This document shows positions 1 to 64,000 of a stretch of DNA of 64,000 nt, one piece after another. The position numbers and the translations under genes are program-made. Each line of letters begins with the position of its first letter. Position 1 is the stretch's first letter. The notes beneath the pieces are model-generated. The model was not told where the DNA came from. It saw nothing but the letters and a program-made list of their open reading frames with translations, and ran no database searches. The DNA comes from Thermococcus eurythermalis. Lineage in GTDB: Archaea > Methanobacteriota_B > Thermococci > Thermococcales > Thermococcaceae. The stretch lies in assembly GCF_000769655.1 (NCBI RefSeq), contig NZ_CP008887.1, positions 1,054,001 through 1,118,000 of the forward strand, written 5' to 3'.

Positions 1-1243
1 ACAGTGCACCAATCAGGTTAACACCGCCGGACTTTGCCGTGGTGTACAGTGAATACAGCCCCATCGGTACAAAGATTGCGAGTAAGACCGCTCCCGTAGC
101 CATCTGGAGTGGAGTCGGCTGAATCCCTGTGACCTTTCCAACTTCCCTAGAGATTATGGGAAGGTACTCAAAAATCGCAGTGAAGAGTGTCGCTGTAGTA
201 ACCCCGAGAACCAGGGCTTGGGCCAGGCTCGGTACTGAGCTTGGGATACCAACTAGCAGCACTAAGAGCAGGAGGTACATGGCGGCTCTGTTCCTTCCAA
301 CTCTGGTGTTGAACTCTATTATCTGTAGACCCACCTCAGAGGTCGGCAGAATGCTGGTAAGTCCTGCGAAGAACAGGGAGAGTGCTATCAGCACCAGAAG
401 CCTCGGGTAATCAGCGAGGATTGTTGGGAGCTTCCCCATGAAGCTAATTGCGGCCTCTTCTCCCCCACCGACGTACCTTAGGAGCTCCTCGGGGGTTGAT
501 GGGGCTATTGCGTAGATTATAGTTATTGTGGATAGGATACCGATGATGACCTGGATGAGGACTCCGGTACCGACGATGAGTTTAACGTTAAAGCGCTCGT
601 TCATAAAGCTTCCGAGCATCAGATAGAACGCGAATCCAAGGCCTGAGGCGTAGATGGCCCTTTCAAGGGCTTCAACGATGAGGTCTGCGGTTATTGGGTG
701 CCTGCTTGTTATCATGTGTTTGGCCATGCCAAGGAATGCTGCCGTTGAGGGTATCTCAGAAACGAAAGCAACCGTTGTGATGATGACTGAGGCAACGAGT
801 ATCATTGAACCGGCTGCCATTATCGTGAACGTCTTTTCCTTTGCCCTTGTCAGGATTACGAAGATTATTGCAATCATGATGAGCTTGGCTACCAGCCTTC
901 CAAGGGTTCCCGTGCCGACCACTGGAGACAGCAGAAACAGCATTGAGTTGGCCGTGTAGTACGAGAGGAACACTATTATCACTGCCAGCACCGCCAGCAT
1001 CATGGCGGGCTTTTTCAAGATTCTGTTGTACAGCTCGACGAAGTAGTACCCTGACTTGATTATCTTCTCGGCCTCAGCTATTGCCACGTATGTGAGGATT
1101 GCCAGGAAGACCAGGTGAACTATCAGGCCTGTCATTCCGTACTCAAGCCAGAACTGCGGAAAGAGTCCTATTGAGCCTATACCCGTCGTGAATCCCGCGA
1201 CTAGGAATATCAGATAGAGGGTCCATTTCTTTGTTTCGTCCAC
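1..1243 (-). CDS. Sodium-dependent neurotransmitter-symporter (NSS/SNF) family transporter, 3' end cut by window
   Basis: A polytopic membrane protein whose first 414 codons are in the window; the C-terminus lies before position 1. Translation from GTG 1243 begins MDETKKWTLYLIFLVAGF and continues through about ten hydrophobic segments. The first segment, with GIGSIGLFPQFWLEYG, resembles the glycine-rich unwound TM1 of NSS transporters (canonical GNIWRFP), although it is divergent. Members of that family use a sodium gradient to import amino acids or similar solutes; the substrate here cannot be read from sequence. The GTG start is chosen because GGAGGTGG lies six bases upstream (1250-1257 region on the minus strand). 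A TATA-like AT run lies near 1290-1302. Its neighbour malP is on the same strand, 130 bp upstream, with no sign of co-transcription. An alternative is another LeuT-fold family. Confidence 0.68.
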   Translation of the reverse strand, partial: MDETKKWTLYLIFLVAGFTTGIGSIGLFPQFWLEYGMTGLIVHLVFLAILTYVAIAEAEKIIKSGYYFVELYNRILKKPAMMLAVLAVIIVFLSYYTANSMLFLLSPVVGTGTLGRLVAKLIMIAIIFVILTRAKEKTFTIMAAGSMILVASVIITTVAFVSEIPSTAAFLGMAKHMITSRHPITADLIVEALERAIYASGLGFAFYLMLGSFMNERFNVKLIVGTGVLIQVIIGILSTITIIYAIAPSTPEELLRYVGGGEEAAISFMGKLPTILADYPRLLVLIALSLFFAGLTSILPTSEVGLQIIEFNTRVGRNRAAMYLLLLVLLVGIPSSVPSLAQALVLGVTTATLFTAIFEYLPIISREVGKVTGIQPTPLQMATGAVLLAIFVPMGLYSLYTTAKSGGVNLIGAL

Positions 1244-1373
1244 TTTTGCCACCTCCGGCGTTTTCCGTTCGTTGGTGTGGGGCGGTGATTAAAAATTTTT
1301 ACCACTGGCTCCTGCCCAATTTGGATATTTGTTAAGAAATAGTCTGAAGAGAAAACAGACAGGAAAAAGGAAT

Positions 1374-3872
1374 TCAGTCGAGGCCAACCCACTTCACGAG
1401 GCCAAGGAGGAACCTGTGCGGGAGCTTCTCGTGGTGGGGGTGAACCCTGACCGCGTAGTGCCAGCACGGGTCTCCGAGGTGCTTCAGAGCGCTTCCGTGA
1501 TAGGCGTAGAGCCACTTGCCGTCTTCAAGCTTTTCTGGGTGCCTGAGCTCGACTATGTTTGGTCTCTCAACGGTGTTGCCGTCCGCACGGACGCCGTAGT
1601 AGAGCTCGACGCGGACGTCTTCCGGCTTGAGGCCGTCGAGGTCAACGGTGACCTCCAGGCCGGAGTTGTCGTCGAGGACTTTAACGTCAACGAAGTCCAC
1701 CTTTGGCCACGATGCGGTGACCCTGTCCTTCCATGCGGCTATCTCCTTCGCCCCCCTGTAGTTGTCCCTCGTGAGCCAGATGTAGTTACTCATGGCCTTG
1801 GAGTAGAACTTGTCCATGTACTCCTTGACCATCCTGTGGGTGCTGAAGCGCGGGGCGATGCTCTTTATGCTCTCCTTCATCATATATATCCAGCGCTCGC
1901 GGTTGTTGTAGTAGGTCGGAATGACTTCCTGCTCAAGGAGGTCGTAGAGTGCCTGTGCATCCTTGGGGTCGTCCTCCTCGCTCTCCGGCTCCGTGCTCTC
2001 CTCGCCTATCACCCAGCCGTTCTTGCCGTTGTAGCCTTCGACCCACCAGCCGTCGTAGATGCTGACGTTCAGGACGCCGTTCAGGCCGGCCTTCATTCCG
2101 CTCGTTCCGCTGGCTTCCATAGGCCTGCGCGGGTTGTTGAGCCACACGTCAACACCGGCAACCATGAGCCTGGCACTTCCCATATCATAGTTCTCCATGA
2201 TGAATATCTTGCCCCTGAACTCCGGCATCTTGCTGACTTCGTAGACCCTCCTGAGGAACTCCTTACCGCCCTCGTCCCTTGGGTGGGCCTTTCCGCCGAA
2301 GACTATGTAGACCGGCCTCTCCGGGTTGTTGAGGATTTTCTTCAGCCTCTCAAGGTCGCTTAGAATGAGAGTGGCGCGCTTGTAGGTCGCGAAGCGCCTG
2401 GCAAAGCCGATGATGAGGGCGTTTTCGTCGATGTCCGGAATTGGGTCGTCTATTCCGAGGCGCTTGTTCCTCTCCATGGCCTTTCTCCTGAGGAGCTCGA
2501 TGAACTGCCTCTTGGCTTCGAGGTGGGCTTCCCAGAGCTCCTCGTCAGGAATTCTCTCGACCGCGTACCAGATGCCTTCAAGGTTCGTGTGCTCGCGCCA
2601 CACTTTGCCGATGTAACGGTCGAAGAGCTTCCTCATCTCGTTGTGGACCCACGTCATGGTGTGAACTCCGTTGGTGATGCCCTCTATTGGTATCTCGTCG
2701 AGCGGGACTCCCGGCCAGAGGTTCTGCCACATCCTCTTGCTCACTTCGGCGTGAAGCTTGCTAACCCCGTTCACATAGCTCGAAGTCCTGATGGCGAGGA
2801 GCGTCATGTTGAGCTGGTCGCCCTCCCTGCCGAGCTCCAGGAGTTCTTCCCTTCCCTCGAGGAACTTGGCGAGCCTCTTCTTGACCTCCTCAATCGGGAA
2901 CCTGTCGTGGCCCGCTGGGACAGGCGTGTGGGTGGTGAAGATAGTTGTCCCCCTTACGACGCTCAGTGCCTCCGTGAAAGTGAGGCCTTCCTCCATGAGC
3001 CATGCTATCCTCTGAAGGTTGGCGAAGGCCGGGTGACCCTCGTTGAGGTGAATAACACCGGGCTCTATTCCAAGAGCCTTGAGGAGCCTCATTCCGCCGA
3101 TGCCGAGGAGTATCTCCTGCTTTATGCGCTTGTCTATCTCGGCGTTGTAGAGGTAGTCGCATATAGTCCTGTCTTCGGGGCTGTTCTCCGGAACGTCGGT
3201 ATCGAGGAGGTAAATCTTAACCCTTCCGACCTGAACCTCGAAGGCCCTCGCGTAGACAATCCTGTCCTCTATCGGGATTTCGATGAGGAGCCTCTCGCCG
3301 TTGCTGTCCAGTATGGGCTTAATCGGCATCTCCTCTGGCTTGTATTCGGGGAAAATTTCAATCTGGTTGCCTTTCTCGTCGATCTCCTGACGGAAGTAGC
3401 CGTGCTTGTAGAGGAGGCCGATGGCTATGAACGGAAGGCCAAGGTCGCTCGCGGTCTTGACGTGGTCGCCGGCGAGGATTCCCAGGCCGCCAGAATAAAT
3501 CGGTAGGCTCTTGCTTATGCCGTACTCCATACAGAGATAGACTATGGGCTTGTCCCACTTGGGGTAGTTCGTCGAGAACCAGGTGGAGCGCGGGTTCATG
3601 TAGGCGTGGAACTGGTCCATGACGAGTTCGTAGAGGTTCATGAAGTCATCGTCCTTTATGAGCTCCTTGAAGCGTTTTTCGGGCGTGTCAAGAAGGAGCT
3701 TAACGGGGTTCTTGTATTCCCTCCAGTGCTCCGGGTCTATGTGCTCCCAGAGCTTGGAGGCCCTCCTGTTCCAGCTCCACCAGTAGTTGTAGGCTAGGTC
3801 AGCGAGCCCTCCTAACGGATATGGGAGCTTTTTCCTTATTGAATCCTGGGTGCAGGTGTCTATCTTGGCCAT
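1374..3872 (-). CDS. malP: Maltodextrin (alpha-glucan) phosphorylase, GT35
   Basis: Cytoplasmic PLP enzyme that splits alpha-1,4-glucans with phosphate to glucose 1-phosphate, feeding maltodextrin breakdown into the modified Embden-Meyerhof pathway. The 832-residue protein has the short archaeal/bacterial phosphorylase layout: N-terminal LAYNYWWSWN, an active-site HLNEGHPAF stretch, ITNGVH, and the PLP-lysine segment EASGTSGMKAGLNG near residue 600. A C-terminal extension of about 120 residues (after the KFYSKAMSNYIW region) goes beyond the catalytic core and looks like a beta-rich domain. Two starts are possible: ATG 3884 and ATG 3872. I prefer 3872 because GGTGG sits five bases upstream. 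A glycolytic-regulator motif lies in the leader, so sugar-inducible expression is expected. Assignment is secure; starch versus short dextrin preference is not known. Confidence 0.93.
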   Translation of the reverse strand: MAKIDTCTQDSIRKKLPYPLGGLADLAYNYWWSWNRRASKLWEHIDPEHWREYKNPVKLLLDTPEKRFKELIKDDDFMNLYELVMDQFHAYMNPRSTWFSTNYPKWDKPIVYLCMEYGISKSLPIYSGGLGILAGDHVKTASDLGLPFIAIGLLYKHGYFRQEIDEKGNQIEIFPEYKPEEMPIKPILDSNGERLLIEIPIEDRIVYARAFEVQVGRVKIYLLDTDVPENSPEDRTICDYLYNAEIDKRIKQEILLGIGGMRLLKALGIEPGVIHLNEGHPAFANLQRIAWLMEEGLTFTEALSVVRGTTIFTTHTPVPAGHDRFPIEEVKKRLAKFLEGREELLELGREGDQLNMTLLAIRTSSYVNGVSKLHAEVSKRMWQNLWPGVPLDEIPIEGITNGVHTMTWVHNEMRKLFDRYIGKVWREHTNLEGIWYAVERIPDEELWEAHLEAKRQFIELLRRKAMERNKRLGIDDPIPDIDENALIIGFARRFATYKRATLILSDLERLKKILNNPERPVYIVFGGKAHPRDEGGKEFLRRVYEVSKMPEFRGKIFIMENYDMGSARLMVAGVDVWLNNPRRPMEASGTSGMKAGLNGVLNVSIYDGWWVEGYNGKNGWVIGEESTEPESEEDDPKDAQALYDLLEQEVIPTYYNNRERWIYMMKESIKSIAPRFSTHRMVKEYMDKFYSKAMSNYIWLTRDNYRGAKEIAAWKDRVTASWPKVDFVDVKVLDDNSGLEVTVDLDGLKPEDVRVELYYGVRADGNTVERPNIVELRHPEKLEDGKWLYAYHGSALKHLGDPCWHYAVRVHPHHEKLPHRFLLGLVKWVGLD

Positions 3873-3885
3873 AGCAACCACCATG

Positions 3886-3926
3886 TATCATCTCTGGTGA
3901 TACCTACTTGGTCTCTGCATTTAAAA
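3886..3926 (-). promoter_or_regulatory. malP promoter with glycolytic motif (TGM) downstream of TATA
   Basis: On the minus strand a TATA box (TTTTAAAT, forward 3919-3926) is followed by TATCACCAGAGATGATA, i.e. forward TATCATCTCTGGTGATA at 3886-3902. This matches the Thermococcales glycolytic motif TATCAC-N5-GTGATA with one mismatch. In characterised Thermococcus promoters the Tgr/TrmBL1 regulator represses genes when the motif lies downstream of the TATA box and activates when it lies upstream. The position here predicts repression without sugar and release with maltodextrins. The regulator itself is not in the window. Confidence 0.82.
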
Positions 3927-3979
3927 CCCTGTCGTTCGGCGTTTGACGAAGATAGTGGAAAGAAAAGTTGGGGGAAAAC

Positions 3980-5854
3980 TCACTTCTCCAGGACAAACGG
4001 GCTTATGTAATCGCCGTACTTCTCCCTGGCCTCAAGAAGGCGCTTCCTTTCCTCCTCAAGAACCTGGAAGAGCTCCTCCGGGACTTCCTTGACCTGCTCG
4101 CGGTAGATCTTCTCGATGCGCTCAATCTTCGCGAGCAGTTCGGGCACACGTATGGTGAACTGCTTCTCGTAGTCCTCCCTGCTGTAGTCCTTGTTAAGAA
4201 CCTGCTTGAAGAGCCTCTTCAGGTCTTCGTACTTCGGGATGTAGCCTATCGGCGTCTCTATCGCATCAACGTCGCCGTGGACTCTGAGCTCCATCCACTT
4301 GAGCCAGACGGCCTTGTCGAGCTTGTGGTTCAGCCAGTTGCCGTTCTCATCGCGGAGGAAGTAGTTCACGGCGAATATCTTCGGGGTCTTTCTAAGCCTC
4401 TTCTCGAAGTCGAGGTAGTTCCTGAGGTAGTCACCGAGCGGGACGCTCATGAAGTCTAGTATGGCCATCGGGTTGAAGGCCCTCACTCCCTCCTTGCCGA
4501 GGGTGGCAGCGGTCGTCTCGCTCTCAAGGGCGGCGCCCATCGTTATTACTCCATGCTTCCAGTCGAAAGCTTCCCTGACCGGCGGCCAGGTGTCTTTATC
4601 ACGACCACCGAAAATCATCCCGCCGACCTCAACGCCGCACGGGGCGTCAAGGGCTTCTAAATCCACGTTCGGGAAGTGCTCTAGGCTGACGGTAAAGCGG
4701 GCGTTCTTGTGGCTCGGCGGTATCTCGTTTCCTTCTTTGTCTCTCTTGCCCCTCCACCACTTTCCGCTGTGGTTCTCACCCTCATCGGGTATCGGGACGC
4801 CCATCTCGTTCCAGTAGGGCTTTCCGTCCTTGACGAGGACGTTTGAGAAGATTATCTCGACCGGCGAGTGAAGAACCTGCCAGATTATCGGGTCGTCCTC
4901 TGGGTTGACGCCCTGAATTATGCCGAAGACCCCCTTCTCGACGTTCGCCCCTCTAGCAACGCCGTTGAGGGGCATTATGAAGGTCAGGTCATCGCCGACG
5001 ATGTTCTCCCATGGAATCATGGCGGTAGAGGTCTTGCCACACATGCTCGGGTAGGCACCGGTGAAGTAGGTCTTCCTGCCGTTTGGACCGTTGACGCGCA
5101 TCAGGAACATGTGCTCGCTGAGCCAGCCCTCTCTGACTGCCTTCTGGATTGTGAGCCTGAAGGCGAGCTTCTTCAGACCGATGGTGTTGCCGCCGTACTG
5201 GGTGTTGACGGAGTAAACGGTGTCGTCAACGAGGTCTATGTAAATCCTCCTCTCCTCGAGGTTCTTGCTGGTCTTCCTCTCGTCGAGCTCCCCTGCGCTG
5301 TGGACGAAGCGGAAGAACTTTGCATCTCTTCCAAGGCGCTTGAACTCCTCGTAGCCCTTCCTGTAAAGGATGAACTCCGAGTGGGCCACGTAGGCCGAAT
5401 CGGTGAGCTGGACGGCGGGAATCGTGAAGACCGAGTTCTTGGGTCCGAGGACGAAGAAGCATATAAAGAGCTCCTTTCCGCGCATGATTCCCTTCATGAG
5501 CTCTTTAATCTCCTTCAGGCCTTCGTCGCGGTCCTTGGTGTTGAGGAAGGGGATTTTCTTTCCGCCGGGCACGAGGAGCTTGGTGTTTGCCTTGTCCCTC
5601 GCCTGGTCGTAGTAGCTGTCGTAGTGGACGGTGTGGTTCGGCGTTTCGAGCATCTTCTCCTCTCCGTAGTAGAGGGCCTTCCATTTGACATAGGCCTCGT
5701 CTTCCGGACTGTCCGTGCAGACGAAGACTTTATCCGGTTCGAGCCACTCAATCCATTCCGCCAAAAAAGCGTGGAGCTCCGGGTTGTCTATTGCCTTGAT
5801 TTTCTCAAACTGTTCTTTAGGGAGGAGTTCCTTAAGCTTTTCAAGAGCCTCCAT
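3980..5854 (-). CDS. pckG: Phosphoenolpyruvate carboxykinase (GTP)
   Basis: Interconverts oxaloacetate plus GTP with PEP plus CO2 plus GDP in the cytoplasm; in these heterotrophs it links the C4 pool with glycolysis/gluconeogenesis. The 624-residue length is right for GTP-type PEPCK. Diagnostic motifs are the kinase-1a loop in FTGAYPSMCGKTSTAMIP (about residues 267-284, with the reactive cysteine), NTIGLKKLAFRL upstream, the kinase-2-like DDLTFIMPL, and the guanine/metal segment FGGRDKDTWPPV. ATG 5854 is preceded by AGGAGGCGG. It is transcribed away from the phosphohexomutase-like gene; the promoter TATA-like TATTTTAAT lies near 5886-5895. It ends 96 bp before the malP promoter, same strand but separately promoted. 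Confidence 0.95.
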   Translation of the reverse strand: MEALEKLKELLPKEQFEKIKAIDNPELHAFLAEWIEWLEPDKVFVCTDSPEDEAYVKWKALYYGEEKMLETPNHTVHYDSYYDQARDKANTKLLVPGGKKIPFLNTKDRDEGLKEIKELMKGIMRGKELFICFFVLGPKNSVFTIPAVQLTDSAYVAHSEFILYRKGYEEFKRLGRDAKFFRFVHSAGELDERKTSKNLEERRIYIDLVDDTVYSVNTQYGGNTIGLKKLAFRLTIQKAVREGWLSEHMFLMRVNGPNGRKTYFTGAYPSMCGKTSTAMIPWENIVGDDLTFIMPLNGVARGANVEKGVFGIIQGVNPEDDPIIWQVLHSPVEIIFSNVLVKDGKPYWNEMGVPIPDEGENHSGKWWRGKRDKEGNEIPPSHKNARFTVSLEHFPNVDLEALDAPCGVEVGGMIFGGRDKDTWPPVREAFDWKHGVITMGAALESETTAATLGKEGVRAFNPMAILDFMSVPLGDYLRNYLDFEKRLRKTPKIFAVNYFLRDENGNWLNHKLDKAVWLKWMELRVHGDVDAIETPIGYIPKYEDLKRLFKQVLNKDYSREDYEKQFTIRVPELLAKIERIEKIYREQVKEVPEELFQVLEEERKRLLEAREKYGDYISPFVLEK

Positions 5855-5922
5855 TTTTACCGCCTCCTGTTTCTGTTGGCCAGTGTATTAAAATAGTTTG
5901 CCAGTGGATTTAAGTACTCCGA

Positions 5923-6005
5923 AGAATATTTAAGGACATCAGCAGACAGATTTTTGTTGGGCTGTGCCGGGGAAACTTTGAAAAACGATAACACTTACGG
6001 TGATA
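5923..6005 (+). promoter_or_regulatory. Promoter of the phosphohexomutase-like gene with a second TGM
   Basis: A TATA box (ATATTTAA, 5925-5932) would start transcription near 5955. In the leader, TAACACTTACGGTGATA at 5989-6005 matches the glycolytic motif TATCAC-N5-GTGATA with one mismatch. Being downstream of TATA it should act as a repressor site for this gene. It is also about 100 bp upstream of the divergent pckG promoter, but that is farther than the usual activating position, so a role on pckG is uncertain. Confidence 0.7.
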
Positions 6006-6019
6006 TGGGAGGTGGTACC

Positions 6020-6730
6020 GTGGAACTCTACCATTCCGAGAAGTTCAACCCCGAGGAGCTGGCTCTTCTAGGGAGGGCCATAGGAACAGTCGCCCATGGA
6101 ACGACAATAGTTGGAAGGGACGGCAGGGCAATCTCGCGCTACGGAAAGAGGGCTATGGTCGTTGGCATCCTCAGTACAGGTTCTACGATAATGGACGTCC
6201 GCCTTATCCCCCTCATAGCGCTTAAGGACTTTGCCCACAGGAAGGGTCTCCCGCTCGTGTACGTCTACTACCACGGCGGCGTTCGCGTTTACGTCAGCGG
6301 GCTCGACGTGGACGAGATAAAGGCGATCCTTGAGAGCAGGAGCTTCATCGAGGCGCACCCGAATGACATAGGTGCGACGGTATACTACCCCAACGCCCTC
6401 GACGACTTTATGAACGACCTCTTCAAGCACTATAACTTCAAGATTGGCGGCAAGGCCCTCGTGGACGCGATGAACACCCCCGCGGTTCTGTTCTTCCCCA
6501 GGCTGAGCGAGCACTTTGGCTTTGAGGTCGAGCTCATGAACGACATGATGACGAGCTACCTGCCGCCGAAGCCGAAGGAGGTCTTCCTCCACAAGTTCAA
6601 CAAGGGCGACTACGACTTCGGAATGCGCTTCAGGCCCGATGGCGTCGTGGAGCTGTACACGGGCGGGGAAGAAAAGGAGTTTGGAAGCATGTGGTCGCTC
6701 GTTGATTACCTGAAGAAAACTTTCGCCTGA
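6020..6730 (+). CDS. Short phosphohexomutase-like protein (PGM/PMM N-terminal domains, no phosphoserine loop)
   Basis: A 236-residue protein that resembles the first half of alpha-D-phosphohexomutases. Visible similarities are an N-terminal beta-alpha unit with VGRDGRAISRYGKRAMVVG and GILSTGSTIMDVRLIPLIAL (domain 1), then ALVDAMNTPAVLFFPRLSEH FG (domain 2-like). Full-length enzymes have about 450 residues and a TASHNP loop carrying the catalytic phosphoserine; at that place this protein has VYVYYHGGVRVYVSGLD, with no Ser/Thr-His-Asn-Pro. Domains 3 and 4 are absent or replaced by a short tail. GTG 6020 is chosen because GGGAGGTGG lies four bases upstream; an upstream in-frame extension has no site. 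The glycolytic motif in its leader suggests a role tied to sugar use. Homologues in Thermococcales are annotated as phosphomannomutase-related; catalytic activity is doubtful from sequence. Confidence 0.72.
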   Translation: MELYHSEKFNPEELALLGRAIGTVAHGTTIVGRDGRAISRYGKRAMVVGILSTGSTIMDVRLIPLIALKDFAHRKGLPLVYVYYHGGVRVYVSGLDVDEIKAILESRSFIEAHPNDIGATVYYPNALDDFMNDLFKHYNFKIGGKALVDAMNTPAVLFFPRLSEHFGFEVELMNDMMTSYLPPKPKEVFLHKFNKGDYDFGMRFRPDGVVELYTGGEEKEFGSMWSLVDYLKKTFA

Positions 6731-6798
6731 CGTAGCGGCAATTTTATAAGCCCCTCGTCGAGGGGTCTACACATTCTTTCATTTTGGGGGTGACGGGT

Positions 6799-7419
6799 TT
6801 GGGGATATTCATTGTGCTTGAAGGCATAGACGGTGCTGGTAAATCAACGCAGGCGAAGCTGCTCAAACTGTGGCTTGAGGAGAGAGACTATGAGGTAGTC
6901 CTGACCAAGGAACCAACGGACACACCCTTCGGAAAACTCATCAGAAAGCTCGTCCTGACGGGTGGAAGGGAGGGAATAATAGACGGCGCTAAAATAAGCC
7001 ACGAGGCGGAGGCCCTCCTCTTCGCGGCGGACAGGGCGGAGCACGTTGACAAGCTAATAAAGCCCGCCCTCGAGTCCGGAAAGGTCGTGATTTCGGACAG
7101 GTACTTTTACTCTTCGCTGGCCTACCAGTGGGCCAGGGGGCTTGACCTCGAGTGGCTGATAGACCTGAACCGCTTTGCAATAAAGCCCGACCTCGTTCTG
7201 CTCCTCGATTTGCCCGTCAAGGAGAGCATGAAGCGCATAAGGACGAGAAGCATAAAGAGCGAGTTCGACAAGATAGTGGAGCTCCAGAAGAAAGTCCGCG
7301 AAAACTACCTCAAGCTCGCGGAGCGCTTTCCGGAGATTAAAATCGTTAACGCCATGGAGGACATTGACGGAGTCCACAGACAGATTGTTGCCCTCGTTGA
7401 GAACTTACTTGAGAAATGA
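6799..7419 (+). CDS. tmk: Thymidylate kinase
   Basis: Phosphorylates dTMP to dTDP with ATP, in the cytoplasm, for DNA synthesis. The 206-residue protein starts [19 protein letters not shown], with the P-loop GIDGAGKST at about residues 9-17, the [15 protein letters not shown] segment (DRY motif) near residue 95, and a lid region rich in arginine ([13 protein letters not shown]). TTG 6799 is preferred over TTG 6784 because GGGGGTGA (6787-6794) is then spaced four bases upstream. It follows a TATA-bearing gap after the phosphohexomutase-like gene and converges on a tRNA gene whose CCA end lies two bases past its stop. Confidence 0.93.
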
Positions 7420-7420
7420 A

Positions 7421-7497
7421 TGGAGCCCCGGGCGGGATTTGAACCCGCGACCGGCGGATTACAAGTCCGCCGCCCCGCCAGGCTAGGCTACCGGGGC
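7421..7497 (-). tRNA. tRNA-Thr (anticodon TGT)
   Basis: Cloverleaf on the minus strand: acceptor GCCCCGG pairs with CCGGGGC, anticodon loop CTTGTAA reads TGT (Thr), T-arm GGTTCAAATCC and an encoded CCA at the 3' end. No intron. Its 3' end abuts the tmk stop codon. A TATA-like TTATAAATC on the minus side would be near 7527-7535. Confidence 0.95.
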
Positions 7498-7594
7498 AGG
7501 CTCGCTTTAGGGAATTCCTTAGGGGTTATAAATCTTTTCCCTCTCCCAACCGCAAAATTTATAAATGTACCCAGTATCCCCTACATTGGGTCGA

Positions 7595-7670
7595 GCCGCC
7601 GTAGCTTAGCAGGTAGAGCGCCGGACTGTTAATCCGGCGGTCCCCGGTTCGAATCCGGGCGGCGGCGCCA
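7595..7670 (+). tRNA. tRNA-Asn (anticodon GTT)
   Basis: Acceptor GCCGCCG pairs with CGGCGGC; anticodon loop CTGTTAA reads GTT (Asn); T-arm GGTTCGAATCC; CCA is encoded. A TATA box (ATTTATAAA, about 7557-7565) lies about 30 bp upstream. The next tRNA begins seven bases downstream, so the two are probably one transcript. Confidence 0.96.
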
Positions 7671-7676
7671 TCAAGT

Positions 7677-7754
7677 GGGCCCGTAGCTCAGCCTGGTCAG
7701 AGCGCGCGGCTCATAACCGCGTGGTCGGGGGTTCAAAGCCCCCCGGGCCCACCA
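7677..7754 (+). tRNA. tRNA with anticodon CAT (elongator Met or Ile2)
   Basis: Acceptor GGGCCCG pairs with CGGGCCC; anticodon loop CTCATAA reads CAT; T-arm GGTTCAAAGCC; CCA encoded. It lacks the three G-C pairs ending the anticodon stem that mark archaeal initiator tRNAs. The choice between elongator Met and Ile2 (C34 modified to agmatidine) cannot be made from the anticodon alone; the GGGCCCG acceptor is reminiscent of Ile tRNAs. Confidence 0.9.
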
Positions 7755-7757
7755 CAA

Positions 7758-7782
7758 GAAACTTTTGCCGAGCAAAAGTTTC
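7758..7782. repeat. Perfect 11-bp inverted repeat after the tRNA pair
   Basis: GAAACTTTTGC (7758-7768), spacer CGA, GCAAAAGTTTC (7772-7782). The hairpin begins four bases after the tRNA CCA end and could be a processing or termination structure, or a copy of a dispersed intergenic element; I see no second copy in this window. Confidence 0.6.
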
Positions 7783-7799
7783 ATCAAAGTCCGTAGCTC

Positions 7800-7890
7800 C
7801 TTTTAAGGGTTCAAATTTTGTGTTTTCTCTTTAGACGATTGCCCTTGAAGTGAGAAGCCGACATTAGAAGGGTGTCGGGAGAAAACCAGA
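7800..7890 (+). ncRNA. Candidate small structured RNA (H/ACA-like architecture)
   Basis: Between convergent tRNA and gcvPB. A TATA-like CTTTTAAG (7800-7806) would place transcription start near 7826. From there the sequence forms a closed outer stem GTTTTCTC (7822-7829) with GAGAAAAC (7879-7886). Inside are two mutually exclusive or crossing stems: CCCTT 7842-7846 with AAGGG 7868-7872, and CCGACA 7858-7863 with TGTCGG 7873-7878. Using the first inner stem leaves single-stranded arms 7830-7841 and 7873-7878, like an H/ACA pocket, and AGA (7888-7890) follows the outer stem as an ANA box would. Purely structural inference; no target was identified. Confidence 0.4.
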
Positions 7891-7942
7891 CTTTCTCGGG
7901 AACATATATTTGCGCCAAAAACTGTGAAAAATAGAGGAAGAG

Positions 7943-9451
7943 TCAGTAGTCAACCTCTCCCTTCTCCTTGAGCTCTCTGTACATGCGCCAAGTTATTATC
8001 GGCTTCTTCGCCGCCAGGACGTCGTCCACGCGCCTAACTGCGGTGTTGTGCGGGGCGCTCTTGACAACCTCTGGGTTGGTGTAGGCCTCCTCGCTTATTC
8101 TCTTGAGGGCCTCAACGTACGCGTCTATCTCCTCCCTGCTGACGGTCTCGGTCGGCTCAATCATCAGCGCCTCGTGCACTATGAGCGGGAAGTATATCGT
8201 CGGTGCGTGCAGGCCGAAGTCGAGGAGCCTCTTCGCAACGTCCAGGGCCTTAACGCCGGTCTCCCTCTTCATGGGCTCGGCGCTGAAGACGACCTCATGC
8301 TTCCTCAGCTCCTTATACGGCAGTTCATAACCCCTCGTCCCCTTGAGCTTCAGGGTGAGGTAGTTTGCGTTGAGAACGGCTACCTCGCTGGCCTCCCTCA
8401 GGCCGTCCCTGCCCATTATCTTGAGGTATGTAAGGGCCCTAACCATAACCGCGAAGTTGCCGTAGAGCTCCTTTACCTTGCCTATGCTCTTCGGCACGTT
8501 GTAGTCGAGGTAGTAGCGGTCGTTTTCCTCGTCGTAGCTCACGAGCGGAACCGGGAGGTAGTCCTTGAGGAAGTCCTTAACGCCAACGGGCCCGCTTCCA
8601 GGACCGCCGCCCCCGTGCGGGGTAGAGAAGGTCTTGTGCAGGTTGAGGTGGACGATGTCGAAGCCCATGTCGCCGGGCCTTATCTTTCCGAGGACGGCGT
8701 TGAGGTTGGCCCCGTCGTAGTAGAGCAGACCTCCTGCTTTGTGGACTATCTTCGCAATCTCGAGTATCTCGTCCTCGAAGATGCCGAGGGTGTTCGGGTT
8801 GGTGAGCATTAGTCCAGCAGTCCTCTCGCCCACGGCGTTCTCAAGGGCTTCCAAATCAACGGTGCCGTTCTCGTTGGAAGGAATCTCGATGACCTTGAAG
8901 CCGGCCATGGCGGCGCTTGCTGGGTTCGTTCCGTGGGCCGAGTCCGGAACGAGCATCTCGTCCCTCTGCGGCTCGCCGTTGTCGAGGTGGTAGGCGCGGA
9001 TTATCGAAACGCCCGTGAACTCACCGTTCGCACCGGCCGCCGGCTGGAGCGTGAAGCGGTCCATGCCGGTTATCTCCCTGAGCCACTGCTCCAGCTCCCA
9101 CATTATCTTCAGCGCGCCCTGGACAGTCCTCTCGTCCTGGTAGGGGTGCACGTAGGCGACGCCTGGGTGGGAGGCTATCTCCTCGTTTATCTTGGGGTTG
9201 TACTTCATGGTGCACGAGCCGAGCGGATAGATGCCGGAATCGACGCCGTAGTTCATCTCGCTCAGGCGGGTGTAGTGCTTCACGACCTCGGGCTCGCTCA
9301 GCTCCGGGAGGTTGAGGGGGCTCCTGCGCCTGAGCTTTTCGGGGATTTCAACTTCTATATCCTCAATCGGTTTGGGGAGGGTGTAGCCGACCCTTCCGGG
9401 CCTTGAGAGCTCGAAGATGAGGGGTTCATCCCATTTAGCCTGACGGAACAT
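7943..9451 (-). CDS. gcvPB: Glycine dehydrogenase (decarboxylating) subunit 2, P-protein beta
   Basis: One half of the split P-protein of the glycine cleavage system, which decarboxylates glycine and passes the aminomethyl group to the lipoyl H-protein. The 502-residue protein contains the PLP-lysine motif [20 protein letters not shown] near residue 275 and typical [11 protein letters not shown] and YYDGANLNA segments. ATG 9451 is preferred over GTG 9460 because GAGGTGG lies five bases upstream and overlaps the stop of gcvPA. The two subunits are thus a tightly packed operon on the minus strand. H, T and L proteins are not in this window. Confidence 0.95.
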
Positions 9452-9461
9452 CTTTACCACC

Positions 9462-10823
9462 TCACAGCTCCGCCTCGTTTATTATGTCCTTCAGAGCCCC
9501 TACGAGGGCCTCAACCCACTCTTTCCTCGTCGTTTCCGTCGCCGCGAAGAGTGCCGTCTCGCCGAGCTCTGGGAAGTGCTTTCCAATGTAGTAGCCGCCG
9601 TGGATGTTCCTCTCAAGAAGCCTCTCGTGTATAACATCGTAGGGAACCTCGAACCTCGCAGGCACGTCCTTGAAGTAGAGACCCTCGAACGGGACTTCAG
9701 CAACCTCAGAGAGGCGCTTCTTGAGGTAGGTGGTGTTCTTGAGGATGACCTCTCCAAGCTCCCTCAGCCCCTTTGGTCCAAGGCTCGCGAGGTGTATGGC
9801 AGATGCAACCGCAACGAGAGCCTCGTTTGAACAGATGTTTGAGGTAGCCTTGGCGCGCCTTATGTGCTGTTCCCTCGTCTGGAGCGTCATGACGAATGCC
9901 CTCTTTCCGTCGGCGTCCTTTGTCATTCCGATTATCCTTCCGGGCATCTGGCGAATCAGGTTCTTGTCGTTTCTGATCGCAAAGACTCCAGCCCTCGGCC
10001 CGCCGAAGTTCATCGGGTTGCCGAGGTATGCGGCTTCACCAACGGCTATGTCAGCGCCGAGCTCTCCGGGGGCCTCAAAGACTCCGAGCATCGTCGGGTC
10101 TGCCCCTACAACGAAGTAGGCTCCGGCTTCCTTGGCTATCTCGCCTATCTCCCTCACGTCTTCCTCGACCAGGCCGAAGAAGTTGGCCATCTCAACGTAG
10201 ACGCCGGCCGCGTTTTCAACGGCTTCCTTGAGCTTCTCTATGTCAAGCTGTCCCCTTTCGTCCCACGGAACCTCGACTATCTCAAGCCCGGCCCCGCGGG
10301 TGTATGTCTCTATAACGGCCTTTTTCTCGGGGCTCATGGCCTTCGGGACAACGAAGCGCTTCCTCTTGCCCCTGTGGAGCCTGACCGTCATCAGGGCGGC
10401 CTCGGCTATTGCAGTTCCCCAGTCGTACATGGAGGAGTTGACGACAGGCAGGCCGTAGAGTTCAGCTATCATGCTCTGGTACTCAAAGAGGGCCTGGAGC
10501 ATTCCCTGGCTTATCTCTGGCTGGTAGGGGGTGTAAGCGGTCAGGAACTCGCTCCTTTCGATGAGGTACTTCACGTGGGCCGGAATGTAGTGGAAGTACG
10601 TCCCGGCCCCAAGGAAGCTGGGCATCTCAAGGACGGTCTTGTTCTTTGAGAGGACTTCGTTGAGCTCCGTGAAGACCTCGTACTCACTCTTCCCCTTGGG
10701 CAGGTTGAACTCCTTGACCATGCCCTCCGGGACGTCTGAGAAGAGGTCTTCGATGCGCTCAAAGCCTATCTCCTTGAGCATTTCCTCCTTCTGCGGGAGG
10801 TTTGGGAGGTAGTGTTTTCCCAT
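9462..10823 (-). CDS. gcvPA: Glycine dehydrogenase (decarboxylating) subunit 1, P-protein alpha
   Basis: Partner of GcvPB in the alpha2beta2 P-protein; it has the PLP-dependent transferase fold but not the catalytic lysine. The 453-residue protein begins [20 protein letters not shown] and shows the family stretches [27 protein letters not shown] and [18 protein letters not shown]. The open frame extends 47 codons upstream, but ATG 10823 follows AAGGTGATGAG and lies about 20 bases after a TATA box (ATTTTAAAG, 10841-10849), so the upstream part is untranslated. It overlaps the gcvPB ribosome site at its 3' end. Confidence 0.95.
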
Positions 10824-10960
10824 ACTCATCACCTTCTGAGCTTTAAAATGCTCATTGAAAGTTAGGTCTGGGGGATATATGCTTTGTGCTTGGGATTGGG
10901 GGACAGAAGGGGTACGTGCTGACAAAAATAGCTGTGATGAACAATGAAAAGGTAGAAAGG

Positions 10961-12256
10961 TCAACCGGTAACACCAACGTCCTCGAAGAACTTCTCCATA
11001 AGCCCGGCGACGGCCCTTATGTCGTACTGCATGACCTCATAAACCGCCCACTGGACTTTGGTGTACTCCCTTCCGTCGAGGGTCTTGAAGCCGCTCGGTG
11101 AGTTCACGTCAAAGTTGGCGTGGAGCTCTATGTTCCTTATAGCCCAGCCGTCCACGTCATCATCGAGCCAGTCGTCCTTGTCCACGTGGGTGTATATGTA
11201 GACCGTGTCGCCTGGCACGGTGACGCGGGTGTCTTTAAGCGGGTTCGGGTCCTGGGAGTAACGGGCTATGAGGTTCCAGTTCTTGTCGTAAATCTCGACG
11301 TAGCCAAGTGTCTTGAAGTAGGAGTTCTGCATGTCTATGTCCTTGAAGACGAGGGTTATCGAGCTGGCTCCCTTGAACTCCAGCTTGAGGACGCTCTTAT
11401 CGCCCTTCTTGAGGGTCTTTGTCCAGAAGTAGCTTCCGAGGTGACCGCGCTCGCTCCAGAGGTTGATGTCCTTGCCGGTTGAGTAGAGCATGTAACGCCA
11501 GGAGTTGTGGGCTATGAGGTCTGCATAGGCCCAGGCGACGCCGTGGGAAAGGTCCATGTGGCCGTTCTCGTTGTCGGCTATGTATATGTCCGCACCCATG
11601 ATGAACTTCTGTTTCTCCTGCGGAATCTGCCACCACTTTATCGGCGTGAGGTCGAGGGGAACGCGGTCGTTGAGTATGTCGTCGGCAACGGCGGGGGATA
11701 CCTCGTTCTCGACGAAGTCGTGGGCTTCTTCTGCATACGTGAACTCATCAAGAGTCTCAAACAGGTGAGGAGTCGTGTGGGCGATGAGCATGCTCATGTC
11801 CTCAAGGATGTGGACGGCCCTCCCGAGGTAGAGCATGGCCTCCTCCCTGTTGCCCTGCTTCCAGAGCTGGACAGCCTGCTCGTAGAGCCTCTGGGCCATG
11901 TCGGCGCCGGAGCTCTCGCGGTCTCCGAAGAGATCGACGGTTATCAGCTCGGCGTGGTCCATCGGGTCGAGGAAGTGGTACTGGCTCTGGAGCGTGTATA
12001 TCTTCCCGTTGAACTCAATCTGGCCGCCGCGCCAGTCCTCATCGTAGGCGCCGTAGAGGAGCTTGTCCTGGTACTGCATGAGTATCTTACCGAGCTCGGG
12101 GTTGTCATTGTAAACGGCCTCTATGGCTTTGTAGGTCAGCTTCTGGTGGACGTTCATTGGGTTGTCGAGGGTCGGCCCATCGGTCGGCCAGGCGCCTGCG
12201 GTTCCGACTCCCAGCAGAACGGCCAGGATAACCAAAGCTGCTTTCAGCCCCCTCAT
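10961..12256 (-). CDS. Secreted zinc-dependent phospholipase C-like protein
   Basis: A 431-residue exported protein. Signal peptide: [20 protein letters not shown], cleavage likely before or near Trp23 (GAWPTDG). Residues about 23-250 resemble zinc phospholipase C / S1-P1 nuclease-fold enzymes: a tryptophan at the mature N-terminus, [33 protein letters not shown] (the paired His/Asp metal ligands), and a later SHGVAW. In these enzymes three zinc ions cleave phosphodiesters of phospholipids or nucleic acids. Residues about 290-410 form a beta-rich, CUB-like or lectin-like domain with [16 protein letters not shown] and [11 protein letters not shown], which may bind ligands. It is monocistronic, preceded by gcvPA on the other side. 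Substrate is unknown, as archaeal membrane lipids are diethers; a nuclease or a detrital-lipid scavenger is possible. Confidence 0.7.
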
Positions 12257-12372
12257 TTTATCCCCTCCATTTTACACCTTTGCAGGCAGATGTGTTGTCT
12301 CTCCGGGGTTAATAAGTGTTCCCCCTGCAAAAGCTTTTAGAGGCACCCAGCGATGGCTTTGGGGGGATTATC

Positions 12373-13056
12373 ATGATAATCGCGTTTGACTTCGACGGGA
12401 CGCTCGTGGACAGCTACTCATGCATTGAAGAGGCATTCAAGAGGGCGCTTGAAAAGCGCTACCGCTGGCTACCAGGGAAAGCGCTGTGGGCTAAACTCCT
12501 GACTAAAATCGAGCTCCAGTTTGAGAGGCCGAGCCTTGGGGGCCACAAGAAGACCTACAAGCCACCCTTCTTCCTGAGGACGAAGTTCTTTGAGACGTGG
12601 TTCATCGAGAGGGCCAAGCTGAGCAAGCCAATCGACGACGCCCCGGAGCTCCTTAAGAGGCTCAAAGAGGAGGGGCACACCGTCATCTCGTTTTCAGCTG
12701 AGGACTTCATAGACGGCATGAAGGTCAAACGCTTAAAGATGGCGGGCATGTACGACCTCTTTGACGACGTCATCGTCTTCGGCAGGGAGATGACGCTCGA
12801 CGAGGCATTCTGGCTCGTCAGGGAGAAGTACGGGGACGAAACATTCATCTGGGTGGACGACAAGCCCTGGCGCTTCATCGGGAGGGGAGACGAGAACACC
12901 GAGTTCGTGTGGTACTACTTCCCATTCACGGCCAGGTTCGTGGAAAAGAACCGCGAAAAGCTCGCGCTGATTCCACACCTCCACGTTATACGGGATTTGT
13001 GGAGCCTGTTTGATGTGATTGAGAACGTCCGGAAAGGAAAACGGCTGGAACGGTAA
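12373..13056 (+). CDS. HAD-superfamily hydrolase
   Basis: A 227-residue cytoplasmic hydrolase, probably a phosphatase. HAD motif I is DFDGTLVDS (residues 5-13, nucleophile Asp5 and acid/base Asp7), motif II is the serine in VISFSAED, a helical cap occupies about 20-90, and motif IV is WVDDKPWRF. The cap region contains an unusual hydrophobic/aromatic stretch (KPPFFLRTKFFETWF). ATG 12373 follows GGGGGGATTATC; the open frame extends 19 codons upstream without a ribosome site. Divergent from the phospholipase C-like gene. The substrate cannot be inferred. Confidence 0.85.
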   Translation: MIIAFDFDGTLVDSYSCIEEAFKRALEKRYRWLPGKALWAKLLTKIELQFERPSLGGHKKTYKPPFFLRTKFFETWFIERAKLSKPIDDAPELLKRLKEEGHTVISFSAEDFIDGMKVKRLKMAGMYDLFDDVIVFGREMTLDEAFWLVREKYGDETFIWVDDKPWRFIGRGDENTEFVWYYFPFTARFVEKNREKLALIPHLHVIRDLWSLFDVIENVRKGKRLER

Positions 13057-13098
13057 AGTATTTCTATGATGACTTCTTATTATTTTCGGGGGGTGCCG

Positions 13099-13671
13099 AT
13101 GGGAAACTTTTTCCAGAGCAAAGCGACGATTTTAGCGTTGCTCGCGTTTGTCGCCATTGTAATCCTCTCAGTAGGCCCCTGGCGTGAGTACCTCGTGGGT
13201 ACTATACAGCCCCCAGTTCCACAGGTGAGCGAGATATACCTTGGAACGTCTCCCCCTGAGGGAGACTGGCAGTTTGTCGTCAGTGACCAGTTGATAAGCG
13301 ACTGTGCAGTTGCATACGTTTACAGCTTTGATCAGATGGGAGTTTTGGAGGTCTATGAGCTTGATTCCGGCACGCTAGAGGCCGTGGGCTTTTCCGGGAT
13401 GGATGTGAACTGCACCGGAAGCGTTGTTCCCGGCTACCTCGCCGTGAACTTCACGAAGGAGCCGGGTATACTCTCCATCGTTGTCTGGGTGAGCAAAACC
13501 CCCTCGAGCGGGGCCGATGTCTACTTCACTGGGCTCGGAAGCTGGAAGTTCATAGAAGGCTCTTACAAAGGCTACGTGCCCCCTTCCATGGGGAAGGACT
13601 ACCTGCTTCTGCCCCGCGAGGACGTTCTGGACATGATAAACGCGACCGGAATTCACTACATTAACCGCTAG
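13099..13671 (+). CDS. Membrane-anchored or exported protein of unknown function
   Basis: I do not recognise a family. The 190-residue product starts MGNFFQSKATILALLAFVAI, an uncleaved signal anchor or signal peptide, followed by an extracytoplasmic region with several Asn-X-Ser/Thr sites (NCTG, NFTK, NATG) and two cysteines (SDCAVAY and VNCTG) that could form a disulfide. It looks beta-rich. ATG 13099 is chosen because GGGGGTGCCG precedes it; an upstream ATG 13066 lacks a site. It sits 43 bp after the HAD gene in the same direction. Confidence 0.6.
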   Translation: MGNFFQSKATILALLAFVAIVILSVGPWREYLVGTIQPPVPQVSEIYLGTSPPEGDWQFVVSDQLISDCAVAYVYSFDQMGVLEVYELDSGTLEAVGFSGMDVNCTGSVVPGYLAVNFTKEPGILSIVVWVSKTPSSGADVYFTGLGSWKFIEGSYKGYVPPSMGKDYLLLPREDVLDMINATGIHYINR

Positions 13672-13745
13672 ATTTCTTGGTATTTACCTAAAACCTGTTT
13701 GGCTCCCCTAACAAACCTTAAAAAGAGCCAAGCGAAGCTCCGAGC

Positions 13746-14423
13746 ATGAAGCCAAGACCCCTGCCTGAAAAGGCGTTGCTCCTTGGTAAGAGTCTCATAA
13801 TAGCCGATGTTCACCTCGGCTACGAAGTAGCGATGGCAAAAGAGGGTTTTTACCTTCCCCGGGTCTTTCATGACGTCGTCGGGAGCTTGAAATCCCTCCT
13901 AGAGCGGGAGAAGCCCAAGCGGCTTATCGTGGACGGCGACCTGAAGCACTCATTTATTCCAGAGTGGCGTGAAAGGGCCGAGCTAAAGGCGTTCTTCGAT
14001 GAGATAAGCCCGCTTGTGGAAGAGGTTGTCCTGGTGAGGGGCAACCACGATGTTGGAGTCCTCTGGCTGAGGGAGCTCGGCGTTGAGGTCGTTGACGAAC
14101 TCGAACTCAATGGATGGAAGCTTGTCCACGGCCATAAGGTAGTTGAGGGCGAGCGCTTCATAATCGGCCACGAGCACCCCGCGGTGAGGCTGAGGGACGA
14201 GGTCGGTGCGGTCATCAAGCTTCCCGCGTTTCTGCTGGGCGAGAAGCTCATCGTCCTCCCCGCTTTCAGCCCCTGGGCCTACGGAAACGACGTCCTCAGG
14301 GAAATTGTCTCGCCCTTCCTGGGGTTCTACCGGGGAGATTTTAAGGTCGTGGTGCCCGCTGGCGATGAACTCCTCAGCTTTGGTAGGCTCTCCCGCCTTA
14401 GAGAGGTTCTCTCAAGACTCTGA
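13746..14423 (+). CDS. Metallophosphoesterase (calcineurin-like)
   Basis: A 225-residue cytoplasmic phosphoesterase with a dinuclear metal site. Motifs in order: IADVHLG (about residues 19-25), VDGDLKHS, RGNHDVG, LVHGHK and IGHEHPAV, which supply the Asp, His and Asn ligands. The family member resembles archaeal single-domain phosphoesterases related to those found beside DNA ligase or helicase genes, but no such partner is adjacent here. A TATA-like run (CCTTAAAAAG, near 13716-13725) lies about 30 bp upstream of ATG 13746, giving an almost leaderless mRNA. Substrate unknown. Confidence 0.88.
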   Translation: MKPRPLPEKALLLGKSLIIADVHLGYEVAMAKEGFYLPRVFHDVVGSLKSLLEREKPKRLIVDGDLKHSFIPEWRERAELKAFFDEISPLVEEVVLVRGNHDVGVLWLRELGVEVVDELELNGWKLVHGHKVVEGERFIIGHEHPAVRLRDEVGAVIKLPAFLLGEKLIVLPAFSPWAYGNDVLREIVSPFLGFYRGDFKVVVPAGDELLSFGRLSRLREVLSRL

Positions 14424-14469
14424 CGAAAGGTTTAAACTCCCCAAGGATTACATCCATAGGTGAATGCCA

Positions 14470-15174
14470 ATGGACGTGCTTACGGCCCTCGTGTTTTTTG
14501 CATACGCTCCGGCACTCGCGGTGCTCTGGTACTTTTATCATAAGGACAGGTACGAGCCAGAGCCCAAGAGCTACGTCATAATGACCTTCCTGCTCAGTGC
14601 AACAGTATCCGTCGGAATTGCGTACGTGCTCGAGAGCGTTCTAACAATCGGGGGTTTAATCAAGCCGATACTCCCCGCAACGGCCTTCTATATGGCACTC
14701 GTTGCGGGTGTGGTCGAAGAGCCTGCCAAGGCGCTTGCACTCAGGCTTCCGTACCGGGCAGGGCAGATGGACGGCATCATGGACGGCCTTGTGTATGGTG
14801 TCGCCGCGGGCCTGGGCTTCGCAGCCACAGAGAACTTCCTTTACGGCCTTGGCTGGGGTCTGGGGGTAACTCTCGTCAGAGCCTTTCTAACGCCCTTCGC
14901 CCACGCTACATGGACGGCAATAATCGGAGTCGGCTACGGCCTCCTAGCGGAAGGCAAAACCTACTCACTGGCCCAGTTCTATGCCCTTGCGATAGTTCTC
15001 CACTTTGCCTGGGACTACTTCGCCTTCCTGAGCTTGACCGTCCCGGCGTACAACATAATGCTGATATTCCTTATCCTGGTGAACATCTCAATCATCAGGT
15101 ACTTCCTCATCCTCGGTGAAGAAGAGGACAGGCAGAAGGCCTGGTACTACCTGTGGAGGAGGGGATGGCGGTGA
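14470..15174 (+). CDS. prsW: PrsW-family intramembrane metalloprotease
   Basis: A 234-residue membrane protein with about seven to eight transmembrane helices. PrsW proteins are distant CAAX-protease-like enzymes that cut membrane proteins; in Bacillus one cleaves an anti-sigma factor, but archaeal substrates are unknown. Signature motifs are GVVEEPAKALAL (two catalytic Glu), GLGFAATENFLYG, FAHATWTAIIG (His) and LHFAWDY (His). Two starts are possible, ATG 14464 directly after AGGTGA and ATG 14470 six bases after it; the second has normal spacing. Its stop overlaps the start of the next small gene by ten bases, suggesting translational coupling. Confidence 0.87.
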   Translation: MDVLTALVFFAYAPALAVLWYFYHKDRYEPEPKSYVIMTFLLSATVSVGIAYVLESVLTIGGLIKPILPATAFYMALVAGVVEEPAKALALRLPYRAGQMDGIMDGLVYGVAAGLGFAATENFLYGLGWGLGVTLVRAFLTPFAHATWTAIIGVGYGLLAEGKTYSLAQFYALAIVLHFAWDYFAFLSLTVPAYNIMLIFLILVNISIIRYFLILGEEEDRQKAWYYLWRRGWR

Positions 15175-15380
15175 ACGAGGAAAAACTTGAGCAGGCGCTC
15201 TTCGAGGCCCGCCCCTACGTTGAGTACTGGTACAGGCTTGAGGCCCTCGTCAGGGAGCTCTGGAATGAGGCGACGGACGAGGAGAACTTCCTTCAGCTCC
15301 TTAATGAGGAACTTCAAAGGGCGGAGGAACCGTTTAAGACGGATTTGAAAATTTTCATACAGAAGTTTGAGGCGCTCTGA
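15165..15380 (+). CDS. Small helical protein coupled to prsW
   Basis: A 71-residue, acidic, probably all-helical protein (MAVNEEKLEQALFEARPYVE) with no cysteines and no transmembrane segment. I do not recognise a family. ATG 15165 overlaps the prsW stop and has GGAGG five bases upstream inside prsW. The overlap makes joint expression with the protease likely; it could be a partner or regulator, which is inference only. Confidence 0.6.
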   Translation: MAVNEEKLEQALFEARPYVEYWYRLEALVRELWNEATDEENFLQLLNEELQRAEEPFKTDLKIFIQKFEAL

Positions 15381-15555
15381 ATTGTGTTCCTGAATGGATT
15401 TTTGTTTATAATTTTTCACAAAGGGAACTGGGAGGTTCTGAGATTCTTGATCCGTGGAGAGCTCATTAAGCTGTTCAGGCCTGAGGGGAGTTAGGGAGAC
15501 TTTCCACTTTTTGCAAACTTTTTTAAGTAGTGTGTAAAATCTGCATACAAAAAGG

Positions 15556-15600
15556 TATTTAAACCAACTGTCTTATCTACATTAGAAAACAATTGGAGGT
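15556..15600 (+). promoter_or_regulatory. Promoter and ribosome site of the lipoprotein pseudogene
   Basis: TATA box TATTTAAA at 15556-15563, giving transcription start near 15585, and GGAGGT at 15595-15600 eight bases before ATG 15608. The intact signals show that the gene was functional before disruption, and they may now drive read-through into the inserted tnpB. Confidence 0.65.
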
Positions 15601-16027
15601 AGTTATAATGAGGCGTGCAATCGCCTTCATTGTGATTGCCATTGTAGTGCTGGCAAGCGGATGTATCGGGGACAGCGTTGGTCTCACCGAGGAGAAAGTT
15701 CTTGAAGCAATCCAGAGCATAGAGACCGGGAAGTACGACCAAAACTTCTCAGTGAGCATGCAGTTCACAGACCCGGACACCAACAAGGAGATAACTCTCA
15801 CGATGTCTGGCCGCTCTACCGGTGTTTTCAACAACACTGCCAGGCTGGAGAATGGGACGATGAACCTGACTGCCCATATGATGGGACTGGACGTTGGTAT
15901 GAACTGGCCTTACATTTTTCTTTTGAAAGCCTCGCCCTTAAGGGCGGGGATGCAGTAAACAACCCAACAAGCCTCCAAACAGGAAAGCAATCTTTTTTAA
16001 AGCCCAAAAACCATACCATTCCTTAAA

Positions 16028-17302
16028 ATGAAGCGAACAGTAACAGTAAAACTCCAGCCCCCAAAAGAACAAGCAAAAATCCTCCATCAGTTAGCCGATA
16101 CTGGAGCTAAAGTCTGGAACCGAGTAAACTACCTGAGAAGACAACAATACTTCCAAGAGCAAATCGTGGACTTCAATTCAACCGAAAAAACCGTTTATGA
16201 GGAGTTTAAACGGGAAATTGGCTCAGCCACGGTTCAGCAAATAGCGAGGAAAAATGCTGAAGCCTGGCGTTCGTTCTTCTCACTCCTTCGCAAAAAGTGG
16301 AACGGAGAACTACCAGACTGGCTCAAACCAAAACCCCCAAACTATCTCAAAGAAGGCTGGCAGAGAAAACCCCTAATCGTCCTCAGGAACGACCAATACA
16401 AAATTGAGGACAATAAACTAATCCTCAAAGGCCTTGGAAAGTTCAGACGCCTCGAAGTCCAGTTTAAGGGGAGAATACACTTGAAGGGCAAGCAAGGACG
16501 CTTAGAGATAACCCACGACCCCGTTAGGAGAAAATGGTATGCTCACGTGAGCTTTACAGTCGAGGAAAAACTCGAAGGCGAAGAATGGGTAAGCGTTCCA
16601 AGGCAACCTAAAGGAAGCCTTTCGGCAGGAATAGACCTTGGAGTGAACAATCTCATGGCTGTTTACGTGGAGAATGGGGAAAGCTTCCTAGTGAACGGAA
16701 GGCCTTTGAAGAGCATTGATTTTTACTGGAGGAAGAAAATCGCCGATTACCAGTCAAAACTCAACAAGTCTGGAGCCAAGACGAGTAGAAGGCTTAAAAG
16801 AATGCACGGGAAGGCTAAACTCCAGGCTAAACACTACATTAACACGGCGGTAAGAGGAGCGGTTAAGAAGCTCTACGAGTTGGGCGTTTCCAAAATCGTG
16901 GTTGGTTATCCAAAGGGAATCACCAGAAACTCTGATAAGGGCAGTAAGCAGAACTTCCTCCTCTCTCATGTGTGGCGGTTTAATTATGTCATTAAACGTT
17001 TAACTGAGGTTGCGGAAGAGTATGGTATTCGGGTTGTGGTTGTTGATGAGGCTTTCACTTCTCAAACTTGCCCCGTTTGCGGGAAGCCTCATGAGGGGGC
17101 AAGGGTTGTTCGTGGTTTGTTTAAGTGTCCCGCGACGGGGCTTGTCTTTAACGCGGATTTAGTTGGAGCTTTCAACATTTTAAAGAAGGTTGTGAAAACC
17201 ATAACCCCGAATCTGGGTGGTCTTTATGCTCAGAGGAGGGGTAACTGGCCGGAGACCCGGCCAGAGGGGTTCTCCGAACCCTCTTTTGGGGTTCGTTTTT
17301 GA
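16028..17302 (+). CDS. tnpB: TnpB, RNA-guided RuvC-like nuclease of an IS605-type element
   Basis: A 424-residue protein of the family ancestral to Cas12: it uses an RNA from the element's right end to cut DNA, which helps retain the element. RuvC residues are visible: Asp in AGIDLGVNNLM (about residue 203), Glu in VVVDEAFTSQTC (about 344), and Asp in FNADLVGAFNIL (about 380). The zinc knuckle between them is CPVCGKPH then FKCPATG: the fourth cysteine of the usual CPxCG pair is Thr, so zinc would need the histidine or be absent. N-terminal helical domain MKRTVTVKLQPPKEQAKILH is typical. The gene appears intact and reads in the same direction as the lipoprotein gene it splits. Codon use is more A-rich than its neighbours, consistent with transfer. 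Confidence 0.92.
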   Translation: MKRTVTVKLQPPKEQAKILHQLADTGAKVWNRVNYLRRQQYFQEQIVDFNSTEKTVYEEFKREIGSATVQQIARKNAEAWRSFFSLLRKKWNGELPDWLKPKPPNYLKEGWQRKPLIVLRNDQYKIEDNKLILKGLGKFRRLEVQFKGRIHLKGKQGRLEITHDPVRRKWYAHVSFTVEEKLEGEEWVSVPRQPKGSLSAGIDLGVNNLMAVYVENGESFLVNGRPLKSIDFYWRKKIADYQSKLNKSGAKTSRRLKRMHGKAKLQAKHYINTAVRGAVKKLYELGVSKIVVGYPKGITRNSDKGSKQNFLLSHVWRFNYVIKRLTEVAEEYGIRVVVVDEAFTSQTCPVCGKPHEGARVVRGLFKCPATGLVFNADLVGAFNILKKVVKTITPNLGGLYAQRRGNWPETRPEGFSEPSFGVRF

Positions 17303-17395
17303 GAACCCCTCAAACCTCCCTGCCGTTGGCGAGGGGTTAAGCCAAACCCTCGTCCTAGCTGAGGAGGAGGTCAGGTTCCGCCCAGTGAGGAATTG
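17303..17395 (+). ncRNA. Probable omega-RNA (reRNA) region at the right end of the TnpB element
   Basis: TnpB elements produce a guide RNA whose scaffold comes from the tnpB 3' end and right end and whose guide is the flanking DNA. Here the segment after the tnpB stop holds the hairpin 17330-17352 and a GGTTCCGCCCAGTGAGGAA tail just before the border. The predicted guide would be the lipoprotein sequence from 17396 onward (TCCTCGAAGGCTAAGGTCTC), and the target-adjacent motif would be the T-rich left flank ending at 15925. Inferred from family knowledge. Confidence 0.45.
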
Positions 17396-17827
17396 TCCTC
17401 GAAGGCTAAGGTCTCCCTCAATGTTGACTACATTCGAAATCTCCTTGAGGTCAAGAACGTCACCATAAAGGAGCTTTCCAGCGGGTATGCCTTCCGCGTG
17501 AACGTGACGTTCTGGGAGTTCATGAACGCCACAAACCAGAGTGAATACGTGGACGAGCTTTGGGGCGTGGATGGAGAGAGATTGGTTAACGTCACGACGA
17601 AAGCCGGCTGGGTCGAAGTTCACCTGACAAAGGACGGCATGCCGACCCTCATCGAGAAACAATGGAACTCGTGATAACTGTGGGGTGTATGGCGGAGAAA
17701 CTACAGATATTCACATGACCATTCATGAAACCGTTGCCCTGTGGGGCATCAACGAGCCGATTAAAATAAAAACGCCAGAGGGAATAGAGAACGCGGGGAA
17801 CTTTAAGAAAATATCCTGGTAAGGGGG

Positions 17828-18175
17828 CTAAGCCCCCCTCGTGGCCACTATTTTTATTCCTTCCCATTCGGCAACCGTTTCTCCGGCCTTCACCGGCGCC
17901 TTGAGTTTTAGATTTGCCAGGAACTTCATGAGCTCGGGAATCTTCTCCTTCGGCACCGGCTCGGCGGTCTTGACGCTCACCGTGGGCAGGGCGCCGCCTT
18001 CCACCGGCAAGACACTCATCACTACCCTCTTCGGGTTCGTGACCTCCTGAACCGCCCACTCCTTACCGCGGGGGCACCTGCATCCCTTGACGTCCTTGAC
18101 CTTCCCGTTCTCCACCTCGACTTCTATTGAACAGCCGAGGGGACAGACGATGCAGGTAAAGCGGTAGGTCGTCAT
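17828..18175 (-). CDS. DUF1667 protein of the anaerobic glycerol-3-phosphate dehydrogenase cluster
   Basis: A 115-residue protein starting MTTYRFTCIVCPLGCSIEVE. Four cysteines (CIVCPLGC and KGCRCPRGKEW) suggest an iron-sulfur or zinc site in the N-terminal half; the C-terminal half is a beta-alpha domain. DUF1667 proteins are encoded with the GlpA/GlpB-type flavoproteins in thermophiles and are thought to be a small electron-transfer subunit; that role is inferred. Its start overlaps the stop of the preceding FAD protein by four bases, so the three genes form one operon. Confidence 0.85.
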   Translation of the reverse strand: MTTYRFTCIVCPLGCSIEVEVENGKVKDVKGCRCPRGKEWAVQEVTNPKRVVMSVLPVEGGALPTVSVKTAEPVPKEKIPELMKFLANLKLKAPVKAGETVAEWEGIKIVATRGA

Positions 18176-19437
18176 GCCTTCACCACCTCCACGGTGAGCT
18201 TCTCGGTGTTTTTGATTTCCTCCGCCTTCAGCTTTATCCTGAGCATCTCCGCCGGCTTGACGACTGGGAGCCTCATCTTCTTGCCTATCTCTGGGACTCT
18301 CAGCTCAACGTCCTCCATCGGCTTGGACACGCGCAGGTAGAGGTAGACGTCCCCCTCGCCGCTGAGGTAGTGGGGCGCAAGCAGGCGGACGTTTTCGCCC
18401 TTCTCCACTTTAATCCACTTTTTGCTCTCTATTCCCCCCTTCTCGATGAATTCTTTAGCTCCTTCAGCCGCCAGTTCACCCTGCTCCGCGACGTAGTCAA
18501 CGAGGTCGTTTATCAGGAGCGAGTTCCCGGCAACGAATATCCCCGGGACGCTGGTTTCCAGCCTGTCGTTCACGACCGGTCCGCCCGTTGCGGGGTCAAT
18601 CTCAACCCCTATCTTCTTCAATTTTTTAACGCTCGGGACGAGACCTGCAGATATTATCAACGTATCCGCCTCAATCCAGAACTCGCTTCCCGGGATTTCG
18701 TTGAGGTTTTCGTCGACTTTGACAACCTTTACCCGCTCAACGCGGCCTTTTCCGCGGACTTCCACGACCTTATGGCTCAGGTAGAGTGGAATATCGAAGT
18801 CCCTGAGTATCATGACGTTTCTGGCGAGTCCGCCCGGATATGGCATCAGCTCTATGACTGCCTTGACCTTCGCACCTTCGAGGGCAAAGCGGCGCGCCAT
18901 TATCAGGCCGACGTCTCCGGAGCCGACGATGACGATTTCCTTCCCGGGCAGAACCCCGTAGATGTCCATGAGCATCTGGGCTTCTCCAGCGGTGTAGATT
19001 CCCGCAACCCTGTCGCCGGTTATGCCAATCTCGAAGGCGTGCCTTTCCCTCGCTCCCGCCGCATAAATAATGGCCTTAGCCCAGACCTGGTAGACTCCAC
19101 TCGGTGAGGTGAATATTACAACCTTTTCTAGGTCGGAGTAGTTCTTTATTTCCAGAACCCTCGCGGCCGTTTTATACTCAACGCCCAGCTCGACAAGCTT
19201 CCTGGCGAGACGCGAGGCAAACTCAGGCCCGGTCAGCTCCTCCTTGTAGTAGTGAAGCCCGAATCCTGGGTGAATGCACTGGGGGAGTATTCCGCCGAGA
19301 TAATCATTCTCATCGAGTAAAAGGACGTTAAGGCCGAGCTCCTTAGCCCTCACCGCGGCGGCCATTCCAGCAGGTCCGCCGCCTATTACAACGACGTCGT
19401 AGCTCAGCATCGGAATCTGGGGGAACGGCTCCATCAT
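18172..19437 (-). CDS. NAD(P)/FAD-dependent oxidoreductase, subunit of G3P dehydrogenase cluster
   Basis: A 421-residue flavoprotein with two Rossmann modules: FAD-binding VVVIGGGPAGMAAAVRAKELG near the N-terminus (written here as the GxGxxA dinucleotide loop GGGPAGMA) and an NAD(P)H-binding VIVGSGDVGLIMARRFALEG near residue 165. The third FAD contact is GIFVAGNSL. It is a pyridine-nucleotide-disulfide-reductase-like protein without the CxxxxC redox disulfide (LPQCIHPGFG is in the relevant place). Beside a GlpA-like gene it probably moves electrons from the glycerol 3-phosphate oxidase to NAD(P) or another carrier. Starts overlap: ATG region 19437 overlaps the GlpA stop by four bases. Confidence 0.85.
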   Translation of the reverse strand: MMEPFPQIPMLSYDVVVIGGGPAGMAAAVRAKELGLNVLLLDENDYLGGILPQCIHPGFGLHYYKEELTGPEFASRLARKLVELGVEYKTAARVLEIKNYSDLEKVVIFTSPSGVYQVWAKAIIYAAGARERHAFEIGITGDRVAGIYTAGEAQMLMDIYGVLPGKEIVIVGSGDVGLIMARRFALEGAKVKAVIELMPYPGGLARNVMILRDFDIPLYLSHKVVEVRGKGRVERVKVVKVDENLNEIPGSEFWIEADTLIISAGLVPSVKKLKKIGVEIDPATGGPVVNDRLETSVPGIFVAGNSLLINDLVDYVAEQGELAAEGAKEFIEKGGIESKKWIKVEKGENVRLLAPHYLSGEGDVYLYLRVSKPMEDVELRVPEIGKKMRLPVVKPAEMLRIKLKAEEIKNTEKLTVEVVKA

Positions 19438-20924
19438 GCTTCCTCCCCCCTGAGAAGGGCCTTGACGTCTCCTATTCCAATCTCGCTTCCCTTACCCTTC
19501 AGCGTGACCTTCCACGGCTCGACGCCGTACTCCCTGGCTAGGAGCTGTATTATCTTCGGCCTGCAGAAGCTTCCCTGACAGGTTCCGGTTGTTGCCTTTG
19601 TCCTGAACTTGACAGAATCCACGCTCGGTGTTTTAACGCCGATGAACTTCATCCTCTCGATGGCCTCCAGAATGTCCCCCTCGCTGACGTTGTTGCACCT
19701 GCAGACGATTTTTCCATAGGCGGGGTTCTTCTTTACGGCCTCGTTCGCCTGCTCTGGTCTCATCATGAAGAAGTGGGTAATCTCCTTCCTGTAGGGGTTC
19801 CACTTCTCCTTTTCCTTCAGCTCGATTCCTAAGGAGTTCTCGATTATGCCCGCCACCTCGTGGGCTATCGCAGGGGCGCTCGTCAGGCCGGGTGAGCGTA
19901 TTCCAGCGACGTTGATGAAGCCCCAGACTTCTTCCTCGGCTTTGATTATGAAGTCCCCTCCAGTCGGCTCGGGCCTCAGACCTGCAAAAGTCCTGATTAC
20001 CTTGCTTCTTGGGGGCAGCTGCGGCCAGAGCTTCTTGGCCCCCTCCCAGACCTGCTCAAGGCCCTCCTTGGTCGTGGCGAGGTTTTCTTTCTCCTCGGGC
20101 GGTAAATCCTGGGCGTTCGGCCCTATCATCAGGTGTCCAGAAATCTCGGTGGTCACGACTATTCCCTTGCTTATCGGCGTCGGCGTCGGGAAGAGGACGC
20201 GCTTCGGCCCGGGAACGTCGTCGTCAAAAATCCAGTACTCACCTTTCCTCGGGTGGATTTCGAAGTAGTCTATGCCTGCCATTCTCGCTATTCTGTCCGC
20301 GTAAAGACCCGCTGCATTGATAACGATGTCCGCCTCGATGAAGCCGTTGTTTGTTTCAACACCCTTAACCTCGCCGTTCTCGACCTTTATCTCCCTGACC
20401 TCGGTCTCAAGGTGGGTCTTGACTCCGTTAGCCACAGCGTTCTCGACGAGAGCTATAACGGCTGGAATCGGCCCAATCTGGCCGACTATCGGAACCCAGA
20501 GGGCACCTATTGCTTCCCTCGTGAGGTTAGGCTCCAGGTGGAAGACCTCCTCCCGGTCAACGAGCCTCATCTCGGGGACGCCGTTCTGCCTCCCACGCTC
20601 AAGGAGCTTCTCAAGCTCGTCGAAGTCCTCTTCCTTCAAAGCGACTATCAGAGCCCCGTTCCAGACGTGTGGAATCTCAAGTTCCTTAACCCACTGGTGC
20701 CAGAGCCTGTTTCCCCTTATGCACAGTTTCGCCCTCATCGGGTACTTCTCGGGGTCATCGTCGTAGCCACCGTGGATTAGAGCCGTGTTGGCCTTGCTCA
20801 CGCCCCAGCCAACATCGGGGGCCTTCTCTATTAGGTGGACTTCAAGGTTCTCGTATTTACTCAGAACCCTTGCTATGCTCGCACCGCTAATACCCGCGCC
20901 TATTATGGCGACTTTCGTCTTCAT
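19434..20924 (-). CDS. FAD-dependent glycerol-3-phosphate dehydrogenase (GlpA-like) with BFD-type [2Fe-2S] domain
   Basis: Oxidises glycerol 3-phosphate to dihydroxyacetone phosphate, feeding glycerol into glycolysis. The 496-residue product has an N-terminal FAD loop VAIIGAGISGASIARVLS, the DAO-family substrate domain (HPRKGEYWIFD, GPNAQDLPPEE, RTFAGLRPEPTGGDF), and a C-terminal BFD-like domain with four cysteines in KIVCRCNNVSEGDI and GTCQGSFCRPKI. The latter binds a 2Fe-2S cluster in homologues. ATG 20924 follows GAGGTGAGTATT; a GTG three codons upstream is less likely. TATA box GTTTTAAAG at 20963-20971. First gene of a three-gene operon, directly downstream of glpK but separately promoted. 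Confidence 0.88.
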   Translation of the reverse strand: MKTKVAIIGAGISGASIARVLSKYENLEVHLIEKAPDVGWGVSKANTALIHGGYDDDPEKYPMRAKLCIRGNRLWHQWVKELEIPHVWNGALIVALKEEDFDELEKLLERGRQNGVPEMRLVDREEVFHLEPNLTREAIGALWVPIVGQIGPIPAVIALVENAVANGVKTHLETEVREIKVENGEVKGVETNNGFIEADIVINAAGLYADRIARMAGIDYFEIHPRKGEYWIFDDDVPGPKRVLFPTPTPISKGIVVTTEISGHLMIGPNAQDLPPEEKENLATTKEGLEQVWEGAKKLWPQLPPRSKVIRTFAGLRPEPTGGDFIIKAEEEVWGFINVAGIRSPGLTSAPAIAHEVAGIIENSLGIELKEKEKWNPYRKEITHFFMMRPEQANEAVKKNPAYGKIVCRCNNVSEGDILEAIERMKFIGVKTPSVDSVKFRTKATTGTCQGSFCRPKIIQLLAREYGVEPWKVTLKGKGSEIGIGDVKALLRGEEA

Positions 20925-20962
20925 AATACTCACCTCAATCTTACTTCAGAAACGGTGTTGAT

Positions 20963-20971
20963 GTTTTAAAG
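20963..20971 (-). promoter_or_regulatory. TATA box of the G3P dehydrogenase operon
   Basis: On the minus strand CTTTAAAAC with a purine-rich BRE-like GGAAAG just upstream; start of transcription would be near 20940, about 15 bases before ATG 20924. It shows that the operon does not depend on glpK read-through. Confidence 0.6.
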
Positions 20972-21083
20972 CTTTCCTTAACCTTTAGTTTGCTGAAAAA
21001 AGCCTGGAAAGGACTTTTTAGGACATTAGGAAAAAGGACAGAGGCGAACAGGAAGCAAATGCATATAGTTGTTCATTCGACTG

Positions 21084-22565
21084 TCAGACTCCAACTACCT
21101 TCGCCCAGCCCATCGCCCTCTTTACTGCCTCTTTCCAGCCGTTGTAAAGTCTCTCTCTGGTCTCTTCGTCCATCCTCGGCTCGAAGACCCTCTCAGCCTT
21201 CCACAGTTCCTTTATCTCCTCAAGGCTCTCCCAGTAGTCGACGGCAAGACCTGCCAGATAGGCCGCACCGAGTGCGGTCGTTTCCTTGACGACTGGCCTT
21301 ACAACGCGCCTGTTAAGTATGTCCGCCTGGAACTGCATGAGGAAGTCGTTCTTGGTTGCTCCCCCATCTACGCGGAGCTCCTTTATGCCCACGAGCTTCT
21401 CCATCTCCTCTATGACGTCGCGCGTCAGGTAGGCTATCGCCTCAAGCGTCGCCCTCGCGAGGTGCTCCCTTCCGGTTCCGCGCGTTATGCCGATTATCAG
21501 GCCCCTCGCGAACTGGTCCCAGTACGGTGCTCCAAGCCCCACGAAGGCCGGGACGAAGTAAACTCCTTCGTTGCTCTCAAGCTTCTCCGCAAGCTCTTCC
21601 GTCTCTGCGGCGTGCTTGATTATCTTTATCCCGTCGCGGAGCCACTGCACTGCCGCGCCTGTAACGAAGACACTCCCCTCGAGGGCGTAGGTAACTTTTC
21701 CGTCAAGCCCCCAGGCTATGGTTGTAAGTAGGTTGTCGGAATAGCGGACGGTCTTGCCGGTGTTGACCAGAATGAAGCTCCCCGTCCCGTATGTGGCCTT
21801 CACCATCCCAGTCTCAAAGCCAGCCTGGCCGAAGAGCGCCGCCTGCTGGTCGCCGGCGTCTCCGCTCACGGGAATCTCAGCGCCCAAAAGCTCTTTCTTC
21901 GTGTAGCCGTAGACCTCGCTTGATTCTCTAATTTCGGGGAGGACTTCTTCGGGAATGTCGAACAGCTCAAGGAGCTCCTCGTCCCAGTCGAGCTTCCTTA
22001 TGTTGAAGAGCATCGTCCTTGAGGCGTTGGAGTAATCTGTAACGTGCTCGCCAGTAAGGCGGTAGATGAGAAACGTGTCAACGGTTCCAAAGAGAACCTC
22101 GCCCCTTTCAGCCTTCTCCCTCAGGCCGGGGACGTTGTCGAGGAGCCACTTCAGCTTGCTGGCCGAGAAGTAGGCGTCCGGCACGAGGCCCGTCTTCTCC
22201 TTGATTACATCGCCGTATTCCCTCTTTATCTCTTCCACCATTTCGGCCGTTCTCCTGCACTGCCAGACTATAGCGTTGTAGAGGGGCTTTCCGTTTCTGT
22301 CCCACACGATTGTAGTCTCGCGCTGGTTGGTAACACCTATAGCCGCTATCTGGGTCGGTTCGATCTTGGCGTTCTCGATGGCCGTCTTTATCGCTCTGAA
22401 CTGCGCGTCCCATATCTCCTCCGGGTCGTGCTCCACCCAGCCCGGCTTTGGGTAGTGTTGGGGGAACTCGTACTGGCCCATTCCCATGACGTTGCTCTCC
22501 CTGTCAAAAATTATGGCACGGGCAGAGGTGGTTCCCTCGTCAAGTGAGAGGACGTAGCGCTCCAT
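21084..22565 (-). CDS. glpK: Glycerol kinase
   Basis: Phosphorylates glycerol to sn-glycerol 3-phosphate with ATP; cytoplasmic. The 493-residue FGGY-family protein begins [20 protein letters not shown] (phosphate-1 motif) and contains [36 protein letters not shown], and the C-terminal FGGY signature segment [22 protein letters not shown] 22565 follows GGTGGTGTT. It supplies the substrate of the downstream G3P dehydrogenase operon; upstream lie two glycerophosphodiester phosphodiesterases, which can supply glycerol 3-phosphate or glycerol. Assignment is secure. Confidence 0.96.
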
Positions 22566-22651
22566 AACACCACCAAAATAAAAGTAAAGCTGGTAGGTAT
22601 TAACGGTTTCGCCCGCTTTTTTCTGGGTGGTTATATTGATGTCCTCCAGAA

Positions 22652-23893
22652 CTACCTCCTCAGAGTGGCCGCCACTGTCATGCCCGCTACCAGCAGGGCA
22701 ACCTTTGCGAAGAAGTCTGACAAATCTTTGTAGATGTAGAGGAACGCATCAGGAGTGCTGGTTACGACTTCAATGCATGCAAACCGATTTCTGGCCATGT
22801 CCCTCCGAATGGTGTTGTTGAGGCCTTCGATGTACTCTTTTACCTCCTCTCTCTCGTCACTTGGGAGCAGGGGAAGGTATTTCAGTAGCGTTTGAATTGT
22901 GCCGTTGAGCCTCTGCATCTCTTCGGGCGGTGTGCGGAAGGCTGATGGGTCAATCTCTATAGCTGATATCTCCCACCCTCTTCCCTCGAACTCCTTCAGT
23001 AACTCCTTGTAATTGTCGAATGGGGCCGAAACGCTTATCCTGACGGTATAGTCCTCCCACTCCACTGAGGTGATTGAGGAGTTCTTTTGCTCCACCGTCA
23101 TTATGAACCATGGGATGTCCTCAGGTTTGAAATCTGCAGAAACACCCGCCATTATCATGCCGCACTCCCCGCCCGTCGAGTTCAGGGCGAGTACCTGTTT
23201 GAACACCTGTTCCTTTTCCTGGATATGCCGTTCATCTTTAATGTATTCTCCCACGAAAAGGGCTCCCAGCACCAGCAGGACTAAGAAACCCACGAGGACG
23301 ATTTTATCCCCTCTGATGTTGAGTAGAACTCCAATGAGGCTCAGCACAGCGACGCCGGCCCATACTGCCGCGAAGGGGCGCTTAAATGCCACCATCACGT
23401 CCGGGGCGAGAACGGTGATGCGGGCGAGCGTCCAGTTGCCGGTGGGTGCAGGGTCGTGTTCGGCATACTCAAAAAACGGCTCCAGCTTTGCGTAGTCCTC
23501 CGTCCCGGCGGTGATGTTTTTGAGGCGGAGCGCCGCCGAGTGAAGGGGGCTGTTCTGACCCAGGTCGTGTGCCTCAACGACTCCACAGCCGTAGGGGATT
23601 TCTTCATAGAAGCTTTTCCAGTCTTTCACTGCTATCCAGGTCTTAAAGTATCCGGGCCTCGAAAAACCGTAGTCGTGGGGGTACGTGAGCGTCCAGTTCA
23701 CCACGTGGTGGTAGTATGATGGAGTATTTACGAGGCACTCAATGTAGGCGCTCCCCGAAGGGTGCTCCTCGAAAACGTGGAAGTTGCTGTTAACGAATTC
23801 CGTGGCGGGGGGCGAGTATGAGTACTCCGGAATCAAAAATGAAGCGAGCAAAAGCGCTGCTATAACCCCGAGCGGGCAGACTTCCCGTTTCAT
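22652..23893 (-). CDS. Multi-spanning membrane protein of unknown function
   Basis: I recognise no family. The 413-residue product has an N-terminal signal anchor ([19 protein letters not shown]), an outside domain of about 150 residues, a central hairpin of two hydrophobic segments ([19 protein letters not shown] and [19 protein letters not shown]), a second outside domain with [17 protein letters not shown], and a C-terminal segment ([12 protein letters not shown]). ATG 23893 follows GGGGATACC; an ATG 15 codons upstream has no site. It ends just after the glpK promoter region and starts three bases after the GDPD stop, so it is probably co-transcribed with the phosphodiesterase genes. A sensor or envelope role is possible but not shown. 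Confidence 0.55.
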
Positions 23894-23934
23894 GGTATCC
23901 CCGTGGGTTGTAAAAAGTAAAACTTTAAAAAGTT

Positions 23935-24681
23935 TCACCTAAGTCCAATGCTGTGGAGATACTTAATCACGCCTTCAACGTCGTTCGCTATGACCACCTC
24001 GAAGAGGCCCTTCAGCCTTGCGAGGTTGTCGTCTTTGTAGAAGAGCTCATCGTTCTCCGTCCACAGGACAACTTTAAGGCCGAGAGAGCGGGCCCATTTA
24101 ATCGCCTGAACCGTCTTCTCGAAGCCGATTATGGGGATTGCTTCCATCGGGACGTTTATTGACCAGAGGTTCAGCTCCCCCTTAAGCTTTGGAATCATCG
24201 GGACGACGTCTTCTCTGTCTATGAGAAGGCCCATGACGGTGTCCCTGTCGAATTTGCGGTAATCCCTAAGTGCATCAATCTCAAACGAAGAGATCATGAC
24301 CTGCTCCGGGTTGTTCTCGCTGACAATCCGGGCGACCTCTCTCGCGGCCTCCTTGTCCTTAAGCTCGATGTTGACCAGTGCGTCCTTCGGGAGAACCTCG
24401 AAAACTTCCTCAAGGGTAGGAATTCTCTCGCCGCCGCCAATGTCCGCCCTCTTCAGCTCTTCAAGGGTCATGTCCTTCTGCCTTCCCGTTATGTTGCTCG
24501 TCCTGTCTATGGTCTCGTCGTGCATGACGATGACCCTTCCGTCCCGGGTCAGCCAGACGTCGAGCTCTATTCCATCTGCCCCTGCTTCAATTGCCTTTCT
24601 AAAGGCCAGAAGGCTGTTCTCGGGGTATTTGCCGATAAAACCCCTGTGGCCGAGAACTATCACTCTATCCCGCTCCCACAT
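23935..24681 (-). CDS. Glycerophosphodiester phosphodiesterase
   Basis: Hydrolyses glycerophosphodiesters to glycerol 3-phosphate and an alcohol. The 248-residue TIM-barrel protein carries the GDPD signature: [20 protein letters not shown] (catalytic His and the PEN motif), [15 protein letters not shown] (metal Glu/Asp) and [14 protein letters not shown] (second catalytic His). No signal peptide, so cytoplasmic. ATG 24681 lies one base beyond the stop of the upstream paralogue, so the two form an operon. Substrates in an archaeon could be headgroup fragments of its own sn-glycerol 1-phosphate lipids or imported glycerophosphodiesters. Confidence 0.92.
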
Positions 24682-24682
24682 A

Positions 24683-25399
24683 TCAGGTCGCCTCAGTCCA
24701 GGTGAGTCGGGAGAATATAAACCTTTTCAGCCTCAGCGGGTCGTCTGAGATTACCGCGTTTGCGAGCCCAATAACTCTGGGGACTATCTCAATCTCGTTC
24801 ATCATGTAGTTCCAGAGCCACACCTCACTGTTTTTCCGGTAGAGGTTGAGGAGGGCAACGAACCCCTCAAGACCGAGGTATTCAACGAGGTCAAGCGGGA
24901 CGTGGACGGAGTACACCCCCGCGCGGAGGCTTCTGACCAGACCCATTGCATTTGTTATTGAAAACCCAACTCGACAGTCCGGACACTCCCTATGGATAAT
25001 GGGAACCCATTCCCAGACGTCCGTCGAGATAACTGTCCTTTCAAGCATCTTTTTCCGCTCAAGGGAATCGATGAGGGGGATTAGAGCGTCCAGGTCTTTA
25101 AGGTCGGCGTTTATCAGGCCGGGCCGCAGTTTTAGAATCTTCCCCACGGTTGGGATAAGCCTTCCCCGTGGGTGGAGCCTTGTAAGCTCCCGGTACGTCA
25201 GGGACTTGACTATGTATTTTATTCCCCCGACCTGAAACTCTCCATCGTGTATTGCCACCAGTTTTCCATCTGCCGTAACCCTTACATCAAATTCAATGCC
25301 GTCGCAGTGCCTGAGGGCCCTCTTAAAGGCGGGGAGAGTGTTCTCAAGCGGCCCCTTTAGACCCCTGTGTCCAAGGACGATAGGCCTTTCACTGTCCAT
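24683..25399 (-). CDS. Glycerophosphodiester phosphodiesterase paralogue
   Basis: A 238-residue GDPD-like barrel: [42 protein letters not shown] keep the two histidines and the Glu/Asp pair. It differs from the downstream paralogue in lacking the usual RTT after the second histidine (here HDGEFQVGG) and in an altered PEN motif (PLENT). ATG 25399 follows GAGGTGACAGAT; the GTG three codons upstream is inside the ribosome site. First gene of the minus-strand GDPD operon, divergent from the MFS carrier gene. The substitutions may mean a different substrate. Confidence 0.82.
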
Positions 25400-25506
25400 A
25401 TCTGTCACCTCTCCCGGCGTTCGAAAATGGTCTCACAAGTCTTAAAAGTTTCATCCGTGTATTTTTCCGTTAGCATGGCCTGTAATTGAAAACGGGGGTG
25501 TGTAAG

Positions 25507-26829
25507 TTGGAATTTAAGTATCGCAGGATATTCCTCCTCGGCTTCGGTTTCTTCGGTATAAGCATAATATGGTCCCTGTACAACGCATACATACCGATTT
25601 TCCTGCAGGACACCTTCAAAATGAGCAGGACTGTGACGGGCTTCGTAATGACGATAGACAACCTCTTTGCGGTTCTGCTGTTGCCGTTTCTGGGGGCGCT
25701 GAGCGACAAAACGCGGACGCGCTTGGGCCGCAGGAAGCCGTATATCTTGATGGGTGCTCCTTCCGCCGCCCTGATGTTCGCCCTCATTCCGGTGGCAAGG
25801 GCGTATGAAAACCTCGCCCTCTTTATGGGAACTATAATCCTGATGAACTTCTTCATGGCACTCTTCCGCTCGCCGGTCATAGCGTTCATGCCGGACATAA
25901 CCCCGAGCGAGAAGCGTTCACAGGCGAACGGCATCATCAACTTCATGGGTGGTGTAGGTGCCTTGCTGGCCTACTTCGGCGGCAAGGTGCTCTACGACAT
26001 GAACTACGCCTACCCGTTCTTTGTAGGCGCGGCCATAATGCTCCTCGCAAACTTGCTCGTCGTCCTCTTCGTGCCGGAACCCGAGGAGTACCGCGTCTCG
26101 GGTGAAAAAATCAGCCTGCGGAAGCTCCTTTCCGAAACTTCCAAGAAGAGCTTTGGCGAGCTGAAGGAAAACCTCAAGGACGTTTTTGCCAGCCACGAGA
26201 AAAGCCTGTTCTTCATGCTGCTCTCCATATTCTTCTGGTTCGTCGCCTTCAACTCCGTGGAGACGTTCTTCACGAGCTACGCGAAGTACCACCTCGGCAT
26301 CGAGGAGAGCACCGGCGCCTTCATGATGGGCGTCGTTTCACTCAGCTTCATGCTCTTTGCCATTCCCGCTGGTCTTCTAGGCGGCCGTGTGGGGAGGAAA
26401 AAGACCATCACGGCAGGGCTGATTATTGTGGGTGCCGCCATGCTGGGGGCCTACCTCCTCGGGGAGACTTCAAAACCTGGAAGTAGTGCCTTGACGGACC
26501 CGGTGGTGCTGAAGTTCATGGTTCTCTTTTTCTTTGGTGGCATTGGATGGGCGATGGTCAACGTCAATTCCCTTCCAATGGTTGTGGACATGACGACCGA
26601 AGAGAAGCTTGGAGGTTACACGGGCCTCTACTACTTCTTCAGCCAGGCGGCTAACTTAGTTGCTCCCCCGCTGGCAGGGGCATTCCTCGACGTGATAGGG
26701 TACAAGACTCTCCTGCCGTTCGCGGTGGCATTCTTCCTGATGGCGACGATAACGATGCAGTTCGTTAAGCGTGGAGACATCGTCAGGTACAAGGGCGATG
26801 CGCTGGACTATGTACCGGATATGGATTGA
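25507..26829 (+). CDS. MFS carrier, SLC45/sugar-transporter-like
   Basis: A 440-residue protein with about twelve transmembrane helices. The loop between helices 2 and 3 contains LSDKTRTRLGRRKPYILMGA, the MFS RxGRR motif in the form found in SLC45 and glycoside-pentoside-hexuronide carriers; a second, shorter copy (GGRVGRKKT) follows helix 8. It begins EFKYRRIFLLGFGFFGISI. TTG 25507 is chosen because GGGGGTG (25494-25500) is six bases upstream; alternative TTG 25486 lacks a site. Paired with a second carrier 70 bp downstream. The neighbourhood suggests glycerol-derived or sugar substrates, not proven. Confidence 0.82.
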   Translation: MEFKYRRIFLLGFGFFGISIIWSLYNAYIPIFLQDTFKMSRTVTGFVMTIDNLFAVLLLPFLGALSDKTRTRLGRRKPYILMGAPSAALMFALIPVARAYENLALFMGTIILMNFFMALFRSPVIAFMPDITPSEKRSQANGIINFMGGVGALLAYFGGKVLYDMNYAYPFFVGAAIMLLANLLVVLFVPEPEEYRVSGEKISLRKLLSETSKKSFGELKENLKDVFASHEKSLFFMLLSIFFWFVAFNSVETFFTSYAKYHLGIEESTGAFMMGVVSLSFMLFAIPAGLLGGRVGRKKTITAGLIIVGAAMLGAYLLGETSKPGSSALTDPVVLKFMVLFFFGGIGWAMVNVNSLPMVVDMTTEEKLGGYTGLYYFFSQAANLVAPPLAGAFLDVIGYKTLLPFAVAFFLMATITMQFVKRGDIVRYKGDALDYVPDMD

Positions 26830-26899
26830 TTGAGTGTCTCTGGTTTTGATTTCATTTTATGCCATATTAACCTTGAAAACTCAAATGGGGGTGGATACA

Positions 26900-28156
26900 A
26901 TGGAAAGGAGAAAGTTTGACTGGGGCGTGGTTCTCGGTCTTGCCCTCTTAGGGTTCAGCAGGAGCATGGGGTGGGCACTCAACAAGGGATTCTCGTTTCC
27001 TCTACTCTCCGACTACACGAGCTCTGCCTTTGTGAAGGGAAGCATTCTGGCGCTTGAAGGGGTTATAGGGTTGATAGTCCCCCCTCTCCTCGGCTATTAC
27101 AGCGATACCCTCCGCTCAAAACATGGACGGAGGAGGCCCTTCATATTCGTCGGCGGAGTCCTAGCCGCTATCGCGACGCTGATGATATGGACGGCCTACA
27201 AGATTGGGGCTCCCCTATGGGCCTTTGCCCTCACGCTGGGCTTCCTGTACCTCTCGCTCCACCTCTACACCGCGCAGTTCAGGGCGTTGATGCCTGACAC
27301 AATTGAGAGCGGTCAGCGCGGGAAGGCGAGCGGGGTAATAACCCTCCTCGAGTGGGCCGGCAACCTCTTCCTCTTTGGTCTTGGTGGTTTTATGGTCGCA
27401 AAGTACGGGAAGGACCACATCGGCCCCTTCGGTCTGACTGCCATCTTCCTGTTCCTCGCGGCGGTTTTCGTCTATTACAGGGTCAGGGAGCCGGAGGCCC
27501 CAGAGATAAAGGGCAACGAGAGCCTGTCCGAGTACGTGAAGAGTATATTCGCCACGAAGGACTTTCTCAAGTTCTACACGGCTCAAATTCTCTGGTGGAT
27601 GAGCTTCGAGTTCATAGCAATATTCCTCTACGGCATAATAGCCTTCATCCTCAAGGGCGCAGCCACCAAGGAAAACATTGACGCGGTTACCTCGATGGGC
27701 CTCTACCTCATGGCGCTGTTCAACGTGGCCGTGCTCGTTGGTTCTCTGCCCGGAGGATACATCTACGACAGGGTCGGCAGGAGGCTGAGCATAATCATCG
27801 GAGGCCTCATATTCGCCCTCCCCCAGCTCTGGGGCTGGTTTATTCATACTGAGACCCAGATTTATGCGGCACTGTTGATAGCGGGCGTTGGCTGGGGTGC
27901 CCTGATAGCGGCCTCCTATCCGGTCGTCGGCGACCTGCTCACCAAGTTCGAGAAGGAGGCCTTCACGGGCCGCTACTACGGCGTCTACGAGGCCACCAAG
28001 TCAATTCCCGTGCTCCTCGCGGGAACAATTGGCGGGGCCATCGTTGACCTGGCCGGCGGCAACTACAGGATCCTCTTCCCGCTGGGAGCGTTCTTGGTGC
28101 TCCTCGCGATGCCGTTAATATGGAGCATGAAGGAGCTTGAGGTGAGGAAAGAATGA
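26900..28156 (+). CDS. MFS carrier, second SLC45-like paralogue
   Basis: A 418-residue twelve-helix carrier beginning MERRKFDWGVVLGLALLGFS, with SDTLRSKHGRRRPFIFVGG as the RxGRR loop and YDRVGRRLS in the second half. It is related in layout to the preceding carrier but clearly diverged. ATG 26900 follows GGGGGTGGATACA; the frame is open 22 codons upstream without a site. Its stop overlaps the start of the hydrolase gene by four bases (ATGA), which couples transport with an esterase-type enzyme. Confidence 0.82.
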   Translation: MERRKFDWGVVLGLALLGFSRSMGWALNKGFSFPLLSDYTSSAFVKGSILALEGVIGLIVPPLLGYYSDTLRSKHGRRRPFIFVGGVLAAIATLMIWTAYKIGAPLWAFALTLGFLYLSLHLYTAQFRALMPDTIESGQRGKASGVITLLEWAGNLFLFGLGGFMVAKYGKDHIGPFGLTAIFLFLAAVFVYYRVREPEAPEIKGNESLSEYVKSIFATKDFLKFYTAQILWWMSFEFIAIFLYGIIAFILKGAATKENIDAVTSMGLYLMALFNVAVLVGSLPGGYIYDRVGRRLSIIIGGLIFALPQLWGWFIHTETQIYAALLIAGVGWGALIAASYPVVGDLLTKFEKEAFTGRYYGVYEATKSIPVLLAGTIGGAIVDLAGGNYRILFPLGAFLVLLAMPLIWSMKELEVRKE

Positions 28157-29013
28157 TGCTGTGGCTTATCCTTTTTATTCTCCTGGCCTTCCTGACGTTC
28201 TCTGCCTTTGTGGGCTACAAGATGGTCAAGCCGCCGCGCTTTGTCGGCGACTGGACGCCCAGAGACCTCGGCTACGACTACGAAGATGTCACCATTGAGA
28301 CGAGGGACGGGCTCAAGCTCAGCGGCTGGTGGATTCCAAACGGCGACAAGACGGTTATCCCCCTTCACGGCTACACGAGGAGCAGGTGGGACGAGGTATA
28401 CATGAGGCAGACCATCGAGTTCCTGCTTAACGAAGGCTACAGCGTCCTTGTCTTTGACTTCCGCGCCCACGGAAAGAGCGAGGGCAACTACACGACGGTC
28501 GGGGAGAAGGAGCTTATTGACGTCATCTCCGCCATAGACTGGCTGAAGAAGCACCACCCGGAGAATGCGGAAAAGATAGGGCTCGTCGGCTTCTCGATGG
28601 GGGCAGTCGTCACGATAAGGGCACTCGCAGAGGACGAGAGGATTGCCTGCGGCGTAGCCGATTCACCGCCCATCTACCTCGACAAGACCGGGGCGAGGGG
28701 CCTGAAGTACTTCGCGAACCTTCCTGAGTGGCTCTACCACTTCGTCAAGCCCTTCACGAAGCTATTCACCGGCGGAAAGGAGCTCAACATGGTCGAGTAT
28801 GCCCACAGGGTGAAAAAGCCCCTGCTCCTCATAGCTGGCGAGAAAGACCCGCTCGTCAGGCCGGAAGAGGTCAGGGAGTTCTACGAACGGAACAAGAAGG
28901 TGAACCCGAACGTCGAGCTCTGGGTCACCGATGCGCCACACGTCAGGACTTTGAAGCTCCACCCGGAGGAGTGGAAGGCGAGGGTGGAGGACTTCCTCAG
29001 CAGACATCTTTAG
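28153..29013 (+). CDS. Membrane-anchored alpha/beta hydrolase
   Basis: A 286-residue serine hydrolase. Residues 1-20 (MMLWLILFILLAFLTFSAFV) are a transmembrane anchor; the rest is an alpha/beta-hydrolase domain with the oxyanion HGYTRSR, nucleophile elbow LVGFSMGAVV (Ser about 151), Asp in AGEKDPLVRPEE and His in TDAPHVRTL. Similar proteins are esterases or lysophospholipase-like enzymes. The start overlaps the preceding transporter stop, so it probably acts on the transported compound or on lipid esters near the membrane. ATG 28156 is an alternative start one codon on. Confidence 0.85.
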   Translation: MMLWLILFILLAFLTFSAFVGYKMVKPPRFVGDWTPRDLGYDYEDVTIETRDGLKLSGWWIPNGDKTVIPLHGYTRSRWDEVYMRQTIEFLLNEGYSVLVFDFRAHGKSEGNYTTVGEKELIDVISAIDWLKKHHPENAEKIGLVGFSMGAVVTIRALAEDERIACGVADSPPIYLDKTGARGLKYFANLPEWLYHFVKPFTKLFTGGKELNMVEYAHRVKKPLLLIAGEKDPLVRPEEVREFYERNKKVNPNVELWVTDAPHVRTLKLHPEEWKARVEDFLSRHL

Positions 29014-29048
29014 AAACCTTTTTACGCCGCCTTTCTTTTCCCTTTCTG

Positions 29049-29786
29049 ATGAGGAGGTTGGTTGCCCTTGCGACGCTGTTTCTGGTTCTGGTGTCTTCGA
29101 GCTCCCTATCCAGCCCGGCCTACGTCCCTTCCTTCGGGCGCTTCGCAATTCTCATTCACGATGTCAGCCCGGCCTATCTGCCCCAGCTGAGGGAGATAAC
29201 GGCAGTCATTGACGAGTACGGCCTCCAGAACCAGACCTATCTCTTTGTAATCCCGAACCACGGCGGGAAAATGCCCATATGTGAGCACCCGGAGTTCGTG
29301 GAGTTCATTTCCGGGCTCAGGGCTAAGGGCTACCACGTCGAGCTCCACGGGTACGACCACATCGGGGACGAGTTTGACTGTGGCGCTGATATGGCCAGGA
29401 GAAAGCTTGAGCTAGGCCTGAAGGCCCTCTCATACCTCAACGCCACGCCCGAATACTTCATCGCCCCCCGCTACTCCCTGTCGGGCGGTGCGCTTGAAGT
29501 TTTGCTGGACTACAACCTAACTGTTATAGGGGAGGACTTCATAACCTTCCCGGACGGCACCTCAAGCCCCGTGCTCAACAGGGAGTACACGTGGTACCTC
29601 CCGGAGTTTCTCCTTGGATACAACCTGGAAAGCGCCAAGTCCTCATACCTCCACACCGAGGGGACTTTCTTTCTCTCGGTTCACCCTGGGGCCGTGAACA
29701 ACAAAGCAGGAATGGAGTTCCTGAGGGAGTTTTTTGGGTTTGTAACGACCCATGAAAAACAGACTTCCGGAAGTGGCCTCGGCTAA
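29049..29786 (+). CDS. DUF2334 polysaccharide-deacetylase-like exported protein
   Basis: A 245-residue protein with a signal peptide (MRRLVALATLFLVLVSSSSL) and a NodB-like barrel. Metal-binding motifs of the deacetylase fold are ILIHDVSPAY (the Asp) and VELHGYDHIGDEFDC (the two His); SVHPGAVN near the end is the other active-site histidine. DUF2334 enzymes are predicted to remove acyl groups from glycans. A paralogue with the same landmarks (NREYTWY, FLSVHPG) lies at 32246-33100. ATG 29049 is used because the upstream frame overlaps the hydrolase gene out of register and lacks a ribosome site. Confidence 0.78.
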   Translation: MRRLVALATLFLVLVSSSSLSSPAYVPSFGRFAILIHDVSPAYLPQLREITAVIDEYGLQNQTYLFVIPNHGGKMPICEHPEFVEFISGLRAKGYHVELHGYDHIGDEFDCGADMARRKLELGLKALSYLNATPEYFIAPRYSLSGGALEVLLDYNLTVIGEDFITFPDGTSSPVLNREYTWYLPEFLLGYNLESAKSSYLHTEGTFFLSVHPGAVNNKAGMEFLREFFGFVTTHEKQTSGSGLG

Positions 29787-29850
29787 CCCTCTTTTCCTCA
29801 CCGTTCAGCGTGGCTAACGCTCGTCATCGGCCAGAGGAATTTTGAGGGAA

Positions 29851-29945
29851 CCTTTTAAAAAGCAACCGCCGAGAACGGGTGGGGGATGAAGAGCGTTTAC
29901 CGGTCTGAGTCGCTACCAAATGATGAGACTGGCACTGGCCGACCC
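29851..29945 (+). ncRNA. C/D-box sRNA candidate with its own promoter
   Basis: In the 254-bp gap between convergent genes. TATA box CCTTTTAAAA (29851-29860) predicts a start near 29881. The RNA 29881-29945 has a terminal GGGG/CCCC stem, C box ATGAAGA (29886-29892, one mismatch), D' box CTGA (29905-29908), C' box ATGATGA (29920-29926, perfect) and D box CCGA (29939-29942, one mismatch). Guides would be 29893-29904 and 29927-29938, which direct 2'-O-methylation of rRNA or tRNA in archaea. Targets were not searched. Confidence 0.55.
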
Positions 29946-30040
29946 CATCTCAATGTTGGGCCCTTCTGCCCGTTAATGGAGAAAGCCCACTACATCGGGC
30001 GGGAATTTTGAAAATGATATAAGAAGAGCAGATAATCCAA

Positions 30041-30706
30041 TCAAAGCTTGATGGGGGCACCGAAGGCCCTGTCTCCAGCGTCCCCAAGACCAGGTAAGAT
30101 GTAGCCCTTGTCGTTCAGCTCCCTGTCAACCTTTGCCACGAACATCTCGACCTCTGGGTGGGCCTTTTTTACCCTCTCTATCCCCTCGGGGGCCGCCAGA
30201 ACGCCGACGACAACAAGCCTCTTCGGCTTCCCGTAGCGCTTGACTTCATCAATGACCTTTATCAGCGTCGAGCCCGTCGCTATCATCGGATCCGCTATTA
30301 TTACGGTGTCCTCGGGCCTTATCTCCGGAATCTTGACGTAGTTCATCTCAATCTCGAACTTTGGGGCCTTTCCGCGGGAAGCAGAGACTATGCCGACGCG
30401 CGCGTGGTCGAGCACCTTGATGAGGCCTTCCATAAGCGGTATGGCTGCGCGGAGGACTGTTATTATGACGACGTTGCGCCTGTCCCTGACGATTACGCCC
30501 TCGGTTTCCTCCAGCGGGGTCTTGACGGGAACCCTCTCGGTTTCCATCGTTTTCGTCAGCTCGTAGGCCATGTAGCGGCCGAGCTTGACGAGACCTTTCC
30601 TGAAGGCTATCGGCCCTGTCCTCTCGTCCCTGAGCTCCGTCAGAATCTCCATGATGAAGGGGCTGTCCTCGAAGGAGTAAACACCTTCCCACCTTTCAGC
30701 CTTCAT
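30041..30706 (-). CDS. upp: Uracil phosphoribosyltransferase
   Basis: Salvages uracil with PRPP to UMP. The 221-residue protein has the PRPP-binding loop [18 protein letters not shown] (about residues 128-145) and the uracil-binding C-terminal [18 protein letters not shown], both characteristic of the family, plus [12 protein letters not shown] near residue 85. ATG 30706 is used; it lies 33 bp from the MATE gene stop on the same strand. Upstream TATA is not obvious, so read-through from the MATE gene is possible. Confidence 0.95.
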
Positions 30707-30739
30707 GTTCTCACCGAAACCCGTTCGGCGAGGGGTTTA

Positions 30740-32206
30740 TTAGCCTTCCGCCTGATAACCTGAACTAGTTTTGTCCCCAGTTTTTGCCTCCTTTTCGATT
30801 ATGGATTTCATCCAGCTGCCGCGGAGGAACCAAGCGAGCGCTATGACCGCCGCCACAAAGTTGCTCATACCCATGCCGAAGAAAACGCCCTTGCTAGTGT
30901 AGCCAAAGAGCTCTGCAAGCGGTATGGATATTCCAAGTATCGTGATGCCCCTTATGTAGCCGAAGGCATAGCTCAGCGGTATCCTGAGGCCCCACAGGCG
31001 GAGTATGCCGAGGAGCATGCTCTTCTTAGTGTGGCCAGCTGAGCTGAACGTCCTGTTCACGACTATGAAGATGCCGTTGAAGAAGGGCACCGAGATGAGG
31101 AAGTACTCCAGGACGATTTTGCTCTCGGCTATGACCTTCGGGTCGTCGAGGAAGACTCTGAAGATTGGGACGCGGAAGATTCCAATTATCAGAACCGCCA
31201 GGCTCGCTATTGCGAAGTTGACGAGCATCGTCCTCTCGGCTATCTTCTTCGCCCTCTCAAACTTCCCTGCCCCAACGTTCTGGGCTATCATCGTCCCCAT
31301 TGCCATGCTTATACCCCTCGATATGCCGGTCAGGAAGTTCACGAGGCGGGTGGTTATGGTGTAGGCGGCGTAGGTAACGTCGCCGAAGCCGAAGATAATC
31401 CTTGTGAGTATCACAAATCCAAAGCTGTTTGCGGACTGGCCTATACTCGATGGGAGGCCGACCCTGAAGAGCTTTCCGTAAAATTCGAAGTCGGGCTTGA
31501 GGCTCTCAATGCTCAGGCTTATCCCAACGCGGTCTGTGAAGAGGAGGTAGAGTCCGATGGCCGCTCCGACAACGTTGGCTATAACCGTCGCCAGCGCCGC
31601 CCCGGCCACGCCGAGCTCAGGAAAGCCCAGCCAGCCGAAGATGAAGAGGGGGTCCAGGATTATGTTTATCATCACTGTGAGGAGCGTTATCTTGACGGGC
31701 GTCTTTGTGTCGCCCGTGGCCCTCATGAGGGCACCAAAGGCCATGAACGCGAAGGAGAACGGCAGTCCAAGGAAAACTATGGTGGCATAGGTTAGGGAGT
31801 AGGGGTAGACGTTCTCGCTCACGCGCATGAAGCGGAGGGCGTAGGGGAGAATCAGAAGGGCCACTATGGCTGTGGCGACCGAGAAGAACGTCATGAGGGA
31901 GTAGAGTGCCCCTGCCGAGCGGTTCGCCTTCTCGTATTCGCCCGCCCCGATGTACTGCCCGACGAACGCAAATCCGGCCGTCGCAAAGCCCATGCCCAGC
32001 GCCATGAGCGTCCCGATTATGGGCCACGTGACGCCCGGAGCGGACAGGGCTTCCCTGCCCAGCTTTCCAAGCCAGAAGGTATCGGTTATGTTGTAGAGCA
32101 CCTGGACGAGGTTGTTGACTATTAACGGGCCCGCGAGAACCAGGAGGGTCTTCTCTATCGGGCCGTTAAGTATCTGCTCTCTCATTCTCTGGATTTTCTC
32201 GCTCAT
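30740..32206 (-). CDS. MATE-family exporter, copy 1
   Basis: A 488-residue twelve-helix multidrug and toxin extrusion type antiporter, driven by sodium or protons. It begins MSEKIQRMREQILNGPIEKT and contains LVQVLYNITDTFWLGKLG (helix 1-2, the family signature) and a repeated helical half from about residue 245. The N-terminal 120 residues are about two-thirds identical by eye to the MATE gene at 33140-34561. ATG 32206 follows GAGCGAAG. Substrate is unknown; the flanking DUF2334 genes raise the possibility of glycan-lipid export, since related MOP-superfamily flippases do this. Confidence 0.88.
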   Translation of the reverse strand: MSEKIQRMREQILNGPIEKTLLVLAGPLIVNNLVQVLYNITDTFWLGKLGREALSAPGVTWPIIGTLMALGMGFATAGFAFVGQYIGAGEYEKANRSAGALYSLMTFFSVATAIVALLILPYALRFMRVSENVYPYSLTYATIVFLGLPFSFAFMAFGALMRATGDTKTPVKITLLTVMINIILDPLFIFGWLGFPELGVAGAALATVIANVVGAAIGLYLLFTDRVGISLSIESLKPDFEFYGKLFRVGLPSSIGQSANSFGFVILTRIIFGFGDVTYAAYTITTRLVNFLTGISRGISMAMGTMIAQNVGAGKFERAKKIAERTMLVNFAIASLAVLIIGIFRVPIFRVFLDDPKVIAESKIVLEYFLISVPFFNGIFIVVNRTFSSAGHTKKSMLLGILRLWGLRIPLSYAFGYIRGITILGISIPLAELFGYTSKGVFFGMGMSNFVAAVIALAWFLRGSWMKSIIEKEAKTGDKTSSGYQAEG

Positions 32207-32245
32207 CTTCGCTCAGACCGCAGTCGAAACGCTGTTATAAAAAGT

Positions 32246-33100
32246 TTATGATTTTTCTGGACGACAGACCGTATCCAGGAACTCTCTCAGAAATTCGAGC
32301 CCGCCCCCGTAGTTGATTACCCCCGGGTGGACTGACAGGTAGAAAGGAATTCCTTCCTCAATGGCCTTTCTGTAGTCGTGGAGGGCAACTGAGAGCCTGC
32401 CCTCGACTTCATTCCGCTCTATGTACCAGGTGTACTCCCGGTTCCATATCCTCTGCCTGGTTCCGTTGGGGAAGATGAGCCAGTCGGGCGTGACGACGGT
32501 GAGGTTGTGCTCCAGAATTGCCTTGAGGGACTCGTTGTTGAGCGCCCACGCTGGCGGGAGGAAAAGTGTAAGGTTGCCAAAGCCCAGCGAGGTCATCATG
32601 GCCGTTGCGTTGTCGAGCTTCTCTTTCGCAGTCTCATAGGAGCAGTTGAACTCGTGGTAGGTGTGCCCGTACCCGTGGAGCTCCACCCTATAGCCTCTCA
32701 TCTGGAGCTCGTGCAGGTATTCCACAAAATCTGGGTGGTTTCTTAGGCTCCACTCGTCACCGTAGTGGTCGGGGTCAAAGACGGGGATTACAAAGAGAAC
32801 AGTCCTGTTGGAGTAGTTGTACTCATCAAGAACGGCTACGATCTCTCTCAGGTCATCGAAGTAGTACGGAGTAACGTCGTGGACAAAAACTAACGGGGGC
32901 TCTGGGCTGTTCTTTTGTTTCTCTTCCTTCTCCTCAGTCATTGATTCATGGATACCCTCATTTTGGGGTCGGGGGTGAGAAACCTCTTTGATCTGGGGTG
33001 AGATATTCGGGGGGCTCCGAAGAATGCTCCCCACGATGATTCCCAAAAGTCCTATGGTCACAAGCACGAGACCGAGGCGCCGGATTTCCAAGCAATCCAC
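32246..33100 (-). CDS. DUF2334 polysaccharide-deacetylase-like protein, membrane-anchored
   Basis: A 284-residue protein with a hydrophobic anchor (LGLVLVTIGLLGIIVGSIL, residues 9-27), a polar linker rich in Glu/Lys, and the NodB-like domain: VFVHDVTPYYFDDL, VELHGYGHTYHEFNC, NREYTWYIERN, FYLSVHPGVINYGGG. It is a clear paralogue of the gene at 29049-29786. It lies between the two MATE genes on the same strand with gaps of about 40 bp on both sides, so a three-gene operon is likely. Predicted extracytoplasmic metal-dependent hydrolase; substrate unknown. Confidence 0.78.
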   Translation of the reverse strand: MDCLEIRRLGLVLVTIGLLGIIVGSILRSPPNISPQIKEVSHPRPQNEGIHESMTEEKEEKQKNSPEPPLVFVHDVTPYYFDDLREIVAVLDEYNYSNRTVLFVIPVFDPDHYGDEWSLRNHPDFVEYLHELQMRGYRVELHGYGHTYHEFNCSYETAKEKLDNATAMMTSLGFGNLTLFLPPAWALNNESLKAILEHNLTVVTPDWLIFPNGTRQRIWNREYTWYIERNEVEGRLSVALHDYRKAIEEGIPFYLSVHPGVINYGGGLEFLREFLDTVCRPEKS

Positions 33101-33139
33101 CCGATAATCTTTTGCACATGTGTGATAAAAAGTTTACCC

Positions 33140-34561
33140 TTATGAAGGGGGTTCCTCTTCGATTATCGCCTTCATCCAGCTGCCCCTGAGGAACCAGGCC
33201 AGCGCAACGAGGGCACCAAGGATATTGCTCAGACCCATTCCAAGCCACATTCCAGCAGTATCCCTCATGATGACTCCAAGCCCGTAGCTCAGCGGGAGCC
33301 TGAGCACCCACAGGCGGAACATGTCGAGTATCATACTCTTTTTGGTGTGTCCCGCGCTCCTGAAGACGTTCTCCACAGCGGCGAAGATTCCGAAGAACGG
33401 GAGCGATATTGAGAAGTACTTCACGACCTTGGCGCTCTCGGCTATTATTGCCGGGTCGTTGATGAAGAACCTGAAAATCTGAACGCGGAAAAAGACGAAG
33501 AGGAGTGTCCCAACGCCAAGGATTGTGAAGTTTATTGCCATGGTTTTTTCCGCGACTTCCTTGGCCCTCTGGTAGAGCCTCGCGCCGACGGCCTGGCCGA
33601 CCATCGTTCCCATCGCCATGCTTATTCCATCTGAGAACGCGAACATGAAGTTGGTAAGCCTGTTGGTTATCGAGTAGGTAGCGAAGGCAATGTCCTCAAA
33701 GTTCTCAATGCCGTGTGTCTGGCCGTAGAGCTCTCCTATGGTGAAGATTATCCTCGTGAGGATTACAAAGCCAAAGGCCGTTGTTGATGAGCCTATGCTT
33801 GACGGTATGCCGACGCGGAAGATTCTGGAGTAGAACGGCCAGTCCGGCTTGAGGTTGTGGGGTGTAAGGTGTATCCCGACCTTTCCACTGAAGAGGAGAT
33901 AGCCACCCACGAGGGAGCCGAGACTGTTGGATAGCATCGTTGCAACAGCCGCTCCGACAACGCCGAGCTCCGGGAACGGCCCCCAGCCGAAGATAAAGAA
34001 CGGGTCAAGGACGAGGTTGAGGAGGACTGTTCCTATGTTTATCTTGACCGGCGTTTTGGTGTCGCCTATCGCCCTGAGGAGGAAGTTGAATGCAAAGAGC
34101 GTGAACGAGAAGGGTATCCCTGCGAAGATAATGCGGGTGTACTTTAGGGCATAGGGGTAAACAGTATCGCTAACGTTCATGAACCTGAGGAGATACGGGG
34201 CTGAGATGACACCGAACACCCCCACTCCAATTGCAAAGAACATCATGAGTGAATAGAGAGCTCCAGCGGCGCGGTTGGCCTTTTTGTAGTCCCCGGCCCC
34301 AACGTACTGGCTCACGAAAGCGAAGCCGGCAGTTGCGAAACCCATTCCGATAGACATGAAGAACCACACCAGCGGCCACGCCGTCCCCGGTGCCGCCAGC
34401 TCTTCCCTGCCGAGCTTACCGAGCCAGAACGTATCGGTGAGGTTGTAAAGAACCTGGACGAGCTGGTTTATTATTATGGGGTATGCTAACACGAGGAGCG
34501 TTTTCACTATCGGCCCGTTGAGAATCTGCTCGCGCATTCTCTGAATTTTCTCGCCGTCCAT
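33140..34561 (-). CDS. MATE-family exporter, copy 2
   Basis: A 473-residue MATE transporter beginning MDGEKIQRMREQILNGPIVK with LVQVLYNLTDTFWLGKLG and GMGFATAGFAFVSQYVGAGD. It is a close paralogue of copy 1, differing by an insertion near residues 265-280 (YGQTHGIENFEDIAFATY) between helices in the second half. It is the first gene of the MATE-DUF2334-MATE cluster; a TATA-like TATAAAAAG (near 34589-34601) lies upstream of ATG 34561. The duplication with divergence implies two related substrates. Confidence 0.88.
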   Translation of the reverse strand: MDGEKIQRMREQILNGPIVKTLLVLAYPIIINQLVQVLYNLTDTFWLGKLGREELAAPGTAWPLVWFFMSIGMGFATAGFAFVSQYVGAGDYKKANRAAGALYSLMMFFAIGVGVFGVISAPYLLRFMNVSDTVYPYALKYTRIIFAGIPFSFTLFAFNFLLRAIGDTKTPVKINIGTVLLNLVLDPFFIFGWGPFPELGVVGAAVATMLSNSLGSLVGGYLLFSGKVGIHLTPHNLKPDWPFYSRIFRVGIPSSIGSSTTAFGFVILTRIIFTIGELYGQTHGIENFEDIAFATYSITNRLTNFMFAFSDGISMAMGTMVGQAVGARLYQRAKEVAEKTMAINFTILGVGTLLFVFFRVQIFRFFINDPAIIAESAKVVKYFSISLPFFGIFAAVENVFRSAGHTKKSMILDMFRLWVLRLPLSYGLGVIMRDTAGMWLGMGLSNILGALVALAWFLRGSWMKAIIEEEPPS

Positions 34562-34623
34562 GGGCCATCAGATGCCTATCGAAACGTTAGTATAAAAAGT
34601 TTATTGTGGATAAAAGAGCCAGC

Positions 34624-35037
34624 TCAGGGAAGAACGCGAACGTCGAGATTCAAGAAATGTTTATCGAATGTGTAGATTTCGTTGATGTCCAGTTCCTTCA
34701 TCTTCAAATAAGCCAGGGCGTCGTTTACGCTGATTCTCTTCTCGGATGCCACGAGGGTGGCCTTTAAGTAGTCCTCCGGAGTGACTGGAAGAATATGAAC
34801 ATTGCCCGCCGTGAGCAACTCCTCAATGAAAGCCAGTGCCGTGGAGAGGTTTACTTTGGCTTCTATTATGTTGGCAACCTCACTTAGATGCACAACACTG
34901 GTAGCTACCTCCTCCCCGTCTTCAATTCTCCTCAGGATTTTCATTGCCCGCGCTTTTCTTTCAAGAACCTCTTCCGGAAGGTCCGGTTTTGGCTTCAGCA
35001 GGGCGTACAGGAAGACGTTGGCGTCTATGAACCTCAT
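34624..35037 (-). CDS. vapC: VapC-type PIN-domain toxin
   Basis: A 137-residue PIN-domain ribonuclease, the toxin of a type II module. Acidic metal ligands are visible: Asp4 in MRFIDANVFLY, Glu in VVHLSEVANIIEAK, Asp in RISVNDALAYLK and Asp in TFDKHFLNL. Homologues cut tRNA or rRNA. It begins nine bases after the antitoxin stop with TGAGGTG-like ribosome site, consistent with co-transcription. Immediate flank downstream is the MATE promoter. Confidence 0.88.
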   Translation of the reverse strand: MRFIDANVFLYALLKPKPDLPEEVLERKARAMKILRRIEDGEEVATSVVHLSEVANIIEAKVNLSTALAFIEELLTAGNVHILPVTPEDYLKATLVASEKRISVNDALAYLKMKELDINEIYTFDKHFLNLDVRVLP

Positions 35038-35046
35038 TTTAACACC

Positions 35047-35268
35047 TCAGTAGAGGCTTTCCAGGAGCTCTTTTTCAATGTCTGTTCCTTTGATCTCGGC
35101 ATCAATTATGTTGAAAAACCTGGAGAGTCTTGGTTTCTTCCGGGGGATTATCTCGATCCTGTCATCAAGCTCAATTAGAATGACCTCATTTCCCCACCTC
35201 TCACGCCAGCTCTTTGGCAAGACAAGTCTTCCCTGGGGGTCAATTTTTTTGACTTCCACAGTGGTCAT
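35047..35268 (-). CDS. vapB: AbrB/SpoVT-type antitoxin of the VapC toxin
   Basis: A 73-residue protein, N-terminal swapped-hairpin DNA-binding domain (VEVKKIDPQGRLVLPKSWRE) followed by an acidic helical tail (DIEKELLESLY) that would cover the VapC active site. Pairs usually repress their own promoter. It precedes vapC on the minus strand. ATG 35268 is followed within 15 bp upstream by AT-rich DNA shared with the pps 3' flank. Confidence 0.86.
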   Translation of the reverse strand: MTTVEVKKIDPQGRLVLPKSWRERWGNEVILIELDDRIEIIPRKKPRLSRFFNIIDAEIKGTDIEKELLESLY

Positions 35269-35366
35269 GTAATCACCATTAGCCTATACGAACTGGGACA
35301 AAATAAGGCTTTTGGTATGGGAAAACTTCAACCTCAAAAACGAATGAAGAGAAAAGGGAAGAAAGC

Positions 35367-37721
35367 TCACTCGCGGAGGGCCTTCCTGGCGGCCTCGAGC
35401 TGGATCCTGGCCTCCTCCCTGGCGACGGTCTTCCTGACGAGCTCGACAGCATCGGGGTTGGCGCTGACGCTGTCGATGCCCATCCTGACGAGGAGCCTGA
35501 CCATCTTCGGGTCGCTACCGGCCTGGCCGCAGATGCTGGTCTCAACGCCGTACTTCTTGCAGGTCTTGATGACGTTCTCGATGAGCTTGAGCACTGCCGG
35601 GTGCTTCTCGTCGTAGAGCTTGAAGACCCTCTCGTTGTCCCTGTCGATGGCGAGGGTGTACTGGGTGAGGTCGTTGGTGCCGAAGCTGACGAAGTCAATG
35701 CCCTCCTTGATGAGGTCCTCGATGATGAGGGCTGAAGCGGGAGTCTCGATCATGACACCCCACTCGACGTCCTTGTGCGGAATGAGACCGACCTCCATGG
35801 CGATCTCCTTGGCCTTCCTGATCTGCTCCGGGTGGCTGACGAGTGGGAGCATGACACCGATGTTGTCGTAGCCCTCGTCAACGAGCCTCTTGATGGCCTT
35901 GAACTCGGCCCTGAGGAGCTCCGGCTGGTCGAGACCGCGCCTGATTCCGCGCCAGCCGAGCATCGGGTTCCTCTCTTCCGGCTCGTCCTCGCCGCCCGGA
36001 AGCTCGCGGAACTCGTTGGTCGGGGCGTCGAGGGTCCTGTACCAGACGCGCCTCGGGTAGAAGGCCTCGACGACCTTCCTGATGCCCTCGACGAGCCTCT
36101 CGACGAGCTCCTCCTCCTTGCCCTCCTTGATGAACTTGACCGGGTGGGCGCCGATGCCGAGGATCATGTGCTCGGCCCTGAGGAGACCGACACCGTCGGC
36201 GCCGGTGGCGGCGGCGCGCTCAGCGACCTCCGGCATTGAGACGTTGACCTTGACCTCGGTGGCGGTGACGAGCGGAGCGCCGGCAACGACGACCTTGCCG
36301 CCCTCGGCCTTCTCTTCCTCCTCCTTCTTGACGAGGCTCTTGACTATGCCCTCGTAGACGACACCCCTTGTACCGTCGACGGTGACGAGCATGCCGTCCT
36401 TGAGGACCTTGGTGGCCTCCTTGGTACCGACGACGGCCGGGATACCGAGCTCCCTGCTGACGATGGCGGCGTGGCAGGTTCTTCCACCCTCGTCGGTGAC
36501 GATGGCGGAAGCCCTCTTCATGGCCGGAACCATGTCCGGGTTGGTCATGGTGGTAACGAGGACGTCGCCCTCCTTGACCTTGTCGATCTCGCTGGCGTCG
36601 AAGATGACGACGACCCTACCAGCGCCGACACCCGGTGAGGCACCGAGACCCTTGAGGAGGACCTTCATCTCCTCGGTCATCTCGGTCTCCTCGGCCTTGG
36701 TCTCTTCCTTGAGGGTGGTGATCGGCCTGCTCTGGACGATGTAGAGCTTGCCGTCGTCCTTGTCGTAGGCCCACTCGATGTCCTGCGGCCAGCCGTAGTG
36801 CTCCTCAATCTTGGCGCCCATCTTGGCGACCTCAACGATCTGCTCCTCGGTGAGAACCTGCTTCTCAACCCACTCCGGGCCGAGGAAGTCGGCGACCTTG
36901 ACGTAGACGGTGCCCTTGCCGGTCTCCGGGTTGCGGACGACCATAACCTCCTTCTTGGCGATGAACTTCTCCTTTATCTTCCAGGTGCCCTTCTCGACGA
37001 TGTACTCGTCGGGGGTGACGCTTCCGCTGACGACGGCCTCACCGAGGCCCCATGCGGCGTTGATCATTATCTCGTTCCTGTCGTTGGTGACCGGGTTGGC
37101 GGTGAACATAACACCGCTCTTCTCGCTGTTGACCATCTTCTGGACGACGGCTGAGAGGTAGACCTTGCTGTGGTCGAAGCCCTGCTTGGCCCTGTAGAAG
37201 GTGGCCCTCGCGGTCCAGAGGCTGGCCCAGCACTTCTTGACCTTGTCTATGACATCATCAACGCCGTAGACGTCGAGGTAGGTCTCCTGCTGGCCGGCGA
37301 AGGAAGCCTCCGGAAGGTCCTCAGCGGTGGCAGAAGAGCGGACGGCGACGTAAACGGCGTCCTTGTTGAACCTGGCGCTGAGCTCCTTGTAAGCCCTCTC
37401 AATCTCCTCGGCGATCTCGGGGAGCATCGGGAGCTCGATTATCTTCTGCCTTATCTTGGCGGTGTTCTCTTGGAGCTGCTTGCTGTCGTCAACGTTGGTG
37501 TTGCTTATGACCTCCATAATCCACTCCTGAAGGGTCTTACCGTCCTCAAGCTTGACGTTTTCAACAAAGTACTTGTAGGCCTCAGCGGTGACACAGAACC
37601 CAGGCGGAACCGGTATTCCGGCCTTGGTAAGCTCACCAAGGTTGGCTCCCTTACCACCGACAAGGGGGACGTCCTCCTTGCCGAGCTCCTCGAACCACCT
37701 TATAAACCTGTATTCGCTCAT
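35367..37721 (-). CDS. ppsA: Phosphoenolpyruvate synthase
   Basis: Converts pyruvate, ATP and water to PEP, AMP and phosphate, and in Thermococcales also can run in the catabolic direction. The 784-residue protein has an ATP-grasp pyruvate-binding N-terminal domain (GGKGANLGEL), the central phosphohistidine motif DEGGRTCHAAIVSRELGIP (His about 427), and a TIM-barrel PEP domain ending in the active-site cysteine of YGVETSICGQAGSDP. ATG 37721 follows GGAGGGAAA. A TATA-like TTTTAAAAAT lies near 37771-37782. Codon use is strongly biased to G/C-ending codons, as in very highly expressed genes. Confidence 0.96.
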   Translation of the reverse strand: MSEYRFIRWFEELGKEDVPLVGGKGANLGELTKAGIPVPPGFCVTAEAYKYFVENVKLEDGKTLQEWIMEVISNTNVDDSKQLQENTAKIRQKIIELPMLPEIAEEIERAYKELSARFNKDAVYVAVRSSATAEDLPEASFAGQQETYLDVYGVDDVIDKVKKCWASLWTARATFYRAKQGFDHSKVYLSAVVQKMVNSEKSGVMFTANPVTNDRNEIMINAAWGLGEAVVSGSVTPDEYIVEKGTWKIKEKFIAKKEVMVVRNPETGKGTVYVKVADFLGPEWVEKQVLTEEQIVEVAKMGAKIEEHYGWPQDIEWAYDKDDGKLYIVQSRPITTLKEETKAEETEMTEEMKVLLKGLGASPGVGAGRVVVIFDASEIDKVKEGDVLVTTMTNPDMVPAMKRASAIVTDEGGRTCHAAIVSRELGIPAVVGTKEATKVLKDGMLVTVDGTRGVVYEGIVKSLVKKEEEEKAEGGKVVVAGAPLVTATEVKVNVSMPEVAERAAATGADGVGLLRAEHMILGIGAHPVKFIKEGKEEELVERLVEGIRKVVEAFYPRRVWYRTLDAPTNEFRELPGGEDEPEERNPMLGWRGIRRGLDQPELLRAEFKAIKRLVDEGYDNIGVMLPLVSHPEQIRKAKEIAMEVGLIPHKDVEWGVMIETPASALIIEDLIKEGIDFVSFGTNDLTQYTLAIDRDNERVFKLYDEKHPAVLKLIENVIKTCKKYGVETSICGQAGSDPKMVRLLVRMGIDSVSANPDAVELVRKTVAREEARIQLEAARKALRE

Positions 37722-37855
37722 GGCATTTTCCCTCCGTTTTGATTACTGCGGGTGATATGTCTACTGGCTATTTTTAAAATTAACTATCCAGGGCTGTTCG
37801 CCAGTGTATAAGGTTGAAAAAGAAAAAGGATGTGCTCATTTGCCAATAGGCGTCT

Positions 37856-39286
37856 CTAATACCCACTTTTGAGGCGTTGTCGTCTTACAAAAGTTTTAAA
37901 CCTTTTGTTATGGAACTCCCTGACTAGTTCATACTTCCCGCTTTCGAGGACGTTAAGGTAGGATTCTGGCTCTCTGAGTATAATCACATCATAGTAGCCC
38001 CTGCTTATCTTCTCCACCACGTCCTTGCGGTTGAGAATCATATCTACCTCAGCGCCCGGGTAGTAAAATCCTGCCATAGTATAGAGGCGTGGGGATACCA
38101 GGAGCTTTTCACCGGGATAATTCTCGCTCGCGTACCTGAGCACGTGGGACTCATACTTTCCTGTGCCGTTCCACCGTTCCTTAAGGTCAAATGCGCTCTG
38201 GCCAACGGGCAACAGAAGGAGCAGGGAAAGGAAAACCGTAATGGCCTTTTTCCGCGGGACTGACGGCCTGCCAACAAGTTCAAGCGCTTTTTTAATGCAG
38301 TCCTCAATCAAGGAGATTCCCTCAACGGCGAGGATTGCTATGGCGGGGGAGAGGAACGTTATGAACCTCGCCTCCTTGTGGGTCACCATCATTATCATTA
38401 CAAACCCTATCAGGGGCCAGCTGATTAAAAGCCAGCTCTTTTCGTCCTGCCTCTGTTTTATGAGCCCCAACACCGCGAGGGCTGGGAGGACATGGCCTAT
38501 GTCTTTTAGGAGCAACTCAACGAAGGTTGACACTGAGACCGGCCTGTCAGCGGTAACGGTTCTGTTTGCAATCTCAAATGGCCGTAATGCGCCACCGTAG
38601 TACAAGTGCCCCATGTAGAGCCAGGGGGAGAGTGTTATCAGCAGCAGGGCGAAACCTATAATGTATTCCCTCCTTTTGAGCCAGTCCCAATACTCGGTAA
38701 TCCACAGATATGCGATAAAGACTGCTATCAACGAGAGCCCAGTGTAGCGGGTTAGTATTGCCAAACCCGCCGATATGAACGCCAGGTAAATTCTCGACGA
38801 GCTCTTTCTGGTTCTCCCTGTGTAAAATAGATAAACGGCGAGAGTGTAAAAGAACGTAAACTCGCTGTGGACGAGCTCCCTGGCGCCCATGGTGAAGGCA
38901 AACGGGTTGAACACGAAGAATGCAGATGCTAGAACGCTCTTGAAGGTATCCTTAAGGAGTTCCCTTGCAAACAGGTACACCAAAACGGCAGTTAGGGCAA
39001 AGAACACCACAGACACGAGCCTTGCGACGGTTAGCTGGCTGAGCGGTTCGTGGATGAAGTGATAGAACAGCGAGAGGGTGTACGGATACAGAGGGGGCCT
39101 GTACATCACGTAGATTCCCTGGTAAGTAAAGTTCGTAGGGTCTGTAGCCAAGTTCCTTGCTATGTTGATGTAGAGCGCCCCGTCATATGTTAGGGCGTCC
39201 CACGGCGGGAAAGTGGCAAGCTGCACGCCGAGGGCTACCAGGAATATGATTCCCGGAAGGACTTTAGTTATAACTTTCCTGTTCAT
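37856..39286 (-). CDS. GT-C family (GT39/ArnT-like) glycosyltransferase
   Basis: A 476-residue membrane protein with about ten to twelve helices and a C-terminal outside domain of about 80 residues. The first outside loop contains the acidic pair typical of lipid-linked-sugar transferases (FPPWDALTYDGALYINIARN, Asp at about 29 and 34) and YRPPLYPYTL. Such enzymes use polyprenyl-phosphate sugars outside the cell membrane. Its start overlaps the stop of the polymerase-like gene by 23 bases, making it the last gene of a four-gene operon. The acceptor could be a polysaccharide, lipid or S-layer protein. Confidence 0.75.
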   Translation of the reverse strand: MNRKVITKVLPGIIFLVALGVQLATFPPWDALTYDGALYINIARNLATDPTNFTYQGIYVMYRPPLYPYTLSLFYHFIHEPLSQLTVARLVSVVFFALTAVLVYLFARELLKDTFKSVLASAFFVFNPFAFTMGARELVHSEFTFFYTLAVYLFYTGRTRKSSSRIYLAFISAGLAILTRYTGLSLIAVFIAYLWITEYWDWLKRREYIIGFALLLITLSPWLYMGHLYYGGALRPFEIANRTVTADRPVSVSTFVELLLKDIGHVLPALAVLGLIKQRQDEKSWLLISWPLIGFVMIMMVTHKEARFITFLSPAIAILAVEGISLIEDCIKKALELVGRPSVPRKKAITVFLSLLLLLPVGQSAFDLKERWNGTGKYESHVLRYASENYPGEKLLVSPRLYTMAGFYYPGAEVDMILNRKDVVEKISRGYYDVIILREPESYLNVLESGKYELVREFHNKRFKTFVRRQRLKSGY

Positions 39287-40331
39287 TTCTTTTCACCCCT
39301 GCCAGGTATGCCATCAGGGAGATTGCAACGAGAAACTGTCCCTCAATTCCAATGTCGAGGGCAAGGATTGCAACGGTGAAGGCGAACGTCCCTGTGAATG
39401 GATTTTTTGAGGCCCTTCCCAGCGCCAGGCCGAGGACTACGGCCTCAGCGAGCCCAAAGATTCCAAAGTCATAGGCCGGCTGTCCAAAGAGGGTATAGGT
39501 GTATCCGATATCCTTCCCAAAGAGCTTTCCAACGTAACCGGTAGGGCCAGGATTAAAGAGGAGCTCTGCCTTTCCAAAGGGCATCCCGAGCTGGAAAAGC
39601 CTCTCGTAGACTGTGTAAGATGATGCCGGTCTGTGGAGAAGGCTTCCGAGGAACCCCAGCTTCCAGACGGGGTATTCCTTCAGTGTCACATAGTGCCTGG
39701 CCAGGAACACAGCCAGGAGGAGGGCAACCGCAACTAAAACCGTTTTCTTGTGCCTTTTGGCCTCTTCCAGTGTAAGCTTGTCTTCGTATGCGAGCCTGAG
39801 GAGGTAAGCAGCTGCCACGCCCAGGCCAACAGTCCTCGATGCGCCGATGATTCCTATGATTTCTCCCACCACAAGCAGGCGAAAGTCCGGGTAAACGGCT
39901 ACCGCCCCCATAATGATGTCCCCCGCAACGAGGAACGGAACGCTTGCGATTGTATATCGTAGCTCTGGCTTCAGCAGGGGAATTCCCCATTTGAGGCATG
40001 CAAGAAGGGTTATAGCGACCGCCAGCGCCGTAGCAGGCAGGACTGCTCTTCCCAAGAGGTTCCGCCTCAGAGCAAAGAAAACGACTCCAAAGCTGATCAG
40101 CCCTCCAAGGACGTATTCTGGGCCGAGTGGGATAAGCAGAAGAAAGGCGGGGAGAAAGACCTCTCCCCTCAAGTTCCCTCCTAGCTTTTCCCCAACAAAG
40201 ATGAGGATGAGAAAAACAACTGCGTAAATCGCTGGGCCTATCTCTATCGGCCCAAAGTAGAGGGCCTTCCCCAGCCAGGCCATGGCAAGGTAGGCCCCCG
40301 CCGCTAAAGTGAAAAGTTCACGGGGCTTCAC
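39264..40331 (-). CDS. Polytopic membrane protein, oligosaccharide-polymerase-like
   Basis: A 355-residue protein with ten or more helices and a large loop near residues 215-275 (YPVWKLGFLGSLLHRPASS and FNPGPTGYVGKLFG). The C-terminal helices contain PAYDFGIFGLAEAVVLG, a pattern shared with the upstream gene (DFGVFAVAEGFLLG), and with Wzy-type polymerases of repeat-unit polysaccharides. That shared motif and the neighbouring GT-C enzyme support a polymerase or ligase role; direct family recognition is weak. Overlaps its neighbours at both ends (14 and 23 bases). Confidence 0.55.
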   Translation of the reverse strand: MKPRELFTLAAGAYLAMAWLGKALYFGPIEIGPAIYAVVFLILIFVGEKLGGNLRGEVFLPAFLLLIPLGPEYVLGGLISFGVVFFALRRNLLGRAVLPATALAVAITLLACLKWGIPLLKPELRYTIASVPFLVAGDIIMGAVAVYPDFRLLVVGEIIGIIGASRTVGLGVAAAYLLRLAYEDKLTLEEAKRHKKTVLVAVALLLAVFLARHYVTLKEYPVWKLGFLGSLLHRPASSYTVYERLFQLGMPFGKAELLFNPGPTGYVGKLFGKDIGYTYTLFGQPAYDFGIFGLAEAVVLGLALGRASKNPFTGTFAFTVAILALDIGIEGQFLVAISLMAYLAGVKRNEQESYN

Positions 40332-41310
40332 GTTCTCCCATCTCCTTTCGTCCTTTATGGATCAGGTACGCCCCCGCAAGGAACAGGAGGTAGACGGGGA
40401 GGTCGAGGATTCCCGTCTCGACTCCAACTACTCCATATGCGAGCGTTGAGTAGTATATCGCCTTTGTAACCGGGTGGGTGGCCCTTGAGAGTGCCCCATA
40501 GTAGAGCCCCAGAAGGAACCCTTCCGCAACTGCAAAGACCCCAAAGTCCAGGTACATTCCGCCTAGGAGCGTTGCCGTTATCGTGGCGCCTGTATGGACG
40601 TAGAGGAACTTCGCTATGAGGCCCCTCGGGGAGTATCCACCCTGCAGGTATGATGTGACTCCCGCCCACTGCAGTCCCCCTAGGTATGTTCCGTACCAGT
40701 CCCCGCGCCAGACTATGACATCAAGCGCGGATACCGTGCTCTGAAACCTTACCCAAAGGCTCGCCAGAGTGTTTCCCCTGAGGAATGTAATGAGAAGGAA
40801 CAGGGCAACACCACCCGCGAGGAGTCCGGCGAGCTTTTTGAGTTCGAGCTTTCCTGCCCTCTTTGCGTTCTCATAGTAAGCCGAGCCAAGAGCTATTGCT
40901 GAAACAAGAACCGGCGTCCTGTATGCGTAGAGGGAGACGGCAACCGGGTAAATGAGGGCGTATCTCCTGCCCCTGAGGAAGAGGTAAACGCTGGACGGAA
41001 CGCCGAGGAAGTAAGTCAGCGCCGTCAGCCTTGGATTGAGGCTCGTTCTTATCGCAGGGTGCAGGAGGGGGACGTTTCCCAGGCGTATAACTTGGTATAT
41101 GATTATTCCAATGGCCGCCCAGAATGCATATGTTATGTATCTCTCATTGATTTCAATGTTGCGGTCTTTCCATTTGATTCTCTCACCTCTCTGTATTCCC
41201 TTGAGTATTGCCAGTGAAAAGAGCAGGCCCACCGCTATCGTCTTGGGCCGGGCGAGACCTGCCGTGAGGTATGCCATAAAAAGAACCGGCACCAGAGCCG
41301 GGAGCTTCAT
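40318..41310 (-). CDS. Polytopic membrane protein, oligosaccharide-polymerase-like paralogue
   Basis: A 330-residue protein with about ten helices. It resembles the downstream gene in topology and in the FGVFAVAEGFLLGLYYGA pattern near the C-terminus, following an outside loop with GTYLGGLQWAGVTSYLQGGY. The loop just before it carries arginines (RGNTLASLWVRFQSTV) that in Wzy-like polymerases contact the negatively charged lipid-linked substrate. Second gene of the operon, four-base overlap with the preceding gene. Two such genes in a row suggest a heteromeric or two-step polymerase. Confidence 0.55.
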   Translation of the reverse strand: MKLPALVPVLFMAYLTAGLARPKTIAVGLLFSLAILKGIQRGERIKWKDRNIEINERYITYAFWAAIGIIIYQVIRLGNVPLLHPAIRTSLNPRLTALTYFLGVPSSVYLFLRGRRYALIYPVAVSLYAYRTPVLVSAIALGSAYYENAKRAGKLELKKLAGLLAGGVALFLLITFLRGNTLASLWVRFQSTVSALDVIVWRGDWYGTYLGGLQWAGVTSYLQGGYSPRGLIAKFLYVHTGATITATLLGGMYLDFGVFAVAEGFLLGLYYGALSRATHPVTKAIYYSTLAYGVVGVETGILDLPVYLLFLAGAYLIHKGRKEMGEREAP

Positions 41311-41981
41311 GGGCTTCTCACCTCAAGGAGCTTCAGGGGAAGGTTTCTCTCCTCCGAGTTAACGTTGAGGGTACCGTATGTGTAGACGGTGTAGTTGCCG
41401 AGATGTTCAATCAGGTACTGAACCGGGACCATATTGGCGGTTATTATTGCTCCATTGCTTCCGAGGTGATCTATTGTTATTGAGCCGTATGTCATGTAGT
41501 CCGCCTGGTATTTCAGTCTGCCTATCTCAGTCGGCGTTATGTTTCCGTCTATGTAAATTTTTCCGGAGTAGCGGACGGAGTAATACTGTTCGGGTATTAG
41601 CTTTGAGAACACTTCAGAGCCCCTGCCCGTGAGCGGGTTGACTTCATAGAGGTACACTTTTCCGCGGTAGATTACCCGTATCATTTTTGCCCGTATGTCC
41701 TCCTTTGTTGCCTGTGGCCCCCCCACTGTGTAGGTCGTTCCGTTGATGACTACGAAGATTGTGGAGCCCCTCACACTGAGAAGAGTGCCATCAACTGTCC
41801 TTCCGTCTGTTGTTTTGGCTGTTATGGTGACGTTAAACCCCTTAACAAGGAGGCCGTAGGCGTGGTTCGCGGCCTCGTATATCTCGCCCCCCTGGTAGTG
41901 CCGGACGTATGAGTTAATTGCTATGCCCGTTAGGGCAAGTCCGATTAAAATTACTACAATGAGGTTTGTTTTTATCCTCAT
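41307..41981 (-). CDS. Signal-anchored extracytoplasmic protein of unknown function
   Basis: First gene of the polysaccharide operon; 224 residues. An N-terminal anchor (LIVVILIGLALTGIAINSYV) is followed by a beta-rich domain of repeated short strands with glycosylation-type sites (FNVTITA, INGTTY, GNITPTE, GNYTVYT). I do not recognise a family. Its overlap with the polymerase-like gene suggests it helps assembly or export of the polymer, for example as a chain-length or adaptor protein. A TATA-like AAAAGATTTTTAAC lies upstream near 42038-42052. Confidence 0.5.
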   Translation of the reverse strand: MRIKTNLIVVILIGLALTGIAINSYVRHYQGGEIYEAANHAYGLLVKGFNVTITAKTTDGRTVDGTLLSVRGSTIFVVINGTTYTVGGPQATKEDIRAKMIRVIYRGKVYLYEVNPLTGRGSEVFSKLIPEQYYSVRYSGKIYIDGNITPTEIGRLKYQADYMTYGSITIDHLGSNGAIITANMVPVQYLIEHLGNYTVYTYGTLNVNSEERNLPLKLLEVRSP

Positions 41982-42135
41982 TCGGGCTCACCTGCGTTCA
42001 TCGTGGCTCTATTGGTTCGCATTTTGATTTGCAGTGAAGTTAAAAATCTTTTTAGCAGTTAAAACGGTATTTAACACATGTGCTTTCGTATCCAGTATTG
42101 TCCTTTAGATGTTTTTTCTGAGCATCTGGGTCGAA

Positions 42136-42188
42136 ATATTTATATCCGGGCACCCAGTAGAGGATTATGATGTACCCCAAAGGAGGTG
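42136..42188 (+). promoter_or_regulatory. Promoter and ribosome site of the subtilase gene
   Basis: TATA box ATATTTATAT at 42136-42145 and a full AGGAGGTG ribosome site at 42181-42188, five bases before ATG 42194. The 212-bp gap also holds the opposite-facing promoter of the polysaccharide operon (AT run near 42038-42052). Confidence 0.7.
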
Positions 42189-42193
42189 TTTGA

Positions 42194-45100
42194 ATGAATA
42201 AAAAGGCGTTGAGCCTTTTAATCGTGGTAGTGATGCTGCTTGCAGTAGTGCCAGTAGCGTATCCGGGAGCCTCGGCCATGGGATTCCCCCAAACTCTGAA
42301 CGACAAAATCAAATCGCTCTCAGAGAAGATGCCGGTAAGCAGAAAAACATCTACAGTTATCCCCAAGTCTGTTATTTCAGAGATAGTGTATGCAAAGGCC
42401 ATTGGGGCAAAATACGTGCCGTTGGTCGTGCAGTTAAAACCAGGGTACTCACCTGAAGTACTCAAGAACTTTGGATTTACCATCAGGAAGGACTTTAAAC
42501 ACTTTGGCTTGGTAGCGGTCTCAATTTCTCCAGATGACATTGGATCCTTATATCAGGCGAGCAGGTACCTTGAGCATGTTTGGGTAAGCAGGACTTACAA
42601 ACTTGTCCCGCCTGCACCACACCCCAACTGGTTTGCTGGCAATGTCACATTAAATCTAACTGAAGTCAAAGAACTTGCTGACATTAGTACCGAAACTACA
42701 GGGGCAAAAGACATGTGGGCATTGGGATATGATGGAAGGAATGTCACCATAGCTGTGATAGACACCGGTGTTGACCCAGGACACCCGGATTTACTGTGGA
42801 CAACTGATGGGAAGCCAAAGATAGTTGATTACGTTGATCTGAGTTACTGGGACGACCTTTTAGAGGATTATCCGTTTCTTCCGAATAAAAACGTCTCAGG
42901 ATGGTTCGATACTTCCATGGTAGTCAAAGCTCAGGACGGCGTAGTGACGTATGCTGGTAGAACCTTTGAGCTTCCGAGCAATGCTGTTTCAAAGAGTGGA
43001 AACTATCACATCGGGCACGTGGAAGAGTGGGGTGTTGAGCTGGACGGTGATTGGTTTAACAATCCTAAAAAGGACCCTTACGATGGTTCTCACCATGACT
43101 CATGGGCAGGGGCGATTCTCGTCGTTGACAACCAGACTCCAGGTGTATACGACCTCGTCTACGTTGACACTGACGACGATGGAAGCTTTGCGGATGAAAA
43201 GCCCCTGAGAGTATACAGAACTGCTCCCGGCCCTGGCAACGTTGGTGCGTGGATTTGGAATGAAACCATCGGACAGAAGAAGAACTTTGTTGTATCTGAG
43301 CTTGACTCTCATGGCAACTGGGTAGTCTTAGGTTACGACATGGGTGACCACGGAACCCACGTTGCGGGAACTATAGCGGCAAACGGCTTCATCAAGGGAG
43401 TTGCCCCTGGCGCCCAGCTGATGGTGATAAAAGTTGGAACTGACTTCAAGGGGTACATCCCAACTGAGGCAATCATCGACGCGTTCCTTTATGCAGCGTT
43501 TGGCCCAGACGACGAACCCAACACTGGAGACGAAGCTGATGCTGTCAGCATGAGCATTGGGTGGACACCAATATTCCAGGGATGGGCTCCTCTCGAGGAC
43601 GATGCAAACGTTCTCGACTACGTGGCAGAGCTCACGGGGATTCCCTTCTCAATATCAGCCGGTAATGAGGGACCTGAGATAAACTCCATTGGAAGTCCTG
43701 CAGATGCGTTTAATGCGATAGCCGTTGGCGCGTACATCGAGAAAGAGCGCATGGACTGGCTTGACCAGCACATGTTCAACACGCCGGAGTACGGAGAAGA
43801 GTTCTTCAGCGTTGCCTGCGCTGGGTGCAACGTCACGGGAGATCCAGTATCCGGCTTTGGAATGACCACCGATGCTGTTGTTGGCTTTAGCTCAAGAGGC
43901 CCCACTGACACTGGGCTTCTAAAACCGGAGATAGTGGCACCGGGAGATGCTATAATGTCAACCATGCCCCTCACCATGCTTGGAAGCTATAACCCCCAGG
44001 GATACCACAACGCTGAGCCCACTATTGCCTACCAGTATATGCAGGGAACCAGTATGGCTGCTCCACACGTTGGCGGTGCCCTGGCAATATTGATAGGGGC
44101 CTACAAAGAGAAGTATGGAGTCAAGCCGACTGTGGACATGATTAAACTCTCCCTTGAGCTCGGTGCGGACGATTTAGAACTGCCATTCTCGGATCAGGGA
44201 TTCGGTGCCCTCAACATAACTGGCGCTTGGAACATTCTCGATTCCTTCAACGGGGAGGTTGTCAACGAACCGCTTGTTTACTCGGGATACTACGCCAGGA
44301 ACATTTACTACAAGGATTTAATCTTCGGCGATCCAGCTTTTATTGACTTCGCGACTGAGTGGGAAAACGAAACATTCAACGACACTGGTCTGGCCCTTGC
44401 TCCAGACTACGACTTCCCATTTGGAGCGTTCTGGATAAAGAACAACGGGGACAGGAACATCACCCTTAAGTTAGTAGACGCTGTTCCGCGTGCCGGCGAC
44501 GGGCAGACTATCCTAAACGACCTGAGATTTTTCAATATGTTAAAGTTCTTTGTATACCAAGAAGTTGAAACGCTAAATCCGTCTAACCTTACAGTGCCTG
44601 CCGGTGGTTTCCTCTGGCTGGGCTTTACCACGCCATATGCCTTTAAAGATACTCTCCCGCCGGGACTCAACGAACTCATACTCTACTGGGACGACCCTGA
44701 TACACCTCTCCCAGTCGACGTCATAACCCCGATAAGCATTGTAGTTCCGGAGGACATAGGTACCGGAAACATCGTCAAAAACGTCCACATCAATAAAATG
44801 GACGTCCCACCAACCAGGATATTCTTTGATGTCCCCGAAGACGTTGATTTAGTCGGTGTCACAATAAATCAGACGGCTGGCGGAGACTTATGGACTGGAA
44901 TATACTACCCAGTAGCCAGTAGCTTAATTTACGACAGTTTAACAACTACGGGACCAGGTTATCCATGTAACTGCACCTACACCCCAAGCAACCCCACAAA
45001 TTGCTCTGACTATGGAGGCCCGTTTGAAGCAACCAGTATTAGCAGAGAGAGTGTAAATAGCCCGGCACTTATGTATGGAACATGGGAAATCTTCCCGAGC

Positions 45101-46708
45101 ACCTCAAGGATAACAGCTTGGCCACAGACTGGATTCTTCCCAGTTTTAACGGATGTTGACGCGACATTCAACATAACTTACTATGGTATCACCGCTGCAC
45201 CAGTTACTGGAGAGATACCTGCTGTAGAGTACTCCAGTGGTGTTCAGGAGTTTAACTACACGATAATTAACAAGTACTACAGCATCCAGGGTAACGTTTC
45301 AGCGGTCGGAGTTGGGCCGTACAATGCAACTATCGAAAACATAGAAGAAGCGGACTTCGCGTATCTGTACTTTACAGTTCCTGAGGGAGCTGTAAATGCC
45401 CACTTTGAAATCCAGTACGTGAACGATTCAACAGCGGACCTTGACCTCTACGTGATGGCTCCAGACGGAACCAGGTATAAATCGGCGACTCCCAGTGCCA
45501 ACGAGGTAGTGGACATACCCAATCCAACGCCGGGAGTATACAAAATAATAGTTCACTGGTGGGTTTCCAACCCGGCAAGTGTTGAAGTTCCAAAAGTTGC
45601 AAACTTCCAGTTTGTCCAGTATGCAATAGTTCCAGGCACCCTCAGCACCAAGCAGACTAAGGTTAGCTTAGACACTGGAGGAAGCGCTAACGTAACCTTG
45701 ATGCTCAACGCGACTTCCAACGTGTTGCCCGGACTTAACGTCGGAAAGATTATCATAACGCCAGACATACCGTGGCTTAAGGGCAGTGTTACTACAACCG
45801 TGCTTGTGAAGGTAGGCGGTTCCTCCTTTGCAGTGGGTCTTGAAAAGGACGAGATTAAACTTGGTAAGGAGACTCCAGTCATCATTGTTAAGGACGCCCT
45901 TACAGGAGTCCCGGTACCGGGTGCTGAGGTATACATCAACGGCACCTATCATGGAGTTACGAACGAAAACGGAAAGCTCACGCTTGACGTTGGACCAGAA
46001 CTGCTCAAGCTTGGAGAGCACACCCTAAACGTCACAATAATGAGAGCCGGATATGCAACTTACAACGGAACCCTGAGGTACACTGTCATAGACCCCATTG
46101 AGTCTCAGGTAATTTCACCATGGGACACAGAGGAAGTTGAGCCAGTAGTTGTTGGCCCCGGAGAGGTCACCCAGGTTACTGTGAGCAGCGTGGAGATAGA
46201 AGTTACAGTCGATGGACCGAGCGGGGCGACTGCCTACGTTATCATGCCGCTCCCAATAGAGGCCACTAACATCAGAGTTTACGGAGACCACGTGGTGGAC
46301 TGGCACATTGAAAAGGGCGAGAATGCAGTATACGTCATCGTTGAAGTCCAGTTTGCATCCCCAGTCACTATCAAGGTGAATTACTATCTGCCCAAGAAGA
46401 TCTCAATCCCAACCCTAAACTTCCTCGGCTACCGCTGGTACAACATGTATAAAGAGAAGTTCGACGAGCTCTACCAGAAGGCCACTGAGCTCGGCGTCGA
46501 CAACGAGACCCTTCAGAAGGCGCTTGAGTACCATGAGACTGCTGAGGAGTACTACAAGACCGCAGAGGAGCTCGCAGGCGGCAACGTACTGGTGAGCCTT
46601 GCGGACGTCAAACTGCTCAGGCCGCTGAGGCAGGCGTACCTCCACGAGATGAAGGCAGTGAAGTTGCTCCAGGAAGCCATCGAAGAACTCGAGAACTCCG
46701 GGAGCTGA
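42194..46708 (+). CDS. Pyrolysin-like giant subtilase (S8 family), secreted
   Basis: A 1,504-residue extracellular serine protease. Signal peptide MNKKALSLLIVVVMLLAVVP to about residue 28, then a propeptide, then the catalytic domain: Asp190 in AVIDTGVDPGHPDL, His386 in GDHGTHVAGTIAANG, Ser620 in GTSMAAPHVGG. The 196-residue spacing between Asp and His reflects a large insert with WFNNPKKDPYDGSHHDSWAG, as in pyrolysin of Pyrococcus furiosus. After residue 700 come several beta-sandwich domains with many Asn-glycosylation sites, an Ig/carboxypeptidase-regulatory-like domain (VPVPGAEVYINGTYHGVTNE), and a C-terminal charged helical region (about 1420-1500). It degrades peptides for the fermentative metabolism; the C-terminal parts may anchor it at the cell surface. 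Codons are more A/T-rich than in neighbours. Confidence 0.93.
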   Translation: MNKKALSLLIVVVMLLAVVPVAYPGASAMGFPQTLNDKIKSLSEKMPVSRKTSTVIPKSVISEIVYAKAIGAKYVPLVVQLKPGYSPEVLKNFGFTIRKDFKHFGLVAVSISPDDIGSLYQASRYLEHVWVSRTYKLVPPAPHPNWFAGNVTLNLTEVKELADISTETTGAKDMWALGYDGRNVTIAVIDTGVDPGHPDLLWTTDGKPKIVDYVDLSYWDDLLEDYPFLPNKNVSGWFDTSMVVKAQDGVVTYAGRTFELPSNAVSKSGNYHIGHVEEWGVELDGDWFNNPKKDPYDGSHHDSWAGAILVVDNQTPGVYDLVYVDTDDDGSFADEKPLRVYRTAPGPGNVGAWIWNETIGQKKNFVVSELDSHGNWVVLGYDMGDHGTHVAGTIAANGFIKGVAPGAQLMVIKVGTDFKGYIPTEAIIDAFLYAAFGPDDEPNTGDEADAVSMSIGWTPIFQGWAPLEDDANVLDYVAELTGIPFSISAGNEGPEINSIGSPADAFNAIAVGAYIEKERMDWLDQHMFNTPEYGEEFFSVACAGCNVTGDPVSGFGMTTDAVVGFSSRGPTDTGLLKPEIVAPGDAIMSTMPLTMLGSYNPQGYHNAEPTIAYQYMQGTSMAAPHVGGALAILIGAYKEKYGVKPTVDMIKLSLELGADDLELPFSDQGFGALNITGAWNILDSFNGEVVNEPLVYSGYYARNIYYKDLIFGDPAFIDFATEWENETFNDTGLALAPDYDFPFGAFWIKNNGDRNITLKLVDAVPRAGDGQTILNDLRFFNMLKFFVYQEVETLNPSNLTVPAGGFLWLGFTTPYAFKDTLPPGLNELILYWDDPDTPLPVDVITPISIVVPEDIGTGNIVKNVHINKMDVPPTRIFFDVPEDVDLVGVTINQTAGGDLWTGIYYPVASSLIYDSLTTTGPGYPCNCTYTPSNPTNCSDYGGPFEATSISRESVNSPALMYGTWEIFPSTSRITAWPQTGFFPVLTDVDATFNITYYGITAAPVTGEIPAVEYSSGVQEFNYTIINKYYSIQGNVSAVGVGPYNATIENIEEADFAYLYFTVPEGAVNAHFEIQYVNDSTADLDLYVMAPDGTRYKSATPSANEVVDIPNPTPGVYKIIVHWWVSNPASVEVPKVANFQFVQYAIVPGTLSTKQTKVSLDTGGSANVTLMLNATSNVLPGLNVGKIIITPDIPWLKGSVTTTVLVKVGGSSFAVGLEKDEIKLGKETPVIIVKDALTGVPVPGAEVYINGTYHGVTNENGKLTLDVGPELLKLGEHTLNVTIMRAGYATYNGTLRYTVIDPIESQVISPWDTEEVEPVVVGPGEVTQVTVSSVEIEVTVDGPSGATAYVIMPLPIEATNIRVYGDHVVDWHIEKGENAVYVIVEVQFASPVTIKVNYYLPKKISIPTLNFLGYRWYNMYKEKFDELYQKATELGVDNETLQKALEYHETAEEYYKTAEELAGGNVLVSLADVKLLRPLRQAYLHEMKAVKLLQEAIEELENSGS

Positions 46709-46784
46709 CGCCCTCTTTCTTTCCTCTTGATTTTTCTACCCAAGACTTTTAAACAGGTTCATGGTTCTCTTCTCGGTGACGCTC

Positions 46785-47084
46785 ATGATATATGTCAAAG
46801 TTTATCGCGTTCAGGGAGAAGTCCTTCTCGCGGCGTGCGACGAGGAACTGCTGGGAAAGACGTTCCGTGAGGGGGAGCTGAAGCTTGAGGTCAAGGAGCG
46901 CTTTTACAAGGGCGAGCTTGTGGAGGAGGATAAGCTCGAGGAGCTCCTCAACGAGGCCACGATAGCGAACCTGACGGGCGAGCGCTGTGTCTCCAAGGCC
47001 ATCGAGCTCGGCTACGTTGACCCCAACAGGGTGCTCAGGATTGAGGGGATTCCTCACGCCCAGATGGCGAAGCTCCTCTTCTGA
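46785..47084 (+). CDS. DUF424 family protein
   Basis: A 99-residue cytoplasmic protein beginning MIYVKVYRVQGEVLLAACDE. The family is archaeal, with the conserved GKTFREGELKLEV and IANLTGERCVSKAIELG stretches seen here; function is unknown, although it is often found near translation genes. ATG 46785 follows GGTGACGC and a TATA-like TTTTAAAC (about 46747-46754). It lies 42 bp upstream of the NMD3 gene in the same direction, so a ribosome-related link is plausible. Confidence 0.85.
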   Translation: MIYVKVYRVQGEVLLAACDEELLGKTFREGELKLEVKERFYKGELVEEDKLEELLNEATIANLTGERCVSKAIELGYVDPNRVLRIEGIPHAQMAKLLF

Positions 47085-47126
47085 GACTTTTTAAACCCCT
47101 GACCAAACTCAAGGACGGTGAGAGAG

Positions 47127-48290
47127 ATGAGCGAGAGGTTCTGTTACAGGTGCGGGATAAGCGAGAGCGAGGGCGGCCCGCTTATAGACGGCCTATGCCA
47201 GGTCTGCTACCGCAAAGAGAACCCAGTCCTTCTAATCGAGGACGAAATCAACACCGAACTCTGCCAGAACTGTGGGAGCTACAAGAAGAGGGGCGTCTGG
47301 GTCGACCCGAAGAGCTACGAGCTTGAAGAGCTCATCTTCGAGGTCGCGGAAAACGCTCTCCTCGAGACGCTTGAAGATTCCCTCAGCGACAAAATCAGGG
47401 AGTACGAGGTCGTTCCCCCGGAAGAGCTTGACGAAATAGAGGACCTGCCCGTCGGCAGGGCGGCTGTTTCATTTGAGCCCGTGGACTTTCACATCGAATA
47501 CTTCCCGGCGATAATCGTCTATGAAGTCCGCGTCAAGGCCAAGACCCATGAGCTCCAGAGGGAGCTCCACGACGAGAGAAAGCGCGTTACGGTGTACGTC
47601 CGCCAGACTGTATGCCCCCGCTGTCAGAAGTTCCTCGGCGGCTACTTCGAGGCCATCCTCCAGGTTCGCGCCGAGGACAGGCCGCTGACCGAAGAGGAGC
47701 GGAAGGCAATAGGAAAGCTCGTCGAGCAAAAGGTCGACGAGATAATGAGAAGGGACAGAATGGGCTTCATCCAGGACACTATAGAGAAGGAGGAGGGGCT
47801 GGACTTCTACATGGGCTCGACAAGCTCTGCGAGGAAGATAGCTCAGGCAATAAAGGAGCGCTTCGGCGGCACGATAAGCGAGGCCTACGAGCTCGTTGGC
47901 ATTGACAGGCAGACGAGCAAAGAAGTTTATCGGACGAGCGTGAGCGTGAGGATTCCAAAGTTCAGAAGGGGCGACATAGTGGCCGACAGGAAGGGCAACG
48001 TCTACGAGGTCGAGCGCGTTGACGGCAAGGGCCTGACGCTCAGGAACCTTGAGAACTGGGAGAGCGAGCACTTTGACTGGAAGACCGCGAAAAGGGAAGC
48101 CATTGACACCGTTGAGCACGAGGATAGCGAGGCGATGGTGACCAGCATGAGCCCAAGGGAAGTCCAGCTGATGGACATGGAAAGCTACGAGACCTACGAG
48201 CTGAACAGGCCGCCCTTCGAGGTGAAGGAGGGTGAGGTCTATAAGATGGTTGGGGTAAAAGGCAGGAAGTACTTCAGGGGCAAGAAGTGA
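47127..48290 (+). CDS. NMD3 family ribosome biogenesis factor
   Basis: The archaeal homologue of the eukaryotic 60S export adaptor; in archaea a role on the large subunit is presumed. The 387-residue protein has an N-terminal zinc region with CYRCG, CQVCYRK, CQNCG, and CPRCQKFLGG, then a long domain with STSSARKIAQAIKERFGG and a C-terminal OB-like beta domain (RRGDIVADRKGNVYEVERV). ATG 47127 follows GGTGAGAG; upstream GTG 47118 is inside the ribosome site. A TATA-like TTTTTAAAC at 47087-47095 precedes it. Confidence 0.92.
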   Translation: MSERFCYRCGISESEGGPLIDGLCQVCYRKENPVLLIEDEINTELCQNCGSYKKRGVWVDPKSYELEELIFEVAENALLETLEDSLSDKIREYEVVPPEELDEIEDLPVGRAAVSFEPVDFHIEYFPAIIVYEVRVKAKTHELQRELHDERKRVTVYVRQTVCPRCQKFLGGYFEAILQVRAEDRPLTEEERKAIGKLVEQKVDEIMRRDRMGFIQDTIEKEEGLDFYMGSTSSARKIAQAIKERFGGTISEAYELVGIDRQTSKEVYRTSVSVRIPKFRRGDIVADRKGNVYEVERVDGKGLTLRNLENWESEHFDWKTAKREAIDTVEHEDSEAMVTSMSPREVQLMDMESYETYELNRPPFEVKEGEVYKMVGVKGRKYFRGKK

Positions 48291-48347
48291 CGCTTTTGCC
48301 CACCAACCTTTTTAACCTTAGGTTTTGAACCTCACCCGGTGATTCTC

Positions 48348-49673
48348 ATGAAGAAGACGGTAGTGATAATAGGCGGCGGTGCCGCGGGAATGAGTGCCGC
48401 ATCGCGCGTCAAGAGGCTCAAACCGGAGTGGGACGTCAAGGTCTTCGAGGCGACGGAGTGGGTCAGCCACGCCCCCTGCGGAATTCCCTATGTTGTGGAA
48501 GGACTTTCGCCGAAGGAGAAGCTCATGCACTACCCGCCCGAGGTCTTCATCAAGAAGCGCGGCATAGACCTCCACCTCAAGGCGGAAGTCATCGAGGTCG
48601 AGCAGGGTAGAGTTAGGGTTCGTGAAGAGGACGGGGAGCACACTTACGAGTGGGACTACCTCGTCTTTGCCAACGGCGCCTCGCCCCAGGTTCCTGCGAT
48701 TGAGGGAATCGACCTCCCAGGGGTCTTCACCGCAGACCTTCCCCCTGATGCAGTTGCCATAACTGAATACCTGGAGAAGCACGACGTTAATGACGTCGTT
48801 GTCATCGGCACTGGCTACATCGCCCTTGAGATGGCCGAGGCCTTCGTCGAGAGGGGCAAGAAAGTGACGCTCATAGGCAGGAGTGAGCGGGTTTTGAGAA
48901 AGACCTTTGACAAGGAGATTACCGACATCGTTGAGGAAAAGCTGAGGGAGAACCTAAACCTCCGCCTTGAAGAGCTTACCCTGCGCTTTGAAGGCGATGG
49001 CAGGGTTGAAAAGGTTGTCACGGACGCTGGGGAGTACAGGGCGGACCTCGTCATAGTGGCGACTGGAATAAAGCCGAATACCGGGCTCGCGAGGGAGCTT
49101 GGAGTTAGAATAGGCGAAACAGGTGCAATATGGACGAACGAGAAGATGCAGACGAGTGTTGAGAACGTCTACGCCGCTGGAGACGTCGCCGAGACGAAGC
49201 ACATCATCACAGGCAGGCGTGTCTGGATGCCCCTGGCCCCCGCCGGCAACAAGATGGGCTACGTCGCCGGGAGCAACATCGCGGGTAAGGAGATTCACTT
49301 CCCGGGAGTTCTTGGGACGAGCGTAACGAAGTTCCTTGACCTGGAGATTGGAAAGACTGGCCTCACCGAGGCGGAGGCGATTAAGGAGGGCTATGACGTC
49401 AGGACGGCGTTCATAAAGGCCAAGACGAAGCCCCACTACTACCCAGGTGCGAGGAACATATGGCTGAAGGGAGTTGTGGACAACGAGACGAACAGGCTCC
49501 TCGGCCTCCAGGCCGTTGGCGCTGAAATCCTTCCGAGGATTGACACCGCCGCGGCAATGCTCACCGCTGGCTTCACCACAAAGGATGCGTTCTTCACGGA
49601 TTTAGCCTACGCACCGCCCTTTGCCCCAGTGTGGGACCCGCTCGTAGTCCTCGCGAGGGTCCTAAAGTTCTGA
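48348..49673 (+). CDS. cdr: CoA-disulfide reductase / NAD(P)H sulfur oxidoreductase
   Basis: Flavoprotein that reduces CoA disulfide with NAD(P)H; Thermococcales homologues also reduce elemental sulfur in a CoA-dependent way, ending electron flow from ferredoxin-linked NADPH. The 441-residue protein has FAD motif [17 protein letters not shown], the single catalytic cysteine in [13 protein letters not shown] (about residue 42), NAD-binding [17 protein letters not shown] near 152, and [14 protein letters not shown] 48348 follows GGTGATTCTC. It has its own TATA (TTTTTAACC, near 48308-48316). Confidence 0.94.
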
Positions 49674-49680
49674 CTTTTCT

Positions 49681-49857
49681 TCACTTTTTCATTAGTGCTA
49701 TGCTCCTCCCATTAGGGGTGAGTGTGAGGCCAAATGCCGCCTCAAAGCCCAATGAGGAAACAATTGCACCGCTTATAGCACTGCCCACAAGGTAACCCGC
49801 TGAACTCACGACGTTGTATGTCTCCATGGCGCTACCCTGTCCCCGAAGGCCGCACCC
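49681..49857 (-). pseudogene. C-terminal relic of an MFS transporter
   Basis: On the minus strand a 58-codon open stretch encodes LRGQGSAMETYNVVSSAGYL then VGSAISGAIVSSLGFEAAFG and ends in TGA at 49681-49683. This is the typical helix 11-12 region of a major-facilitator protein (RGxxxAxxxY...GYLxGxxxxG..). A stop codon lies just upstream (49858-49860) and no further MFS sequence continues on that side, because the region is taken by the channel gene promoter. I infer a truncated remnant left by deletion. Confidence 0.65.
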
Positions 49858-49915
49858 TCATATCTGTTCTGGGTGTGTAGAAAACCTTAATAGTCGCCCA
49901 GGTAAACTCAAAACG

Positions 49916-51352
49916 ATGTGCGAGTACGTCTACGAAAACGGTAAAAAGTGCCGTCTAAAGGCCGTCGAAGGGTCGAAATACTGTCCGCTCCACATCCCCT
50001 ATGAAGAAGGCGAGTCCTTAATGGGGGAGGAGATAAAAAACCTCAAGGACAAGACGTTTCAGCGCAGGCTTAACCGTGGTCAGAGCTATTTTGAGGGCGT
50101 CTACCTCTATGACGCCACTATAAAAGAATACCGGAGCGAGAAAATGCTTGTATTCAAGAACTCCCAGATTAAGAGCCTAGTAATCGAGGACTCCGAGTTC
50201 AAGGGGCTCATTCTCATTAACTCTACCGTCGATAGGGTGATACTCTTTCATTCCAAGATTGAGGTTCTGCTCGTCAAGGGCTCCACAGTCTTTGGGCTTA
50301 ACGTCCTTCAGGTTGACTTCTCCAGCAACATCTCGGTCAGGGATTCAAGCGTCAAGTACCTTATGCTGAACTCGACGCAGTATGTTGGTGAAAAGGCCGA
50401 GGAGAGCTACGGAGAGAAGAGCGCAAAGGGCGTGGTCGAGATTGCCGGACTCCGCGACGTGAGGAGGATTGGAATAAACACCCGCTATCCACTTCTCAGA
50501 AAAATCCTTGAAGAGCACGGGGTCAACGTCTCGGAAGGCGGCAGGAGGACCGTAAAAGTCAATTCTCTGATAATCCGGGACGTCTCTTTTGACGCCGCAC
50601 CCAGATACAAGCGTCAGGTCAGGCTTTCAATAGGCGGGTTTTCTGGGAATCTTGTTCTTGAGAACCTCGATGTGTTTGGTCATATTGAAATCAGCTGGAG
50701 CAACCTGAAGAGCCCGGAGTTCGTTCACGTGCTCATTCACAGCAACCTGATAATCAGGAAGTCCCACATTACCGTTGGGCCGACGTGGGCAATGACCGTT
50801 CTCCCGAGCCTGCCCATTGAGCTCACCGTTAGCGGGTTCATGATAATAGAGGACTGCCATTTCAACAACCCGTACGCCGAAGAGGTATTCTACCGCCTCG
50901 CGAGGACGAGCTGGGAGCGCAGCGGGGACTTTGAAAGGGCCGACGAGTACTACTACCTTGAGATGGTCGCCCGGAGGAAGGCCCGGCTGAAGGCAAGGAG
51001 AAAAGGGCTGAGAAAGCTCTTTGACCGTTTCGAAGTCCTCTTTGAGTGGCTCTTTGCCGACCTGACGTGCAAGTACGGGACTGACTGGAAGAGACCAATA
51101 CTGATATGGCTCTTCATCGTCAACGTCTTGTTTCCTGTCTTGTTCTTCGTGACGAAGAGTGTTCAGGGGCTTTCCAGCAGTCTAAGCTTCCTCGACTACG
51201 AGTACTTCAGCATCGTTACTGCCACGACGCTCGGCTACGGTGACTACCACCCGATAGGCGTGGGGAGGATTATAGCCTCAGTTGAGGCGCTTTTCGGAAT
51301 GTTTATGTGGGCGGTATTCCTGACGGTGTTCGCGAGGAAGTACATGAGGTGA
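49916..51352 (+). CDS. Fusion protein: zinc motif, beta-repeat domain and two-helix potassium-channel pore
   Basis: A 478-residue protein. Residues 1-28 hold C2, C12, C23 and H26 in MCEYVYENGKKCRLKAVEGS and CPLH, the spacing of a small zinc-binding motif. Residues about 60-340 are a regular run of short strands (LVFKNSQIKSLVIEDSEFKG, LILINSTVDRVILFHSKIEV) like a pentapeptide or beta-helix repeat. Residues about 345-395 are charged helix (ARRKARLKARRKGLRKLF). The C-terminus is a two-TM pore: helix IWLFIVNVLFPVLFFVTK, filter TATTLGYGDYHPIG (TLGYGD at 438-443), helix IIASVEALFGMFMWAVFLTV. Likely a potassium channel gated by its cytoplasmic domain. Start set by ATG 49916 after an AT-rich TATA (CCTTAATAG, 49885-49893); leader is short. 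Stop and next start are 4 bp apart. Confidence 0.8.
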   Translation: MCEYVYENGKKCRLKAVEGSKYCPLHIPYEEGESLMGEEIKNLKDKTFQRRLNRGQSYFEGVYLYDATIKEYRSEKMLVFKNSQIKSLVIEDSEFKGLILINSTVDRVILFHSKIEVLLVKGSTVFGLNVLQVDFSSNISVRDSSVKYLMLNSTQYVGEKAEESYGEKSAKGVVEIAGLRDVRRIGINTRYPLLRKILEEHGVNVSEGGRRTVKVNSLIIRDVSFDAAPRYKRQVRLSIGGFSGNLVLENLDVFGHIEISWSNLKSPEFVHVLIHSNLIIRKSHITVGPTWAMTVLPSLPIELTVSGFMIIEDCHFNNPYAEEVFYRLARTSWERSGDFERADEYYYLEMVARRKARLKARRKGLRKLFDRFEVLFEWLFADLTCKYGTDWKRPILIWLFIVNVLFPVLFFVTKSVQGLSSSLSFLDYEYFSIVTATTLGYGDYHPIGVGRIIASVEALFGMFMWAVFLTVFARKYMR

Positions 51353-51356
51353 TAAA

Positions 51357-52487
51357 ATGCGCGTCGGGCTGATTGTTAACCCCATAGCGGGCATGGGGGG
51401 AAAGGTCGCCCTCAAGGGCACCGACGGGGTTGTTGAGGAAGCTATCCGGCGTGGAGCGAGGCCAGTTTCGCCCGACCTCGTCAGGCTCTTTCTGCGGGAG
51501 CTGTCCCACTACCCTGGGGCCAGGTCCATAGTTTTTCTCACAGGGCCCGGGCCCCTCGGTGAGGACTACCTGCGGGAGTTAGGCTTTAAGTTTGAGGTCA
51601 TCCCCCTTGAAGTCCGCTACCGGGAGGTTGATGGAGTTGTAATACCCGACACGGGCCCGGAGCACACAAAGGCGCTGGCCCGTGAGATGCTCGACAAGGT
51701 AAGTCTGATACTCTTCGCGGGCGGTGATGGGACTGCAAGGGACATCGTGAGCGTCGTCGGTAAAAAAGTCCCAATCCTGGGGATTCCAACCGGAGTTAAG
51801 ATGTATTCCGGCGTTTTTGCCGTCTCCCCTGAGAAGGCGGTGGAAGTGCTTGTCAAGTTCCTGCGCGGGGAGGCCAGGCTGGAGGAGCGTGAGGTTAGGG
51901 ACATAGACGAGGACTCGTTCCGCCGTGATGAGGTCAGGGCAAAGACCTACTGGACTGCCCTCGTCCCGGTCGTGGAGAACCTCGTGCAGGGGAGTAAGGA
52001 GGCCGTGAAGGCCGACGAGAGTGAGGAGCTTGAGGCCCTCGCCGAGGCAGTCGCCGAGGAAATTCTTGAGAACGACGGTATCTACTTCCTGGGCTCAGGC
52101 TCGACAATAAAGCGCATAAAGGACAGTCTGGGCATAGAGGGAACGCTCCTCGGCGTTGACGTCGTCGAGGTGAAAGACGGCAGGGCGAGGCTCCTTGTCA
52201 AAGACGCGACGGAGCGGGACTTGCTGAGGTTCGTGGACGGGGATCCTAAGGTCGTCGTCACCGTCGTGGGCGGTGCGAACTTTCTCTTTGGGCGGGGCAA
52301 CCAGCAGTTCTCGGCGGAAGTCCTGAGGAGGATTCCCAGAGAGAACGTGCTCGTGGTCGCCACGCCCGACAAGGTTAAGGGGCCCATTAGAGTGTACACC
52401 GGGGACAGGGAAGTTGACGACAAGTTCAGGGGCTACCTGAGAGTTCGCGTGAGTTCGTGGATGGAGAGGCTTGTCAAGGTCATTTAG
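51357..52487 (+). CDS. ATP-NAD kinase-like protein (COG3199 type)
   Basis: A 376-residue cytoplasmic protein beginning MRVGLIVNPIAGMGGKVALK. The diacylglycerol/NAD-kinase signature LILFAGGDGTARDIV (GGDGT near residue 123) and GIPTGVKMYSGVFA identify the superfamily. The C-terminal half (GIYFLGSGSTIKRIKDSLG, VVGGANFLFGRGNQQFS) is specific to the archaeal/bacterial ATP-NAD kinase-like group, whose substrate is not settled. Its start is four bases after the channel gene stop, so the two are co-transcribed. Confidence 0.82.
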   Translation: MRVGLIVNPIAGMGGKVALKGTDGVVEEAIRRGARPVSPDLVRLFLRELSHYPGARSIVFLTGPGPLGEDYLRELGFKFEVIPLEVRYREVDGVVIPDTGPEHTKALAREMLDKVSLILFAGGDGTARDIVSVVGKKVPILGIPTGVKMYSGVFAVSPEKAVEVLVKFLRGEARLEEREVRDIDEDSFRRDEVRAKTYWTALVPVVENLVQGSKEAVKADESEELEALAEAVAEEILENDGIYFLGSGSTIKRIKDSLGIEGTLLGVDVVEVKDGRARLLVKDATERDLLRFVDGDPKVVVTVVGGANFLFGRGNQQFSAEVLRRIPRENVLVVATPDKVKGPIRVYTGDREVDDKFRGYLRVRVSSWMERLVKVI

Positions 52488-52539
52488 GCCCGCCGGAACC
52501 CATTTATACTTTCCCTGCTTTATTTTTTCGGGGATTCTG

Positions 52540-53445
52540 ATGAGGCACAGTAAGATAGCGTTTAAGGTTCTCGAAGCCGGGGAGCCGGTCTTCTACGACC
52601 CCGTTTACCACGGCAGGACGCTTAAGGTCTTTGGAATGGACGATTACCCGGTCAGGTTCATCTCCTATGCGGTCGGCGAGTACCAGAAGCTCGGGTATTC
52701 GGCGGTCGTTTTCGACACGACGGGAGAAGTTAAGGGCGACTTCGATACTGTGATTGAGGTTCGCGACGGTTCACCGCTTGGGCTCGACCCGATAAAGCTC
52801 TTCCGTGTGGGCTACTTTGACCCTTACACCGCCGTTTCCATAGTCCAGACGCTTTATGGCCTCGATAGGTCATTAACCGACAGGCTCTACGTTGACGTGC
52901 TCCTTAGGAAGGTCTCAAGCGTTCCTGAGGCCGTTAGAAGAGATGAGAAGTACTCGGAAGTCATACTTGAGAGCTACACACCGCTAGACGAGGCACTCTA
53001 CACGGGTGAGCTCCCTGAACTCAAGGGGAGCGTCCTTGTTAACCTCGGCGAAGCGCACAGTATAACCCTGGTTGGTGCCGTGTTCCTCACGCTCGCGGCG
53101 GCCTTTGAGAAGAGGCGCGAGACGGTTCTTGGCCTCGTTGACGGCGCCGTTCTCGCCTACACTCCCGCAGGGAGCGCCGCTCTGTCGCTCCTTACAAGGC
53201 CGCTGAGGACTAGGGTTACGGTCGTTGCCAGCCAGTATGCTACCGATTCGCTTCTGAACGTAGGGGGCCCAACTCTCCTTTTGTACCACGACCCCGACGT
53301 CCAGTTCCTTGTCTACGAGTCGAACGGTATCCCAATGGGCCCCGTGCGGAAGTACGTGAGCAAGGGAGATGGAGCATTGATATTGGTGAGTCCGGAGAGT
53401 GTTGACGTTATTTTTGGTGAGTTGCCCGAGGATGTACTCCAATGA
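52540..53445 (+). CDS. Hypothetical protein, possibly a degenerate ATPase-like domain
   Basis: A 301-residue soluble protein. I do not recognise it with confidence. RDGSPLGLDPIKLFRVGYFD and TAVSIVQTLYGLDRSLTDRL recall HerA/VirB4-type ATPases in the region after the P-loop, but no Walker A motif is present. The rest is alternating beta and alpha (GSVLVNLGEAHSITLVGAVF; LRTRVTVVASQYATDSLL). ATG 52540 follows GGGGATTCTG and a TATA-like TTATTTTTT; the open frame upstream overlaps the NAD-kinase-like gene and is not used. Confidence 0.5.
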   Translation: MRHSKIAFKVLEAGEPVFYDPVYHGRTLKVFGMDDYPVRFISYAVGEYQKLGYSAVVFDTTGEVKGDFDTVIEVRDGSPLGLDPIKLFRVGYFDPYTAVSIVQTLYGLDRSLTDRLYVDVLLRKVSSVPEAVRRDEKYSEVILESYTPLDEALYTGELPELKGSVLVNLGEAHSITLVGAVFLTLAAAFEKRRETVLGLVDGAVLAYTPAGSAALSLLTRPLRTRVTVVASQYATDSLLNVGGPTLLLYHDPDVQFLVYESNGIPMGPVRKYVSKGDGALILVSPESVDVIFGELPEDVLQ

Positions 53446-53504
53446 GTTTTTTTGTCCCTTAAAGTTTTTAAGTGGTTCTTCAAACTTTTACTGGTGAGTA
53501 AAAA

Positions 53505-54110
53505 ATGGTGTATTATGAGCATGCCACAGACCCGGTTACGTTCGGGACGCTCTTTTTGGCATACTACCTCTCAATAATGGTGGCCGTACTCCTATGGTTC
53601 GCCACCTCGTACGAGTACATCAGAAAGGGTAACTACCGGCTGAAGCGGCTTGCGGGCTTTCTTGCGGTTGCTGTTGTCATAACGTCGCTTTCAGGGGCTG
53701 AACTGCTCGACGAGTACCTTTACCTCCACATGCCCTATGATGAAAAGATAACGTGCCTTTCGTCTTCCTGCATAATGTCTTCGGCCCTCATAACCGAGTA
53801 TGGCTTCAGCAGGGAAGAGTTGGAGGCTTTGGGTGTTCCCTCTTTTGGGGTCATCAACGTCTACCGTCTTGTTGATACGGGCATTTCCCACGACCTTAAA
53901 CTCCCAAAAAGGCTGAATCACATCGTCATGACGCGGCCGTGGCTGGTTCTGCCGGTGGTTGACGTCTACGTTTACGAAGTCTCGGAAGTCAACGGGACAA
54001 AGCGGATTGTGGACAAGGAGCACTACTATCTCGTGTGGCCGACGTCCCCGGGAGGGCTCCTGACTGAGAAGCTCAACTTCGAGTTCAGTGTGATGATTCA
54101 CAGCGGATAG
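53505..54110 (+). CDS. Hypothetical membrane protein
   Basis: A 201-residue protein with two predicted transmembrane segments (TFGTLFLAYYLSIMVAVLLW and LKRLAGFLAVAVVITSLSGA) at the N-terminus and a soluble, beta-rich C-terminal domain with a conserved-looking LSSSCIMSS loop and two cysteines. No family recognised. ATG 53505 is preceded by TGGTGAGTAAAAA. It stands alone between two convergent or divergent neighbours, with a T-run terminator (GTTTTTTT, about 53445-53451) ahead of it. Confidence 0.5.
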   Translation: MVYYEHATDPVTFGTLFLAYYLSIMVAVLLWFATSYEYIRKGNYRLKRLAGFLAVAVVITSLSGAELLDEYLYLHMPYDEKITCLSSSCIMSSALITEYGFSREELEALGVPSFGVINVYRLVDTGISHDLKLPKRLNHIVMTRPWLVLPVVDVYVYEVSEVNGTKRIVDKEHYYLVWPTSPGGLLTEKLNFEFSVMIHSG

Positions 54111-54186
54111 ATTTAGCGTGAAGTCCTTCCTCTAGTTTTCTCAGTTCTCGTCTTTTATTTCCGGTTTTTAAAAAGAAAAAATTGAA

Positions 54187-55383
54187 TCACCGAAGACCCC
54201 TGACAAGCTCTTCCATGACGCCGAGGAAGGTCTCGACCTCTTCGATGCTGTTGTAGACGTGGAAAGAGGCCCTGACCGTGCCGTTCACGCCCAGCTTCTT
54301 CATCACAGGCAGGGCGCAGTGGTGGCCGCTCCTAACCATGATGTTGTGCTCGTCGAGTATGGCCGCGACGTCGTGCGGGTGCAGACCGGGCACGTTAAAG
54401 CTCACAACGCCTGCGTGCTTCTTCAGGTTCCTCGGCCCGTACCACGGCACTTCTAGCTCGTCAAGGCCCTCGGTAATGCGCTTCACGAGCTTGTGCTCCT
54501 GTCTCTCGATTTTATCTATTCCAATTTTTTCGATGTACCTTATTCCCGCGGCAAGGCCTATCGCACCGCCTATGTTGGGGGTACCTGCTTCAAACCTCTC
54601 AGGAGGCTCGGTCAGCTTGTAGCCGTCGAGGTCTACGTCCTCAATCGTCCCGCCGCCTATCATGGGCGGCTCGAAGGCGTCAAAGAACTCCTCGCTGATG
54701 TAGAGGACGCCTATTCCCGTCGGCCCCATCGGCCCCTTGTGGCCCGACAGCCCTAAGAAGTCCGCGTGGAGCTTTTTCACGTCCACTTCCATGTGGCCGG
54801 CGCTCTGGGCGGCGTCAACGACGAATATCGCCCCCTCTTCCTTTGCCATCTTCCCGAGCTCTTCAACCTCGTGGATAACTCCGAGGGCGTTCGAGACGTG
54901 CTGGACCGCGACGAGCTTGGCGCCTTTAACTTTCCTTTCCGCATCACTTAAATCGAGGTTTCCCTCGTCGTCACCGTCTATGAACTCAAGCCTCAGCCCG
55001 AGCTTTTTAGCTAATCTCTGCCAGGGGAGTAAATCCGAGTGGTGCTCGTAGGGGGTCGTTACTATCTTGTCTCCCCGCTTGAAGATGCCCTCAAGGCCGA
55101 GGGCGACCAGGTTGAGGCTCTCGCTCGTGTTCTTGGTGAAGACTATTTCTTCAAACTTCGCGTTTAGGAAGTCGGCAACTACCTTTCTGCTCTCCTCGTA
55201 CTTGTGGGTCGCCATCTGGGAGAGCCTGTGAATGCCGCGATGAACGTTGGCGCGGTACTTGAGGTAGTACTCGTCCATCGCCTCTATAACCGGCTTCGGC
55301 GTGAGCGAAGTGGCCGTGTTGTCGAAATAAATCACCTCGCTCGTCAGCGGGATATCCTTTCTTACGTCTTCAGGAATCCTCAT
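54187..55383 (-). CDS. SufS-like cysteine desulfurase
   Basis: PLP enzyme that takes sulfur from cysteine to form a persulfide for Fe-S cluster and thio-cofactor synthesis. The 398-residue class V aminotransferase has VIYFDNTATSLTPKPV at the N-terminus, PLP lysine in FLGLSGHKGPMGPTGIG (about residue 225), and the persulfide cysteine in MVRSGHHCALPVMKKLG (about 358). Start ATG 55383 overlaps the stop of the preceding small gene (ATGA), which excludes the much longer upstream open frame. Fe-S clusters needed by the nearby hydrogenase-maturation and formate dehydrogenase proteins are a plausible use. Confidence 0.9.
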   Translation of the reverse strand: MRIPEDVRKDIPLTSEVIYFDNTATSLTPKPVIEAMDEYYLKYRANVHRGIHRLSQMATHKYEESRKVVADFLNAKFEEIVFTKNTSESLNLVALGLEGIFKRGDKIVTTPYEHHSDLLPWQRLAKKLGLRLEFIDGDDEGNLDLSDAERKVKGAKLVAVQHVSNALGVIHEVEELGKMAKEEGAIFVVDAAQSAGHMEVDVKKLHADFLGLSGHKGPMGPTGIGVLYISEEFFDAFEPPMIGGGTIEDVDLDGYKLTEPPERFEAGTPNIGGAIGLAAGIRYIEKIGIDKIERQEHKLVKRITEGLDELEVPWYGPRNLKKHAGVVSFNVPGLHPHDVAAILDEHNIMVRSGHHCALPVMKKLGVNGTVRASFHVYNSIEEVETFLGVMEELVRGLR

Positions 55384-55673
55384 GAGACCACCTCCAGAAC
55401 TCCGGCGCAGTCGTAAATTATCCTGGCCAGTTCTTCCCCCTTCTTCGCGTCCTCCAGAAGCTTGATGATTATCTTCCCGCTCGGATAAACGCTTACCTCG
55501 TAGCCGTCCATCTCGGCGATGAGCATCATGTTCGGGAGAAGTTTCTTTACGGTGTAGCCTTTCTCCTTTAGACACTGTGCAGTCTTCGTTAGGTCGAGCT
55601 GTATCTTCTTCTCCCACGAATAGGCCCCTATAACGACGCCCTTCATCGTGACGCAGGGTTTTGAGATAATCAT
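55380..55673 (-). CDS. Small protein with TBP-fold-like half, coupled to cysteine desulfurase
   Basis: A 97-residue protein. The stretch EKGYTVKKLLPNMMLIAEMD and YEVSVYPSGKIIIKLLEDAK resembles one repeat of the TATA-binding-protein fold (strand, SxGK-like turn, strand, helix) but lacks the second repeat. ATG 55673 follows GGTGGTGA; an alternative start is ATG 55646. Two cysteines (KPCVT and QCLKEK; YDCAG) may bind metal or sulfur. The ATGA overlap with the desulfurase gene suggests a partner, perhaps a sulfur acceptor or regulator. Confidence 0.5.
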   Translation of the reverse strand: MIISKPCVTMKGVVIGAYSWEKKIQLDLTKTAQCLKEKGYTVKKLLPNMMLIAEMDGYEVSVYPSGKIIIKLLEDAKKGEELARIIYDCAGVLEVVS

Positions 55674-55797
55674 ACTTCACCACCGGCCTTATCTTTGCAA
55701 GAGAACTTTATACCGCTTTCCTGAACCAGAGGTTAGAAACAAGAATGAACCAAAGCCCTTATAAGTCGTGCTACTTTTTTGCCAAATGGTGATACCA

Positions 55798-56532
55798 ATG
55801 AAGGTTCTCGTAAGCGGTAAGGGCGGCTGCGGGAAGAGCACGATAAGCGCTATGCTCGGCAAGTACCTCGCAGGTAAAGGCTACCGCGTTCTTATCATAG
55901 ACGCCGACGAGTCCAACCCTGGCCTCTACAGGATGCTTGGTCTTCCGAAAGTGAAAACTTTGGCCGAGCACCTCGGCGGGAAGAAGAGGGCCAAAATCCT
56001 CATGGCGGCGGAAGGAAAAGGTGAGCTCGATGAAGAGCTCTTCAACTGGACGCTTGACGATATCCCCGGGGAGATTCTGGCCAAAAAAAGAAACCTCGCC
56101 GTCCTGACCATCGGGAAGATTGAAGAGGCCGAGGAAGGCTGTGCCTGCCCCTATGGATTCCTGGCGAGAAAGCTCCTCGAAGGCATAACGCTGAAAGACG
56201 GCGAAATCATCATAGTTGACACCGAGGCGGGCATAGAACACTTCGGCAGGGGCATTGATAAGTACGTTGACGTTGTCATTGATGTTGCAGAGCCCTCCGC
56301 TGAGTCTATAGAGCTCTCAAAGAAGATAGCCACTCTGAGCGAGAGCCTTGGATTGAAGCACATTTTGGTTCTCAACAAAGCCCTGCCCGGCGTCGAGGAG
56401 GAGCTTCCGGTCAAGCCCGATGTTGTCATACCCTTCGACCAGAACTTCATACTCGGGAGCCTGAAGGGCAGGGAGATTGAGCCGATACCGCAGATAGAAG
56501 AGCTGTGGAAAAAAGTGGAGAGCTCCCCTTAA
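55798..56532 (+). CDS. CooC/MinD-type ATPase, probable nickel-insertion factor
   Basis: A 244-residue deviant-Walker-A ATPase: MKVLVSGKGGCGKSTISAML (P-loop with the two Lys), RVLIIDADESNPG, and IIIVDTEAGIEHFGRG. The cysteine pair in EAEEGCACPYGF matches the CxC that binds Ni(II) at the dimer interface of CooC. CooC loads nickel into CO dehydrogenase; next to hydrogenase maturation genes it may serve [NiFe] centres, and Thermococcus is known to use a MinD-type HypB with HypA. ATG 55798 follows GGTGATACCA. It converges on hypE, the coding ends overlapping by four bases. Confidence 0.85.
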   Translation: MKVLVSGKGGCGKSTISAMLGKYLAGKGYRVLIIDADESNPGLYRMLGLPKVKTLAEHLGGKKRAKILMAAEGKGELDEELFNWTLDDIPGEILAKKRNLAVLTIGKIEEAEEGCACPYGFLARKLLEGITLKDGEIIIVDTEAGIEHFGRGIDKYVDVVIDVAEPSAESIELSKKIATLSESLGLKHILVLNKALPGVEEELPVKPDVVIPFDQNFILGSLKGREIEPIPQIEELWKKVESSP

Positions 56533-57545
56533 CATATCCTCGGCACGGGGTCTCCGGCGGGGGGCTCCATGAAGCGCTTTCCGCCGATTCCAGTCTCTAA
56601 GAGAACTTTCCCCCTGTATTCTTCTATTACCTCCCCTATTATCGCCGCGTCCTTGCCCCTCTTCGTTTTCCTCATTGCTTCAAGTGCCTCTTCCGCATAC
56701 TCCTTGGCAACAACCATGACGACCTTGCCCTCGTTCGCAACATCGTAGGGACTGATTCCCAGCATCTCGCTCGCGGCCTTCACCTCTGGCTTCACGGGTA
56801 TATCTGCTTCCCTCACGAGGATTCCGACGTTGCTCTTTCTCGCTATCTCGTTGAGAGCGTTGCTCAACCCTGCCCTGGTTGGGTCTTTCATAGCGTGGAT
56901 GTTCTCCCAGCCGATGGCCTTTGCAACTGCCTCAACGACCTCCCATATGGGAGCTACGTCGCTCTTCAGCTCGGTTTCGAAGGCTATGCCCTCCCTGTGG
57001 CTCATCAGCGCTATCCCGTGGTCGCCTATCGTCCCGCTGACCAGAACAACGTCGCCGACCTTCGCTCCAGCGTCGCTTATCGGCCTCTCCGCGATTCCAA
57101 CCCCTGCGGTAATCACGAACATCTCTATGGGGTCTTCGACCACCTTGGTGTCGCCCGTGACTATTGGAACGGGAACTTCTTTGGCGGTTTCGTCCATCGA
57201 GCGGAGAACCTTCTCAAGGACTTCCATGTCGAGGCCTTCCCCGATAATCATCGAGTTTGCTAAGGCTAAAGGCTTCGCGCCCATCACCGCCAAATCGTTC
57301 ACCGTCCCGCTAACCGCGAGCCTTCCTATGTCTCCACCCGGGAAGAAGAGCGGTTTGACCGTGTGGCCGTCTATTGTAAACACAAGGTGCTTGTCTCCAA
57401 ATGGTATCGTCGCCCCGTCGTCGAGCGCGTCCAGCCCTATTCCACCCGCGCTCTTCAGGGTCAGAGTTTTCAATATAACGTCCCTGAGGAGTTCCTCCAT
57501 TATTTCTCCGCCGGCCCCGTGTTCGAGCTTTATCTTTTCGCTCAT
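56529..57545 (-). CDS. hypE: Hydrogenase maturation protein HypE
   Basis: Converts the C-terminal thiocarboxamide to thiocyanate during synthesis of the CN ligand of [NiFe] hydrogenases. The 338-residue AIR-synthase-fold protein begins with KLEHGAGGEIMEELLRD, has FTIDGHTVKPLFFPGGDIG and ends GDPVPRIC, the required C-terminal cysteine. ATG 57545 follows GGAGGGTTGAAA and lies two bases past the HEPN gene stop, so hypE is translationally linked to the MNT/HEPN pair instead of to hypF. Assignment is secure. Confidence 0.95.
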   Translation of the reverse strand: MSEKIKLEHGAGGEIMEELLRDVILKTLTLKSAGGIGLDALDDGATIPFGDKHLVFTIDGHTVKPLFFPGGDIGRLAVSGTVNDLAVMGAKPLALANSMIIGEGLDMEVLEKVLRSMDETAKEVPVPIVTGDTKVVEDPIEMFVITAGVGIAERPISDAGAKVGDVVLVSGTIGDHGIALMSHREGIAFETELKSDVAPIWEVVEAVAKAIGWENIHAMKDPTRAGLSNALNEIARKSNVGILVREADIPVKPEVKAASEMLGISPYDVANEGKVVMVVAKEYAEEALEAMRKTKRGKDAAIIGEVIEEYRGKVLLETGIGGKRFMEPPAGDPVPRIC

Positions 57546-57547
57546 TT

Positions 57548-57940
57548 TCAACCCTCCAGAAAGCCTTTCGAAGTTAGATAGCGCCTCGTAAATTCGAGGA
57601 ATTCTTCGGCACGCCTTATGTTTTCGCGCGCCTCCTCCTCGGTGATGTCCACAACAAAGGAGTAATCGGCGGTCTGTCTGAGATTAAATGCGGTTCTTAG
57701 GTAAGTGAAAAACTTGTGGGGGATCTCTCCCGTCTTGACGAAATCTCTGCCCAGAAGTGCTATGACCGCAGAATGCTTCGAAACGCGTATGTTTTTGGTC
57801 ATAAGAATTGCCTCGGCGCAGTAAAACATAGAGTAGTACGCTCTTGAAAGTGCAAAGGCGTAGAAACCGTTTTCAAACAGTGTCCTGGCGGCCTCGATGC
57901 TCTTCCTGGCTTTCCTTAGTATCTCCGCGTACTCCCTCAT
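57548..57940 (-). CDS. HEPN-domain protein of an MNT/HEPN pair
   Basis: A 130-residue helical protein. The HEPN family stretch FYAFALSRAYYSMFYCAEAI near residue 30 and the RQTADYSF segment are typical; the R-X4-6-H catalytic motif of RNase-type HEPN toxins is not evident, so this may be a nucleotide-binding or substrate-binding partner. Start ATG 57940 overlaps the MNT stop by four bases. The MNT/HEPN pair is inserted between hypF and hypE. Confidence 0.85.
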   Translation of the reverse strand: MREYAEILRKARKSIEAARTLFENGFYAFALSRAYYSMFYCAEAILMTKNIRVSKHSAVIALLGRDFVKTGEIPHKFFTYLRTAFNLRQTADYSFVVDITEEEARENIRRAEEFLEFTRRYLTSKGFLEG

Positions 57941-58266
57941 ATCTTGATGCCCTCCGTGTGAACCGTTTGAATTAGCGGATCGTGCTCCATTTTCGCGTTT
58001 GTGGGATAGACAATAACCGAAATAACAAGCCCCCTGTCAAGGAGATACTTTTCAGTAACCTCGCTGAGCCTGTCGTATTCGTCGAGCGTCAACCTCCTCT
58101 TGACTATGATGAGGACGTCAACGTCGCTGTCTTCCCTCGCCTCTCCCCTAGCGTAGGAGCCGAAGAGTATGACCTCCACTAAGTCATCGCCGAGTATTTC
58201 TTTGGCTTTTTCCTTAACCTCCCGAAGGATATTAAGGAGTTCCTCTCGTGGTATCGTGGCCACCAC
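57937..58266 (-). CDS. MNT-type minimal nucleotidyltransferase
   Basis: A 109-residue protein with the polymerase-beta nucleotidyltransferase signature FGSYARGEAREDSDVDVLIIV (GS, then the DxD pair at about residues 45-47). MNT proteins pair with HEPN proteins; characterised MntA antitoxins add AMP groups to the HEPN toxin. Possible starts GTG 58266 and GTG 58263 follow AGGGGGGAG. It starts 41 bp after the hypF stop in the same direction. Confidence 0.88.
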   Translation of the reverse strand: MVATIPREELLNILREVKEKAKEILGDDLVEVILFGSYARGEAREDSDVDVLIIVKRRLTLDEYDRLSEVTEKYLLDRGLVISVIVYPTNAKMEHDPLIQTVHTEGIKI

Positions 58267-58306
58267 TCTCCCCCCTACGGCTTTCTGCGTTTCACCACTT
58301 AAACCT

Positions 58307-60625
58307 TCACAGCATCAGGTCTTCCTTCGTAAGGTAGCCCTCTAGGTAGAGGCCACCCAGGAATGCTTGGCCAACGTTTATCCCGTTGTCCCCCCTCGGG
58401 ACTTCGGTTGTGACGTGGAACCTAAGGCCCGACGCCTCCACAGCCTTCCTCACCGTCTTGACGATGAGCTCGTTGTAGGCAACGCCGCCGCTCATGGTGA
58501 CATCTTTCACGCCGAACTCCCTTGCCTTCTCAATCGCGACCTCTGCGAAGGCCCTCGCAAGGGCGAGGTGGGCGGAATAGGCTATGTCGGCGGGCGGAGC
58601 TTTCTCAAGAACGCCGAGAATCTGTGCAAAGAGCTCTTCAACTTTTATCAGCTCTCCCTCAACTGGAACCTCGAACTTGAGGTCGTTCTTGCCCTTCATG
58701 GCAAAGCTCTCAAGCTTCATCGCAGGCTCTCCCTCGTAGTGCCTCCTGTAGGCGACGTTTAGCAGGACTGCCAGGGCGTCGAGAACCCTTCCAGTCGAGG
58801 AGGCATAGCTCGTGTTGATGCCCTTCGCCAGCTGGGTCAGTACGACGTTGAACTCAACCTTTCCGTAGCGGAGGCTCTCGATGGCCTTTGGACAGCACTT
58901 GGTTATGATTCCCTCCAGCTCCTCAACGCTGTATATATTGCTCAGAATTCCCATTAAAGCCCTGAGCGGGTAGTAGCTCGCCAAATCTCCGCCGGGGAGC
59001 GGGTAGTAGTCTATGTGGGTCAGCCTTTCAACGTCCTCATAACCGAGGTAGAGAACCTCACCGCCCCACGTGTTCCCGTCGGTTCCATAGCCGACTCCGT
59101 CCACAGCGATTCCAACGGCGCTCTCAAGGTTCTTCTCGGCTAAAACGCTCGCTATGTGGGCGTAGTGGTGCTGAACTTGGAGCAGCTCCACGTCGAGCTC
59201 GTTCGCCAGCTCCATGGCGAGCTTCGTGGTGTTGTAGCTTGGGTGGAGATCGGCTATGATTAAATCGAAGTCCTTCACGCGAAGGATTTTCCTGAAGTGC
59301 TCTATTGCTTCCCTCATGAACTCAAGAACCTCGACCTTCCCCGTGTTGCCGATGTACTGGCTTGGGTATACCTTCCCGTTCTTGGCCACTCCGAAGGCAT
59401 TCATCAGCTCGGCCCCAACCGCCAGGCCACGGTAGTTGAAGGGAATCTCTATCGGGAGCGGGACGAAACCGCGGGAGCGCCTTATAACGGCCCTCTTTCC
59501 GTCTACAAACCGGATCACGCTGTCATCTGCTCTGTTGAGTATCTTCCTGTTGTGCAGGAGAAGGTAATCTGCCATCTCTTTCAGCTCCTCGAATGCCCTA
59601 TCGTTGTCCTTGACCATGGGCATTCCTGGATAGTTTGCCGAGGTCATCACGTAGACCTTCGTTTTGCTCCAGTGAAAGAGGATGTAGTGGGTTCCCGCAT
59701 AGGGGAGCATGACACCGATGGTATGCAGACCGGGCGCAAGGTTCTCTGGGAGGGGGAAGGGCTCCCTCTTGCGGAGCGTTATGATTGGCCTCCTGTAGCT
59801 CGTCAGCTCCTCTTCCTCCTCTTTGCTCAGGTAGGCGAAGGTTTTGACTGTTTCAAGGGAGTCCGCCATTATCGCGAAGGGCTTCTGCGGCCTGAAAGTT
59901 CTCCTCCTGAGTTCTGCAACGGCCTCCTCGTTGGTGGCATCACAGGCGAGGTGGATTCCACCTATTCCTTTGATTGCCACGATGTAGCCCTTGTCTATCA
60001 GCTCCGCCGCCTTCCTGAGTGGGTCTCCGGTTATCTCCTCGCCGTCGTTTGTGTAAAGGCGGTAGGTCGGCCCGCAGACTGGACAGCAGACGGGCTCGGC
60101 GTGGTAGCGCCTGTTGAGCGGGTCTCTGTACTCGCTCTCGCAGTAGTCGCACATCGGGAACTCACGCATGGTCGTGTTCTCGCGGTCGTAGGGTAAATCC
60201 TCGATGATTGTAAACCTGGGTCCGCAGTTGGTGCAGACGATGAAGGGGTACATATAGCGCTTGTTCGTCGGGTCGAAGAGCTCTCTTAAACAGTCTTCAC
60301 ATATCGCTATGTCCGGCGGGATTATCGAGTCCCCGCCGCTTCCGCCCTTCGAGCTCTTCTCGATGTAGAAGCGGTCAAAGCCCTGTGGTAGTATCTCCTT
60401 TCGCTCAATCTTCTCAATTCTCGCAAGGGGGGGCTTTTTGCGGTATATGTCACGGATAAAAGCCTCTATATCCCCTTCCCTTCCCTCGACTACTATCTCA
60501 ACTCCGGCGTCGCTGAGGTTCTTGACGTAGCCCCTGAGGTTGTGTTCGTGAGCTATTCTATAGATGAACGGCCTGAACCCGACGGCCTGGACGATGCCTT
60601 GAACGTGAATGCGGTAAGCCTTCAT
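58307..60625 (-). CDS. hypF: Carbamoyltransferase HypF
   Basis: Makes the carbamoyl group for CN ligands from carbamoyl phosphate and ATP. The 772-residue protein has an acylphosphatase domain at the N-terminus (GIVQAVGFRPFIYR), two tandem zinc fingers (CEDCLRELF, CTNCGPRF, CDYCESEY, CCPVCGPTY), a YrdC-like domain, and a C-terminal Kae1-like carbamoyltransferase domain (VQHHYAHIASVLAEK). ATG 60625 follows GGTGGAAGCT, about 33 bases after TATA (CCTATAAAG, 60658-60666). The in-frame extension upstream is rejected for lack of a ribosome site. Confidence 0.95.
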   Translation of the reverse strand: MKAYRIHVQGIVQAVGFRPFIYRIAHEHNLRGYVKNLSDAGVEIVVEGREGDIEAFIRDIYRKKPPLARIEKIERKEILPQGFDRFYIEKSSKGGSGGDSIIPPDIAICEDCLRELFDPTNKRYMYPFIVCTNCGPRFTIIEDLPYDRENTTMREFPMCDYCESEYRDPLNRRYHAEPVCCPVCGPTYRLYTNDGEEITGDPLRKAAELIDKGYIVAIKGIGGIHLACDATNEEAVAELRRRTFRPQKPFAIMADSLETVKTFAYLSKEEEEELTSYRRPIITLRKREPFPLPENLAPGLHTIGVMLPYAGTHYILFHWSKTKVYVMTSANYPGMPMVKDNDRAFEELKEMADYLLLHNRKILNRADDSVIRFVDGKRAVIRRSRGFVPLPIEIPFNYRGLAVGAELMNAFGVAKNGKVYPSQYIGNTGKVEVLEFMREAIEHFRKILRVKDFDLIIADLHPSYNTTKLAMELANELDVELLQVQHHYAHIASVLAEKNLESAVGIAVDGVGYGTDGNTWGGEVLYLGYEDVERLTHIDYYPLPGGDLASYYPLRALMGILSNIYSVEELEGIITKCCPKAIESLRYGKVEFNVVLTQLAKGINTSYASSTGRVLDALAVLLNVAYRRHYEGEPAMKLESFAMKGKNDLKFEVPVEGELIKVEELFAQILGVLEKAPPADIAYSAHLALARAFAEVAIEKAREFGVKDVTMSGGVAYNELIVKTVRKAVEASGLRFHVTTEVPRGDNGINVGQAFLGGLYLEGYLTKEDLML

Positions 60626-60716
60626 AGCTTCCACCGCTTTCCTTTTGCATTTGGAACCTTTATAGGTTTTCAAAACCAAAAGTTGAAAACGAGAGGGGAG
60701 TTTTGAACCTTTGGTG

Positions 60717-61844
60717 TTAGAACAACGCCCCGTACTTGTAGAATATGTGGCATGTCCCCTCGTACGACACCATGCACGGGCCGACGGGGCTCCTCGGCGT
60801 GCATGTCTTTCCGAAGTGAGGGCAGTCGGTTGGCATTGCCAGACCCCTCAGCACGGCACCGCAGAGACAGCCTTTCTCAAGGTCGGGCAGGTTCTTGGGA
60901 ACCTCGACGTGGTAGAAGTTCTGGATTTCGAGCTCCTCCCACTCCTTTCTTACCTCCAGCCCTGTCCTTGGAAGAATTCCAAGGGCACGCCACTTTGCGT
61001 CTTTGACCTCAAAGAACTTCTCAATCAGCCGCTGGGCGACGACGTTCCCCTCGTATTTGACGGCGCGCTTGTATTCGTTGACGACCCTCGCATCGCCCTC
61101 CTTGTACATTCTTATCAGGAGCAGGATTGCTAGAAGAACATCGTTTGGCTCGAAGCCGGCTATGACCTGCGGAATCCCGTATTTCTCGCTCAGGAACTCC
61201 CAGCCCCTGACGCCTATTATCGTCGAGACGTGGCCCGCATCTATAAGCGCGTCTATCCTGCTCTTCTGCTTTATGAGGACCTCTATTCCCTGGGGCGTGA
61301 GCCGATGCACGGAATAAATCTTGAAGTTCTCAAGGCCCTCGTTGACGACGGCGTTGAGCATTCCCGCCGTTGGGGCGGTTGTCGTTTCGAAGCCAGGGCT
61401 GAAGTGGACCACGGTTTTCTCCGGGTTCTCCTTGGCCATCTTATAGGCGTCGTAGATTGAGTAAACGACCCTAACGTCGTAGCCCTCGCTCTTCAAGTCG
61501 GCAAAGCTTCCCATTGGAGTGGGGATTTTGTACATGTCACCGAAGGTCGTGAGAATTATTTCTTCCCCCTCCTCGCGGGCCTTTTTCATAATCAGCTGCA
61601 TCGCCACGATGTCTTCAACCGGCGTTATGCAGACCGGACAGCCGGGTCCGCTGACTACTTTAACGTTCTCGGGCAAAAGAGAGCGGATTCCTGAGCGGGT
61701 AATCGTGTCCTCGTGGGTCCCGCATACGTGCATTATTCTTATCTCGCCGTCGAGGGTTTTTGCCTCTTCTTTAATCTTCTCCACGAGCTTTTGGGCTATT
61801 CCCCTGTCTCTGTAAGGAGCCACAACTGATTCAACGCCTTCCAT
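60717..61844 (-). CDS. hypD: Hydrogenase maturation protein HypD
   Basis: Iron-sulfur scaffold that holds the Fe(CN)2CO unit with HypC. The 375-residue protein contains the signature MHVCGTHEDTITRSG, VSGPGCPVCITPVED and FSPGFETTTAP, with C-terminal cysteines (KGCLCGAVLRG, DCPHFGKTCTPRSPVGPC) for the 4Fe-4S cluster. ATG 61844 lies one base after the hypC stop, with GGGTGAT as ribosome site inside the hypC end. Operon order hypC-hypD, then hypF with its own promoter. Confidence 0.95.
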   Translation of the reverse strand: MEGVESVVAPYRDRGIAQKLVEKIKEEAKTLDGEIRIMHVCGTHEDTITRSGIRSLLPENVKVVSGPGCPVCITPVEDIVAMQLIMKKAREEGEEIILTTFGDMYKIPTPMGSFADLKSEGYDVRVVYSIYDAYKMAKENPEKTVVHFSPGFETTTAPTAGMLNAVVNEGLENFKIYSVHRLTPQGIEVLIKQKSRIDALIDAGHVSTIIGVRGWEFLSEKYGIPQVIAGFEPNDVLLAILLLIRMYKEGDARVVNEYKRAVKYEGNVVAQRLIEKFFEVKDAKWRALGILPRTGLEVRKEWEELEIQNFYHVEVPKNLPDLEKGCLCGAVLRGLAMPTDCPHFGKTCTPRSPVGPCMVSYEGTCHIFYKYGALF

Positions 61845-61845
61845 C

Positions 61846-62106
61846 TCAATCACCCGGGTAGTAGTAGCCTCCAAGTGCGTTTTCCTCGGCTTTGAAGACC
61901 TCCTCCCAGGCACTCAGTATCTCTCTGGCCGTTTGCTCGTCTACTCTCTCTATTATGAATCCGGTATGAATTAGCACGTACTCGCCGGGCTTGACGTCGG
62001 GCATCAGATCAATCCTCGCCTCCCTCTTAACTCCTCCGAAGTCAACCCAAGCGGTTCCCTTCTCCCTATCAACTTCCAAAACCTTCGCGATGGTTGCTAA
62101 ACACAT
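61846..62106 (-). CDS. hypC: Hydrogenase maturation chaperone HypC
   Basis: An 86-residue OB-fold chaperone that binds HypD and the precursor of the hydrogenase large subunit. The start is fixed at ATG 62106 because HypC must begin Met-Cys (MCLATIAKVLEV) and GGTGAAGCTC precedes it; ATG 62115 would put four residues before the essential Cys2. Core strands FGGVKREARIDLMPDVKPGE and VLIHTGFIIERVDEQ are typical. First gene of the hypC-hypD operon. Confidence 0.95.
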   Translation of the reverse strand: MCLATIAKVLEVDREKGTAWVDFGGVKREARIDLMPDVKPGEYVLIHTGFIIERVDEQTAREILSAWEEVFKAEENALGGYYYPGD

Positions 62107-62151
62107 GAGCTTCACCTACCTTGGGTTCTCAAGAGGGGCTATTTAGCTTTT

Positions 62152-62406
62152 CTAAAACCTCCGGTTTGAAACCGTGAAGGTCAGTTCAAGCTTGCTTGAG
62201 CGGTGATAAGAGCACCTCGCGAGGGTCTCCTTGGCCTCTTCTCTGCTGATCTTCTCAAGGACTATGCCGTAGTAAATCTTCACGTAGTCCCCAGGTTTTA
62301 TATCTTTGATGAAGTCCAGCCTTGCTTCCTTTAGGCGGCCGTCAACGTCCACTATTGCCTTTCCGTCCTTTACTTCAACGACCCTTCCCGCGAGCATCAG
62401 GGCCAT
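62152..62406 (-). CDS. HypC paralogue lacking the N-terminal cysteine
   Basis: An 84-residue HypC/HupF-family protein: MALMLAGRVVEVKDGKAIVD, GRLKEARLDFIKDIKPGDYV and KIYYGIVLEKISREEAKE align with HypC, but the N-terminus reads MALMLAG instead of MCLA, so the cysteine that binds iron is absent. The only cysteine lies in the tail (LARCSYHRSS). ATG 62406 is used; an in-frame ATG 62397 would give MLAG. It has its own promoter with an operator shared with the TetR and formate dehydrogenase genes, pointing to a job in formate metabolism, perhaps chaperoning a non-hydrogenase partner. Confidence 0.8.
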   Translation of the reverse strand: MALMLAGRVVEVKDGKAIVDVDGRLKEARLDFIKDIKPGDYVKIYYGIVLEKISREEAKETLARCSYHRSSKLELTFTVSNRRF

Positions 62407-62407
62407 G

Positions 62408-62471
62408 ATTACTGACCAACTCTGGTTAGAGTACCATCTGCCTAATATATTTTTTCCTGACTGGTCAGTCA
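62408..62471 (-). promoter_or_regulatory. Promoter and operator 1 (HypC paralogue)
   Basis: TATA AAATATAT (forward 62446-62453) with a purine-rich BRE. TGACTGGTCAGTCA at 62458-62471 (six-base arms TGACTG/CAGTCA) overlaps the BRE. A degenerate half site TTACTGACCA lies in the leader (62411-62418 region). Same sequence type as operators 2 and 3. Confidence 0.7.
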
Positions 62472-62563
62472 GATGGGGCATGTTGTGAAAGGCTGGCATG
62501 TGCCTGCTAACTTATCCTAAATCCTAGAAATGAGGTTAGATGCGTCCCTTGAAAGTCGGAATT

Positions 62564-62584
62564 TATGGGGTTTGATCAACCATA
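62564..62584. repeat. Imperfect palindrome upstream of tetR
   Basis: TATGG...TTGATCAA...CCATA, with the centre TTGATCAA (62572-62579) perfectly symmetrical. It lies about 20 bp upstream of the tetR TATA box, so it may bind a second regulator. Not related in sequence to the TGACT operators. Confidence 0.45.
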
Positions 62585-62599
62585 TCCCTGAGGCGGAAA

Positions 62600-62650
62600 G
62601 TTTAAATCCTTGTTGGTATATCCTCAATGAGGTGAGTGACTAATTAGTCA
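62600..62650 (+). promoter_or_regulatory. tetR promoter and operator 2
   Basis: TATA TTTAAATC near 62601-62608 gives a start about 62626. TGACTAATTAGTCA (62637-62650) is a perfect 14-base palindrome placed between the start of transcription and the coding region, so autorepression is likely. Confidence 0.75.
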
Positions 62651-62667
62651 TGAGTGAGGGTTTGTCC

Positions 62668-63255
62668 ATGAAGTCCCCTGGCAAGACCCGCGAGAAACTC
62701 GTTTCCGCGGCAATGGAGCTCTTTGCAAAGAAGGGCTTCGATAAGGCCACTGTAGATGAGATAGTGAACCGCGCCGGGGTTGCAAAGGGCACGTTCTACC
62801 TCTACTTCAAGAGCAAGGACGACTTAATAAAGGAGATTGCCGTTGATGCTATGCCCATAGCTGCATTTCCCTCTCTCCAAGATCCCTATGTCACTGTTTC
62901 GTATCCCACACTCAGGGAATTTCTTCTGGCCCTGGGCAGGGAATTTTTGGAATTCTACGGCAAAAACCACCGCCGTGAGATACTTTTCAGCCTCCTGGCC
63001 ATGAGAAAACGTAGTAAATCTCTTGACCTGCTTTATAACGAATCATGCTCCGAACTTCTCAGAACCGGAGCCCGCAGGATAATGGTTTACACAAAAGTCG
63101 GGTTTGCCCAGGCCCTCGTCGCCTTCCAGGTCTTTATAGGGTCTCTGCTCCACTATCTGCACGCGAAGGAATGCGTTGGTTTCAGTGACGAGGAGTACCT
63201 GAACCACTTGGTGGATGTCGTTACATCTTACCTTAAGCTCTCCGCTGAGATATAA
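62668..63255 (+). CDS. TetR-family transcriptional regulator
   Basis: A 195-residue DNA-binding protein. Helix-turn-helix domain: REKLVSAAMELFAKKGFDKA and IVNRAGVAKGTFYLYFKSKD (residues about 8-55), with the recognition helix KGTFYLYFK. The C-terminal ligand domain is unlike any I can name. ATG 62668 follows GAGGG; ATG 62650, inside operator 2, has poor spacing and is an alternative (six more residues). Flanked by the HypC paralogue (divergent) and the formate dehydrogenase gene (same strand), each with a matching operator. Confidence 0.9.
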   Translation: MKSPGKTREKLVSAAMELFAKKGFDKATVDEIVNRAGVAKGTFYLYFKSKDDLIKEIAVDAMPIAAFPSLQDPYVTVSYPTLREFLLALGREFLEFYGKNHRREILFSLLAMRKRSKSLDLLYNESCSELLRTGARRIMVYTKVGFAQALVAFQVFIGSLLHYLHAKECVGFSDEEYLNHLVDVVTSYLKLSAEI

Positions 63256-63340
63256 ACCCTTTTGGGATAACTTCTGTGAAACACTTTACGTTTTATCTTC
63301 CTTTCTGTTTACAAGAGTGTTTAATTGTGTGCACGAAAGG

Positions 63341-63375
63341 TATTTAAGGTACAAGGGTAAATGACTAGTCAGTCA
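63341..63375 (+). promoter_or_regulatory. Formate dehydrogenase promoter and operator 3
   Basis: TATA TATTTAAG (63341-63348) predicts a start near 63366. TGACTAGTCAGTCA (63362-63375), which contains the perfect palindrome TGACTAGTCA, overlaps that start. Binding of the TetR protein would block initiation. Confidence 0.75.
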
Positions 63376-63396
63376 ATGTACTTAGAGGTGATGGAC

Positions 63397-64000
63397 GTGG
63401 CTGAAAAGCTCGTGCCCGTAGTGTGTCCCTGGTGTTCAGTCGGCTGTCGCTTCTATGCGGTCAGCGTTAACGGATACATCAGGAGGATTGAATTCGACTA
63501 CGACCACCCCACCGTCAACCGCGGAAAGCTCTGTCCAAAGGGCGTTGCTTCCTACCAGTTCATCAACAGCTCCAAGAGACTCAAGAAGCCCCTCAAGCGC
63601 GTTGGTGAGAAGGGAGAAGGAAAGTTTGAGGAGATAAGCTGGAGCGAAGCTTACAGAATAATCGCCGAGAAGATTAAGGAAATCAAGGAGACCTACGGCC
63701 CAGAGGCGATAGCCTTCCTCGGAAGCGAGAAGATAACCTTCGAGGAGAACTACCTCGTCCACAAGCTGTCTAAGGCGATAGGAACTAACCACCTCGACTT
63801 CCCGGGAAGGTACTGCCAGTACTCCAACAGCCCCGCGAGAACGGCCGTCTTCGGAAGCGCGGCTGCCACCAACCCCTTCGAGGACGTCGCCAAGGCAGAG
63901 CTGATAGTCATCTGGGGTCACAATCCAGCGGAGACCGCTCCCGTTTTCTTCGGCCAGTACATCGAGAAGGCCGTCCTCGACAACGGTGCCCAGATGGTCG
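63397..64000 (+). CDS. Molybdopterin oxidoreductase, formate dehydrogenase-type catalytic subunit (5' part)
   Basis: First 201 codons of a catalytic subunit that oxidises formate with a Mo/W-bis-pterin cofactor. The N-terminal 4Fe-4S domain reads VVCPWCSVGCRFYAV then RGKLCPKGVASYQF (CxxC-x3-C plus distal C), followed by a molybdopterin-binding start RYCQYSNSPARTAVFGSAAATN and LIVIWGHNPAETAP. GTG 63397 is preferred because GAGGTG lies six bases upstream; ATG 63391 overlaps that site. Cys or Sec at the active site lies beyond the window. In Thermococcus such subunits serve formate hydrogenlyase or cytosolic formate oxidation. Confidence 0.88.
   Translation, partial: MAEKLVPVVCPWCSVGCRFYAVSVNGYIRRIEFDYDHPTVNRGKLCPKGVASYQFINSSKRLKKPLKRVGEKGEGKFEEISWSEAYRIIAEKIKEIKETYGPEAIAFLGSEKITFEENYLVHKLSKAIGTNHLDFPGRYCQYSNSPARTAVFGSAAATNPFEDVAKAELIVIWGHNPAETAPVFFGQYIEKAVLDNGAQMV

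Follow-up and report, generated by a model that had tools for sequence, protein, structure and literature searches.

How a potassium channel can be gated when its soluble domain stands ahead of the pore and nothing follows the last membrane helix is the question raised by a gene of Thermococcus eurythermalis, which lies in the stretch of 64,000 nucleotides analysed here (the window). Prokaryotic K+ channels are understood mainly via sensors that follow the pore, such as RCK and cyclic-nucleotide-binding domains, or via voltage sensors. RCK-gated K+ channels such as MthK resemble the window protein in that a large soluble domain accompanies a two-helix K+ pore; in their case it is the gating domain. 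However, the RCK domain of MthK comes after the pore and pulls TM2, whereas the soluble domain of the window protein precedes TM1 and nothing follows TM2. The channel gene and its parts are as follows:

49886..49893, plus strand: TATA-like box CTTAATAG, about 25 bases upstream of the channel ATG (sequence)
49916..51352, plus strand: channel gene, 478 aa, comprising zinc motif, beta-helix, coupling helices and K+ pore (ORF, Pfam, AlphaFold2 model, 75 full-length orthologues)
49919..49993, plus strand: zinc motif C2, C12, C23, H26 (CEYVYENGKKCRLKAVEGSKYCPLH; ligands invariant in relatives)
50000..50074, plus strand: two helices before the beta-helix, residues 29-53 (AlphaFold2 model)
50087..50851, plus strand: right-handed beta-helix (crown), residues ~58-312, of degenerate pentapeptide-repeat type (model, VIA-align, Pentapeptide_3 matches of paralogues)
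50444..50623, plus strand: insertion in the beta-helix, candidate ligand site (conservation profile; putative ligand role)
50870..51088, plus strand: coupling helices, residues 319-391, ending in the invariant pre-TM1 stretch (EWLFADLTCKYGTDWKRP; AlphaFold2 model, conservation)
51089..51154, plus strand: TM1, residues 392-413 (AlphaFold2 model)
51188..51253, plus strand: pore helix and selectivity filter, with TTLGYGD at 51224-51244 (Pfam Ion_trans_2, model)
51260..51346, plus strand: TM2, residues 449-477 (AlphaFold2 model)

The ORF begins with the ATG at 49916 and runs over 478 codons to the stop at 51350-51352. These coordinates and the start codon are correct; the starts of the orthologues coincide with it, and these proteins likewise begin with Met-Cys. 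The position of the TATA-like box is compatible with a nearly leaderless transcript.

The C-terminal 80 residues constitute the two-helix K+ pore: Ion_trans_2 (PF07885) matches residues 399-476 with 53.7 bits (gathering cut-off 22.5), the pore helix comprises residues 425-438, and the filter TTLGYGD (residues 437-443) lies between two membrane helices. Together with an invariant Cys3His motif and a modelled beta-helix, this match bears out the initial annotation, which had proposed that a zinc motif and a beta-repeat domain precede a K+-channel pore in one fusion protein. Its second proposal, a sensor-first and pore-last order that is the reverse of RCK channels, holds as well: a Pfam scan of the window protein found no RCK (TrkA_N) domain, and the protein stops one residue past TM2 (RKYMR). 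A short basic tail right after TM2 is the chain end in every relative aligned. Neither a voltage sensor nor a known ligand-binding domain was found in the window protein by the Pfam scan.

The AlphaFold2 model was built on 47 sequences and has a mean pLDDT of 86.1. It assigns residues 1-27 to a zinc-type loop, whose residues C2, C12, C23, and H26 are unchanged throughout the 47 aligned family members. This Cys3His site presumably binds zinc; the profiles zf-C3Hc3H (13.8 bits, gathering cut-off 27) and zf-TRM13_CCCH (12.6 bits, gathering cut-off 20.9) match the window protein below their cut-offs. The initial annotation took the first 400 residues to be soluble, with strand repeats besides the zinc motif. 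The soluble part indeed comprises about 390 residues (1-391), and its strands are predicted with high confidence to form a right-handed beta-helix (residues ~58-312), but residues 319-391 are helices. In VIA-align, HetL (3du1) was superposed on the window model with a Z of 15.7 and an rmsd of 3.0 for 218 aligned residues; tailspikes and polygalacturonases score alike. The pentapeptide families PF00805, PF13576, and PF13599 gave no match in the window protein up to an E of 1, whereas thermococcal paralogues match pentapeptide families, among them Pentapeptide_3, at up to 6.6e-37. Because the window protein matches no such family while its relatives do, its beta-helix appears to be a diverged pentapeptide form. 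The repeat is of a known kind: many relatives carry recognisable, canonical pentapeptide repeats.

The conservation profile is highest in TM2 and the filter; the zinc loop and the coupling helices come next. The peak of the crown lies in the insertion, where the best-conserved polar residues of this domain (R183, N188, Y191, R233, R236) are found. The net charge of residues 172-235 is +6. The coupling helices span residues 319-336, 339-359, and 365-382 in the AlphaFold2 model, and conservation reaches 0.91-0.96 in residues 377-399. A glutamate and an arginine of the coupling helices are invariant from Thermococcus to Aeromonas, as are W, D, YG, and R directly ahead of TM1. Lysine and arginine residues are numerous before TM1 and after TM2, and a single one occurs in the TM1-TM2 loop; according to the positive-inside rule, the crown should therefore lie on the cytosolic side.

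Of the 94 Thermococcaceae genomes, 75 contain a full-length orthologue, and all six genera are represented among these. The beta-helix of the orthologues is fixed at 271-277 residues and has 55% identity. Compared to the nearest relatives, dN/dS of the complete gene lies at about 0.05-0.08, and the individual modules, the beta-helix included, have similarly low values; judged by these sequence data, all modules are under purifying selection. In two genomes that are otherwise complete, the orthologue is split by an apparent frameshift (G069:C2:300137-301581 and G080:C1:995563-997070; loci L050 and L049), which is either a true loss or a sequencing error. A few more truncated copies or fragments of the channel gene exist besides these two.

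The domain combination was also searched for across archaea, as the initial annotation had suggested. It was found in other Thermococci and in a haloarchaeon, and additionally in 80 Gammaproteobacteria. The order of zinc motif, beta-helix, coupling helices, and pore recurs in Thermococcus paralogues, in other families of the Thermococci, and, zinc motif included, in the haloarchaeon Halorarius. The 80 Gammaproteobacteria, which range from Aeromonas to Pseudoalteromonas, share this order and all possess Cys3His (72 were found by pattern, 8 have a longer spacing). The haloarchaeal and gammaproteobacterial genes (Aeromonas, Shewanella, Colwellia, Pseudoalteromonas), annotated as "Pentapeptide repeat-containing protein / potassium channel family protein", agree with the window gene in parts, order, zinc motif, and C-terminal end; unlike the window protein, they have recognisable pentapeptide repeats and an often shorter beta-helix (bacterial proteins ~320 aa). 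As the same module order occurs in distant archaea and bacteria, the combination of repeat region and pore is evidently old, and it is widespread in both domains. In phages, plasmids, and viral contigs, the window protein was matched only in part or at the level of the pore, and a viral structure library contained no convincing match across the whole protein. On a Halorarius halobius plasmid (L080:2963-3023), an in-frame GTG upstream of WP_255152795.1 adds a complete Cys3His motif; the annotated start of this protein appears to be too late.

The thermococcal paralogues (L053-L071, L178-L180) have the same coupling helices and pore as the window protein, and the zinc motif is mostly present. 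They differ in their clear pentapeptide repeats, their other neighbours, and, at the pyrH locus, a beta-helix of variable length. Those of loci L053-L071 lie between pyrH/PIN-type genes and an FAD-dependent oxidoreductase gene. Their median identity is 71% for the zinc end and 66% for coupling region plus pore; their beta-helix comprises 128-584 residues with an identity of 24-46%. The pattern suggests that the pore is constant and the sensor attached to it hypervariable. In two paralogues (L063:4995-6974 and L065:3384-5483) the filter reads ALVTSDPYV instead of TLGYGD, and others (L067, L068, L178) have TSLGYAN or TSLGYSN; these proteins possibly possess another selectivity or dead pores.

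A precedent for such a build came from structure comparison. The sole PDB entry which Foldseek matched to the window model with E < 0.001 was 9nyi, HalA in complex with oligodeoxyadenylate (E 5.8e-4, prob 1.00, 328 columns); note that the TM-scores of 0.30/0.41 are low and that, on the sequence level, the window protein reaches only 17.3 bits with the HalA profile NF051894, whose curated cut-off is 250. For the Aeromonas relative (320 residues, model pLDDT 88.5), HalA again ranked first (E 1.3e-6). VIA-align matched HalA to this model over 263 of 333 residues, a stretch that begins at residue 24 and extends to the C-terminus (Z 13.1, rmsd 7.3). The large rmsd indicates that the domains are set at different angles, and the colinearity of the match indicates that crown, coupling region, and pore follow each other in the same order in HalA. 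Generic K+ channels match the Aeromonas model only over about the C-terminal 90-100 residues. HalA is absent among the 50 matches listed by VIA-align for the window model, which has no bearing either way.

Sub-threshold matches to the HalA profile occur in 33 of 47 family members. Thermococcal paralogues match it in the pore and N-terminally (positions 16-111 in one, 51-125 in another), which suggests that the crown of HalA holds pentapeptide-like repeats. A profile of the coupling region retrieved no relative from the PDB sequences, HalA included, and when a paralogue or the family profile served as query against these sequences, generic K+ channel pores and not HalA were obtained; the evidence for a link to HalA consequently consists of the structure comparison and a weak profile match. 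HalA, the effector of the Hailong anti-phage system, shares with the window protein the succession of crown, coupling helices, and two-helix pore ending at TM2. In contrast, the beta-helix of the window protein is longer and degenerate, and its gene is a conserved chromosomal one with an NAD-kinase-like partner and no HalB. The zinc motif of the window protein may be a further difference.

The initial annotation knew of no gating mechanism for fusions of this kind. This statement can no longer be upheld: HalA is described as an ion channel held shut by DNA, namely blocked by poly-dA adducts of HalB (PMC13275509) and released upon the action of a phage exonuclease (PMC12657230). In the literature searched, no paper dealt with pentapeptide-type K+ channels of Thermococcus or with the function of the crown-first class.

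Directly 3' of the channel gene follows a second gene:

51346..51353, plus strand: Shine-Dalgarno-like GAGGTGAT of the partner gene, overlapping the channel stop codon (sequence)
51357..52487, plus strand: partner gene, NAD-kinase-superfamily protein, 376 aa (Pfam NAD_kinase 5e-22, NAD_kinase_C 1.6e-12)

In 72 of the 75 genomes, belonging to four genera, this gene has the same orientation as the channel gene and begins 7-64 bases after its end. As far as the sequence can tell, both genes are translationally coupled in the window. A second NAD_kinase match elsewhere in the genome scores better than the partner, which is therefore regarded as a divergent member of the superfamily. Eleven genomes possess the NAD-kinase-like gene without a full-length channel, and the gammaproteobacterial relatives have no conserved neighbour gene; thus the enzyme is not obligate for the mechanism, and in Gammaproteobacteria the channel needs no fixed genetic partner. 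The other neighbours of the channel gene in the window are NMD3, DUF424, an FAD-dependent oxidoreductase, and two conserved ORFs. In many Thermococcus genomes, the conserved ORFs 52531-53442 and 53505-54107 follow the gene pair on its 3' side; they have no Pfam or NCBIfam match.

On these grounds we consider it probable that the window protein is a tetrameric, K+-selective channel, whose own N-terminal crown gates it from the cytosolic side; tetramer, selectivity, and direction of gating are what we infer. The zinc motif would cap or anchor a right-handed beta-helix of pentapeptide-repeat descent, this crown would be the sensor, and the helical hairpin and interfacial helix (319-391) would join it to TM1. 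As the protein stops with the final turn of TM2, it has no C-terminal linker on which the gating force could pull in the manner of RCK channels. The force must instead travel along TM1 and the invariant interfacial residues 377-393, or the crown must touch the bundle crossing directly. The most likely trigger is a ligand bound to the crown, since the crown is large, conserved, and joined by conserved helices, and since HalA works in this manner. The weakest step of the explanation is the nature of this ligand: the gene pair and the basic insertion are weak hints of a nucleotide-like anion, and it is possible, though doubtful, that an anionic, nucleotide-like compound binds close to this conserved insertion. 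Such a compound may be a product or a substrate of the NAD-kinase-like enzyme translated together with the channel.

Other readings have to be weighed against this one. Pentapeptide-type beta-helices also serve as protein-binding scaffolds, and pentapeptide-repeat proteins often bind proteins, as is established for MfpA and Qnr with gyrase. The crown could accordingly be a docking scaffold for another protein, which places or assembles the channel, with gating by voltage, membrane tension, or none at all. The lack of a voltage sensor and of a known ligand-binding domain in the Pfam scan fits this idea, which is nevertheless unlikely: the coupling helices between crown and TM1 are conserved more strongly than a plain scaffold would need, and HalA, in the same arrangement, is gated by its crown. 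It is similarly unlikely that the channel responds to redox state or zinc, its pore being gated when Cys3His, perhaps together with C314 and C385, is oxidised. The three cysteines and one histidine of the motif are invariant in archaea and bacteria, C314 and C385 are at least 95% conserved, and a gene of the FAD-dependent disulfide reductase type lies upstream in the window; yet this neighbour is present in only part of the Thermococcus loci, distant relatives do not share C314 and C385, and the Cys3His spacing resembles a structural zinc knuckle.

The likeness to HalA also allows the protein to be read as a Hailong-type immune effector, whose channel is shut by a crown-bound nucleic-acid oligomer and opens upon loss of the oligomer during virus infection, thereby stopping the cell. 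HalA is the best structural match of both the window model and the Aeromonas relative, and the sub-threshold profile matches in 33 of 47 members point in the same direction. We judge this reading very unlikely, as the score of the window protein is far below the profile cut-off, which is reached in none of the 94 family genomes; moreover, no HalB above cut-off occurs in the genome (just motif matches of 20-31 residues), the gene is vertically inherited beside a metabolic gene, and a PADLOC scan of the window protein gave no match. An identification of the window protein as a HalA was rejected for its low score, the lack of HalB, and its ordinary chromosomal inheritance. A HEPN-MNT-type toxin-antitoxin pair is located at 57800-58290 of the window on the minus strand; its MNT nucleotidyltransferase is one of the weak HalB matches. 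An accidental or decaying fusion of a pore with unrelated repeats, for which the few frameshifted copies (G069, G080) might be cited, can practically be discounted. It is refuted by conservation: separate repeat and pore parts were looked for in close relatives, as the initial annotation had called for, and the two stay fused in 75 of 94 genomes, with dN/dS at ~0.05-0.08 and the same order in distant archaea and bacteria.

Returning to the crown-gated channel, a broader proposal is rather improbable in its entirety: there may be one ancient archaeal and bacterial class of zinc-capped beta-helix K+ channels, with interchangeable crowns on a common pore, fixed for housekeeping signals as in the window channel and hypervariable at other loci. 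HalA would then have branched off, as an immune form, from a nucleotide-gated ancestor, and what the thermococcal channel senses would be a product or substrate of the NAD-kinase-like enzyme encoded next to it.

The window channel is a conserved variant of a widespread, hardly studied build with one solved relative. It represents a crown-first class, with a beta-helix ahead of the pore and nothing behind it, which is conserved in Thermococcaceae and present in many marine bacteria. HalA provides a structural precedent for such a channel, making the ligand and the coupling to TM1 directly testable, and the conserved gene pair names the NAD-kinase-like protein as the first partner candidate.
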